A stretch of 37,067 bases of DNA, taken from positions 1-37,067 of the IMG/VR virus record IMGVR_UViG_3300009285_000034; one strand, 5' to 3'. Positions 1-37,067 of the stretch are shown one piece after another. The notes below the pieces were generated by a model. The model made no database searches, was not told the origin of the DNA, and was given only the letters and a program-made list of their open reading frames with translations. The stretch is from a virus. Made by a program: the position numbers and the translations under genes. Numbering within the stretch: position 1 is the first letter of the stretch; every line of letters starts with the position of its first letter.

Positions 1-77
1 AGTCCCAATTTTTCTATTCGCTGTTTGGCGTGATCGATAGCCCGTTGTCGCCAACCTCGCGCAAACGGACGCTCTGA
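1..77. repeat. Terminal direct repeat (copy 1), assembly overlap
   Basis: These 77 bases are identical to 36991-37067. The repeat falls inside one open reading frame that is intact only when the ends are joined. An exact overlap of 77 bp, a common assembler k-mer length, on a phage contig most simply means a circular or circularly permuted genome of 36,990 bp. It is probably not a biological terminal repeat. Confidence 0.9.
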
Positions 78-245
78 CAATTCGCCATCATTCCATTGAT
101 CGCCGCAATTCAGACAGGTCAGCGACCACCCGTACCACGGCTCGTGCTCTGCGAGAAATTGCTGTTCACTTTTGCAGGTCGGGCAATCGTGCATCATTAT
201 TTTTTGCTCGTCGAAGTGCGAAAAGCATATAATTACGTCGCTCAT
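1..245 (-). CDS. Zinc-ribbon protein, N-terminal 81 codons (gene crosses the junction)
   Basis: The start ATG at 245 overlaps the TGA of the upstream gene (ATGA). The frame runs off base 1 and, on the circular genome, continues at 36990 to a TAA at 36963-36965, giving a 90-residue protein. Two cysteine pairs, CPTC and CLNC, about 25 residues apart form a four-cysteine zinc ribbon. The tail is charged and ends in a run of glutamates. It belongs to a cassette of overlapping small zinc-binding genes in the leftward early operon. Function is unknown; nucleic-acid or protein binding is the usual role of such ribbons. Confidence 0.8.
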   Translation of the reverse strand, partial: MSDVIICFSHFDEQKIMMHDCPTCKSEQQFLAEHEPWYGWSLTCLNCGDQWNDGELSERPFARGWRQRAIDHAKQRIEKLG

Positions 246-433
246 CTCAGCCCTAACCTTCGTTCATTTTTCCACCGCTTGAAATAGTCGGGATCACACA
301 CCTCGCATTTCCAATTATCCCAAAAGTTGCGGTGTAATTCATAGTTTTCCGGCTCAACCTCATAGCACAAACATATTCCGCACATATCACAAACAGGCTG
401 GTATCCACCCAGCACAGCAGGTATCACGCTCAT
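242..433 (-). CDS. Small cysteine-rich protein, probable zinc binding
   Basis: This 63-residue protein has CDMCGIC near residue 15 and CEVC near residue 43, a spacing fitting one zinc-binding knuckle pair. The end is basic (KRWKNERR). The start at 433 overlaps the stop of the upstream cysteine-rich gene and its Shine-Dalgarno (GAGGT) lies in that gene's last codons. Its own TGA overlaps the next start. I do not recognise a family. Position suggests an accessory early protein. Confidence 0.7.
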   Translation of the reverse strand: MSVIPAVLGGYQPVCDMCGICLCYEVEPENYELHRNFWDNWKCEVCDPDYFKRWKNERRLGLR

Positions 434-654
434 CCCCGTACCTCCGACGGCAACGTCCTGGCGTATAATTCAATGCCAGCTTTTTGACGTCGCTCGTCAA
501 ACGGTAGGCCGATGTAATCTATACAGGCGTCTAAACAAGCGGTACTGCAAACTGGCGGCTCAACAGGCCCTCCCATACAGCCACAATCTTTACCGTCGCA
601 ACAATACTGCGGCTCATAATCGAGAGGCTTTCCGCAAATAATACAATTACTCAT
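430..654 (-). CDS. Small cysteine-rich protein (74 aa)
   Basis: The ATG at 654 overlaps the TGA of the methyltransferase gene, with Shine-Dalgarno GGAGGT upstream. The protein opens with a CIIC motif followed by a second cluster of cysteines (YCC, CGC), then a helical stretch, and ends ARTLPSEVRG. This ending resembles those of the two neighbouring genes (see findings). The arrangement resembles a treble-clef or zinc-ribbon fold, but no family is recognised. Confidence 0.7.
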   Translation of the reverse strand: MSNCIICGKPLDYEPQYCCDGKDCGCMGGPVEPPVCSTACLDACIDYIGLPFDERRQKAGIELYARTLPSEVRG

Positions 655-1148
655 CCCCGCACCTCCTGCGCCAGCGTCCTGGCGGCGTCTTTCTTCACAA
701 AGCATAACCAATGAGTGTCGGCGGATTTTCCGATCCGCTTATGGCCAAATAGCGGCTTCACTCTCGCCAACTCAACAATCTCGGATACTTTGATCTGCGT
801 TTCGTTCCACTTGAAAATTAGCATACCGTTAGGCGTGAGCACCCTGAAACATTCCGCGAAGCCTTGCTCCAGGCTGGTGCGCCAATCGGCCGGAAGCACG
901 CCGTATTTCAAACACTGCCAGCCCTTCGCCCCCGCGTTGTTGAAGTGCGGCGGATCGAACACCACCATTTCGAACTGGCCACCCATAAACGGTAGAGCTG
1001 TGAAATCAAGCTGCACATCCGGCGATATTTCCAGCGTTCGCCCGTCGCACAGGATATGATTCTCACGCCGGATGTCACCGAATACAACGTCGTCAGCATC
1101 CTTGTCGAACCAAAACATTTTGCTGCCGCAAGCCGGATCAAGTATCAT
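651..1148 (-). CDS. SAM-dependent DNA-methyltransferase-like protein
   Basis: This 165-residue protein starts MILDPACGSK, a glycine-containing SAM-binding motif I at the very N-terminus. DPPH at 65-68 is the catalytic-type motif IV of amino-methyltransferases, followed by FRVLTPNG and IFKWNE. A compact family of phage class I methyltransferases has this architecture and length. The start at 1148 is chosen for its GGAG Shine-Dalgarno; a longer upstream reading is possible. No target-recognition domain is visible. A protective or anti-restriction base modification is plausible, but the substrate is not proven. It ends ARTLAQEVRG and overlaps the next gene by ATGA. Confidence 0.8.
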   Translation of the reverse strand: MILDPACGSKMFWFDKDADDVVFGDIRRENHILCDGRTLEISPDVQLDFTALPFMGGQFEMVVFDPPHFNNAGAKGWQCLKYGVLPADWRTSLEQGFAECFRVLTPNGMLIFKWNETQIKVSEIVELARVKPLFGHKRIGKSADTHWLCFVKKDAARTLAQEVRG

Positions 1149-1350
1149 CCCCGCACTCCAACGACAGTAATTTTTTCGCTTCATACCTGTCCCTATTTTC
1201 GCCATCGATAGTGATCTGACGTTTCGTCAGCTTAAGGCATTCGATTGCTTGCTCAAAGTACGGCGTATAAATGGCCTCGCTTTGAACTATTCGAATTTTT
1301 CGAATAATTGCGTCAATTTTCCGCAGCCGTAGTTTTGTTGTTTCGCTCAT
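1138..1350 (-). CDS. Hypothetical protein (70 aa), helical
   Basis: A lysine/arginine-rich, mostly helical protein with no cysteine pair or membrane segment. The start at 1350 has an excellent GGAGGTAAGGGA ribosome site and overlaps the stop of the upstream gene. Its 3' end overlaps the methyltransferase start by 11 bases, so the two are translationally coupled. No family is recognised. Confidence 0.65.
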   Translation of the reverse strand: MSETTKLRLRKIDAIIRKIRIVQSEAIYTPYFEQAIECLKLTKRQITIDGENRDRYEAKKLLSLECGDDT

Positions 1351-1529
1351 TCCCTTACCTCCCTCCCCGCCAGCGTCCTCGCGGCCTCTACGTTCTTCTC
1401 TGCCTCAGCCGCCGTCATGCCGTGGGCGCGGAGCAGATGGGCCTTGTACGCGCTGAGCGCCTTCTCCAGCGCCTTGTCGGTCACGGCCAGGGTGATCGCG
1501 GCTGTCGCAAATGAACATACTCCACACAT
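1347..1529 (-). CDS. Hypothetical small protein (60 aa)
   Basis: The protein begins with a CGVC motif, then a hydrophobic-helical stretch and an amphipathic helix (TAAEAEKNVEAARTL). It ends REVRE, close to the endings of the methyltransferase and of the 74-residue cysteine-rich protein. The start overlaps the upstream TAA (TAATG). A single CxxC could be half of an intermolecular zinc site. Function unknown. Confidence 0.6.
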   Translation of the reverse strand: MCGVCSFATAAITLAVTDKALEKALSAYKAHLLRAHGMTAAEAEKNVEAARTLAGREVRE

Positions 1530-1744
1530 TAGTCCACCTCGTAGAAATAATCTGTGTCCAAGTCGCAGGTTTCAACACCCCCGCCACGGGTGACAAGGCC
1601 GAAAACATCTCGCACTGTTTCGTCCTCAAATTCCCATTCGCATAATGCCCAGCCAATCACCGGGTATGTTTTCCCTTTGAATTTCGCCCACCAATTTAGG
1701 GCAGGCATAATCTGAATTATTTTTGTTTCTATTTTTGTGTCCAT
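1529..1744 (-). CDS. Hypothetical acidic protein (71 aa)
   Basis: The start at 1744 has an AAAGGAG ribosome site. The protein has an aromatic N-terminal half (NWWAKFKGKTYPVIGW) and an acidic C-terminus ending DTDYFYEVD. It is the first gene after the iteron region that follows prim-pol. No family is recognised. Confidence 0.6.
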   Translation of the reverse strand: MDTKIETKIIQIMPALNWWAKFKGKTYPVIGWALCEWEFEDETVRDVFGLVTRGGGVETCDLDTDYFYEVD

Positions 1745-1798
1745 AATATTTTTCTCCTTTAAACGTTATACAAAAATCACTCTTATCGCGCTCAATTT

Positions 1799-1967
1799 AT
1801 GCAGGGCTTTGCAGGGTATGCAGGGCTGCCTATATAATACTTATTTAACTTATTTTTACCTATTAACCTATTAAATGCCATTTTTTCGTGCGCTTAGTAT
1901 AATAAATCTTAAATAGGGATGACCCTGCATACCCTGCATAATCTTGCATTTTTGGCTTAACCCTGCA
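1799..1967. other. Putative replication origin with inverted iterons
   Basis: Three TGCAGGG heptamers start at 1800, 1810 and 1819. Their inverse, CCCTGCA, starts at 1923, 1932 and 1961, with a degenerate copy (TCTTGCA) at 1942. Spacing is 9-10 bp or twice that, so the copies sit on one face of the helix. The roughly 95 bp between the two arrays is very AT-rich. The array abuts, and its last copy overlaps, the 3' end of the prim-pol/helicase gene. Iterons flanking an AT-rich unwinding zone beside a replication gene are typical of initiator-dependent origins. No protein-coding sequence is seen between 1745 and 1956. Confidence 0.6.
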
Positions 1968-4236
1968 TGATTTTTCCATCATTGTGCCGCAGCCCGACCC
2001 CGTTCCAGAACATACCTGATACCTCTTTCTTTTTATCAAACCCTATACGTTCCCAGTCTTCGGCTATGGTATTGCTTGCCTTTGGCTTGTGTCCGTTGGT
2101 CTGGCACCAATCTCTATATTTTTCGTACAGCAAGCTTGATTTCACTTTATAAGTTGGATTGATCACGCAGCAATCTGCAAGGAACGCGGCTGCCGTATCG
2201 TTATTTTTCTGGAAGTTATTCGTCGCAGTCTTCACACATTCAGGTACATCGAACCCGCCGCGATGATTTAACCTTTCCAATCCAATGAGCGCCCAATTCA
2301 AGATACCCGCGCCTTCGGTCTTGATTGCTTCTTTTATTTTTGGGTCGCGTTCATTCTCGTCCATCGGTGGAAACTTGATAACCTTCACGCGCCGGAACAG
2401 GCCATTGCCCGCATCTTGCACCCTGGGTAATTCGTTCATTGCCCAGATCAGTTTGACCCGTGGAATAAACTCAATCGGGTCTTGGAATTTTCGTTCAGTC
2501 TTGATTTTTTCGCCGCTGATAATCGCGTTTAGAACAAAGGTTGCCTGCATATAGATTGCTGGTTGTTCGCTCGCGACCGCCAGGGTTTTACCCCGCAGAT
2601 TTCCCAGTGAAAACCTGGAACGTTCCACGTCGGCCAGGCCCAGCAGGGTTGCGCGTTCGCCAAGCATCGCCTGGATACCTTCAAGGATGGTTGATTTTCC
2701 ACTGCCCAGCGGACCATAAAACCATAATGCCATTTCATAACGGGTATTGTTTGTCAGGCAATACCCTACGAATTCCTGCAAGAAATCAACGGCGTCAGGA
2801 ATAGTGGTATCCAGGGCATATCGCCAAACATCAGCAAGAGCCTGGGGATCATATTCATACCCAACCTTGAAAGTGGCCATATACTCCGGCTTATGTGGCA
2901 ATAATTCCATTGTTGGAATATGCAGCGCCCCATTCTGGCAAACGATAATATCTTGATTGGCGTCCCAGACATCATTACCCACATTGGATTTCAGTCGTGC
3001 CAATTCCTTGACGCTTGCGACTTTAGCACTTGAAGCGCGCACCCCGTCATACCTGGCGGCTTCAATCACCCCCAAAATTTCACGCCCGATAATATCTGTT
3101 TCATCTGCCGGCCAAACGCCATCCTTATATCGCCGCCAATCCCCCAAGCCATACGCGGTAAGGATCGTTTTATTCAACCATATGTTCGCCAGTTCTCCGT
3201 CATCTGGAACATGCTTCTTTTCATCTGCATCGGCTTTTTGGGTTGATGGTTGTGTTTGGGGAGGCTTGGCTTCAGGCGTTTTACGATCAGGGATTGGAAT
3301 ACCTGCTGCTGTTGCCATCTCACACAACAATTCATAAAAGCCTTTGCCGGTAGGTACTTTGCAATCATCCGTCTTGCAGTATTGCCAGGCCTGGAATATA
3401 CCACCGCCGACACCAGGATCTCCCGGAACATTCCAAACATCATAAGCGCCGCCGTTCACCTTGACAAACATTCCGCCGCCGCCGAAGATGCGCAGCTCCG
3501 TACCTTGTTTTTCTCTGGCTGTTTTGCTTGCCCTGTTCCAGTGTTGGAACACAGAAAGACAATTCCAATATTCTGATACCGCCTCAAATAACCCATCACC
3601 GTTCGCGTGTTGTGGAATTTTCACAGTCTCGGGATAAACGCCATGCGATTGTGGTTCTTCAGGCGATAGTAAACGCCCGCCTGCCCATATGCCGCATAGG
3701 TCATCCAATTCTTCAGGCGAATATTCGGGTATGGGTTGATCGGCATTAATCAGATTGTAGAATGTCCCTTCAGGGTGTTTGCTTGGTGGTATTACGCCCT
3801 GGTTGCCATTGCTCAGCACTTCAAAGAATGGACTCTTGATGCCCTTGTGTTTAAACTTGCGTCCGTTTGGACAGTCCCCCGAAACCCTGACAATTACCTT
3901 TCCTTTGTCTGCGCCATCCCGAACGATGGTTGGAGCCTTTTCCAGACTGCGATTAGTTTTTAGAAATTCAGAAAAGCGCTCATCTGCATCCAGCATAATC
4001 AAATTATTACTATAAGTACCGCAGATCATCCCGACATTACCGCCGGCTTTAAGATGGGGTTGAATTTCTTCGAATGAGTATGGCTTATTTTGCCAGTCAT
4101 CTTCAAACGGCGCCTTCCCAGGTGAATTGCCCTGGGAATTCCAGGGCTTTACTTTGCAAAATTTTGCGCCATTATCAGATAAAAATTTTAGTGCCAGCAA
4201 TCCCGTTAATGTTGAAGCGGTAATATTTGAACTCAT
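1957..4236 (-). CDS. Primase-polymerase / superfamily 3 helicase (D5/P4 type)
   Basis: This 759-residue replication protein has an N-terminal archaeo-eukaryotic primase-polymerase domain, with LDAD at 82-85 as the metal-binding motif and SKH at 152-154 as the second active-site motif. After a proline/glutamine-rich linker near 320-340 comes a D5-type N domain and then an SF3 helicase. The Walker A is GPLGSGKST at 508-516, LAVASEQ near 552 is Walker-B-like, and WAMNELPR near 598 is the sensor motif. The start at 4236 has GAGGG upstream and overlaps the RNase H stop. It would prime and unwind phage DNA. No separate phage polymerase is seen, so host polymerase is probably recruited. Confidence 0.93.
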   Translation of the reverse strand: MSSNITASTLTGLLALKFLSDNGAKFCKVKPWNSQGNSPGKAPFEDDWQNKPYSFEEIQPHLKAGGNVGMICGTYSNNLIMLDADERFSEFLKTNRSLEKAPTIVRDGADKGKVIVRVSGDCPNGRKFKHKGIKSPFFEVLSNGNQGVIPPSKHPEGTFYNLINADQPIPEYSPEELDDLCGIWAGGRLLSPEEPQSHGVYPETVKIPQHANGDGLFEAVSEYWNCLSVFQHWNRASKTAREKQGTELRIFGGGGMFVKVNGGAYDVWNVPGDPGVGGGIFQAWQYCKTDDCKVPTGKGFYELLCEMATAAGIPIPDRKTPEAKPPQTQPSTQKADADEKKHVPDDGELANIWLNKTILTAYGLGDWRRYKDGVWPADETDIIGREILGVIEAARYDGVRASSAKVASVKELARLKSNVGNDVWDANQDIIVCQNGALHIPTMELLPHKPEYMATFKVGYEYDPQALADVWRYALDTTIPDAVDFLQEFVGYCLTNNTRYEMALWFYGPLGSGKSTILEGIQAMLGERATLLGLADVERSRFSLGNLRGKTLAVASEQPAIYMQATFVLNAIISGEKIKTERKFQDPIEFIPRVKLIWAMNELPRVQDAGNGLFRRVKVIKFPPMDENERDPKIKEAIKTEGAGILNWALIGLERLNHRGGFDVPECVKTATNNFQKNNDTAAAFLADCCVINPTYKVKSSLLYEKYRDWCQTNGHKPKASNTIAEDWERIGFDKKKEVSGMFWNGVGLRHNDGKIMQG

Positions 4237-4658
4237 CTTGCCCTCTGATTGTATGCGGCGCGGCTCATCAGATCCGCTTCTTTGTTTTCTTCCCGAGGAA
4301 CCCATTCAAAACTAACCGCCTTGAATTTTTCAACCAGCCCCCGCGCCTGCTGCCAGAGCGGAATGATGTTAGGCGAATTGACGTTCCAACTCCCGGCTAA
4401 TTGATTGATGACTAGTTGGCTATCTGACCTGACAGTAATAGCCTCGAGATATTTTTTATCGATCAGGTGTTCCAGCGCCTTGATGACCGCCGTGTATTCA
4501 GCAAGATTGTTTGTCGCTCCCGGTCCGGTGCAAATCACGCCCGAACCATTCCGCGCCCGCTTCCCCTTCCAATAGATCACATAACCATAGGTCGCAGTTC
4601 CCCCAGGATTAAAAGGTTCGCAAAGCCCGTCACAATATATAACCGTGTCTGTTGTCAT
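4233..4658 (-). CDS. rnhA: Ribonuclease HI
   Basis: This 141-residue RNase HI fold protein carries the four catalytic acidic residues D10 (YCDG), E54 (NLAEY), D79 (RSDSQ) and D129 (KEADL). It cleaves RNA in RNA-DNA hybrids and probably removes primers laid by the adjacent prim-pol. The start at 4658 has GGAG upstream and overlaps the stop of the 32-residue gene. Its stop overlaps the prim-pol start, giving a tightly coupled replication operon. Confidence 0.93.
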   Translation of the reverse strand: MTTDTVIYCDGLCEPFNPGGTATYGYVIYWKGKRARNGSGVICTGPGATNNLAEYTAVIKALEHLIDKKYLEAITVRSDSQLVINQLAGSWNVNSPNIIPLWQQARGLVEKFKAVSFEWVPREENKEADLMSRAAYNQRAR

Positions 4659-4753
4659 CCCCACATCTCCGTCCGCAGCCGGTCGATCTCGCGCTGCGCC
4701 TTGCGGATTCGCCTTGCGTTGTACTTCAGCCATATCCATTTGAATAGTTTCAT
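4655..4753 (-). CDS. Very small basic protein (32 aa)
   Basis: A short ORF from an ATG at 4753 with a perfect AGGAGGT ribosome site. The N-terminus is KLFKWIWLKY, then a highly basic amphipathic helix, ending RTEMWG. The TGA overlaps the RNase H start. Its ribosome site lies just past the stop of the zinc-ribbon gene. It may be a real microprotein or mainly a coupling device for RNase H translation. Confidence 0.6.
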   Translation of the reverse strand: MKLFKWIWLKYNARRIRKAQREIDRLRTEMWG

Positions 4754-4763
4754 AAGATACCTC

Positions 4764-4943
4764 CTATGTGTATTCTTCCAATAACCAGGTATTCTGTTTC
4801 CCGCATATAGGGCAGAACGTTTCTTGTGAATATGGATAGCCTTCAATCCCGAATATTCTCTTGCACTCATTACATCCATAAATTGTGAGCATTACATCCT
4901 CATCGGTAAAATGTACCGTAGCTTGCAAAGGTATCTCGCCCAT
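4764..4943 (-). CDS. Zinc-ribbon microprotein (59 aa)
   Basis: The ATG at 4943 follows an AGGAGAGG ribosome site and the ORF ends at a TAG at 4764. It encodes CNEC and CPIC about 20 residues apart, a classic four-cysteine zinc ribbon, with an N-terminal segment rich in beta-forming residues. It is the first gene downstream of the structured leader at 4965-5055, so that element would control this gene, the 32-residue gene, RNase H and prim-pol. Confidence 0.75.
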   Translation of the reverse strand: MGEIPLQATVHFTDEDVMLTIYGCNECKRIFGIEGYPYSQETFCPICGKQNTWLLEEYT

Positions 4944-4964
4944 TGTCCTCTCCTGGTAATAAAA

Positions 4965-5055
4965 ATCCCCGGCTTACATCTGCTGGCCGGCGGAGGGTTA
5001 GAGCCGCATGGCGTGCGGTCGGCAAAATACCGACCAGCAGGTGTAAACCAGGGAT
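4965..5055 (-). ncRNA. Structured leader RNA candidate upstream of the replication operon
   Basis: A 22-nt arm at 5055-5034 pairs with 4986-4965 (read on the minus strand) with two G-U pairs and one C-A mismatch. Inside are two hairpins: a 6-bp stem 5035-5030/5022-5017 and a 5-bp stem 5018-5014/5008-5004. They share bases with each other and with the closing stem, so the folds may compete. The closing stem is followed at once by TTTTTATT and then, about 10 nt later, by the AGGAGAGG ribosome site of the zinc-ribbon gene. This is the geometry of an attenuator or riboswitch. No known riboswitch or ribozyme core is recognised. The rest of 4944-5167 holds its promoter and a possible leader ORF starting at TTG 5071. 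Confidence 0.5.
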
Positions 5056-5141
5056 ATGAATATATTAACAAATCAACCTCCTACTTTGCCTGTTATGCGC
5101 ATTACTGTGGGGTGCCAGGCCCACGCGCCAATCTGATTAAC

Positions 5142-5147
5142 ATTATA
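5142..5147 (-). promoter_or_regulatory. Extended -10 promoter for the replication operon
   Basis: On the minus strand the sequence reads TGCTATAAT, a perfect TATAAT with the TGn extension. It lies about 200 bp before the first ATG at 4943 and just upstream of the structured leader. The -35 region is weak, as extended -10 promoters allow. Confidence 0.5.
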
Positions 5148-5167
5148 GCACTTTTCCCCGCGGAATG

Positions 5168-5530
5168 CTAGTGTTTTCTGGCAGCGGCCAATTGGCGAAG
5201 GGCATTGTCACGCTCGGCAACAATTTCTTGAAGCCTGGGGATCATGCCCTTATACGATGCGTATTGTTTGCCGTTGATCGTCTCGTAAGTCGGCTGAACC
5301 GGACCAATAACATCGATAATATACTGATTTATAGTTCTTCTATAACCATCTAATTCATCGCCCCATGCTTTCTCGTAAGCATCACATTCTTCTTTAAGGG
5401 CGTCGCGTTCTGCCGTCAGGCGGCGGATGTCGGCCAGCAGGGATCGGTATTGTTCTCCGGTGATGATCGGGACGCTGTCTGCATCGTGCAGGATCTTGTC
5501 CCAGTCCAGTGGGTTGGTGGGTGTGCTCAT
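5168..5530 (-). CDS. Coiled-coil hypothetical protein (120 aa)
   Basis: Two helical heptad-like stretches (about 28-60 and 98-118, with LTAERDALKEE and IVAERDNALRQ) flank a tyrosine-rich middle. This looks like a dimeric coiled coil. AGAGGACAA precedes the ATG at 5530. No enzymatic motif is seen and the family is not recognised. A promoter lies between it and the replication operon. Confidence 0.65.
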   Translation of the reverse strand: MSTPTNPLDWDKILHDADSVPIITGEQYRSLLADIRRLTAERDALKEECDAYEKAWGDELDGYRRTINQYIIDVIGPVQPTYETINGKQYASYKGMIPRLQEIVAERDNALRQLAAARKH

Positions 5531-5545
5531 TTGTCCTCTATTGAC

Positions 5546-5815
5546 TCAAAATCCGGCGGATAGCGGGCCGTAGGTGAGCGCGATCACCAGCAGGATACCC
5601 AGTCCAATGCCGATCAACATCCGAATCACGCTACCCAGGGTACCGCGCTGTAGCTGCTCGTTGCCGTGGTCGGGGATTACCGCCGTTCCTGGACGCGGCC
5701 CCTTGACAGTCACGTGGCTGCCGCGCTGGCGGATATCGTGCGCAGCGGGATGATGCTCGACATAGTTGCGCAGATCCCGGCCAGTCTTGCACTCACTCAG
5801 CATCTTCCTGGACAT
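5546..5815 (-). CDS. HicA-like fold with C-terminal membrane helix, orphan
   Basis: Residues 6-62 resemble the HicA mRNA-interferase family: a helix with a GRDLRNYVE-like stretch, then RGSHVTVKGP with the histidine (H34) that is catalytic in HicA, then GTAVIPDHGN and QLQRGTLGSVIRML. Unusually, a hydrophobic helix (about 65-82, IGIGLGILLVIALTYG) follows, predicting membrane attachment. The start at 5815 is chosen for GGAGG seven bases upstream. The upstream 54-residue gene overlaps it but is not an obvious HicB antitoxin. It could be a membrane-anchored RNase, a decoy, or a double-stranded-RNA-binding fold used otherwise. Confidence 0.6.
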   Translation of the reverse strand: MSRKMLSECKTGRDLRNYVEHHPAAHDIRQRGSHVTVKGPRPGTAVIPDHGNEQLQRGTLGSVIRMLIGIGLGILLVIALTYGPLSAGF

Positions 5816-5957
5816 CATCCACCTCCGCTACGGGAATAAATCCGCCGGCGATTTTACCATTCCTAACCTCGACCATGCTGACAATGCGCTGAAGCAGAGC
5901 ATCAGCGGCAGCCTCTGAGAGGCCATCCACTACAAATTCGAATTTCCATTGTTCCAT
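5793..5957 (-). CDS. Conserved-looking small phage protein (54 aa)
   Basis: The ATG at 5957 and TGA at 5793 enclose a 54-residue protein. A beta strand (WKFEFVVDGL) is followed by an amphipathic helix (SEAAADALLQRIVSMV) and a glycine turn (NGKIAGGF), a small alpha/beta layout seen in unnamed phage proteins. It overlaps the HicA-like gene by 23 bases, so the two are probably coupled. A partner or antitoxin role is possible but unsupported by any HicB motif. Confidence 0.6.
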   Translation of the reverse strand: MEQWKFEFVVDGLSEAAADALLQRIVSMVEVRNGKIAGGFIPVAEVDDVQEDAE

Positions 5958-5960
5958 TGT

Positions 5961-6179
5961 TCAATCCTTTCTCGCACCGCACGCCCGGCAGCGACCGTTG
6001 TTGTTGGTTGGCGTGAATTTGTGACAGCGGTAGTAACACCAGCTATTGTCCCGTTTCAACGCCGGCGGCTCAGGCAATTTCGATACCAGATGTTTGGCGC
6101 AGGCAAGGATGTTGAGAAAATCCCTACCCACGGCAGGCTGGCCACAGTAGGCGCAGGGGCGCGGGGCGGTGGTCATCAT
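5961..6179 (-). CDS. Zinc-finger-like protein (72 aa)
   Basis: CAYCG near residue 9 and CRACG near residue 66 form two cysteine pairs separated by a histidine/cysteine-containing middle (ACAKH, CYYRCH), so one or two zinc sites are likely. The ATGATG start overlaps the TGA of the HTH gene. There is no strong independent ribosome site, so expression probably depends on coupling to the regulator. Confidence 0.65.
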   Translation of the reverse strand: MMTTAPRPCAYCGQPAVGRDFLNILACAKHLVSKLPEPPALKRDNSWCYYRCHKFTPTNNNGRCRACGARKD

Positions 6180-6418
6180 TCTGCCTGGGTAGGTTCTGGC
6201 TCTGGCTGGGGATCTGTGGCCTGTTTAGACCGCCGAGTATAGCCGGATTTTGCCAGTATTGCATAAACCCGCTGGCGAGACGTTTCCTCAATTAACGCGA
6301 TCTGCTTCACGCTCAAGCCCGAATCATAGAGGTGTTTGATCTTTGCACGCCGTCGCTCCCCATAGGATTTTAGTTCCGCGATCCAGCTAAGTTGATTATG
6401 CGTTAATGCTCTTTTCAT
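6176..6418 (-). CDS. Helix-turn-helix transcriptional regulator
   Basis: This 80-residue protein carries a resolvase/sigma-type helix-turn-helix at about 28-53 (LYDSGLSVKQIALIEETSRQ then RVYAIL). A basic tail and proline/glutamate end follow. The start at 6418 has AGGAG upstream; a TTG further up is less likely. It is the first gene of the leftward arm and sits directly beside the shared operator at 6475-6488, so autoregulation and control of both arms is the natural inference. Confidence 0.75.
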   Translation of the reverse strand: MKRALTHNQLSWIAELKSYGERRRAKIKHLYDSGLSVKQIALIEETSRQRVYAILAKSGYTRRSKQATDPQPEPEPTQAE

Positions 6419-6443
6419 TTTTTTGTCTCCTATCTTGTCTATA

Positions 6444-6519
6444 ATTTTACGATATAATGAACTTGCTGTCAAGTGGCAATATATTGCCTATTGACATAGA
6501 CGACAATATGATATATACT
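6444..6519. promoter_or_regulatory. Divergent promoter pair with one central operator
   Basis: Rightward: TTGACA at 6491-6496, 17-bp spacer, TATACT at 6514-6519. Leftward (minus strand): TTGACA at 6472-6467, 17-bp spacer, TAAAAT at 6449-6444. The perfect 14-bp palindrome GGCAATATATTGCC at 6475-6488 lies exactly between the two -35 boxes with two bases on each side. A dimer bound there would touch both -35 elements. Confidence 0.8.
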
Positions 6520-6553
6520 GTACTCACAACACGAAATCAGTAAGGAGCGAACG

Positions 6554-6805
6554 ATGAAACGATCAGTAAATCTCAACAGGGCGAAGAAATCGGGAAGGCT
6601 CAATGCCAGCAATACCGCCGATCTTTTAGCACATTTCGGCGTGACGGCTGCCGAACTGCGCGCCTATGCCCGCAAGAACGCAGGCGACAGCCGCAAACGT
6701 TTTACCTGCCCGCGCTGTAACGTGTGGGTAGAAGCTGAGGTAAACAACTTCGACGGTGCAGCAGTTTGCCCATCCTGCGAGAATGAAGTACAGGTGCAAT
6801 CATGA
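6554..6805 (+). CDS. Zinc-ribbon protein (83 aa), first rightward gene
   Basis: AAGGAG precedes the ATG. The basic N-terminus (KRSVNLNRAKKSGR) and a helical middle (ADLLAHFGVTAAELRAYARK) resemble a DNA-binding helical segment. The C-terminus has CPRC and CPSC 22 residues apart, a zinc ribbon. As the first product of the strong rightward promoter it is likely an early regulator or host-interaction protein. Its TGA overlaps the next ATG. Confidence 0.75.
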   Translation: MKRSVNLNRAKKSGRLNASNTADLLAHFGVTAAELRAYARKNAGDSRKRFTCPRCNVWVEAEVNNFDGAAVCPSCENEVQVQS

Positions 6806-7050
6806 CCCTAATCGACCTCGAGAAAGCGGCCACTCTGGCCCGGCGTAAATTCGCCGATGTGGCCCATCTGCGCTATTCGCTGGACCCTGAGCAGGTGGAC
6901 CGCTACAAGCAGGCCCGTGCCGCAACGAACGAGGCCAGCACGGCCTATAGGCGGGAGTACATAGCGTGGGAGAGGGCGGTCGAACGGGAGCGTGACCGGC
7001 AGGAATGGGCGCGAGAGAACGCACAAGAGCAGATAGTGGAGCGGTGGTAA
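6802..7050 (+). CDS. Charged helical protein (82 aa)
   Basis: An arginine/glutamate-rich, almost wholly helical protein (for example YKQARAATNEASTAYRREY). The start overlaps the upstream stop (ATGA). It has no cysteine pairs or membrane segment. It is probably a coiled-coil adaptor; no family is recognised. Confidence 0.6.
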   Translation: MTLIDLEKAATLARRKFADVAHLRYSLDPEQVDRYKQARAATNEASTAYRREYIAWERAVERERDRQEWARENAQEQIVERW

Positions 7051-7349
7051 TGGCTCAACCAATGAATATCAATCTTGCCATGTGGACAGCCCGGCGGTAT
7101 GTTTGCGCCCGCTGCTGGCATCATCTTCTCCTTACGGTCCACGACGGGCAGGATTGGATTGAATGTTCGAACGCCGCCCGGTGTGATGGGCAAGGATACG
7201 TCACAAAATGGTATGCAGAGCGCCGGTTGGAGGAAAGTTATTGGGACCTACGCGATGCCCGCCAGAACTTACAGTCAATTCTCCCTGTGCAAACAGCCCC
7301 ACAATCAAAGCGCAGCGAGATGGAAATTTTATCCGAATTAGGTTATTAA
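7050..7349 (+). CDS. Zinc-binding hypothetical protein (99 aa)
   Basis: The ATG at 7050 overlaps the preceding TAA (TAATG). CARC at about residue 20 and two later cysteines (ECSNAARCDG) make a degenerate zinc ribbon in the first half. The second half is helical (RRLEESYWDLRDARQNLQ). The gene-start choice is by overlap and the nearby GGAGCGG. Function unknown. Confidence 0.65.
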   Translation: MAQPMNINLAMWTARRYVCARCWHHLLLTVHDGQDWIECSNAARCDGQGYVTKWYAERRLEESYWDLRDARQNLQSILPVQTAPQSKRSEMEILSELGY

Positions 7350-7359
7350 GGAGAATGCC

Positions 7360-8526
7360 ATGTCAATAAAAGGTCTTACCGATCGCGGATCTGCCTTTCC
7401 CGAAATTGGTTTTATCCGCAAGGGTGCTGCCAAAGACCCTGCTGCCAACCGGCCCGGCGCCGATCTCCAGCACTTCCGGGTTGAGTTTGAAGCTGATGAT
7501 CCGCGCGGCGCGAAGTTTATTGAGGTCTACGGCCCGAAGCCTACCGACATCAATATCATTTTCCCGTTCAATGAAATGGAGCGCAATTGGGATGCTTGGT
7601 TCGAGGCTTACACCGCCGGGCGCATGGTGGCCCGGTCGGACGGAGAATTTTTTACGTACCTGGTGGATATCAAAACTGGCGAACATGTGGTCATTAACGG
7701 CGTGGACGCCAACGGCGCGAAAGTTCCGCACCGCGAGATTGTAGGATCATACGCCAAGCAGAATGGGCAGGGTATGGAAGTGATCAAAATGAAACCAGTC
7801 GGACGGCTGAAGGTGGTCATCCCCGAGCTTCAATCTCTGGCCTACCTGACGGTTCATACCACGTCGATCTACGACATTATGAATATTTCCAGCCAACTTG
7901 AAGCGGTGCAGCAGATGAACTCGGGCCGGATTGCCGGCGTTCCACTGGTCATGCGCCGACGTAAGCGGACGATCTCCACACCTGATCCGAAAGACCGGTC
8001 AAAACGCGCCCGCCGGGAGAAGTCTTTGATCTCGATTGAAGCGAATCCTAAATGGGTAACAAAGATGCTGGCTTTCGTGGATATCCTGGCGCTGCCCGGC
8101 AATGGGTTGAACCTGCTGCCTGAAGGAGACTTGCCCGAGGAGAAATTTCCCGAACTGCCCGCGGGATCAGATAATGACGAGGACGAGGATACCCAATATT
8201 ATGACGAGATAGGGGATGATCCCCAGCCCGCCGAACCTTCCAACCTGGAAAAGGCCGAGGCGATCCCCACACTGGCGACGCCGGCGGTGACCGCTGAACT
8301 TGTTTATACCGCCCCGCTGGGTAAGATAGGGAAAAACTTATACCCTTCCACATGGGGGCTGTACATCATGCCGAAGCTGAAAGAATTAATCGACGTGGAC
8401 GGCAAGCCGATCAACGGTTTCCACCTTGACGGCATCCTGGCCGGGCTGAGATTGCCGCAAGATACCGCGCCGGTCAAAGTGTTGGAAGCGGTCGCCGCGC
8501 ACCTGGCAGCGAAATCTGCCGCCTAA
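7360..8526 (+). CDS. gp3 / recombination-directionality-factor-like protein
   Basis: This 388-residue protein opens KGLTDRGSAFPEIGFIRKG and continues with a beta-rich domain, a middle reading IAGVPLVMRRRKRTISTP then RREKSLISIE, an acidic linker (about 265-295) and a helical C-terminal domain. The N-terminal two-thirds resembles the phage gp3-type RDF family, named for the phiC31 factor that reverses serine-integrase recombination. No integrase is present, and many family members lie among DNA-metabolism genes, so a role in phage DNA transactions is as likely. The family call rests on remembered motif similarity. Confidence 0.55.
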   Translation: MSIKGLTDRGSAFPEIGFIRKGAAKDPAANRPGADLQHFRVEFEADDPRGAKFIEVYGPKPTDINIIFPFNEMERNWDAWFEAYTAGRMVARSDGEFFTYLVDIKTGEHVVINGVDANGAKVPHREIVGSYAKQNGQGMEVIKMKPVGRLKVVIPELQSLAYLTVHTTSIYDIMNISSQLEAVQQMNSGRIAGVPLVMRRRKRTISTPDPKDRSKRARREKSLISIEANPKWVTKMLAFVDILALPGNGLNLLPEGDLPEEKFPELPAGSDNDEDEDTQYYDEIGDDPQPAEPSNLEKAEAIPTLATPAVTAELVYTAPLGKIGKNLYPSTWGLYIMPKLKELIDVDGKPINGFHLDGILAGLRLPQDTAPVKVLEAVAAHLAAKSAA

Positions 8527-8537
8527 CTAGGCAACCC

Positions 8538-8560
8538 CTGGCGGGATACATTACCGCCAG
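8538..8560 (+). other. Stem-loop after the RDF-like gene
   Basis: A perfect 7-bp stem (CTGGCGG at 8538, CCGCCAG at 8554) with a 9-base loop, 12 bases after the stop codon. No T-run follows, so it is not a classical intrinsic terminator. It may protect the upstream mRNA 3' end or belong to the larger structure that follows. Confidence 0.45.
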
Positions 8561-8567
8561 ATTGCAA

Positions 8568-8670
8568 TGCCAATCTGCCGTTTCGACAATGCGCTACCGG
8601 ATATGGCGAAAGCCCTCTAGAGCGTCCGAAAACATCCGGGTATGTCTAAGGATTAGACGGCAGGTTGGCA
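8568..8670 (+). ncRNA. Structured leader RNA candidate upstream of the 8692 gene
   Basis: A 14-bp closing stem pairs 8568-8581 with 8657-8670 (one G-U). Within it, CCGGAT at 8597-8602 pairs with ATCCGG at 8634-8639, enclosing a GGC-GAAA-GCC tetraloop hairpin (8605-8614) and the palindrome CTCTAGAG. GTCTAA-GGA-TTAGAC (8644-8658) is a further hairpin sharing two bases with the closing stem. The AGGAGG ribosome site of the next gene follows 11 bases later. The second possible partner TCCG at 8625 gives an alternative fold. No known riboswitch is recognised. The gap 8527-8691 holds no ORF. Confidence 0.5.
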
Positions 8671-8691
8671 ACTGACAGACAGGAGGACACA

Positions 8692-9024
8692 ATGGCTGAT
8701 GATTATGAAGATATTTTCGACGCCGACGCTATGGCTGATCCTATGAGATCAGGAGCCTTTATGATTGTCGATGAACGCAGACGACAAATATATGGCGAAG
8801 GTTATACTGAACAACACGACGACCAACATACTAATGGCGAATTGGGACGGGCTGCATCTGCGTATATTTATGCGAATAATTTTCAATTGGGAATCAGGCT
8901 TTGGCCTTTTGAACGAGGAATATTCAGGCCAACCACAACGATAAAAAATCTTGTTAAGGCAGGAGCACTCATTGCAGCAGAGATAGATCGGTTAAAAAGA
9001 GCACAACGGGAAAATCTACCTTGA
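8692..9024 (+). CDS. Conserved phage protein with ERRRQI and HDDxH motifs (110 aa)
   Basis: AGGAGG precedes the ATG at 8692. The motif series VDERRRQIYGEGYT, HDDQHTNGELGRAA and LVKAGALIAAEIDRL matches a widespread, functionally unassigned phage protein whose hallmark is the HDDxH plus GEL cluster. The histidine/aspartate cluster could bind metal. The N-terminus is acidic. It sits directly downstream of the structured leader. Confidence 0.7.
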   Translation: MADDYEDIFDADAMADPMRSGAFMIVDERRRQIYGEGYTEQHDDQHTNGELGRAASAYIYANNFQLGIRLWPFERGIFRPTTTIKNLVKAGALIAAEIDRLKRAQRENLP

Positions 9025-9052
9025 TGACAATTTGCAACTAACAGGAGGCATA

Positions 9053-9262
9053 ATGCAAAGCGTCGACTTTATGGACACCAGACTCGACCCGCCCGATTAC
9101 CCTACGCGCGGCGAGTGTGACCACTGCGGCGACGAGTATTCATATGACGATCTGACCCGCAGAGGCACGCCAGGCAGCTACGAATGGCTGTGCGATGACT
9201 GCATTGAGGCAGAGGACAGGGCGAATGATTTGGATCTTGACGATGACGATATGCCGTTTTAG
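9053..9262 (+). CDS. Acidic zinc-ribbon protein (69 aa)
   Basis: AGGAGG precedes the ATG at 9053. CDHC and CDDC 24 residues apart form a zinc ribbon. The C-terminus is strongly acidic (DLDLDDDDMPF) and ends with a phenylalanine, a terminus reminiscent of ssDNA-binding-protein tails that dock DNA repair enzymes. That likeness is suggestive only. Function unknown. Confidence 0.65.
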   Translation: MQSVDFMDTRLDPPDYPTRGECDHCGDEYSYDDLTRRGTPGSYEWLCDDCIEAEDRANDLDLDDDDMPF

Positions 9263-9281
9263 CCAGGCAAAGGAGGGTAAG

Positions 9282-9590
9282 GTGAAATATCGCGACCTTG
9301 CATTATCAAAGACAGAATACAAAGGCCGTCCGACTGAGGCAATTGACGCTTTTTGTCCGTGTCGACCGTGCTGGCATCCCCATGATTTCGGGTATCTAGA
9401 TAGACAGGGGAAATGGATTATGCGGATGTGTTGCGCGACAAATTGCAAGAACGGGTGCCCGCCAGTCGAGAGACGGCAGGCGGTACATACATTCCATGTG
9501 GAAAAACGCAAATGCGTCCATTGTGGAACGAAGAAACCAACCAAGAAAGAATTGGCCGCCATTGCCAAAGCGACTGGAGAACTATCATGA
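9282..9590 (+). CDS. Cysteine-rich protein (102 aa), GTG start
   Basis: A GTG at 9282 lies five bases after GGAGGGTAAG and gives a protein free of the low-quality upstream reading. It has CPCRPC, CCATNCKNGC and a final CVHC, enough for two zinc sites, and a lysine-rich C-terminal helix (KKPTKKELAAIAKA). Its TGA overlaps the next ATG. No named family recognised. Confidence 0.6.
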   Translation: MKYRDLALSKTEYKGRPTEAIDAFCPCRPCWHPHDFGYLDRQGKWIMRMCCATNCKNGCPPVERRQAVHTFHVEKRKCVHCGTKKPTKKELAAIAKATGELS

Positions 9591-9694
9591 CGCAACAACA
9601 ACTGATCGACGCAATCAAACTCGCCCTGATATGGGCGGAGAATCCCGTAGCACGGGCGATACTCGAACAGGCATTGGCGGAGGCGGAGGAATGA
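9587..9694 (+). CDS. Amphipathic helical microprotein (35 aa)
   Basis: The ATG at 9587 overlaps the preceding stop and the TGA overlaps the next ATG, so the ORF is framed on both sides by coupled genes. It is a single amphipathic helix ending EQALAEAEE. The GGCGGAGG near its end is the ribosome site for the next gene, so it may act mainly as a coupling ORF. Confidence 0.55.
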   Translation: MTQQQLIDAIKLALIWAENPVARAILEQALAEAEE

Positions 9695-10038
9695 CACATT
9701 CACGTGGACCGTGGAGATCAACATTTGGGTTACGTTCTGAAAGAGGAGTTCGCAATATAGATGGATTTATCTGTTTTATTACCAAGCCTTCGCATTATCC
9801 TGATCAGGATGAACGTTATGAAAGAGAGATGACTGAATATAAAGATGACGCCAGGTTGATTGCGGCGAGTCCGGATTTGCTGGAGGCGTGCAAGAAGGCA
9901 GTAGATGCGTTGCGATCATTGGACATTGACGCTTTCGGCGCAGGCACAAATTCTGACGGGATGCGCTGGCCTATTCGTGATGAAATCATTGACCATATTT
10001 GCGCCGCAATTGCCAGGGCGGAGGCATCCGATGAATGA
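9691..10038 (+). CDS. Phage protein with DLLEAC helix domain (115 aa)
   Basis: The start at 9691 has GGCGGAGGA upstream. The N-terminal half (THSRGPWRSTFGLRSERG) precedes ARLIAASPDLLEACKKA and a C-terminal ICAAIARAEA helix. The SPDLLEAC plus AIARAEA pair is a common small phage helical domain of unknown role; the protein at 11636 carries the same elements fused to a zinc ribbon. Its stop overlaps an ATG at 10031. Confidence 0.7.
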   Translation: MTHSRGPWRSTFGLRSERGVRNIDGFICFITKPSHYPDQDERYEREMTEYKDDARLIAASPDLLEACKKAVDALRSLDIDAFGAGTNSDGMRWPIRDEIIDHICAAIARAEASDE

Positions 10039-10102
10039 CGGCCAGCAAATAAACACCTCCACGGCTAAAGCCGAGGGCTTTGTCCCTGGCGCTGCACGAT
10101 AG
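10031..10102 (+). pseudogene. Probable phage gene start cut by the tnpB element
   Basis: The ATG at 10031 overlaps the upstream stop in the usual ATGA manner, but the frame runs after about seven codons into the conserved right end of the tnpB element and stops at 10102. On the other side of the element, phage sequence in frame with the 11272 gene begins again (FVGISLEAE before MKINFK). The original gene may have been one ORF interrupted by insertion. The ribosome site at 11272 probably restores expression. This is inference. Confidence 0.4.
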
Positions 10103-10190
10103 ACTGTGCACCCGAGACGTTTGGCCGGTTTACAACGGCCCTGCCGCTAATATTCACGGCAGCGATGTGATCGGCAAGTCCAGAGAACCC
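10045..10190 (-). ncRNA. Putative omega RNA (reRNA) of tnpB
   Basis: In this superfamily the guide RNA scaffold is made from the 3' end of tnpB and the right end of the element, ending in a conserved hairpin, with the guide copied from DNA just outside. Here the hairpin at 10059-10076 overlaps the tnpB stop codon. The guide would therefore read phage sequence below about 10045 on the minus strand (GCTGGCCGTCATTCATC). The 5' boundary is a guess. Confidence 0.45.
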
Positions 10191-11180
10191 GCACGATACA
10201 CAGGAGAAAACGGATTGAGAAGGACGATTGGCTTTATCGATATGGCCGCAAGCCGGACAGGCTCTGGATGTGTTGCGCGGATCAACCGCAACAATCTTGA
10301 CCCCATTCAGCCTCGCTTTGTATTCGAGGAAGGTACGCAATTGAAAGAACGACCAGCTATGCAAAGTTGCTCTCTGAGACCGACGAAACGTTACCCGATC
10401 GTGAATACCGCCAAGCTCTTCGATGGCAATACCGCGCCCGGTGTCTTTGGCCTTAGCAACAATACTTTTGCTGATGTTGTGATTTGTCCAGGTAGCGAAC
10501 CTGTGTTCTTTTCCGGAGAGTTTTTTCAAAAGGCGGCGGCTGGATTTCGTGCCTTTCTTCTGCAATTTCTGACGCAGTTGGCGATGCCGATAGCGCACGC
10601 CTTTCATAGATTTCCCTTGAAAGATTTCCCCATCACTATCTACGGCAATATTAGCAATGCCCATATCTACGCCAAGAAATCCATCGATATCTTTTGTTTC
10701 CGGGGTCTCGATATCGCAAACAGCCATGAGGTAAAACTTTCCTTCAACCAAGCAGAGGTCGCTTTCCCCGCGTTGACCCTGGAGCAAATCTCTTTGGCGG
10801 TCCCCGCAAACAAACGGGATTGTTTTTCTACCTTCGAGTGTCCAGATAGAAACAGTCGAGGCCGTCAGGTTATAGGAGAGGATGCGAGAATCGTAGGAGA
10901 TAGAACCAAATGGTTTGAAAACTCTCATCCCAGCCTTGCCAACTTTGTAGGCATCGGCCACTTTAGAGATACAGCGGACAACAATCTGCGCCGTAAGAGG
11001 AAACTTCTCCCGAGTGGCATGATACGCGATTTTATGGAGGGAAAATTGATGAAATGTATATTTCTCCCAGGCGAGACCGCTGATGTAATTTGCAGCAGCA
11101 TTCGTCATTTCAAGAGTATGTTTGAGCAATTCTTTCTGTTCGGGAGTGGATATAAGTTTCACTTGTGCAACGAGTTTCAT
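10065..11180 (-). CDS. tnpB: TnpB RNA-guided endonuclease
   Basis: From the ATG at 11180 this 371-residue protein has the TnpB N-terminal domain, then a split RuvC nuclease with D172 (VDMGIANIAV), E254 (AIEELGG) and D337 (LADHIAAVNI). A zinc finger, C308-C311 and C327-C330, lies between the last two. All catalytic and zinc residues are present, so it should be active rather than a nuclease-dead repressor. TATAAT at 11192-11187 lies only six bases before the ATG, predicting a leaderless mRNA. The TTG at 11204 is a less likely start. Confidence 0.93.
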   Translation of the reverse strand: MKLVAQVKLISTPEQKELLKHTLEMTNAAANYISGLAWEKYTFHQFSLHKIAYHATREKFPLTAQIVVRCISKVADAYKVGKAGMRVFKPFGSISYDSRILSYNLTASTVSIWTLEGRKTIPFVCGDRQRDLLQGQRGESDLCLVEGKFYLMAVCDIETPETKDIDGFLGVDMGIANIAVDSDGEIFQGKSMKGVRYRHRQLRQKLQKKGTKSSRRLLKKLSGKEHRFATWTNHNISKSIVAKAKDTGRGIAIEELGGIHDRVTFRRSQRATLHSWSFFQLRTFLEYKARLNGVKIVAVDPRNTSRACPACGHIDKANRPSQSVFSCVSCGFSGLADHIAAVNISGRAVVNRPNVSGAQSIVQRQGQSPRL

Positions 11181-11271
11181 AGTGGTATTATACCATATAT
11201 TCAAGGAATTGAAAGAAGAGGGCGGTTATCCCCCCCCCGGATTATTTGTGGGTATTTCACTGGAGGCGGAA

Positions 11272-11487
11272 ATGAAAATTAATTTCAAGGATTGGTGGGC
11301 CAAAATATTTTCCCCGAGACTGCGTGAGTTCGGCAGTCGCCCGACTTACGCGCGTATGCCTACGGCTATGCACAATGGCGCTGGTGGGATGGGGATTACC
11401 CGCGCAAGTCACGAGGAAAGCAAGGCTGCTCGCGTGATGTCTGCCCGTTCAAGGCGCATCAATCGCGGAGGGAGCAAGCGGAAATGA
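11272..11487 (+). CDS. Basic hypothetical protein (71 aa)
   Basis: GGAGG precedes the ATG. The N-terminus has aromatic residues (FKDWWAKIFSPRLREFG), the middle is glycine/methionine-rich (HNGAGGMGITR) and the C-terminus strongly basic (RSRRINRGGSKRK). The frame is open upstream to the tnpB left end, so a longer ancestral gene is possible. Its TGA overlaps the next ATG. No family recognised. Confidence 0.65.
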   Translation: MKINFKDWWAKIFSPRLREFGSRPTYARMPTAMHNGAGGMGITRASHEESKAARVMSARSRRINRGGSKRK

Positions 11488-11549
11488 TCTTAATCTGTGG
11501 CGGTATCTGGATAATCGGCTGGATAATCGGAGCAGCCTGGCTGTGGTGA
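11484..11549 (+). CDS. Single-pass membrane microprotein (21 aa), before an in-frame TGA
   Basis: GGAGGGAGC lies upstream of the ATG at 11484, which overlaps the preceding TGA. The peptide is almost pure isoleucine, tryptophan, glycine and alanine (ICGGIWIIGWIIGAAWLW), a transmembrane helix. The stop is TGA followed by CAATTG. The same frame continues without another stop to 11639, where its TGA overlaps the next gene start, suggesting the two parts form or once formed one 51-residue protein. Confidence 0.6.
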   Translation: MILICGGIWIIGWIIGAAWLW

Positions 11550-11552
11550 CAA

Positions 11553-11639
11553 TTGAAACAGGCCAAAGAGGGCTGGGAAGATCCTGAGACGATGACGTTC
11601 CACCCGGGTAAGAAAGAAAATAAGGAGGCGACAAAATGA
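11553..11639 (+). CDS. Hydrophilic tail ORF in frame with the membrane microprotein
   Basis: In the same frame after the TGA at 11547-11549, codons from TTG 11553 encode KQAKEGWEDPETMTFHPG and a lysine/glutamate-rich end (28 residues). It closes with TGA in an ATGA overlap with the 11636 gene, the signature of a real upstream cistron. There is no good ribosome site for the TTG. Expression may come from read-through, coupled reinitiation, or not at all if the TGA is a mutation. Confidence 0.45.
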   Translation: MKQAKEGWEDPETMTFHPGKKENKEATK

Positions 11640-11929
11640 ACGATTTTCAATGTCCTGAATGTGACGCAATTTTTCACATGGATGATGTGGATTTACCGGC
11701 GGATATGTCGCCAATTATGTGTCCTGATTGCGGATATAACGGCTGCAAGATGGCGCAGACCGAGGTAGACGCCCTGCGCGCCCAAAACGCGGAACTGATC
11801 GAGGCGTGTAAGGCGTTGGTGCATTACAGCGAACGTAATACGTTGAATTTTCAGCTTGAAAAACTAAGCGATTTTGTTGACGCAATCCGCGCCGCCATCG
11901 CAAAGGCCGCCAAAGTGGAGGGGAAATGA
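11636..11929 (+). CDS. Zinc ribbon fused to phage LIEAC helix domain (97 aa)
   Basis: AAGGAGG precedes the ATG. CPEC and CPDC 23 residues apart make an N-terminal zinc ribbon, followed by NGCKM. A coiled helix (VDALRAQNAELIEACKALV) and a terminal AIRAAIAKA helix match the helical elements of the 9691 gene product. This is a domain combination rather than simple paralogy. Its TGA overlaps the next ATG. Role unknown. Confidence 0.7.
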   Translation: MNDFQCPECDAIFHMDDVDLPADMSPIMCPDCGYNGCKMAQTEVDALRAQNAELIEACKALVHYSERNTLNFQLEKLSDFVDAIRAAIAKAAKVEGK

Positions 11930-12180
11930 GCGACGATTACGACTTAGACGATACCCCATGCCCGAAATGTGGAAGGAGTCCTACGCATTACCGTACCTGT
12001 CAGGAATTGGGTTGTAATGATGGCCGGATCAATCAGTACGAAGAAGATCCACTTTGGTACGACCCCGATGATGAAGATATGTGCATGGAATGCGCGGGAA
12101 CTGGTGTCGAGGTTTGGTGTCCTGGTTGCGGTTTGAATATCCAAAAATATCGGGCGACGCATCCAAAGGCCGCCAAGTGA
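11926..12180 (+). CDS. Multi-CxxC zinc protein (84 aa), DnaJ-finger-like
   Basis: Motifs CPKCG, TCQELGCNDG, CMECAGTG and CPGCG in order resemble the repeated CxxCxG fingers of DnaJ-type zinc domains, though shortened and separated by an acidic patch (DPDDEDM). It could bind two zinc ions. Start and stop overlap both neighbours. The function is unassigned; a host-factor-binding role is possible. Confidence 0.7.
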   Translation: MSDDYDLDDTPCPKCGRSPTHYRTCQELGCNDGRINQYEEDPLWYDPDDEDMCMECAGTGVEVWCPGCGLNIQKYRATHPKAAK

Positions 12181-12461
12181 ACGAGCTTCTTTTCTTCCTC
12201 TCCGGTGTAGCCCTCGTCGCCCTGATCTTCGCCGTTGGCGTTGCCCTCTCGCGCAGGACGCGCCAGGATCAGGACGTCACGGGATCGATGGGCAAGGGTC
12301 ATGCACCGGCGTACTACAAGCCACCGCCGCCCAGGCCGTCGCAGTTGGAGATATTCCACCGCGAGTACGTCAAGCGCGGATGGATGGGGCCAACGGCTGA
12401 GGATCGCGCTGAGGATGAGCGGCGGCTGGACGTGTACCGGGAATATTTGGATGGGAAATAA
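12177..12461 (+). CDS. Single-pass membrane protein (94 aa), GTG start
   Basis: The GTG at 12177 overlaps the preceding TGA (GTGA). The N-terminus is a membrane helix (LLFFLSGVALVALIFAVGVAL) followed by arginines. The rest is a hydrophilic, proline-rich cytoplasmic tail (YYKPPPPRPSQLEIFHREY) with charged helices. Several single-pass proteins cluster at this end of the rightward arm. A role in host envelope takeover or superinfection control is possible but not shown. Confidence 0.6.
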   Translation: MNELLFFLSGVALVALIFAVGVALSRRTRQDQDVTGSMGKGHAPAYYKPPPPRPSQLEIFHREYVKRGWMGPTAEDRAEDERRLDVYREYLDGK

Positions 12462-12485
12462 ACCACCGCCCTATTCCATGAGGTT

Positions 12486-12525
12486 GTGCCAGGATTAGCA
12501 AACCGCTGGCGCACGCACGCTTTTT
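12486..12525 (+). terminator. Possible weak terminator or leader hairpin
   Basis: GTGCCAG at 12486 pairs with CTGGCGCAC at 12506 with a two-base bulge. A TTTTT run lies at 12521-12525, six bases after the stem. It sits in the 80-bp gap before the GTG at 12543, so it could partly terminate the upstream operon. The distance of the T-run from the stem lowers confidence. Confidence 0.35.
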
Positions 12526-12542
12526 GAAAGGAATTAGCCTTT

Positions 12543-13127
12543 GTGAATAACAAGCCCCGCCTATCACCCGCGATAATCTGCATCATCCTGGCTGGTATCA
12601 GTCGTCAATTTTTAGGACTGGAAGAAACTGGGCCGATTGCTCTATTCTTCGCGCTAGTCATTGCTAGCGGGTCTTTTGCGATAAACTGGCTGGTCAGAGA
12701 GACGATAGCCCGGTGGGGGGAGTGGAAGAAGGCGAACAACACGGAGTATCAGACCATCACCGCCGACACTCAGCGTCTGACTGCCGCCGGTAAACTCACT
12801 ACTGAGCAGATCTCGGCGCTGAATAATGCGAGCGTGCGGCATATTTTAGTGCCTGGAGCCAAAGACGCACGCTCCAAAAGGTATATCGAGCTACTCGACC
12901 GGCGGATTGACGAGGAATTTGTCTATACTTTCTTCGCGGCTGGAGTGGGGGATTACCTGCCGCCCATCCGCACCTGGGGAGATGGAAGCCGCGAGCGACT
13001 GGATGCAGATGCACTGACTGGGTATTTTATTGAGCAGCACTATGCTGAGCCTGCCAAAGGCCCGAAGCCTGCCAGGTGGGTGAATAGGCCGGGGGCGATA
13101 GTCAAGATAGAAGTGGACGAAACATAA
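12543..13127 (+). CDS. Membrane-anchored hypothetical protein (194 aa), GTG start
   Basis: Two hydrophobic helices near residues 9-25 and 32-52 form a membrane hairpin, followed by a coiled segment (about 55-90) and a soluble domain of about 100 residues. The latter contains ILVPGAKDARSKRYIELLDRR and a proline-rich end. GTG at 12543 has AAAGGAA upstream. The shape is that of a membrane-tethered soluble domain. No family is recognised. Confidence 0.6.
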   Translation: MNNKPRLSPAIICIILAGISRQFLGLEETGPIALFFALVIASGSFAINWLVRETIARWGEWKKANNTEYQTITADTQRLTAAGKLTTEQISALNNASVRHILVPGAKDARSKRYIELLDRRIDEEFVYTFFAAGVGDYLPPIRTWGDGSRERLDADALTGYFIEQHYAEPAKGPKPARWVNRPGAIVKIEVDET

Positions 13128-13148
13128 TAATATAAAGGATGGTGAACG

Positions 13149-13367
13149 ATGAGATACGCGCAAATAAATTCCGGCAACAAATTGCATCTAATTTTTGAGG
13201 CTGGTGAAGGTTTTGAGAGGGATAATTTGATTCCAGCCGGCTATGTTTCTGCGCCATTGTGTCACACATCCGCTTATAACGGACGTTACAGAATGACAAT
13301 AAATGTACCATTGGCGCACGCCTGCAAAAACTGTCAACGGGTTTATAAAAAACGTTTTTCCAAGTGA
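13149..13367 (+). CDS. Small protein with C-terminal CKNC (72 aa)
   Basis: AAGGATGGTGAACG precedes the ATG. A mostly beta N-terminal part (KLHLIFEAGEGF, YRMTINVPLAH) ends in HACKNCQRVYKKRF, a CxxC with nearby histidine that could be half a zinc knuckle. It is the last gene of the rightward arm; its stop lies 4 bp from the stop of the opposing lysin gene, and no clear bidirectional terminator is seen between them. Confidence 0.65.
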   Translation: MRYAQINSGNKLHLIFEAGEGFERDNLIPAGYVSAPLCHTSAYNGRYRMTINVPLAHACKNCQRVYKKRFSK

Positions 13368-13371
13368 TTCC

Positions 13372-14244
13372 CTATTCAGGGCCAGGTCCGGCGTAAGGCG
13401 GGTCCTGCTCCCGCGCCCAGTTGGTGATCTCGATTGCCCAGCTGTGTTTGACGGGTGGCACAACGGGGGGAAGTCCGCGCCACAGACGAAATTCCTCATC
13501 CGTCCCCAGCCAGCGGATTAAATCAACCCGAGTACCACCAGTGACGGTGATCCCAGGTATGGCAGGAATCGCGGTGGACGCATGTTGGTGGATGATTTCT
13601 TTCCACTCAGGCACGTCATCCAGCGGTCCGGTATAATCCGCGCTGAACCAGCCGTACTGTTTCATCCAATCTAAATCCTGCGGATAGTAATAGCGCACTT
13701 GCATGGCTACTTGATTAATCCACCACGGCCCAGAGTACGGTACAGCCTGGCGCTTGAACAGGTTGCTCATCTCCTCCAGGTAGACTGCCAGCGATGCCAG
13801 CACCTGCCGCGCGTTGATCAGTTTGGCGTTGGCTTCGGCAGTTGTCCAGCTCAGTGGTACGCAGTCTATGACAGCCGACGTATCCTCGATATCCCCGCAG
13901 GGCGGCAGGTCGCCAATATCATTTTTCACAGCGGTATAAAACGCCTTCGCCTGCTCTGCCGGATCGACCTTGACCCCGTTCAGCTTCCAGTACCAGTAAT
14001 GGTATGGCCCGGCCGGTTTGCCTTGCGCCCGAATCGCGTTCAGGTTGCGGAACCAACTCTCGACCGGATAAGCGTCGGGGTGTATGCCCGGGACGGCGTA
14101 ACCGTGCGCCGCCTTGACGTAGACAAATTCAAATCGGCGTGGATCTGCGAATACCTGCGCCCAATCGATGGGCCGCAGGTTCTCAGGCTTGACCACGCCG
14201 TAAAGGTACTCTTGAAAAATTGACACATCCATTCCGTTGATCAT
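13372..14244 (-). CDS. GH25-family endolysin (lysozyme)
   Basis: This 290-residue protein opens with GMDVS (D6), the glycosyl hydrolase 25 signature. It continues with FVYVKAAHGY, a conserved YHYWYW strand and CGDIEDTS with D118 and E120 as the expected catalytic acids. GH25 enzymes cleave the MurNAc-GlcNAc bond of peptidoglycan. A C-terminal tail of about 60 residues (WLGTDEEFRLWRG onward) may bind the wall. GGAGGAAAAA precedes the ATG. It is the last gene of the late operon, consistent with lysis timing. Confidence 0.88.
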   Translation of the reverse strand: MINGMDVSIFQEYLYGVVKPENLRPIDWAQVFADPRRFEFVYVKAAHGYAVPGIHPDAYPVESWFRNLNAIRAQGKPAGPYHYWYWKLNGVKVDPAEQAKAFYTAVKNDIGDLPPCGDIEDTSAVIDCVPLSWTTAEANAKLINARQVLASLAVYLEEMSNLFKRQAVPYSGPWWINQVAMQVRYYYPQDLDWMKQYGWFSADYTGPLDDVPEWKEIIHQHASTAIPAIPGITVTGGTRVDLIRWLGTDEEFRLWRGLPPVVPPVKHSWAIEITNWAREQDPPYAGPGPE

Positions 14245-14301
14245 TTTTTCCTCCGTTCCACTCTACGCCGCCTCCGCACGCCCAGGCGGGGCAGTGTTGT
14301 T

Positions 14302-14360
14302 CCCTGCACCCCCGTCAGGGCGGTGTCGCACACGAAGTGCGCAGGAAGCGAGTGCCTCGC
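14302..14360. repeat. Palindromic repeat, fullest copy (R1)
   Basis: This intergenic element contains CACCCCC-GTCA-GGGCGGTG, a hairpin, then GCAC-ACGAA-GTGC, a second hairpin, then AGGAAGCGAGTGCCTCGCCC. Bases 14302-14327 are an exact inverted match to 28287-28312 (26 bp). Bases 14330-14351 are an exact inverted match to 29230-29251 (22 bp). The gap 14245-14426 between lysin and spike genes holds this element, the lysin ribosome site and no convincing ORF. Confidence 0.75.
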
Positions 14361-14426
14361 CCGAGCGTCCAGCGCCAGTAAATCATGGCGTCATCACTCT
14401 TTGCATTTCGGCATCAAATCCAATTT

Positions 14427-15572
14427 TTATGTGACAACCAACATGCCGGGCAGGTCGATAATCCCAGCGTTGTTTACGTCGCTGGATAATCTGGTAACAT
14501 ATTGCGGGATAGTAACCGTGCTTTCGCAGCGGATCAAGGGCCTATCTGATGTTGCCGGATTAAGTTTTATCCCATCAAAGTGAGCACTATCATCTAGTCC
14601 CGCCAACAATAAACCATAGGTGTTGTATCTATCGACCCGAATATTTTTTATCACCACGCCCACTATGTCCCCAGGTTTTGAACCACTTAATCTAACGGCG
14701 TAATTATTCCACCCGACCTTATCGGCTGATACCGTAAGCCCATCCAGATAAAAACTATCCGTTAATAATATCCGAATGATTGCATCAACTCCGGCTCTGC
14801 CCTGCCAATTTGTACCAATTAAATTTGTTGCTACCACACCGGCATTGGTGTATTTCTGGGCTATTATCATTCCACCAAAATGATCGACACTAATATCGTT
14901 GATGTTGATTGTTCCCCGTCTTACGTCTACTATATATCCGGCAATGTTTGTTGCTGTGACTCTATCGATAATCACCGATCCCTCGGAGTTGCAGTAGAAC
15001 GCCTGGTTTGAAGTGTATTGATCCCGGCTAACGATTGTGTTGTGAAATTCAATCGAGCTTTTTTCTTCTCCTTCCAGGTAGATTTCCGCCGCCGAAATAT
15101 ATCCGTAGATGTTGAGTGCAGAACAATCGTAAAATTTTATCCCAACGTTACCGACCAGACACCAAAAACCATGATGGGTGATATTTTTGGCGACAAAATT
15201 ATTTATCGTCATTCCGGCATTGCTGTAAAACTCAAAACCGTATTGGTCGGCTCCAACGTTACCGTCCTTGTTCCCATCTACAATTAAATCGTTTATGACA
15301 ACTTGTGAACATTCAGTAAACCGAATAACTCCAGGATTGGCGCTTGAGTCAGGCACGATAAATGTGCAACCATTAAAATCAATAGTTGCGTGATCTAAAT
15401 TTTTGACAGTTATCAACGATCCAATCGTAAAGGTCAGACCTGCCGGGAACGTGATATGTTTATACGATGCGTTACTCAAAGCCGTCTGTATCACCAATGC
15501 TGGATCGGCTGTGCTTTCATCGACCTCGATTGTTATGTCCTCCGTCGGCGGCGTATAAATGCCGCCTAAATA
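14427..15572 (-). CDS. Beta-helix tail spike / depolymerase-like protein
   Basis: About 380 residues of right-handed parallel beta-helix, recognisable by short repeating strands with stacked hydrophobics and asparagines (VIRFTECSQVVINDLIV, IGLKFYD-like rungs, GTININDISVDHF). Such proteins are typical phage spikes that bind or cut surface polysaccharide. There is no ATG: the first conventional start is a TTG at 15497 without ribosome site. The frame is open and protein-like (LGGIYTPPTEDITIEVDE) back to the slippery AAATTTT at 15578-15572 in the lectin ORF. I infer synthesis as a -1 frameshift extension of that protein. Confidence 0.7.
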   Translation of the reverse strand, partial: YLGGIYTPPTEDITIEVDESTADPALVIQTALSNASYKHITFPAGLTFTIGSLITVKNLDHATIDFNGCTFIVPDSSANPGVIRFTECSQVVINDLIVDGNKDGNVGADQYGFEFYSNAGMTINNFVAKNITHHGFWCLVGNVGIKFYDCSALNIYGYISAAEIYLEGEEKSSIEFHNTIVSRDQYTSNQAFYCNSEGSVIIDRVTATNIAGYIVDVRRGTININDISVDHFGGMIIAQKYTNAGVVATNLIGTNWQGRAGVDAIIRILLTDSFYLDGLTVSADKVGWNNYAVRLSGSKPGDIVGVVIKNIRVDRYNTYGLLLAGLDDSAHFDGIKLNPATSDRPLIRCESTVTIPQYVTRLSSDVNNAGIIDLPGMLVVT

Positions 15573-15578
15573 AAATTT
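15566..15578 (-). promoter_or_regulatory. Candidate programmed -1 frameshift site (A AAT TTT)
   Basis: In the lectin ORF frame the codons read CCA AAT TTT ATT TAG, so A-AAT-TTT fits the canonical X-XXY-YYZ heptamer. The stop is two codons later. Slipping back one base joins LAPNF to YLGGIYTPPTED, which leads into the beta-helix. No downstream stem was verified. Confidence 0.5.
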
Positions 15579-16240
15579 GGCGCGAGCATAATGCCGCTGT
15601 ACAATGTGGCCATTTGCGCCTCCGAAAACGTGATATTGTAAATAGCGACAGCCTGAATTTTTCCTCTGAAAAATTGATTTATGCCATTGACGGTTGCTAT
15701 ATAGACGGTCTTTACGGGATCAGCCCCCCAATCTGCCATTGGCGTTCCAATTTTCGCGCCGTTTTTATACGCATCTCGTCCGTTAATCGCAGCGCACCCG
15801 GCTGTGATACCCGTTCCGATGGCTAGAGTTAGCGCACCACCATTATCAAAAAACAACCGGTTATCGCCATTTGCCTTTGGCCTAATCTCTAACCGTTTAC
15901 CTGCTCCATCGTACAACCCTAATAAACCATCCTCTCCGTCTACCGCGTCTGTAAACCGAGCAACGTAGCACCAGTCCCTACCTGGAACAATTCCAGTTGC
16001 CAAGTAAGCGCCCGTTGCGCCAGTCCAGCCGTCCTCGGTCGCCCACGTTATAGAGCCAGACGCCGTTAGATCGTAAGTTCCTGGATTGGCAAGGTTGATA
16101 TAACTGGCTGCTTGTGATGCCGCACCGAGAGGACAGTAAGCTGCCACGCAATTAGCGGACGAAACCCCACCTGCCAGATACCACGGCACCGCCGCCGCTC
16201 CTCTCCCCATCACCACATTCATCAGTATCGGTAGTTTCAT
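15566..16240 (-). CDS. LamG/concanavalin-like tail protein (224 aa)
   Basis: A jelly-roll lectin-like domain fills most of the protein. Typical strands include WTGATGAYLATG, WCYVARFTD, LLGLYDGAGKRLEI and YKNGAKIGTPMADW, then FFRGKIQAVAIYNITFSEAQMATLYS, the closing strand pattern of LamG domains in phage tail proteins. GCGAGGAC precedes the ATG. It probably binds a host glycan. A related domain is at the C-terminus of the 17048-19300 product. Confidence 0.75.
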   Translation of the reverse strand: MKLPILMNVVMGRGAAAVPWYLAGGVSSANCVAAYCPLGAASQAASYINLANPGTYDLTASGSITWATEDGWTGATGAYLATGIVPGRDWCYVARFTDAVDGEDGLLGLYDGAGKRLEIRPKANGDNRLFFDNGGALTLAIGTGITAGCAAINGRDAYKNGAKIGTPMADWGADPVKTVYIATVNGINQFFRGKIQAVAIYNITFSEAQMATLYSGIMLAPNFI

Positions 16241-16255
16241 ATGTCCTCGCTTAGC

Positions 16256-17038
16256 CTATATCTCATAGCTGCCGTCAATGCGCAGGATGTCACCCGCCGC
16301 CCAGGTGAAAGGTACGGTCGGCGATAAAGCCGCACCCGTGAAGGGTTCGGCGGTTCCCCAGACAGCCCCAATGGTGGTACTACCAGCAGGCAGGTTTACG
16401 AATCTCACATATCTGCCGGTCACGTTGGAGTCGTATAGGTTCAGGATCGCCGCCGATGGTCCTGCTGATGCGCCGACTGTGGCCGGTAAGGCAAATGTGT
16501 ATGTCCCCGTCCCATACGTGGTGGATGCCCCCATCGTCAACTGCAGCCCAAATCTGCATAGCCGGCCCAACAACACGGAACGGGCTATTGCTACCCCATC
16601 GCCCAGCACCGGCGCGGTGCCCGAACTCGCCCACCCATGCGCATAATTGAACCACTGCGGGAAGAGCAGCGGATTGGACGCCTTGCTGTATCCCGGTTCG
16701 GTGATCGCGGCATTGGCGACTGTGTAATCTGACCCGGCAAAAACGGTGAGCAGGGTATCCGCCACAGCAGTGCCATAAAAATATTTATAACTTCCACCCT
16801 GTTTAATCCTGATTTTATCGCCGACCGAGTGGATCGATGCGGCCCCCGCCGGCACGTTGATCGTAGTGGGCGATGCGTAGGACCATGTGGCGACGTTGAT
16901 CCAGCCGCCGGCCAGCATGTTGCCCATGTAAATCCTGCGGGTCGCCGGTGAGGATGCCGGATCGACGACGACCACAAATTCGTCTGTGGAAAGGATCGAA
17001 GTTGCTTCAGTTTTTGCGCTAATTTTCGTGTCTGCCAT
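16256..17038 (-). CDS. Tail fibre / receptor-binding-like protein (260 aa)
   Basis: It starts DTKISAKTEATSILSTDEFVVV, the N-terminal attachment motif seen in many phage fibre and appendage proteins, followed by beta-rich segments with many glycine and threonine residues. AGAGGCATA precedes the ATG. Its position between the hub protein and the lectin/spike proteins supports a tail-tip role. The specific receptor is unknown. Confidence 0.7.
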   Translation of the reverse strand: MADTKISAKTEATSILSTDEFVVVVDPASSPATRRIYMGNMLAGGWINVATWSYASPTTINVPAGAASIHSVGDKIRIKQGGSYKYFYGTAVADTLLTVFAGSDYTVANAAITEPGYSKASNPLLFPQWFNYAHGWASSGTAPVLGDGVAIARSVLLGRLCRFGLQLTMGASTTYGTGTYTFALPATVGASAGPSAAILNLYDSNVTGRYVRFVNLPAGSTTIGAVWGTAEPFTGAALSPTVPFTWAAGDILRIDGSYEI

Positions 17039-17047
17039 TATGCCTCT

Positions 17048-19300
17048 TTAGGATATTGCTCTGATTATGGGCGAACCGTGCGGCGTGCCTACTGCGCCGT
17101 AAACGGCATCCAGCACCTTGTCTACCGCTGTGAGCGTGGCGTCGGTGTATGTCGCCACTTGTTCGTCGAGAATGGCCGGGGCCAGAAACACCAGCCCGTC
17201 GGTTGAAGATACTCCCAGATCAAATGGGGTTGGTTCCGTAGGCGCTAAAATTTCCGAGGCGGCCAAAATCCGGTTGTAGATGCCGAAATTCTTGACGATG
17301 CCGTCAAAATTACGAGGCCAATCAAGGGTAACCGTTTTGACGTTTATCAGCATCATCCGGCAGTTGTCCTCCGCGACCGTCGCTCCGACTTGCGGATTAT
17401 CCTCGGTCACGGTCTTACTGACGCCGTCCACGTACATAATCGGCGCGTTTGCCGGATCGGACGAATCGCGGGTTATGACAACTTTGAACCAGGCGCCGGC
17501 AGTGATAATGCCATTGGCTGTGGTCCATATCCCTGGGCCGGTTGCGCCTTTTTGGTAACAATAAACTTCGCCATTGTTTGTTATTGAAACAGCCACCCCG
17601 GCTTCATCCGAGAATATGGCGCCTATGGTATAGCTTTGATCCAGGTCGGTCAGGAATACCGAAAACACAAACGATCTTTCAGACAAACTGCTCACTTGGG
17701 GCAGATAACCGAAGTCTATCCCATCCCCGGCGACGTCGCCCAATCCTTCCAGCGCCATCGCGGTATACCCGTCATCAATTTTGCGCTGTCGCTGGAGCAG
17801 CCAGGTGAAATCAATAAAGTTATCGCTGTATACCCGGAAATCAATTTTCTGGATGTAGTAAGATCCCATCAATCCTGAAGGCGTATCGGAATAGTAAATT
17901 AAATGCCCGATATCCAGACCGAGGAAGGCGTTCATCAATTCGTCGCTTCTGTTGGCGTGGAACGATAGAGACTGAATGTCCTTGTAAGGGCGTTTATATG
18001 TGCTTACGATTTGTTTGGAAACCTGCTCAGCCAGGAGCGTGTCCTGTTGGTAGGATTGGTTGACGGTCAGATCATGCCAGCCGAAATCTTCCGCAGATGC
18101 GTCGTCGCTGTCGATCGTATCGACCGTGTTGTAAACCAGGACCGCCTCCCCGGACACTATCAAAACCGTGACATATCCCTTCTTTGCGTTGCCGTTGGTG
18201 ATCGTAGACTCGAAACGATTGGCGCTGAAAACGGTTGTGATGGTCAGGTCGGCGGTGATGACTGTTCCGCTGCCGTCACTGGCCGTGTTGCCGGCGTAGG
18301 AGGTAATCGCCGCCGTGGAGTCCAGGGCATTCACGCGCCCGCCGCCGCCCGTGGGATCGGTGTAATAGCCGGTGATCACTTTTGTTTCTGCCGACCCGAT
18401 AGATATTGGCGAACCGAGGGTATATAAAACGCTGGTAGCCACGAGTGTGCGCGGATAAGTCCTGACGGTCGCCTGGTTGATGATCGGTTCGCCGTAGATA
18501 ATTTCAACATCGTGCGCCTCGTCGGTGACACTGAACGTGGTGTAACTGTCGTCTAAAATTGAGGTGCCGTCCTCGTCCAGGATGATCGTGCCGTCCTCGT
18601 CCAGCAGATAATCCATTGCGGGCACGTCGGACAAATCTCTCATTCCGTGACGCGCCAGGTGGTTCTCGAAGATCAGCGTCTCTGCAAATTGGCGGTCCTT
18701 GCGTACATAGAGATAGCCCATCTCCGAAAAAACCAGCTTGCTAAACTCGCTGAGCGCGGTTGACTTTTGGCGCACAGTATCAAAAATGGCCGGGAATGTA
18801 TATTCCCCAGTATCCAGCGTTGCTTTGAGCGGCGGCACGGGCATGGTCAGGATAAACTGCTCGATAGCCGTGTTTGCGGTCATGTCGCTTTTTATGGTCG
18901 GGGATAAAATCGGCTGCCTGGCGGCTACGTTCATCCAATCCAGTACGGTCACAGCGAGGTTAGGGTTTAATCCCATAATGGGAATAAATTTTATCGTCTC
19001 GATCAGTCCCCGGAATCGTGCATAAGGCAACCCGCGAAAAGTGAAAATCAGATCAACCCTGGTTCCGCGCCCCCATGAGTTCGCGCTGCCGTCGTCGATC
19101 CGTCCGCGCCATAATCCCGCCGGGTCTTTCAGGGTGAAATTCATTTCGCCGGTGTTGGCGATGCGGTCCAGCGGTTCATCCCCGGGGATCCCCCAAAAGC
19201 CGGTGATCTGCGCGTCGATCAGGGCCAGGCTGTTGAGATTCTCCCAGGTCCCATCCGCGTATTGGATGGATATGGCGACGGCGTCAACTGTGCTGGTCAT
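17048..19300 (-). CDS. Tail hub / tail-tip protein with C-terminal LamG domain (750 aa)
   Basis: The N-terminal half (FTLKDPAGLWRGRIDDGS, RVDLIFTFRGLPYARFRGLIE) resembles baseplate-hub or Tal-like proteins of siphophages. In the middle is a short internal duplication, LLDEDGTIILDEDGTSILDD. Residues about 530-690 form a LamG-like fold (SFVFSVFLTDLDQSYTIGAIF, GIVKNFGIYNRILAASEI). It begins with an ATGA overlap on the tape-measure stop. A structural hub carrying a carbohydrate-binding domain is the likely role. No peptidase motif is evident. Confidence 0.7.
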   Translation of the reverse strand: MTSTVDAVAISIQYADGTWENLNSLALIDAQITGFWGIPGDEPLDRIANTGEMNFTLKDPAGLWRGRIDDGSANSWGRGTRVDLIFTFRGLPYARFRGLIETIKFIPIMGLNPNLAVTVLDWMNVAARQPILSPTIKSDMTANTAIEQFILTMPVPPLKATLDTGEYTFPAIFDTVRQKSTALSEFSKLVFSEMGYLYVRKDRQFAETLIFENHLARHGMRDLSDVPAMDYLLDEDGTIILDEDGTSILDDSYTTFSVTDEAHDVEIIYGEPIINQATVRTYPRTLVATSVLYTLGSPISIGSAETKVITGYYTDPTGGGGRVNALDSTAAITSYAGNTASDGSGTVITADLTITTVFSANRFESTITNGNAKKGYVTVLIVSGEAVLVYNTVDTIDSDDASAEDFGWHDLTVNQSYQQDTLLAEQVSKQIVSTYKRPYKDIQSLSFHANRSDELMNAFLGLDIGHLIYYSDTPSGLMGSYYIQKIDFRVYSDNFIDFTWLLQRQRKIDDGYTAMALEGLGDVAGDGIDFGYLPQVSSLSERSFVFSVFLTDLDQSYTIGAIFSDEAGVAVSITNNGEVYCYQKGATGPGIWTTANGIITAGAWFKVVITRDSSDPANAPIMYVDGVSKTVTEDNPQVGATVAEDNCRMMLINVKTVTLDWPRNFDGIVKNFGIYNRILAASEILAPTEPTPFDLGVSSTDGLVFLAPAILDEQVATYTDATLTAVDKVLDAVYGAVGTPHGSPIIRAIS

Positions 19301-21393
19301 CCCGCCACCTGCATCATAGAGTCGCGTATGGCCCGCGCCAGGCGGTCATAGTCGATGATGTCCTTCCCCTTTTGCGTGACGGTCACTCCTTCCCCGCCGC
19401 TGGCCGTTGCCATGCCGCCCATGCCAAAGCCTTCATAGCCGTAAGAATCAGGAATCCTAAAAGACCCGCCGGAGGCGAATTGTTCACCGCCGCGCCCGGT
19501 AGTTTGCGCACCCGGCGCCACAGTGCGGCTTTGCATATAAACTTGTGAGTGAGTTGTCGTAATCCTGTAATCATAGTTTCTGGGCAATCCGTTCATGTGG
19601 GACAATATTGCATCGACCGAACCCAATTGGAACCTGGCGTCATCCAAATCCAATGAATTCAATTGCAGCGCCGTTGTGGCAGTGGCTTGATCTACCAGCC
19701 CCCAGCTCAAAGCAACCTTAGTTAGATTCTCTACTTCTGTATCCGTCAGAATACCTGCTGACGCTTTCGTCACAAGCATTGAAAATAACATGCGCTTAGA
19801 GCTTTCCTGGAATTCCTTGTCCAGTTCTGATACTGCGCCTTTCGCGGTTCCTAGTTTTTCCTTTAATTCATCAAGCTCTTTCTTTTGCGCGTCGGTCAGG
19901 TACGTACCATCCGATAACCCGTTGACCTTATCCTGATACCATTTCACGGCGGCAGCGGCAGTTTTGAAAGAGGCCGGTCCATCGGTCACGTCTGCCAGGG
20001 CTTCATTCATTTTTTTGAGCGCGGAAGGCATATTTTGGGATGAAGTCTGAACCATGTCCTCTGTCGCACCTTTGGCTATCACCATAGCAGACCAATATTT
20101 ATTTAAATTAGTCTGTTGTTCTGGCGTCAAAACTTTCAGCTTAGATAATGCCTCAATTCTCTGCCCCGTAGTAGATATTTCGAGGTTTAATTCCTGATGC
20201 TTTTCGTTGTATTCCGAGATGGATTTTCCTACTTTTCCTTCAACTGCCTGTGACAGTAGATCAAATTTGGTCTTGATTTGCGCTTGAGACAGCACTAATC
20301 GCTCGGACGCCTTTGTAACCCCATCAATGGATTGTCCCCATCGTGCGAAACTATCTGGCAGATTTTCAGTTTTCTCCTGGATAATCCTTAATTCCTCGGC
20401 TATTTTATTATCCGCGAACCCCTTCATCGCGTTTGCCGCACGCGTGCCCTCATCCGCAACGTCGAATAAATTATTGGCAAGCTTAAATTCAATTTCGGTC
20501 AACAGTAATTGCGCAGTAATCAAATCCCCGATGCTGCTGCGCAAGTTTCCATTTACGTCAATGTAATTTCCAGCCGCTTTCGCTGAACGGATCATCTCAT
20601 CTTTGTATTCGGCATAGGTTTTGGCAATCCCAATTATATCCTGGTTGTGGTCTGCCAATAAATCTTTATACTTGGTAGCGATTTGATATAATTGATCGAA
20701 CGCCACGAAAGCTTTATTCAGTCCGCTTACCATGACGTTACCAATCTGGATAGATACTCCCTGTGCCGAGTCCCCTAAGTTATCCAGCCCGATCTCTAAA
20801 TCCCGCGCCGCCTTGACCTGTTCCTCGGTCATAATCAAGTTGTCATCAATCGCCGCCGACATGTTGCGGAACTCTTCCGTATCCATTTCGAGGACTTTCT
20901 GCATTTCCAGGCCAGTGCGCCCAAATTTTTTGACCGCAAAATCCACCTTTTCAGCCGGGCCTTGAATGGACTGGTATTCCTTCTGCAAGGCCGCCATGGA
21001 TTCGACGGTCAGGCTGATCCCCTCATCTGCCGCGTTTTTGGATGCCCTTTTCAGCGTGTCAAAACTGACCTGTAAATCGTCGGCCACCTGGATAAGCCGG
21101 CTGGTATCCTCTGCGCTTGCTCCGGAGATCCGTCCCAAATCGCGCACCTGGTCGGAATATTCCAGGGCTTTGCCCCCGGTTGCGTCCCAAATCTGCCCGG
21201 CCAAGCCTACTGCCTGGTTTGCCAGGTCAATCCCGCTTTTAAGATCGGTAAGCGAAAGGTTGGCGACCTTGAAACCTTCGCCAGTTTTTTCGCCAGTTTT
21301 CCCAAGTTTTTCTAATTCAGTATCAAGCTCCCGTGTTTTCTTCTTGGCGTCATCCGTCGTCATTCCAACGCCGATAATGATGTTATTTGCCAT
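19297..21393 (-). CDS. Tape measure protein (698 aa)
   Basis: A long, mostly alpha-helical protein after the tail assembly chaperones. The N-terminus has the motif NNIIIGVGMTTDDAKKKTRELD, followed by coiled segments. The C-terminal 80 residues are glycine-rich (GRGGEQFASGGSF, GMGGMATASGGEG), a frequent ending in this family. At about 0.15 nm per residue the tail would be near 100 nm. No lysozyme or peptidase insert is seen. Confidence 0.9.
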   Translation of the reverse strand: MANNIIIGVGMTTDDAKKKTRELDTELEKLGKTGEKTGEGFKVANLSLTDLKSGIDLANQAVGLAGQIWDATGGKALEYSDQVRDLGRISGASAEDTSRLIQVADDLQVSFDTLKRASKNAADEGISLTVESMAALQKEYQSIQGPAEKVDFAVKKFGRTGLEMQKVLEMDTEEFRNMSAAIDDNLIMTEEQVKAARDLEIGLDNLGDSAQGVSIQIGNVMVSGLNKAFVAFDQLYQIATKYKDLLADHNQDIIGIAKTYAEYKDEMIRSAKAAGNYIDVNGNLRSSIGDLITAQLLLTEIEFKLANNLFDVADEGTRAANAMKGFADNKIAEELRIIQEKTENLPDSFARWGQSIDGVTKASERLVLSQAQIKTKFDLLSQAVEGKVGKSISEYNEKHQELNLEISTTGQRIEALSKLKVLTPEQQTNLNKYWSAMVIAKGATEDMVQTSSQNMPSALKKMNEALADVTDGPASFKTAAAAVKWYQDKVNGLSDGTYLTDAQKKELDELKEKLGTAKGAVSELDKEFQESSKRMLFSMLVTKASAGILTDTEVENLTKVALSWGLVDQATATTALQLNSLDLDDARFQLGSVDAILSHMNGLPRNYDYRITTTHSQVYMQSRTVAPGAQTTGRGGEQFASGGSFRIPDSYGYEGFGMGGMATASGGEGVTVTQKGKDIIDYDRLARAIRDSMMQVAG

Positions 21394-21607
21394 TGGTCAC
21401 CTCGCCCTGCGTGGCTATCTCGTTCAGCAGTCGGCTTGCTTCAGGGTAGGCTTTCGCCCATTCGACCCAGTCTTTCGCCTGTTTGCGCCCGTGGTAGGCG
21501 TCAAAAATCTGTTTGGCTATACTCATCCGGCGCATATCTCCCACTGGTATCAACCCGCCAAAAACAGCCTGCGCCCCATAGCGGCCAACAAACCACGCCG
21601 CCTCCAA
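21383..21607 (-). CDS. Tail assembly chaperone extension (T-like ORF)
   Basis: This 74-residue ORF lies just before the tape measure, where the T part of G/GT chaperones is found. It lacks an ATG (only a TTG at 21607) and has no close ribosome site. It is in the -1 frame of the preceding ORF, and joining at CCCCCAA gives EIPPIDLEAAWFVG without a stop. Expression by -1 frameshift is therefore likely, in 1 to 10 percent of ribosomes if it behaves like relatives. Confidence 0.7.
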   Translation of the reverse strand: MEAAWFVGRYGAQAVFGGLIPVGDMRRMSIAKQIFDAYHGRKQAKDWVEWAKAYPEASRLLNEIATQGEVTNGK

Positions 21608-21609
21608 AT

Positions 21610-22002
21610 CTATTGGGGGATCTCCGCCATTGTTGGCATATCTGTAAGCGGCGCAGGCTGCGGAAAAGGGGCGTCATCATCCTCGTTGACCATTGCGCTG
21701 ATTTCCGCAACGATTTCAGTTAATAACCGAAAGACCGCCATTCGCGGCGTCGAAGGAAAGTTTTCTAACGTCAATGGTTCCGGCATATTCGCTAGGTTCC
21801 ATCGCTCGACGATCGCAAAGACGCCGGGCAAAATTAACCTTGATGCTTCAATATCACTGGTAATTTCGCCCACCTGTCCAATTCCTTCAGGCAAGGAATC
21901 TAGCGCCCGCCGCCAGGCTGCATACTGCGGGAACGTCAGAGGATAGGCCAGCGTCACGGTCCCCGGGTAGCGCTTCGACGGACTGTTAATTACCTTGCTC
22001 AT
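21610..22002 (-). CDS. Tail assembly chaperone (G-like, 130 aa)
   Basis: Located between tail-tube genes and tape measure, with a length and acidic C-terminus (NEDDDAPFPQPAPLTDM) common to these chaperones. It would bind the tape measure protein and guide tube polymerisation. The start at 22002 follows AGGCGCGATA and lies within the end of the upstream gene. The last codons, ATC CCC CAA TAG (21621-21610), hold the presumed slippery site CCCCCAA at 21619-21613. Confidence 0.75.
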   Translation of the reverse strand: MSKVINSPSKRYPGTVTLAYPLTFPQYAAWRRALDSLPEGIGQVGEITSDIEASRLILPGVFAIVERWNLANMPEPLTLENFPSTPRMAVFRLLTEIVAEISAMVNEDDDAPFPQPAPLTDMPTMAEIPQ

Positions 22003-22255
22003 TATCGCGCCTGTCGCTTTCACGCTCTATCGCAATCCGCGCCCGAGAAATATCTAAAAATACCTCGAACTCGCTTTTTGCTTTAGCTGCATCTGACGGA
22101 GATCGAAGCAGCCCGCGTGCATAAACTGGTTCAGGATCGGAATAAGACGTAACCTCAAACCAGTTATAAGCGGCGTATTCAACACCGTTTAATTCAGATA
22201 AGCGTTTTACTGTTATCAATCTCTCGATGGGTCGATCAAATGTTGTTGATGCCAT
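21986..22255 (-). CDS. Hypothetical tail-region protein (89 aa)
   Basis: Lies between a tail-tube gene and the chaperone genes. It has a beta-rich first half (RLITVKRLSELNGVEYAAYNWFEV) and a helical second half ending in charged residues. AAGGAG precedes the ATG. It may assist tail assembly. No family recognised. Confidence 0.6.
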   Translation of the reverse strand: MASTTFDRPIERLITVKRLSELNGVEYAAYNWFEVTSYSDPEPVYARGLLRSPSDAAKAKSEFEVFLDISRARIAIERESDRRDNEQGN

Positions 22256-22265
22256 TCGGCGCTCC

Positions 22266-22748
22266 TTAGGCAGGCACTACCTCGACGGCAGTTCCCCAGG
22301 CCGGAATGCCTGTACTCGCGCTGCCGGCGATGGTCGCAATCCGCGCGGTGAACTTTCCGCCCGAGACTTTGTAGTTGGTGACCATGATTCCGCTGTTGGA
22401 AGCAACAACCGCCGAACAGCCGAACTGCGGTTCCCCGCTTTCCCAGGCGTGGCGAATACCAAATTGGATATCGAGTGAACTGGCGGTCATCACGCCGTTT
22501 TTGGCGCTGAGGATCGCATGGCTGCCGGTCGTAGCGGTCGAGTCAAACGGCCCGCCAATCTCGACCGAGAAAGACGGCTTCCCGAGCAGCACGCCCTTGA
22601 TCGCGTCGATAAAGGCGCTCATGTCTTCTTCCGGGTAATCAAGGCCGACATCTCCAATGGTGTCCACCGCGAGCGAGACCATCGACGCGCCGGATGAGAG
22701 TTTGAAATCGCAAAAATCCGCAACGGTTCTGCCTGTCTGTGCTGTCAT
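22266..22748 (-). CDS. Tail tube protein paralogue 2 (160 aa)
   Basis: Shares with the upstream 260-residue protein a colinear block around GLDYPEEDMSAFIDAIKG, LLGKPSFSVEIGGPFDSTATTG and IQFGIRHAWESGEP, so the two are tandem paralogues. The fold pattern and position fit a siphovirus tail-tube protein. AAAGGAG precedes the ATG. Which paralogue is the major tube subunit cannot be told; one may be a minor or cap variant. Confidence 0.7.
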   Translation of the reverse strand: MTAQTGRTVADFCDFKLSSGASMVSLAVDTIGDVGLDYPEEDMSAFIDAIKGVLLGKPSFSVEIGGPFDSTATTGSHAILSAKNGVMTASSLDIQFGIRHAWESGEPQFGCSAVVASNSGIMVTNYKVSGGKFTARIATIAGSASTGIPAWGTAVEVVPA

Positions 22749-22766
22749 AGCTTAAACTCCTTTGAA

Positions 22767-23549
22767 TTATTGAACCCTGCCCCGCATGAACGCCAGGGCG
22801 AAGGTAGCTCCGGTGGCTCCGCCCGCGAGGGCGAGCTGCCATCTCAAATATCTGTTTACGTCAACATTGGTAGCCAGTTGCACGATACCGGATGTAGGCG
22901 CTGCGCTGTACGCCAACGCCCCGGATGTTGCGCCTGCAAGCGCCGCCCAGCCGCTGGTGCCGGTGGTCGAGTGATCCACACTGACCGCCGCCGTGCCTGC
23001 CCCGCCGGTAATTGCGTTTATTTGGTACATTAACCAGCCCCCCTTTGTGACGGACGCCGCGCCAAAATCGGCATTGGTATTGGCTGTGTTCGCGCCGGTT
23101 TCGGCGCCCAGGATATGCAGCATCTTGCCGAAAAACTCGTCGTACAACATGGCGCTGTTGACGTCCGCGCCGAATGTCATATTGACAAGCGTTCCACCCG
23201 ATAAAACTGATTTATAACTGCTTTGCAGCATGGGGGCGCAGAACGCCTCGTCGCCAATGGCGGGCGTGGTGCGAATGCCATAGGCAACCATGATATTACG
23301 CCGCGTACCCTGGGCAGCGGCGGCAAGTACATGCAAGCCGCTGGTAGCCGTGTTGTCAAAAACGCCGTTGAACGGGCCGAAGGTCAGGGTAGGTTTACCC
23401 ACCAACATCCCTTGCTGGCTGTCGGCAAAAGTGGTGAGATCGTGCTCCGGGTATTCGACGCCCTGCTCCCCGCTGGAACGGGCATAGCCGGTCATATCAT
23501 AGCCGTCCATGTAAACGTGTTCGTAAATCTCTAGTGTTCTGCCTGCCAT
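22767..23549 (-). CDS. Tail tube protein paralogue 1 (260 aa)
   Basis: The N-terminal 160 residues align with the next gene (GVEYPEHDLTTFADSQQG, LVGKPTLTFGPFNGVFDNTATSG, YGIRTTPAIGDE). A C-terminal extension of about 100 residues rich in glycine, alanine and threonine may form a surface-exposed domain, as in decorated tail tubes. AGGAGCGACT precedes the ATG. Confidence 0.7.
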   Translation of the reverse strand: MAGRTLEIYEHVYMDGYDMTGYARSSGEQGVEYPEHDLTTFADSQQGMLVGKPTLTFGPFNGVFDNTATSGLHVLAAAAQGTRRNIMVAYGIRTTPAIGDEAFCAPMLQSSYKSVLSGGTLVNMTFGADVNSAMLYDEFFGKMLHILGAETGANTANTNADFGAASVTKGGWLMYQINAITGGAGTAAVSVDHSTTGTSGWAALAGATSGALAYSAAPTSGIVQLATNVDVNRYLRWQLALAGGATGATFALAFMRGRVQ

Positions 23550-23557
23550 AGTCGCTC

Positions 23558-23977
23558 CTAAATGTATTCGTCCAACGTCAAGCGTAAGGTTTGCATGACA
23601 AAAAACGGCCCGTTGCTCTGGCGGTCGAAAACTTCTTGCGGGTCCTGATCGCTTTCAATCCCGTTGATTACATAGATGCTTGACAGGCAGCGACCGCCCT
23701 TGAGGGTTTCGATGATGCTATCCCGCAGCGTTCCCAACGCGCTATATGTGGTGTCGTCGGAAAACTTAGCGAATAGATCCACGAGCACTGTCCAGGGCCG
23801 TTCGCGAGTCATCTCGGCCAGCTCGTGCCGCCCAAAAGCGCCGGGGTTGAGTACCGCCGAATAAATATGCCCGCTGTCCAGTACCGTATAATCACCTTCG
23901 GTCACCGTGCCTGCCCCCAAATTTGAATTGGTAATGAGCAGCGTTTTTACCAACGCCTGCGCGGCCATGTGGCTCAT
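23558..23977 (-). CDS. Tail terminator-like protein (139 aa)
   Basis: Position after the gp10-like gene and before the tube genes, and an alpha/beta layout (PWTVLVDLFAKFSDD, LGTLRDSIIETLKG, FFVMQTLRLTLDEYI), suggest the tail terminator/completion protein that caps the tail at the head joint. GGAGGGGTT precedes the ATG. Family assignment is by context rather than by motif. Confidence 0.6.
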   Translation of the reverse strand: MSHMAAQALVKTLLITNSNLGAGTVTEGDYTVLDSGHIYSAVLNPGAFGRHELAEMTRERPWTVLVDLFAKFSDDTTYSALGTLRDSIIETLKGGRCLSSIYVINGIESDQDPQEVFDRQSNGPFFVMQTLRLTLDEYI

Positions 23978-24432
23978 AACCCCTCCTTGCGCGCTACCAT
24001 CATGATTGCCTTTTCAATATCAGCCGGCAGTTTGGCGACCTCTTCCTCGGTTACATCCCGGGTAAGCTCCCAGCGCCCTTTGTGCATCCAGGCCTGGCTC
24101 TGCCCGTAAGCATCACCCTGGACATACTGCCCATAGGCGCGCCCCTTGCGTTTAGCGGTGTTGGACAATGTGTATCCGCTTTCTGTGGGGGATACTTTCC
24201 ATGACCTGCCGAGCAAACCCGTGCGCCCTGTTCTGGTGAATATCTTGCCTAGCGTCGGGTGCCGCGCTGTGCGCGTGCGGTGTGCGGGTTCGGGCGGGTA
24301 TGCTTGTTGGCGGCGAACGATCCTATTGATTACCGTGCGGATCTGCTGGCGTCCGATCTTTGGGATCTCGGCGGCAAGATTTTGCAACCCCTTGCGTACC
24401 AGTTCGCCCTCGACGTTGATGGATAGCTGCAT
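23974..24432 (-). CDS. HK97 gp10 / Mu gpG-like morphogenesis protein (152 aa)
   Basis: A basic protein with GLQNLAAEIPKIGRQQIRTVINRIVRR then RTGLLGRSWKVSP and YGQYVQGD, the order typical of gp10-like head-tail connection proteins. The start overlaps the upstream TAA (TAATG). It likely works in head-tail joining or tail maturation. An arginine/proline-rich insert is seen near 45-60. Confidence 0.7.
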   Translation of the reverse strand: MQLSINVEGELVRKGLQNLAAEIPKIGRQQIRTVINRIVRRQQAYPPEPAHRTRTARHPTLGKIFTRTGRTGLLGRSWKVSPTESGYTLSNTAKRKGRAYGQYVQGDAYGQSQAWMHKGRWELTRDVTEEEVAKLPADIEKAIMMVARKEGL

Positions 24433-24929
24433 TAGCTTTCACCCGTATCCCCCCAGCCGCCGAATGCGCCCCGCGTAAACATGGGGTTGACCGCATTCCC
24501 GTTTTCGTCCCCATCTCGAAAAGCAATTCGATCAGCGTCGGACGTTTCTCGCACCGCGCCCAGCGCCGACAGACCCGGGGTCATCATCTCCACCCACCCG
24601 CGCACATCATTGGAAATCGCCTTGATCGGGCTGATGCCGTATTCCAGGGCGCGGTCAGAAAAGAAACGCCCGGTGGAATTGGCGGCATGAGCCAGATCGG
24701 CGGTCAGCGCGTTGACAAAACCGTCCAGCGCTGGGGTTAGATCCGCGTCGGTTATGGGCGTGGTAAAACCGGCGGAGGCCAGCGCCACATTGACCATCGA
24801 GGATATTTGCGCCAGCCAGGAGGTTACGGTCGCCAGCGTCGGATTCGTCGCAGTCGTAAACAGGTGAGTAGTAGAATCGCCGTAACGTTTGGTCAGCGCC
24901 GCGACTCCTGCCTCAGTTCCGTAGCTCAT
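24432..24929 (-). CDS. Head-tail connector-like protein (165 aa)
   Basis: A helical protein (GVAALTKRYGDSTTHLF, LATVTSWLAQISSMVNVAL, LTADLAHAANSTGRFFSDRAL) between the capsid-side and tail-side genes, the usual position of a head-completion or adaptor protein. The start overlaps the upstream stop (ATGA). The family is inferred from position and helical content. Confidence 0.6.
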   Translation of the reverse strand: MSYGTEAGVAALTKRYGDSTTHLFTTATNPTLATVTSWLAQISSMVNVALASAGFTTPITDADLTPALDGFVNALTADLAHAANSTGRFFSDRALEYGISPIKAISNDVRGWVEMMTPGLSALGAVRETSDADRIAFRDGDENGNAVNPMFTRGAFGGWGDTGES

Positions 24930-25303
24930 GATAGCAGATACAGCCAGACGTCGATGTTGTCGGCGTCGTCAGCGCCGGCAATCACGACCTGCACCACGTC
25001 CTCGATGGGGATAAACTGGTCGTTGGTAGTCAGCGCGCTCCCGTCGGCGGCCTTGCATGAGTCATAACGCGGTAAAAAAAGGCCGTCCGTCGCAGCATTG
25101 GCGATTGCCAGTAAAGTAATTACCGGCGCGTTGGTTCCCTTGGTTTTGACGGTAATGTCGGTAGTGCCGGCCGGCGGGGCGTCGTTGTATTTGACCTGTA
25201 CACCCACAAGCATCCCGCGTATCACCTGAGATGATTCGCCTGTGGCGGTGGCCACGCCGGCGCCGCCTGCCGCAACCCCTGAGTTAATCGGTCCGATTAG
25301 CAT
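24926..25303 (-). CDS. Hypothetical virion-region protein (125 aa)
   Basis: The start at 25303 has GGGAG upstream; the longer reading to 25534 has low-complexity basic sequence and is rejected. The protein is beta-rich with alternating hydrophobics (MLVGVQVKYNDAP, TTDITVKTKGTNAPVITLL, NIDVWLYLLS), like small capsid-associated or fibre-base proteins. Function not recognised. Confidence 0.6.
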   Translation of the reverse strand: MLIGPINSGVAAGGAGVATATGESSQVIRGMLVGVQVKYNDAPPAGTTDITVKTKGTNAPVITLLAIANAATDGLFLPRYDSCKAADGSALTTNDQFIPIEDVVQVVIAGADDADNIDVWLYLLS

Positions 25304-25583
25304 AAGGCGCTCCCTTCCCGCGATTCGGGTTTTTGACCGGCGCTTTCTTTCGCCCCACCCCTTCGGGTGCACCAAGGGTGTCGGGCGTACCTTGCGTATC
25401 CACTGTCTCCTGCGGCGGGACAGGAGGCGCAGGAGGGGTATCCTGAATGACCAGGAATTCCACATTACGCGCCTCGTCTTCCCGCCCAGCCGGCACAGGA
25501 CGGAATTCGCCCTTGATAAACTCCGCGCCGCCACACAGCCGCGCCGTTTTCCAGCGATACGAGTCGGCTATTTTCGCTTCCAT
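25284..25583 (-). CDS. Hypothetical protein with proline-rich and basic tail (99 aa)
   Basis: A compact N-terminal half (IADSYRWKTARLCGGAEFIKGEFRPV) is followed by a proline-rich linker (DTPPAPPVPPQ) and a glycine/lysine-rich tail. The linker DNA at 25357-25381 has small hairpins resembling the palindromic repeat family. It overlaps the next start by 20 bases. It could be a minor head protein by position. Confidence 0.55.
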   Translation of the reverse strand: MEAKIADSYRWKTARLCGGAEFIKGEFRPVPAGREDEARNVEFLVIQDTPPAPPVPPQETVDTQGTPDTLGAPEGVGRKKAPVKNPNRGKGAPYANRTD

Positions 25584-25587
25584 GGCG

Positions 25588-26385
25588 TTAATCTCCGACC
25601 AGGTAATACAGGAAAACGTTGAATTTTCCGGCGGTGAACACCTGGGTAGCGATGGTTGCGGTGATTTCGCGCGCTGCGGTCAGTTTAATGCCGGTCGACT
25701 CGGGGGTATTGGCTTTGGGGACAATGGCTTTCAGGCCGGCGTCCCACGGATTGGTACCGTCCGATATGGCGATAGCCGAAACGATGTCGTTAGCGCCCTG
25801 CACACTCAGCGCCATAGTTCCGGCATCCGCAGCGGCAGAGGTGCACGTGGTTACGACGTCTACAAAACCGCCGCATACAATCGCGTTATCCGGGATAGTT
25901 ACGCCCAGGCCAATGGCGCTGATTTCGCCGCCATTCACGGCAAAATCGTAGGTAGCCCGGGCTACGGCCATGCGGACCAGCCCATCCAGGGCCAGGGCCG
26001 TGGCATCCGCTGCTTTGTTGATCTCGTCATACGTCGCCAGAACACCGTCCAGAATGTTCAGCTCAGCGGTCGTTGCCGTGATACCATCCATCGTATTCAG
26101 TTCGGCCGCAGTCGCCAGAATACCATCCATCGTGTTCAGCTCAGTGACAGTCGCCAGAATGCCGTCCATCGTATTCAGTTCTGCCACAGTCGCAGTGATG
26201 CCGTCCAGGGCATTGAGTTCGGCCACAGTCGCAGTGATGCCATCCATCGTATTCAGTTCTGCCACAGTCGCAGTGATGCCGTCCAGGGCATTCAGTTCGG
26301 CCGGGGTGGCGGTGATTGCCGTCCCGGCAACTTTCAGGCCGCTGACGGTTTCGACGTCGAGGGTCGTTAACTTGGTATCACTCAT
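25588..26385 (-). CDS. Head-fibre-like protein with 13-residue repeats (265 aa)
   Basis: Residues about 23-126 are eight tandem copies of a 13-residue unit of the form GITATVAELNTMD, a pattern known from phage fibres where such repeats build trimeric stalks. The C-terminal 140 residues form a beta-rich head (GGFVDVVTTCTSAAADAG, AREITATIATQVF, FNVFLYYLVGD). Lying just after the major capsid gene it is probably a capsid-attached fibre. AGGAGG precedes the ATG. Repeat number may vary between strains. Confidence 0.75.
   Translation of the reverse strand: MSDTKLTTLDVETVSGLKVAGTAITATPAELNALDGITATVAELNTMDGITATVAELNALDGITATVAELNTMDGILATVTELNTMDGILATAAELNTMDGITATTAELNILDGVLATYDEINKAADATALALDGLVRMAVARATYDFAVNGGEISAIGLGVTIPDNAIVCGGFVDVVTTCTSAAADAGTMALSVQGANDIVSAIAISDGTNPWDAGLKAIVPKANTPESTGIKLTAAREITATIATQVFTAGKFNVFLYYLVGD
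26008..26319 (-). repeat. Eight tandem 39-bp coding repeats
   Basis: The 39-bp units encode the 13-residue fibre repeats. Several neighbouring copies are nearly identical in DNA (alternating endings NTMD and NALD), pointing to recent duplication or ongoing slippage, while outer copies have diverged. Confidence 0.85.
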
Positions 26386-26394
26386 AGCGGCCTC

Positions 26395-27285
26395 CTATGT
26401 ATTTCCGAGAATCGCCATCCGCCAGTCCGCATAATGGCACTCATATCTGGCATAGAACTTGAAATAGTACCGGCCGCCGTCGTTCGCCAGGGGGTCGAAC
26501 CAGTATTCCTGCAGGACGGGTTCTTCGCGCATCGCAACGATCAGGGGCTTGGTTTCCTCGCCGCTCGCGGTGAGAATCCAGGCGGTCGAATCCAACTGGC
26601 CGTTGACCAGCGGGGTAACCGCGCCGGCGTACGGGTTGTCTTCGCGGTTGGCGGTGTCGTAGGCGGTGTCGGTGATGCAGATGCCGTGTGCAGTCCGGGC
26701 TAAAGCCGGCGGCACAACCAGGGTGTCGTAAGTGTAATTGCACAACTCTCCCTGGTCATCGCGGAAACTTTGGGCCGCCACCATGACCGTCTCGAAGTTA
26801 TCCAGGCTCAGCGCCAGGGCATACTCGTTATCCTGGGCGGTCTGATAAGCCGCGCCCTTGTCGATGTGGTCCGAGTCGAAAAACTCCTGCCCATCATAGG
26901 CTAGACTGCCGGTCACATCCCCATCATTCAGCTTGGTGAACACGCGCTGATTGATCGCACGCTGGAAATTATTCCCTGCGCCGCGCACTTTGCGTTCCAG
27001 AGAGCCGGTCTGGTCATCCTTGACCGCGTTGTAGGATATCCAAACCAACAGCGACCAGTCGATGGGCTTGACGGTGATCGATTTCTCGATGAAGTCCTGC
27101 GTTTGCCGGACCAGGTCCTGGGTGGGCATGGGAGCTGCGCCGAGGTCTACCAGGTCCAACGAGCGCCCGGTGAGATTGACCTGGTTGGCAAGTCGCTGCC
27201 AGGGCATGGGGGTGGTTTTGAGGGCGGTCAAAAAACCCGTGCGGGCCATGACCACCAGATGCTGAGGTACGTTTCCTGACTGCAT
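26395..27285 (-). CDS. Major capsid protein, Mu gpT-like
   Basis: This 296-residue protein has features of the Mu gpT-type major head subunit: FIEKSITVKPIDWSLLVWIS, FQRAINQRVFTKLNDGD, DGQEFFDSDH and NYTYDTLVVPPAL, with VLQEYWFDPLANDGG near the end. These proteins adopt the HK97 fold. AGGAGG precedes the ATG. The upstream genes supply decoration/stabilisation protein and protease in the standard order. Confidence 0.85.
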   Translation of the reverse strand: MQSGNVPQHLVVMARTGFLTALKTTPMPWQRLANQVNLTGRSLDLVDLGAAPMPTQDLVRQTQDFIEKSITVKPIDWSLLVWISYNAVKDDQTGSLERKVRGAGNNFQRAINQRVFTKLNDGDVTGSLAYDGQEFFDSDHIDKGAAYQTAQDNEYALALSLDNFETVMVAAQSFRDDQGELCNYTYDTLVVPPALARTAHGICITDTAYDTANREDNPYAGAVTPLVNGQLDSTAWILTASGEETKPLIVAMREEPVLQEYWFDPLANDGGRYYFKFYARYECHYADWRMAILGNT

Positions 27286-27294
27286 TTAATCCTC

Positions 27295-27762
27295 CTATGC
27301 CCCGGTGCAGATCTGGGGGGTGGTGAGTTCGACGTAAGCGTACCCGTCGAGGACCCGGCGCAGTGTCCCGATTTGGGGATTATCTGCGGCGGTCGTGGAC
27401 AGGACGCCCGAATCGCTCATATAGACGGTTGCGCCGAGATCCACGCCGTCGGTGAAAACAGCGCTCTTAAAGCCAATGATCGTCGGCGCGACATACACTT
27501 CGATCAGCGAATCCTTATCGGTCTGGCTGTCACCCAGTACGGTGGTGTGCGGCTCTGCGGCGATGCCCACGAAAACATCGTCCGACGCCACAACCACGGC
27601 ATCCACATACTGCACGATATTTCCTGTGGCATCGACGCTTTGATCGACGATCATCGGCTGTCCCTTATAAATCGCGCGGGCAGCAGCCGAATCGACATGA
27701 AACGCTTCTGTGTGGGCCTCGCCCATAATGCGCAGCGGGGCATTGTTGGTGAGATCTGCCAT
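27295..27762 (-). CDS. Capsid stabilising / DUF2190-like protein (155 aa)
   Basis: A small beta-rich protein (AYKGQPMIVDQSV-like strand, VFVGIAAEPHTTVLGD, LGATVYMSDSGVLST) between protease and capsid genes, matching the position and strand pattern of DUF2190-type decoration proteins. AAGGAG precedes the ATG. It probably sits on or reinforces the capsid shell. Confidence 0.7.
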   Translation of the reverse strand: MADLTNNAPLRIMGEAHTEAFHVDSAAARAIYKGQPMIVDQSVDATGNIVQYVDAVVVASDDVFVGIAAEPHTTVLGDSQTDKDSLIEVYVAPTIIGFKSAVFTDGVDLGATVYMSDSGVLSTTAADNPQIGTLRRVLDGYAYVELTTPQICTGA

Positions 27763-27764
27763 TT

Positions 27765-28889
27765 TTATTTCTCCTTGAATTCAGACAGGTTGTAGTCGGC
27801 CATCGCGCCCAGTTCGACCGCGTTGACCGTGAAAAATTCATCGATGGAATTGCCTTTGATTTCCATCCATTTTTTGAGCTGGACGGCAATCTCGGGGGGC
27901 AGGACAGCATTGCCGGTCTGAGTGAGGCTGGAACCGTGTTCCTTGAAATCCACCATTCCGCTGTCAACGATCCGGGTCAGGATGGTTTCCAGTTGTTCCT
28001 GTGCCTCCGGGGTGAGCGCAGCCATGAATTTGGCCAGATCGTCGGCTGGGATGGGCAGCCCAACGGGTTTTTCGGCTGTGCCGCCGGCCACGCGCGCGGT
28101 AAATTCGGCAATGTGCGTCTGGCGCTTTTCGGCGCTCAGCTTGACGTTCGCCAATTCCGTGGCGCGGGTCTCGATTTGGGCTTGCATCTCTGCGGGCAGA
28201 GCGCCCGCTGCAAGCGCGCTGCGCAGCAACGTAGTGCGCTGTTCAGGGGTGAGTTTTTCCAACTCCAGGGTCATATCTTCCTCCGTGACACCGCCCTGAC
28301 GGGGGTGCAGGGTAATGTCCGGCGTTGTTGCCGGTGGGTTGCCGGGCCGTGATAGTCCGGAAATGGCTTTATTGACGATCATCTCCACGCGCTCCAGGAA
28401 GCTGACATCGTTCAGAGCCTGGAGCTGCTCCGACAATTCGACGGGGCGCAGTAAAATCTGGTGATCCTTGGTTCTGGTCGCCGGCCAGTTGGTGAGGCTG
28501 CCTCCCATAATTACTCTCGTCTCGATGTCTATCGTTGGCGAGAAGAATCGCACCTGATCGGAGCCGATCAACTCGCGTCCCAGGTCATTCCAGCGCACAG
28601 AAGATTGAACTATGCTCCCTACCTGTTTGACGTCCAAAATCCAACCAGCCGCCTCGCGATGATTATGGCCCATTGTGTCGATGGGAAAGCCGACCACGTT
28701 GCCTTCGGAATCTCGGGTGCTCTGTAAGGCCATGTTGGTTTTGAGCACGTACTCGGGCAGATCTTCCGCTTTGATTTCAAAATCATATCCCCACATATCC
28801 GTAAACTGCCCGGCAGCCATGCAGTCAAACGGTTTGGAAATGTCGGCTACTGTGGCTAAATCGACGAACAAAAAATCTTTCTTTGGCAT
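27765..28889 (-). CDS. Mu-I-like prohead protease / scaffold (374 aa)
   Basis: The start at 28889 is set by AGGAGCGCAC; the longer reading to 29009 crosses a terminator and promoter. The N-terminal domain (IDTMGHNHREAAGWILDV, SVRWNDLGRELIGSDQ, RFFSPTIDIE) matches Mu protein I-type phage proteases. After a linker comes a helical glutamate-rich C-terminal part (about 205-330) that probably acts as the scaffold and is cut away. The linker DNA contains repeat copy R2, translated as LHPRQGGVT. Confidence 0.8.
   Translation of the reverse strand: MPKKDFLFVDLATVADISKPFDCMAAGQFTDMWGYDFEIKAEDLPEYVLKTNMALQSTRDSEGNVVGFPIDTMGHNHREAAGWILDVKQVGSIVQSSVRWNDLGRELIGSDQVRFFSPTIDIETRVIMGGSLTNWPATRTKDHQILLRPVELSEQLQALNDVSFLERVEMIVNKAISGLSRPGNPPATTPDITLHPRQGGVTEEDMTLELEKLTPEQRTTLLRSALAAGALPAEMQAQIETRATELANVKLSAEKRQTHIAEFTARVAGGTAEKPVGLPIPADDLAKFMAALTPEAQEQLETILTRIVDSGMVDFKEHGSSLTQTGNAVLPPEIAVQLKKWMEIKGNSIDEFFTVNAVELGAMADYNLSEFKEK
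28287..28312. repeat. Palindromic repeat copy R2 inside the protease linker
   Basis: Twenty-six bases are identical, in inverse orientation, to 14302-14327. The copy is in frame within the linker between protease and scaffold parts and forms the same CACC/GGTG hairpin. Confidence 0.85.
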
Positions 28890-28903
28890 GTGCGCTCCTG
28901 GGT

Positions 28904-28944
28904 AAAAAAAGGGCCAATCGAAACCTGGTAGGTTTCGGTCGGCC
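28904..28944 (-). terminator. Intrinsic terminator before the protease gene
   Basis: On the minus strand an 8-bp perfect stem (CGAAACCT, loop ACC, AGGTTTCG), extended by an outer GGCC/GGCC pairing, is followed by a run of seven T. It lies 15 bases before the protease ATG, so it would stop most transcripts from upstream and from the promoter at 28982-29009. Confidence 0.75.
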
Positions 28945-28981
28945 AGTTGTTGAACGAGGTCGAGGTGTGTAATCAATAATA

Positions 28982-29009
28982 AGTATACAACTAATTTCGG
29001 GAAAAACAA
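28982..29009 (-). promoter_or_regulatory. Promoter candidate in the protease leader
   Basis: Minus-strand TTGTTT (29009-29004), 16-bp spacer and TATACT (28987-28982). Its transcript would reach the terminator after about 35-70 bases. The spacer (TTTTCCCGAAATTAG) resembles that of the late promoter near 34950. Confidence 0.45.
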
Positions 29010-29225
29010 CTACTTTCCTATCTCCATGTTTCGCACAGTTTCGCTGCGCGTAATCTCGGCCTGCCAGGGCGATGTTTTCAGGTCGCATTTTGACAGCCGG
29101 ATGACATATTCCCCAGGCGGCAGGCGATCTATCTCCCGCGCCAGCGAGACGACTCGGGGGCTGAGATCTGTTATAGGGCGAGAGGGCACACGAAGTGCGC
29201 CTGCGGCGAGTGGGTCAGACAGCAT
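29010..29225 (-). CDS. Small head-region protein (71 aa)
   Basis: The ATG at 29225 overlaps the TAA of the coiled-coil gene (TAATG). The N-terminus (DPLAAGALRVPSRP) is encoded by repeat copy R3a. The rest has strands PPGEYVIRLSKCDLKTSPWQAEI, resembling a small beta domain. Function unknown. It is the last gene before the leader terminator. Confidence 0.6.
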   Translation of the reverse strand: MLSDPLAAGALRVPSRPITDLSPRVVSLAREIDRLPPGEYVIRLSKCDLKTSPWQAEITRSETVRNMEIGK

Positions 29226-29251
29226 TATTTCGCTTCCTGCGCACTTCGTGT
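29186..29251. repeat. Palindromic repeat copies R3a and R3b, forming a large inverted repeat
   Basis: R3a (29186-29214) begins with 15 bases identical to 14328-14342. R3b (29230-29251) is a 22-base inverse match to 14330-14351. Together they form a 13-bp stem (ACACGAAGTGCGC at 29188 with its complement at 29239) across the stop/start junction of two genes. Confidence 0.8.
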
Positions 29252-29419
29252 TTCCAGTTGCACGATATGCCCGCCAGGAAGCTGGGGGGCGTTGGTGTGC
29301 GTCAGGCGAAACACCTGGCGCTTGAGTTCCGCCACTTCCTCCTCCAGCGCGGCGATCCGTTGAAGCAAGGTCGCGTTGCGCGGGTCGTTCTTTTGGGGTT
29401 CTTGCTTTTCGTTTTCCAT
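29225..29419 (-). CDS. Coiled-coil protein (64 aa)
   Basis: The centre is a strong leucine-heptad coiled coil (ATLLQRIAALEEEVAELKRQVFRL). The last nine residues, ETRSAQEAK, are encoded by repeat copy R3b, so the gene end appears to have been replaced by the repeat. AGGAG lies about 11 bases before the ATG. It could be a small scaffold or adaptor between the MuF-like and protease genes. Confidence 0.65.
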   Translation of the reverse strand: MENEKQEPQKNDPRNATLLQRIAALEEEVAELKRQVFRLTHTNAPQLPGGHIVQLETRSAQEAK

Positions 29420-29433
29420 GTGACATCACGCTC

Positions 29434-30090
29434 CTAAACCGTAAAGACATCCCCGGCGTCATCAAATAAAAAATGTTGGCAATTTGGCGGCCAGGTTCCG
29501 CACTGGTAATTAGGATTACCGCGCGCAGGCACCAACCCGTGGCCGACCCACCAGGCCGCGCGATGCCGCTGGCCCTTCATACGTTGACAGTCTGGGCACG
29601 ATTCACTCCCATCCGGCCCTCCAAACGTGAGTATACGATTCCCCGCGCCCCTTACCCGCCCTTGATTATAGATCGCATCCAGCCCGCGCGCATACCCGTC
29701 GGCCCGGGCGTCGGCTACACCGTCAAGGATGGATATGCCGTCCTCGATGGATTGTTTCTTCAGGGCCTTCAGATCCTGGAACAGACCGTCGATGTGGCCG
29801 AACTCAGCGTCTACCTGGGCATTGACCCAATCCAAATCATCGCCCCGCGCGAGCGGTTCTCCGCCGCCGTCCTCCATGCCCTGCTCGAAGGCCGGCACGA
29901 ACGCTTCGACCACGGCTTTTTTGAATGCGTTGCGGAAACGGGTAATCCTTGCGCCCTCTTCCGTGAACAGAAAATCGCCCACGGCGGCATACACGGCATT
30001 GCGGTACTGGGTGCGGATCGGGGCGTAGTTGCCTATTTCCAGTTGCGCACGGGCGGCGCTGTGGGATAGCTCTTTGAGAATGTCAGACAT
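29434..30090 (-). CDS. MuF-like minor head protein (218 aa)
   Basis: Located directly after portal, as in Mu-like and SPP1-like phages. The C-terminal region has ARADGYARGLDAIYNQGRVRGAG, then CPDCQRMKGQRHRAAWW and a later cysteine pair (YQCGTWPPNCQHFL), the conserved cysteine/histidine ending of many head morphogenesis proteins and probably a zinc site. GGAGGT precedes the start. The protein likely joins portal to capsid inside the procapsid. Confidence 0.78.
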   Translation of the reverse strand: MSDILKELSHSAARAQLEIGNYAPIRTQYRNAVYAAVGDFLFTEEGARITRFRNAFKKAVVEAFVPAFEQGMEDGGGEPLARGDDLDWVNAQVDAEFGHIDGLFQDLKALKKQSIEDGISILDGVADARADGYARGLDAIYNQGRVRGAGNRILTFGGPDGSESCPDCQRMKGQRHRAAWWVGHGLVPARGNPNYQCGTWPPNCQHFLFDDAGDVFTV

Positions 30091-31450
30091 CACGTGCTAC
30101 CTCCTTGACCATATCAGGATGCTGCAACATGTACCGCGCCCAACGCGCCTGAAGAGACGCCTGTGCTTGCGGGGTGTCGTTGGCCGGGGCCTCTGCGTTT
30201 CCTGAAGGCACCCTTGCGGTGTCAGGAAGTGCCTCGGGGAGGAAACCGGTCAGCTTGCGGATCGCGGCAAAATCCTCGTCGCCCATCGGCATCGTATCCC
30301 GGATCGGCGCCAGAAGCTGGGCCAGCTCGGACAGGGAAACCTTTTTCCCCAACGGGGTGACGGTTATGCGCGGCCTGGCGGTCAGCCCTGTGAAAATCGA
30401 CGGATTCCACTGCGCCAGTTTCGATACCAGCTTTTTGTCGATTTGCGACGCGAACCCGTCCATCATCGCATTGAACGTAACCATGAACATGGACGAGCTG
30501 TCGCTCATCGCGGCCAGAGATCCCGTGCCCGTGGTTGCGCTGAGCGCAACCCATTGCATGTTAAACAATTGCAGCTTGAGGACGCCGTAATATTTGATCG
30601 CCTCCAGGATCGAGGCGGCGGCGGCAAAGTTCACATCCATCAGTTCGCCCACGAACCCCGCTGGCCAGGTGGCGTAATTACCCTCCTGTGCGGTCATGAT
30701 CGCGCGGGCCGCCTCGCGGATCGCGACTTTGTCTGTATCGTCTAACTTTTTCTCAGTCTTAACACTTAAATAACCGGCAGAATGTTCAAACCCCATCCCT
30801 TGCACGATTTCCAAACCGTATTTTATGCGCTCCAAACGCCAGACAGCTTCCAGTGGGGTCAACCCCTCCGGGTTATGCGCGTCGCCGAACGTCAGATGCA
30901 GACTGTCCTCCAGCGGCAGTGTCACCTCCGGTTCGGGGTAGATATACTGGGTCATGCCTCGAACTTTGCCATTGTCCGAGAAATCCCACTTAAAAAAGCT
31001 GGAGGAATCCCGCCAGCCCAGCCGACGGATGCCAATGAGATTATCTTTGTACTGGCTGCGCCAATCGTCCTCCCCGGGTGGGGTCCACGTCTCCGAGCGC
31101 ATACCGGGCACAATCTCCCACCATCCCCAGCCGAAGAACGGCACATTGCCGATCAGGGTATCGATAAACGTGCTTTGCCCGCCGTCCATATCCTCCATAG
31201 TCTGCTCGATAAATTCGCCGGCCCGCTTGTCTTTATCGGTCGCCTTGTCAGGCAACTCGACCTGCAAATTGATCCCCCGGGCCAGCGCCGAGAAAATCAC
31301 GCGCACAATCGATACCTCCGGGTCTGACCGGCGCATGCGCGAGTAGAGCGGCTGAACGCCTGGCCAGCGCAAATCGCGATGGTACGCGGTTTCCACAAAG
31401 CCCATAAATTGTTGCAGTCCAGTGTAACCGCGCTCGTTATAATTCGGCAT
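30083..31450 (-). CDS. Portal protein, Mu gp29-like
   Basis: This 455-residue portal has the gp29-type landmarks RDLRWPGVQPLYSRMRRSDPEV, FFGWGWWEIVP, HLTFGDAHNPEGLTPLEAVWR and FNAMMDGFASQIDKKLV. It forms the dodecameric DNA gate. AGGAG lies in the end of the homing endonuclease gene, which overlaps by 14 bases. Its first 27 codons are a divergent second copy of the portal start at 32182-32265. The C-terminal linker carries repeat copy R4 (translated DTARVPSGN). Confidence 0.88.
   Translation of the reverse strand: MPNYNERGYTGLQQFMGFVETAYHRDLRWPGVQPLYSRMRRSDPEVSIVRVIFSALARGINLQVELPDKATDKDKRAGEFIEQTMEDMDGGQSTFIDTLIGNVPFFGWGWWEIVPGMRSETWTPPGEDDWRSQYKDNLIGIRRLGWRDSSSFFKWDFSDNGKVRGMTQYIYPEPEVTLPLEDSLHLTFGDAHNPEGLTPLEAVWRLERIKYGLEIVQGMGFEHSAGYLSVKTEKKLDDTDKVAIREAARAIMTAQEGNYATWPAGFVGELMDVNFAAAASILEAIKYYGVLKLQLFNMQWVALSATTGTGSLAAMSDSSSMFMVTFNAMMDGFASQIDKKLVSKLAQWNPSIFTGLTARPRITVTPLGKKVSLSELAQLLAPIRDTMPMGDEDFAAIRKLTGFLPEALPDTARVPSGNAEAPANDTPQAQASLQARWARYMLQHPDMVKEVARDV
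30200..30237. repeat. Palindromic repeat copy R4 in the portal C-terminus
   Basis: TCCTGA...TCAGGA encloses CACC-CTTGC-GGTG, followed by AGGAAGTGCCTCG. Compared with R1 it lacks the middle hairpin and a CGAG tetramer but keeps GCGGTGTC, AGGAAG and TGCCTCG in order. Confidence 0.6.
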
Positions 31451-32144
31451 CTATTTTCTCCTTTTTGCGCCGCTTCCAGAATTCACGCATGCCTTCACTA
31501 ATTTTTATTTTGACATCTGGGGGCATTTTTACCCCAATTTTGGCGGCGCTAATTTTTAATTTGACATCTAAGGGCATCTGATGTTTTTTTGCTAGCTTGG
31601 CGGCGCTTATTTTTGCACAATGCTCATCCGAAAACACCCTATTCTTCATAGCCGCTCTCATTTTTTCTCTTGTCTCTTGTGATATCGGGGGGAGTTTCCT
31701 TCCTCGATTGGCGTTGCCAATTTTTTCTTTGGTTGCCTCAGACATGGACCTTTTGGGTTTTCCCCTTTGTGCATCGCCAATATGCCTACGCCTTTCTTCG
31801 GAATGTGGACGGCCTTTCAATGTGGCACTAATTTTTGCCTTCGTTTCTGCGCTAGGATGTAATCCAAACGCACCATCCCCGCCCAGTGTCGCGTTGTAAT
31901 AACCATATTGAGCAATAAACTCTATTTCTTTCTGGCATAATAGGTTTCTGTCGTTGCTCTCAAAAAGAACAAACCAATCCCATGCATCTTTGCCATATTT
32001 TCTTATAGCGTCTGCAAAACGATAATGTTCGCCCTTATCAGCAGCAGCCAAATGACGATCCATTCTACGTTTAAATCCGTAGGTAGTTATGCCAACATAA
32101 GCATGACCATTTATTTTATTTCTCGCCATATAGACTACGCCCAT
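31437..32144 (-). CDS. GIY-YIG homing endonuclease with NUMOD3 repeats
   Basis: This 235-residue protein starts GVVYMARNKINGHAYVGIT, a clear GIY-YIG motif, with KRRMDRHL and a later IEFIAQYGYYNATLGGDG as the remaining nuclease core. The C-terminal half has repeated NUMOD3-type DNA-binding segments (TKAKISATLKGRPHSEE, TREKMRAAMKN, KLKISAAKIGVKMP). GGAGG precedes the ATG at 32144, with a private TATAAT at 32176-32171. It is free-standing between terminase and portal and probably cuts the portal gene of related phages. Confidence 0.92.
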   Translation of the reverse strand: MGVVYMARNKINGHAYVGITTYGFKRRMDRHLAAADKGEHYRFADAIRKYGKDAWDWFVLFESNDRNLLCQKEIEFIAQYGYYNATLGGDGAFGLHPSAETKAKISATLKGRPHSEERRRHIGDAQRGKPKRSMSEATKEKIGNANRGRKLPPISQETREKMRAAMKNRVFSDEHCAKISAAKLAKKHQMPLDVKLKISAAKIGVKMPPDVKIKISEGMREFWKRRKKEKIDAEL

Positions 32145-32170
32145 AAGATCCTCCATTATATTTTAATCTA

Positions 32171-32176
32171 ATTATA
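32171..32176 (-). promoter_or_regulatory. -10 element of the homing endonuclease gene
   Basis: Minus-strand ATGGTATAAT, ten bases also found at the tnpB promoter (11196-11187). The -35 is poor. It overlaps the point where the truncated portal copy ends. Confidence 0.45.
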
Positions 32177-32181
32177 CCATG

Positions 32182-32265
32182 TCAGCGCAGATCCTTATGG
32201 AACGATTCTTCGATGTAGCCGTAAAATTCATGCAACCCGGTTTTGCCAATTTCCTGAAAATTCAT
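32182..32265 (-). pseudogene. Truncated first copy of the portal gene start
   Basis: The ATG at 32265 has GGAGATAAAA upstream, inside the end of the terminase gene. The ORF encodes 27 residues: it keeps TGL, F, G, E, H and ends KDLR before TGA. The working portal start reads ERGYTGLQQFMGFVETAYHR then DLRW. About 12 of 27 residues are identical with the same length. The original portal frame was therefore cut after codon 27 and the homing endonuclease lies immediately beyond. Confidence 0.8.
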
Positions 32266-32267
32266 TT

Positions 32268-33653
32268 TTATCTCCAGCGACTCTCGAAATTCTCAACTTT
32301 GTTCAGGTCTTGCACATCGTCCCAGTCTGCGCCGGCGCCGATAAGCTCGTTGTACATGCCTGAAGCCGCGTCCATTTCGTCGTCATGTTTTAATTCCGGC
32401 TGTCCATGCATGTGGTTAAGCCAGCGGTCATTCCACGCTCCGCGCAGCAGTTTGACGTTTCCGGCCAGCGCCTGGGCCGACAGTGGTTTAGCCCTGGTGA
32501 TCTTGTCGCCTTGAGGCGGGATGCCGCGCACATCATAACCTGCCAGGTGGGTGACGATATGATAAGCATCGCGCTTGCCGCTCGCTCCCCCCTCCTGCTC
32601 GAATCGGATATCCACGTTTTTCCCATCTTGTCCGGCTGTGTTTTTCATAGTCGTATCGGCTCGAGCAGGATCGATTTGCTCATTGGTTGCATCCAGGATA
32701 TAAACGATGCCATTGGCTATTTTGCCCTTGCATGACGCAGTAAAATCGGCGCTCTTTTTCTCAGTGGCCGCCAGGTCCCAGAAGCGCACTTCACGCCCGC
32801 CGGCAGGCACAGCGTCTACAATCTCGAACCAAGCCTTGTTGAATACCTTCCCGGCGGACGGCTTAATCTTCCAGTTCCCGCCGCGCCGCTTGTCACCTAG
32901 CAGCCGCTCGCGGTCCACCAGGGGCAGCGCTTGCAGATTCGCCAGATATCCAGGGTCTTTATCCAGCAGGATCTGATTGTCGTAAATCGTCGAGAGAATA
33001 AAGGTGACAGATTTGGGCAAACTGTCAGGATATTTTGCCAGCAGTTCGCCGGCAGTGTCGGCCCAGATGATTTCTTCGTTAACCCGAACCATCCAGCGGA
33101 TTTTACCGGAACGTTCGAGATTGGCATATCCGTCCTCGTTGATCCACCAGACCAGGAAATCAGCCAGCCAGCCAGGCTCGGGGTTGCAGGTCGCACGGAT
33201 ATAAGGCCGCACACCTACCGTGGACCGATTCCTGGACAACATATAGAAGAATTGATGCTCGGTAAAGGTTTCTAATTGGTCAAAAATTAATAGAGGAACT
33301 TGTGAGCTTTTCCAGTCGTTAACCGTATCATCGTATTGCAAATGTGAAAACGTTACCCGCGATCCTTCGGGAAAATTGAATTGATGCTCGTTTTCGTTGG
33401 GCTTGCCGTCCAGGAGTGGGTACATTTTCTGCGCCTCATCCCATAAACCGCCCTCTTTGATGATTTCCGAGATAGAACGCCGGAAGATGACTGCGCCAAA
33501 ATCTTTGTTGCCTTTGTGGCGGAGAGGCTCCATTAACAAAGCGTATGTTTTTCCCCCACCAGCACTTCCGCCAAAAATAGCGATGTCCGCCGAAGATGCC
33601 ATGAAGGTCTCTTGGCGAGGCTGGGGGCGAATGTCAATCACTTCCGCGATCAT
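32268..33653 (-). CDS. terL: Terminase large subunit
   Basis: From the ATG at 33653 this is 461 residues. The ATPase has Walker A GGSAGGGKT (28-36) and Walker B LLIFDQ (121-126). The nuclease domain begins near FWDLAATEKK with D293 as first acidic residue and ends with KHDDEMDAAS. It packages DNA into the prohead. The start lies in the end of the small-subunit gene with AGGGAAAA upstream. Confidence 0.95.
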   Translation of the reverse strand: MIAEVIDIRPQPRQETFMASSADIAIFGGSAGGGKTYALLMEPLRHKGNKDFGAVIFRRSISEIIKEGGLWDEAQKMYPLLDGKPNENEHQFNFPEGSRVTFSHLQYDDTVNDWKSSQVPLLIFDQLETFTEHQFFYMLSRNRSTVGVRPYIRATCNPEPGWLADFLVWWINEDGYANLERSGKIRWMVRVNEEIIWADTAGELLAKYPDSLPKSVTFILSTIYDNQILLDKDPGYLANLQALPLVDRERLLGDKRRGGNWKIKPSAGKVFNKAWFEIVDAVPAGGREVRFWDLAATEKKSADFTASCKGKIANGIVYILDATNEQIDPARADTTMKNTAGQDGKNVDIRFEQEGGASGKRDAYHIVTHLAGYDVRGIPPQGDKITRAKPLSAQALAGNVKLLRGAWNDRWLNHMHGQPELKHDDEMDAASGMYNELIGAGADWDDVQDLNKVENFESRWR

Positions 33654-34197
33654 TGTTTTCCCTGTTGTTGTCAGGAATATACACATTCACAGTCGCGGCG
33701 GGTAGTTCCTTGCCGTTAGTGGTTAAGTCGGTCCGGTCAATCAACTTACCCCGATATTTCAAAATGTCCTTTTGCGCCTCGTGGGCGCTGTAAAGCTCCA
33801 GTTCTGTTTCCACAATTTCGCGGTCTTCTTCATCCTCTTTCTTCGCGAGATAGGTTGTCACCTTTTGCTTTATCTTTTTGATGAGTTTTGTTTCCGGCTT
33901 CACAATCAATTCCCCCGCCTCGTTTTTTTTCATCAGATTGAGCGTAAAGCCAGAAGTGGTTATGTCCATCAAATCAGCCAGATCTCCGTCAGCAATGTCT
34001 GACAATAAACTGGCTGCCTGGTCAGCCGACATGATACGCTCGTCAATGGATGCCTTTATGTCAGCATTTGACAACAAACGGCTACCTTGCTGGCGTGCTG
34101 TTCGTGGAGAATAGCCAACCTCCTCAGCCGCCTTCGTGGCGTTGAAGTGTGTCAGATATCTGTCCAAAAACATGCGCTGTTTGTTGTTTAAACTCAT
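33634..34197 (-). CDS. terS: Terminase small subunit
   Basis: This 187-residue protein opens NNKQRMFLDRYLTHFNATKAAEEV then GYSPRTARQQGSRLLSN, the N-terminal helix-turn-helix of the Terminase_2 small-subunit family. A lysine-rich middle and helical oligomerisation part follow. GGAGGCGC precedes the ATG, which overlaps the upstream stop. It recognises the packaging site, probably near this gene. Confidence 0.92.
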   Translation of the reverse strand: MSLNNKQRMFLDRYLTHFNATKAAEEVGYSPRTARQQGSRLLSNADIKASIDERIMSADQAASLLSDIADGDLADLMDITTSGFTLNLMKKNEAGELIVKPETKLIKKIKQKVTTYLAKKEDEEDREIVETELELYSAHEAQKDILKYRGKLIDRTDLTTNGKELPAATVNVYIPDNNRENNDRGSD

Positions 34198-34583
34198 GCG
34201 CCTCCGCTTTTGCGCGGCCTGGTGGGCGTGTTGCCACTGGCCTTTTCCGATTCTTCAATTTTGCGCTGCCGGTAGTATGCCTGCATCATCCCCTGTTCCA
34301 CCGCCTTGGTGATCGCGTCGGCCATTTTGTTGACGATCATGTCCTGGATAGCCTCCGTCATGTTGGCCTGCTGCTTCTCGATCACACTGGATGAGCGCAG
34401 TTTGCCGGTCAGGAACCAGTAAACCACCAGTACCAAGATCGCAGTACTGCCGCCGGTGGACACAAGGTCCATCACTGTTTGGGCCGTCGGATCGGCAATG
34501 TCAAACAAACCCAGGATGCGCAAAACGGCGAATGTGGCGGCGATAAAAGGGGCCGCGTTGTTGATCATGTCACTGGCGCCCAT
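34194..34583 (-). CDS. Membrane protein with coiled tail (129 aa), holin-like candidate
   Basis: Two hydrophobic helices (about 12-30, PFIAATFAVLRILGLF; and 46-60, AILVLVVYWFL) precede a soluble helical tail ending in basic residues (RQRKIEESEKASGN, RPRKSGG). Placed between a second membrane gene and terminase. It could form a holin/antiholin pair with the next gene. No strong ribosome site is visible. Confidence 0.55.
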   Translation of the reverse strand: MGASDMINNAAPFIAATFAVLRILGLFDIADPTAQTVMDLVSTGGSTAILVLVVYWFLTGKLRSSSVIEKQQANMTEAIQDMIVNKMADAITKAVEQGMMQAYYRQRKIEESEKASGNTPTRPRKSGGA

Positions 34584-34614
34584 CTAACAGTGTTTGTTGC
34601 CCCAACATGCGGTG

Positions 34615-34899
34615 TCATGGCTTCTGTGGTGCTTTGTCCTTCCAATCGTGGAGGATGTTCGCACCACCCCCACCCAGGAAGGCTGAAATAATTTGACCCA
34701 CTACCGGATTCAGGTCGGGCAGCAGGTCAGAGAAAAGATTGATCCCCGCCAAAAACACCAGCACGCCCGACAAAATCCATGCCACATACATCAACCAGAA
34801 TTTATCCAGGGAGAACTTGTCAAATATCGGCGTGATGAAACCGGCCACAAAACGTTCCACGGCAACGGCCAGGAAGATTGCCAGTCCTACAGCGTCCAT
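34615..34899 (-). CDS. Small membrane protein, holin candidate (94 aa)
   Basis: Hydrophobic segments at about 4-20 and 37-52 (WLMYVAWILSGVLVFLAGI), plus a weaker third near 65-78, and a charged C-terminus (HDWKDKAPQKP), the size and plan of class II holins. GAGAGAGGGATAAATT precedes the ATG. It is the first gene after the late promoter, while the lysin is the last gene of the same arm. Confidence 0.55.
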   Translation of the reverse strand: MDAVGLAIFLAVAVERFVAGFITPIFDKFSLDKFWLMYVAWILSGVLVFLAGINLFSDLLPDLNPVVGQIISAFLGGGGANILHDWKDKAPQKP

Positions 34900-34944
34900 A
34901 ATTTATCCCTCTCTCGCGGCTGAATGTTAGGTTGCCGCAGTTAC

Positions 34945-34972
34945 ATTATACCTATTTGGGGGAAATATACAA
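34945..34972 (-). promoter_or_regulatory. Late promoter for the virion operon
   Basis: Minus-strand TTGTAT (34972-34967), 16-bp spacer and perfect TATAAT (34950-34945), 46 bp before the holin-like ATG. AACTGCGC at 34971-34978, its inverse at 35004-35011 and a near copy inverse at 34934-34942 surround it as possible operator sites. On the plus strand the 35004 arm is followed by ATTTTTTTT, a possible terminator for opposite-strand transcripts. The gap 34900-35046 has no ORF. Confidence 0.6.
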
Positions 34973-35046
34973 CTGCGCTGTGAGCCACTACAACGCGTTT
35001 TTGGCGCAGTTATTTTTTTTGAAGTGTTTTTATTCACGCCTGGCAC

Positions 35047-35247
35047 TTAAACGCGCCTACGCGTGTCCTGTGGCCTGTAGCGTGCGTTCTTGCACTCCTC
35101 GCACGTCACCTTATGCTCCCTCTCAGCCGCTTTCGTCTCCTTGCACGCTCGCAGTAAGTTCGCGGCGTTACTGGGCGTGAGCAGCACGTTGAAATCATAG
35201 ATCGCTTTCAGCCTGGCGTCTTGCAACTTGGTTAGTTCCTCACACAT
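35047..35247 (-). CDS. Small helical protein with CEEC (66 aa)
   Basis: GGAGGG precedes the ATG at 35247. A helical protein (LQDARLKAIYDFNVLL, ANLLRACKETKAAEREH) with VTCEECKNARY near the C-terminus and a basic end (RPQDTRRRV). One CxxC plus an upstream cysteine and histidine could bind zinc. It is the last gene of the leftward early arm before the late promoter. Confidence 0.6.
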   Translation of the reverse strand: MCEELTKLQDARLKAIYDFNVLLTPSNAANLLRACKETKAAEREHKVTCEECKNARYRPQDTRRRV

Positions 35248-35256
35248 ACACCCTCC

Positions 35257-35652
35257 CTATGGGTAGATTTTTTCGCAATTATGGGATCTCAGATATTCCT
35301 CTGCCGACTGGATCAAGCCGTCACCGATCCGAAATCCGCTCACCTCCAACCACCCCATCGCCTTCGTAAACTGCACGATCCGGCAGCCTACGGTTTTGTC
35401 TGGCAAAGTGAACAAGCAGTAGTCCCGTTGAAGGCCGCTCTTCAAATCCACTTTCGCCCATCGCTGCAACATATCCCCGCGCTCCCAACATTGGCGGATG
35501 TTAAGCGCCTCGGGATGTTTCTCGGCGTGCGCACGTTCAACCACCTGGGGCAGCGCGATTGCCGCGATTGCCGCCAGGGCCAGGACGCACACGGCAATCA
35601 GCACCCCGGACAGCGGGTTATGATTCTGGTAGCGGTAGGTCGTTGTCGTCAT
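35257..35652 (-). CDS. Single-pass membrane protein (131 aa)
   Basis: The start at 35652 follows GGGTGG. A helix at about 16-36 (VLIAVCVLALAAIAAIALP) is probably an uncleaved signal anchor. The remaining 95 residues form a soluble domain with three cysteines (QCWERGDML, DYCLFTLPDKTVGCRIVQ) that may be outside the membrane. Function unknown. Confidence 0.6.
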   Translation of the reverse strand: MTTTTYRYQNHNPLSGVLIAVCVLALAAIAAIALPQVVERAHAEKHPEALNIRQCWERGDMLQRWAKVDLKSGLQRDYCLFTLPDKTVGCRIVQFTKAMGWLEVSGFRIGDGLIQSAEEYLRSHNCEKIYP

Positions 35653-35929
35653 GGTCCACCCTGGTCTCTTCAAGAATTATGTCAAACAATATGGCGTCAG
35701 CTTCGGCCTGTTGCATCCATCCGGTATGTAGCTCCCGCCCGACGATCATCCGGTAGATGTGCGTTAGCCGCTGTTGCAGTATCGCGTTCTCGGCTTCCAG
35801 GTCATCAATCGCGCCCCGCACAAGGCTGGCGTAAGTTTGTATCCCCTCGATCATGGCATACACCGCTTTGCTGTGGGTCAGCGGAAGTCGGATTTCAATG
35901 GTTTTGTATTCCGTTTTTGGTTCGGTCAT
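35618..35929 (-). CDS. Hypothetical helical protein (103 aa)
   Basis: The start overlaps the VRR-NUC stop (ATGA) and the end overlaps the next gene by 35 bases. The N-terminal strand (YKTIEIRLPLTHSKAVYAMI) is followed by helices including a coiled segment (DDLEAENAILQQRLTHIYRM) and an acidic C-terminus (VDHDDNDLPLPES). Family not recognised. Confidence 0.6.
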   Translation of the reverse strand: MTEPKTEYKTIEIRLPLTHSKAVYAMIEGIQTYASLVRGAIDDLEAENAILQQRLTHIYRMIVGRELHTGWMQQAEADAILFDIILEETRVDHDDNDLPLPES

Positions 35930-36225
35930 TCTAGCGCCTCCTCGTCAAAATTGCGCATGATCGTGATCGCCTGCTCCGCTGTCTGCGCGATACTCACCCG
36001 CCCCGGATACATCCGGTGGAAGATGATTTCGCGCTCGTTCAGCGTTTCGCCAGGCTGCTTGATCTCCATGAGCATCACCCCGCCGCATTTGCCGACGACC
36101 AACACGTCTGGAAATCCTCCGCCAACCATGTGGAGAAGGCATACGTAATACGAGGCCTGGCGCAGGGCCTTCACAATCGCCGGTTGATTCGCATCAGTTC
36201 TACACGGCGCGTTGCCTCTAGGCAT
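35926..36225 (-). CDS. VRR-NUC nuclease (99 aa), resolvase-like
   Basis: A single-domain PD-(D/E)xK protein: GGGFPDVLV gives D40, then LMEIK gives E54 and K56, with an N-terminal helix containing Q14 (DANQPAIVKALRQ). Stand-alone VRR-NUC domains in phages cut branched DNA such as Holliday junctions. The start at 36225 lies in the end of the upstream gene. It fits resolution of replication or recombination intermediates before packaging. Confidence 0.85.
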   Translation of the reverse strand: MPRGNAPCRTDANQPAIVKALRQASYYVCLLHMVGGGFPDVLVVGKCGGVMLMEIKQPGETLNEREIIFHRMYPGRVSIAQTAEQAITIMRNFDEEALE

Positions 36226-36514
36226 TTTCCACCGCCTTCCACGCTGCGCCGATCCTGTCGTCATCCTCCAGGTAAATCATGTAGCCCTTATTCTCCAGCG
36301 TGTTGATTACCTGGCCAACCTGCCGGCTGGGGAGCCCGGCCATCCGCGCCAGCTTGGAACGCGGCAGAGGCCCGTCCCGCTCCAGCACCGCCCATAATTG
36401 GTCGAGTTCGGTATCCAGGTCGAACGTCTGCACAATCGCCCGGCATTTGACGCAGCGATCTCCGACCGCGTTGTGCCGTTTTCCGCAGATGCAGCAAAAT
36501 TTTCGTTCGCTCAT
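36218..36514 (-). CDS. Zinc ribbon plus winged-helix protein (98 aa)
   Basis: The N-terminus has FCCICGK and CVKC, a zinc ribbon, followed by a winged helix (ELDQLWAVLERDGPLP, RSKLARMAGLPSRQVGQVIN, TLENKGYMIYLED). This is the layout of a small DNA-binding regulator. ATG at 36514 is preferred over TTG at 36520 because of spacing from GGAGAGGG. Confidence 0.72.
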   Translation of the reverse strand: MSERKFCCICGKRHNAVGDRCVKCRAIVQTFDLDTELDQLWAVLERDGPLPRSKLARMAGLPSRQVGQVINTLENKGYMIYLEDDDRIGAAWKAVENA

Positions 36515-36516
36515 CT

Positions 36517-36771
36517 TCAATCCCTCTCCGCCAATTTTTCACGTCCTGTATCAGTGACTAAAAACCTATGCCAGGGATAAGCTACTTTTTCTTCGTCAAT
36601 CCAGCCGTTTGTTTTGAGTGCCGCAATAGTTTTCCACAATCCCTTTGCGCCCATGTTCCAGGTGCTTACGTTGGAATTGTTGGATAACGCCCGCAAAACG
36701 ATCAGTGGATCCTTCGTCTGCCTTGCGGTAAGTTCGCCCGCGTCTCCCGAAAAATAGCATATATGAATCAT
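36517..36771 (-). CDS. Winged-helix-like protein (84 aa)
   Basis: The start at 36771 follows GGAGAGGG. The pattern LWKTIAALKTNGWIDEEK then HRFLVTDTGREKL is that of a winged helix ending in a wing and a DTG-type turn, common in small phage regulators. It ends LAERD*, like the upstream gene, with the next ribosome site embedded in that end. Confidence 0.62.
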   Translation of the reverse strand: MIHICYFSGDAGELTARQTKDPLIVLRALSNNSNVSTWNMGAKGLWKTIAALKTNGWIDEEKVAYPWHRFLVTDTGREKLAERD

Positions 36772-36772
36772 T

Positions 36773-36961
36773 TCAGTCCCTCTCCGCCGCTGCGAACCCT
36801 GCCGCCCAATCCGTGTGCTCTTGCTCCCCCAGGGTATACGGGTTAGAGTTGATCCCGTCGTACATACAGGCGTTCCAGCCCGCGATCCACGCCTCGGTTG
36901 GCCGGTCGTGGTCGTCCTCGCTGCGCGGATTGCCGAACAGATCAATCGTTATATAAGGCAT
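36773..36961 (-). CDS. RMF-like small protein (62 aa)
   Basis: The pattern AWIAGWNACMYDG, NPYTLGEQEHTDWAAGF and a closing AAERD matches the ribosome modulation factor family, with its G..A...G, NPY and W..G signature. RMF pairs ribosomes into inactive dimers; phage members may alter host translation. CrpP-type proteins share the same motif. GGAGGAGGAGGT precedes the ATG. Confidence 0.65.
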   Translation of the reverse strand: MPYITIDLFGNPRSEDDHDRPTEAWIAGWNACMYDGINSNPYTLGEQEHTDWAAGFAAAERD

Positions 36962-36962
36962 G

Positions 36963-37067
36963 TTACACCTCCTCCTCCTGCGTCAATACCAGTCCCAATT
37001 TTTCTATTCGCTGTTTGGCGTGATCGATAGCCCGTTGTCGCCAACCTCGCGCAAACGGACGCTCTGA
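36963..37067 (-). CDS. Zinc-ribbon protein, C-terminal part (continues at base 245 side)
   Basis: This is the 3' end of the gene whose start is at 245. Bases 36991-37067 duplicate 1-77, and the new part, 36963-36990, adds VLTQEEEV and the TAA. The long GAGGAGGAGG stretch that codes the glutamates is also the ribosome site of the RMF-like gene. Confidence 0.8.
   Translation of the reverse strand, partial: SERPFARGWRQRAIDHAKQRIEKLGLVLTQEEEV
36991..37067. repeat. Terminal direct repeat (copy 2)
   Basis: Identical to 1-77. It indicates that the linear sequence closes into a circle of 36,990 bp, or that the packaged genome is circularly permuted. Confidence 0.9.

Follow-up and report, generated by a model that had tools for sequence, protein, structure and literature searches.

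In the genome of an uncultured phage (IMG/VR record IMGVR_UViG_3300009285_000034, of which a stretch of 37,067 bases, here called the window, was analysed), two versions of the 5' end of the portal gene flank a homing endonuclease gene, as profile search, nucleotide comparison and self-BLAST agree, and I lean towards the explanation that entry of this endonuclease left a hybrid 5' end in an essential gene. More tentatively, the locus could be the first viral, 5'-end counterpart of the endonuclease-borne hybrid genes of fungi, in which one-sided homing gave a rebuilt virion gene its new N-terminal arm while the resident arm stayed on as a stub. At exchange junctions with homing endonucleases it can seldom be told whether the enzyme caused the exchange or came along with it; one that holds both the old and the new start of an essential gene places the break within a few codons, and with both starts retained the homing model becomes testable. 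If the model is true, insertion into an essential gene is survivable, with the element itself supplying the missing end.

The genes concerned lie on the minus strand in the order terL, stub, GIY-YIG reading frame and portal (Table 1). The stub ATG stands 2 nt past the terL stop codon with GGAG ahead of it, and its frame (MNFQEIGKTGLHEFYGYIEESFHKDLR, then a stop) has its terminal TGA where the working portal has Trp29, the stub reading TGCGCTGA and the portal TGCGCTGG. An earlier reading of this DNA, made from its letters only (the sequence-only reading), had pointed to GCGCTG as shared by both copies at the break, and TGCGCTG is indeed found in both. The same reading had noticed that the endonuclease gene runs over the ATG of the working portal, which falls within the final 14 bases of that gene and has GGAG 8 nt upstream. 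That two phages of one sample were merged in assembly is barely credible: the record is metagenomic and no second contig crosses the junction (L017, with an identical terL, ends inside terL), but endonuclease and portal start overlap in a way that works, ribosome site included, and the end of the stub and the sequence joined to it share no long identical stretch by which an assembler could be misled.

Table 1. Positions in the window of the features at the terL/portal boundary
Feature	Position	Strand	Basis or remark
terL, large terminase	32268..33686	-	PF03237/PF17289, phrog_979
terL C-terminal tail, residues 450-472	32271..32339	-	type common to terLs upstream of this portal clade; tail HMM 27.9 bits, L002 alignment
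27-codon stub, a portal gene 5' end with its own ribosome site	32182..32265	-	HMM E=1.1e-7
free-standing GIY-YIG homing endonuclease with NUMOD3 repeats	31437..32156	-	Pfam, PHROGs; likely true start 32144
overlap of endonuclease 3' end and portal start, 14 bases	31437..31450	-	sequence read
working portal start, residues 1-28	31367..31450	-	predicted coil before first helix (29-42), low confidence
working portal gene, 455 aa	30083..31450	-	Portal_Mu (Pfam), phrog_113, Foldseek to portals E=4e-16

The working portal scores 26.8 bits against Pfam Portal_Mu (cut-off 23.9), belongs to phrog_113 in PHROGs and, in a structure model of low confidence (mean pLDDT 61), has phage portals as its best PDB matches (Foldseek, E=4e-16). 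In the same low-confidence prediction the first 28 residues form a coil that precedes the first helix (29-42), so that an exchange of this arm would be tolerable. For the gene in between, a GIY-YIG domain (PF01541, 35.9 bits, cut-off 22.6), three stretches matching NUMOD3 in Pfam and assignment to phrog_314 (homing endonuclease, E=2e-34) support the type proposed in the sequence-only reading. Its better start is probably the second ATG (32144), which has GGAGGA ahead, and its GC3 is 0.35 against 0.69 in the portal; by domain content and codon usage this is a homing-type endonuclease of foreign composition. The gene sits between the stub stop and the portal start, outside any intron or intein, and a group I intron was rejected, since neither this nor any other RNA family matched in Rfam with E up to 1 in positions 30000-34300. 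No sigma-70 promoter was found for the endonuclease, though a TATAAT is present upstream. A search for a donor or sister phage with this endonuclease found none (the best endonuclease match has 38% identity over part of the protein), and nothing comparable to a partial gene duplication was seen near ten distant endonuclease relatives (L004-L013).

Portal searches of viral contigs recovered the loci L002 and L003 at 67% identity and L036 at 63-66%, and a profile-based portal search raised the total to 57 loci. In these three relatives, which allow the comparison with endonuclease-free phages that had been suggested, one uninterrupted portal gene begins directly behind terL (MAVEFSEIGRTGL or MDFREIGSTGL) with no endonuclease, and since relatives' portals start there, the stub occupies the native place of a portal start. 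A second portal start was found in none of the 45 other distinct portals of the clade (on contigs, some of which end near the gene), so that no endonuclease-free relative with both copies, the observation that had been named as speaking against homing, appears among them; a GIY-YIG gene lies at the terL/portal boundary in 1 of the 46 loci of the clade. A scan of genome contigs with the portal profile, together with a plasmid search, found no relative, and a degenerate DNA pattern for the stub lineage retrieved L002 and L003 only.

A family profile built on portal residues 2-29 from the 46 distinct portals and run on six-frame peptides recognizes the stub with E=1.1e-7 and the working portal start with 1.2e-13, while self-BLAST aligns the two with E=1e-7 and 50% identity, which bears out the resemblance first noticed in a 27-codon frame with a good ribosome site behind terL. 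The working portal does begin with a divergent version of the same residues: over 26 aligned codons the copies share 60% of their nucleotides and 50% of their residues, and they are thus divergent alleles and not near-copies. Over the same 78 aligned nucleotides, identity is 0.60 between stub and working start, 0.65 between stub and L002, 0.60 between stub and L036, 0.69 between working start and L002 and 0.68 between L002 and L036, so the two copies in this one genome are about as far apart (60%) as species of the clade are from one another (63-69%), and a recent duplication of the portal's own start was rejected in view of this divergence. The stub opens with MNFQEIGKTGL and the working portal with MPNYNERGYTGL, and the first residues of the L002/L003 and L036 starts are closer to the stub than to the working portal. 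Base composition is of no help in telling donor from resident, with GC3 of 0.54 in stub and working start alike.

The stub retains Glu6, Gly8, Gly11, Gly17 and Leu27, residues that vary little or not at all across the family, and carries Ser and Phe in place of Ala22 and Tyr23, both invariant in 46 of 46 portals. That the stub is a small gene with a function of its own, such as a leader peptide or a coupling element for the endonuclease, is highly improbable; its good ribosome site and the lack of an internal stop would fit such a role, but it occurs in no relative, it is without residues that are invariant in the family, and the native portal gene accounts for both its ribosome site and its position. 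When neutral drift was simulated by random mutation of a starting sequence to the observed divergence (20,000 runs each), the protein score of the stub was reached in 0 of 20,000 runs from the working portal, from L002 or from L036, and in 0.15% of runs from L045, which argues that the stub was still coding, within working portals, while it diverged. On this comparative evidence the stub was severed recently, relative to its divergence from other portals, and two old functional portal lineages are joined at this locus. Both copies would also lie in one genome and one subclade if the phage had duplicated its own portal start in tandem around the endonuclease and the two had since diverged, yet this is very unlikely, given that the copies are as distant as different species and that the stub bears marks of coding selection which an idle copy would not retain over such time.

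The terminase adds the context in which the stub is found. The body of the window terL belongs to a family whose members precede many different portals. Its final 23 residues (GADWDDVQDLNKVENFESRWR plus flank) are instead of the type that ends terLs in front of this portal clade; L002 shares this tail, although its terL body has just 25% identity to that of the window. A tail profile built without the window scored window terL residues 450-472 at 27.9 bits and L002 at 25.7 (the 34 training tails were picked by motif, which biases the count of positives, and both L002 and the window lie outside that set), and it matched none of the 21 terL loci without this portal (L014-L034). The type of the tail and the position behind terL suggest that tail and stub form a unit normally found before and at this portal's start, in support of the sequence-only reading, which took the stub to be the start of the resident portal. 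The terLs that precede this portal clade fall into at least 8 body families (BLAST clusters, E 1e-5).

In the homing explanation, the donor phage would already have carried a free-standing GIY-YIG gene directly upstream of its portal gene and overlapping it, an earlier association suggested by the present overlap of the two genes, with the portal's ribosome site lying inside the endonuclease gene. The gene would have entered the present phage where the resident portal gene was broken within its first codons, presumably by the GIY-YIG enzyme, after which the right-hand end would have paired with the donor portal inside the conserved DLRWPGVQPLYSR region. The left-hand end would have been joined, without the help of homology, to the sequence just ahead of the endonuclease gene; with so many terL body families in front of this portal, an absence of upstream homology is plausible. 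The outcome would be terL, the 27 codons of the resident portal as a dead stub, the endonuclease, and a donor 5' end in frame with the portal body.

The extent of donor sequence was addressed by codon usage, trees and scans. Working portal and L002 agree in codon at 41% of shared residues gene-wide, at 16 of 20 in codons 16-40 and at 15 of 22 in codons 26-50, and when the portal is divided at codon 28 for tree building, the N-terminus joins L002 (support 83, a weak placement from 26 residues) while the body falls outside L002 and L036 (89). Scanning the portal for segments that agree more with L002 than with L036 gave codons 15-45 as the best one (permutation p 0.01 by site), and again with one vote per codon (p 0.19); other third sequences gave different best segments in most comparisons, segment 151-160, in which the working portal is like L036, scores equally well by site, and codons 1-10 show no likeness to L002. 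Codons 15-45 thus hint at an L002-like tract spanning the break, which at the per-codon value was set aside as proof of conversion. An imported tract, if any, more likely ends near codon 45 than near codon 28, by a signal that fails the per-codon test, and, if the tract is real, the boundary at codon 27/28 put forward in the sequence-only reading would be the left junction only.

The main rival, ordinary module exchange, leads one to expect the same anatomy. An illegitimate crossover would have joined terL and 27 portal codons to the endonuclease-portal unit of another phage, making the endonuclease a passenger and the whole portal a gene of the second phage. The terL/portal boundary is often exchanged, terLs of the window's family precede many unrelated portals, this portal clade occurs with the range of terL bodies counted above, and the working portal contains no significant lineage switch when each codon is counted once (p 0.19). 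However, such an exchange leaves unexplained why the crossover fell within ~40 bp of the endonuclease gene, and I consider it unlikely, if well worth keeping in mind.

The homing explanation is not without precedent. In fungal mitochondria, genes rebuilt by mobile endonuclease reading frames keep a relic of their native 3' end, as in Allomyces atp6 and Glomus atp6, atp9, cox2 and nad3, and there, as here, a mobile endonuclease frame lies between two versions of one essential-gene end, the native end being a relic and the inserted end divergent (PMC3630166). However, it is the 3' end that is replaced in fungi and the 5' end here, in a phage and with a GIY-YIG enzyme, and close fungal relatives show the native end nearly unchanged (PMC3630166), whereas the phage relatives here are only 60-70% identical. 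Among phages, one source relates that free-standing endonucleases split nrdA in Aeh1 (mobE) and gene 60 in T4 (mobA), that they too lie within an essential coding region, and that co-conversion of flanks is established for such enzymes; the split genes stay separate working polypeptides (PMC2988022), whereas the portal here is whole and the stub redundant. The T4 Seg endonucleases come close in being GIY-YIG enzymes, free-standing between essential genes, with overlap of a neighbouring gene and a flank co-conversion mechanism, but a truncated copy of the target gene is not described for them in the text consulted (PMC2988022). A limited search of the open literature found no described phage case of a truncated 5' end beside a rebuilt gene, which sustains for phages the claim of the sequence-only reading that such fossils are rarely visible, while the fungal hybrids, as close parallels, count against it more generally (PMC3630166). 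The kind of event is already known, and its 5'-end version in a phage portal looks new.

Nuclease genes between terL and portal are also known from Skunavirus, whose HrdP proteins are of the HNH type, are present in all Skunavirus examined and are thought to act in packaging (PMC12724721), unlike the GIY-YIG gene of the window, found once among the 46 loci of its portal clade. Endonucleases are common at phage exchange boundaries near terminase and capsid genes (PMC10448857). HNH endonuclease genes were seen in L076 (2093-2656, minus strand), in the terL-portal gap of the same portal clade on the opposite strand, and in L034 (2696-3406, plus strand), directly behind terL with another portal, and endonuclease genes have landed at the terL/portal boundary more than once.

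The terL tail may be of wider interest than the stub. A C-terminal tail of ~24 residues, with a consensus like DWddvseLGhVedYeSrWk, is carried by terLs that precede this portal clade (window, L002, L036, L040-L093), and since the terL C-terminus of lambda contacts the portal (PMC4856287), the tail may by analogy serve for docking to the portal and travel along with it. A conserved small reading frame of ~70 residues, like ASGVMTVFYFGRLIALVNEAGEIVWRD..FLVEYLIE..WN, lies between terL and portal in one branch of the clade (L051, L059, L063, L069, L075, L076, L080, L084, L089 and L093). Elsewhere in the window, a frame at 7360-8526 (plus strand) has a Gp3-like domain (PF18897, recombination directionality factor-like, 108.5 bits), and from this domain match the phage may be temperate.
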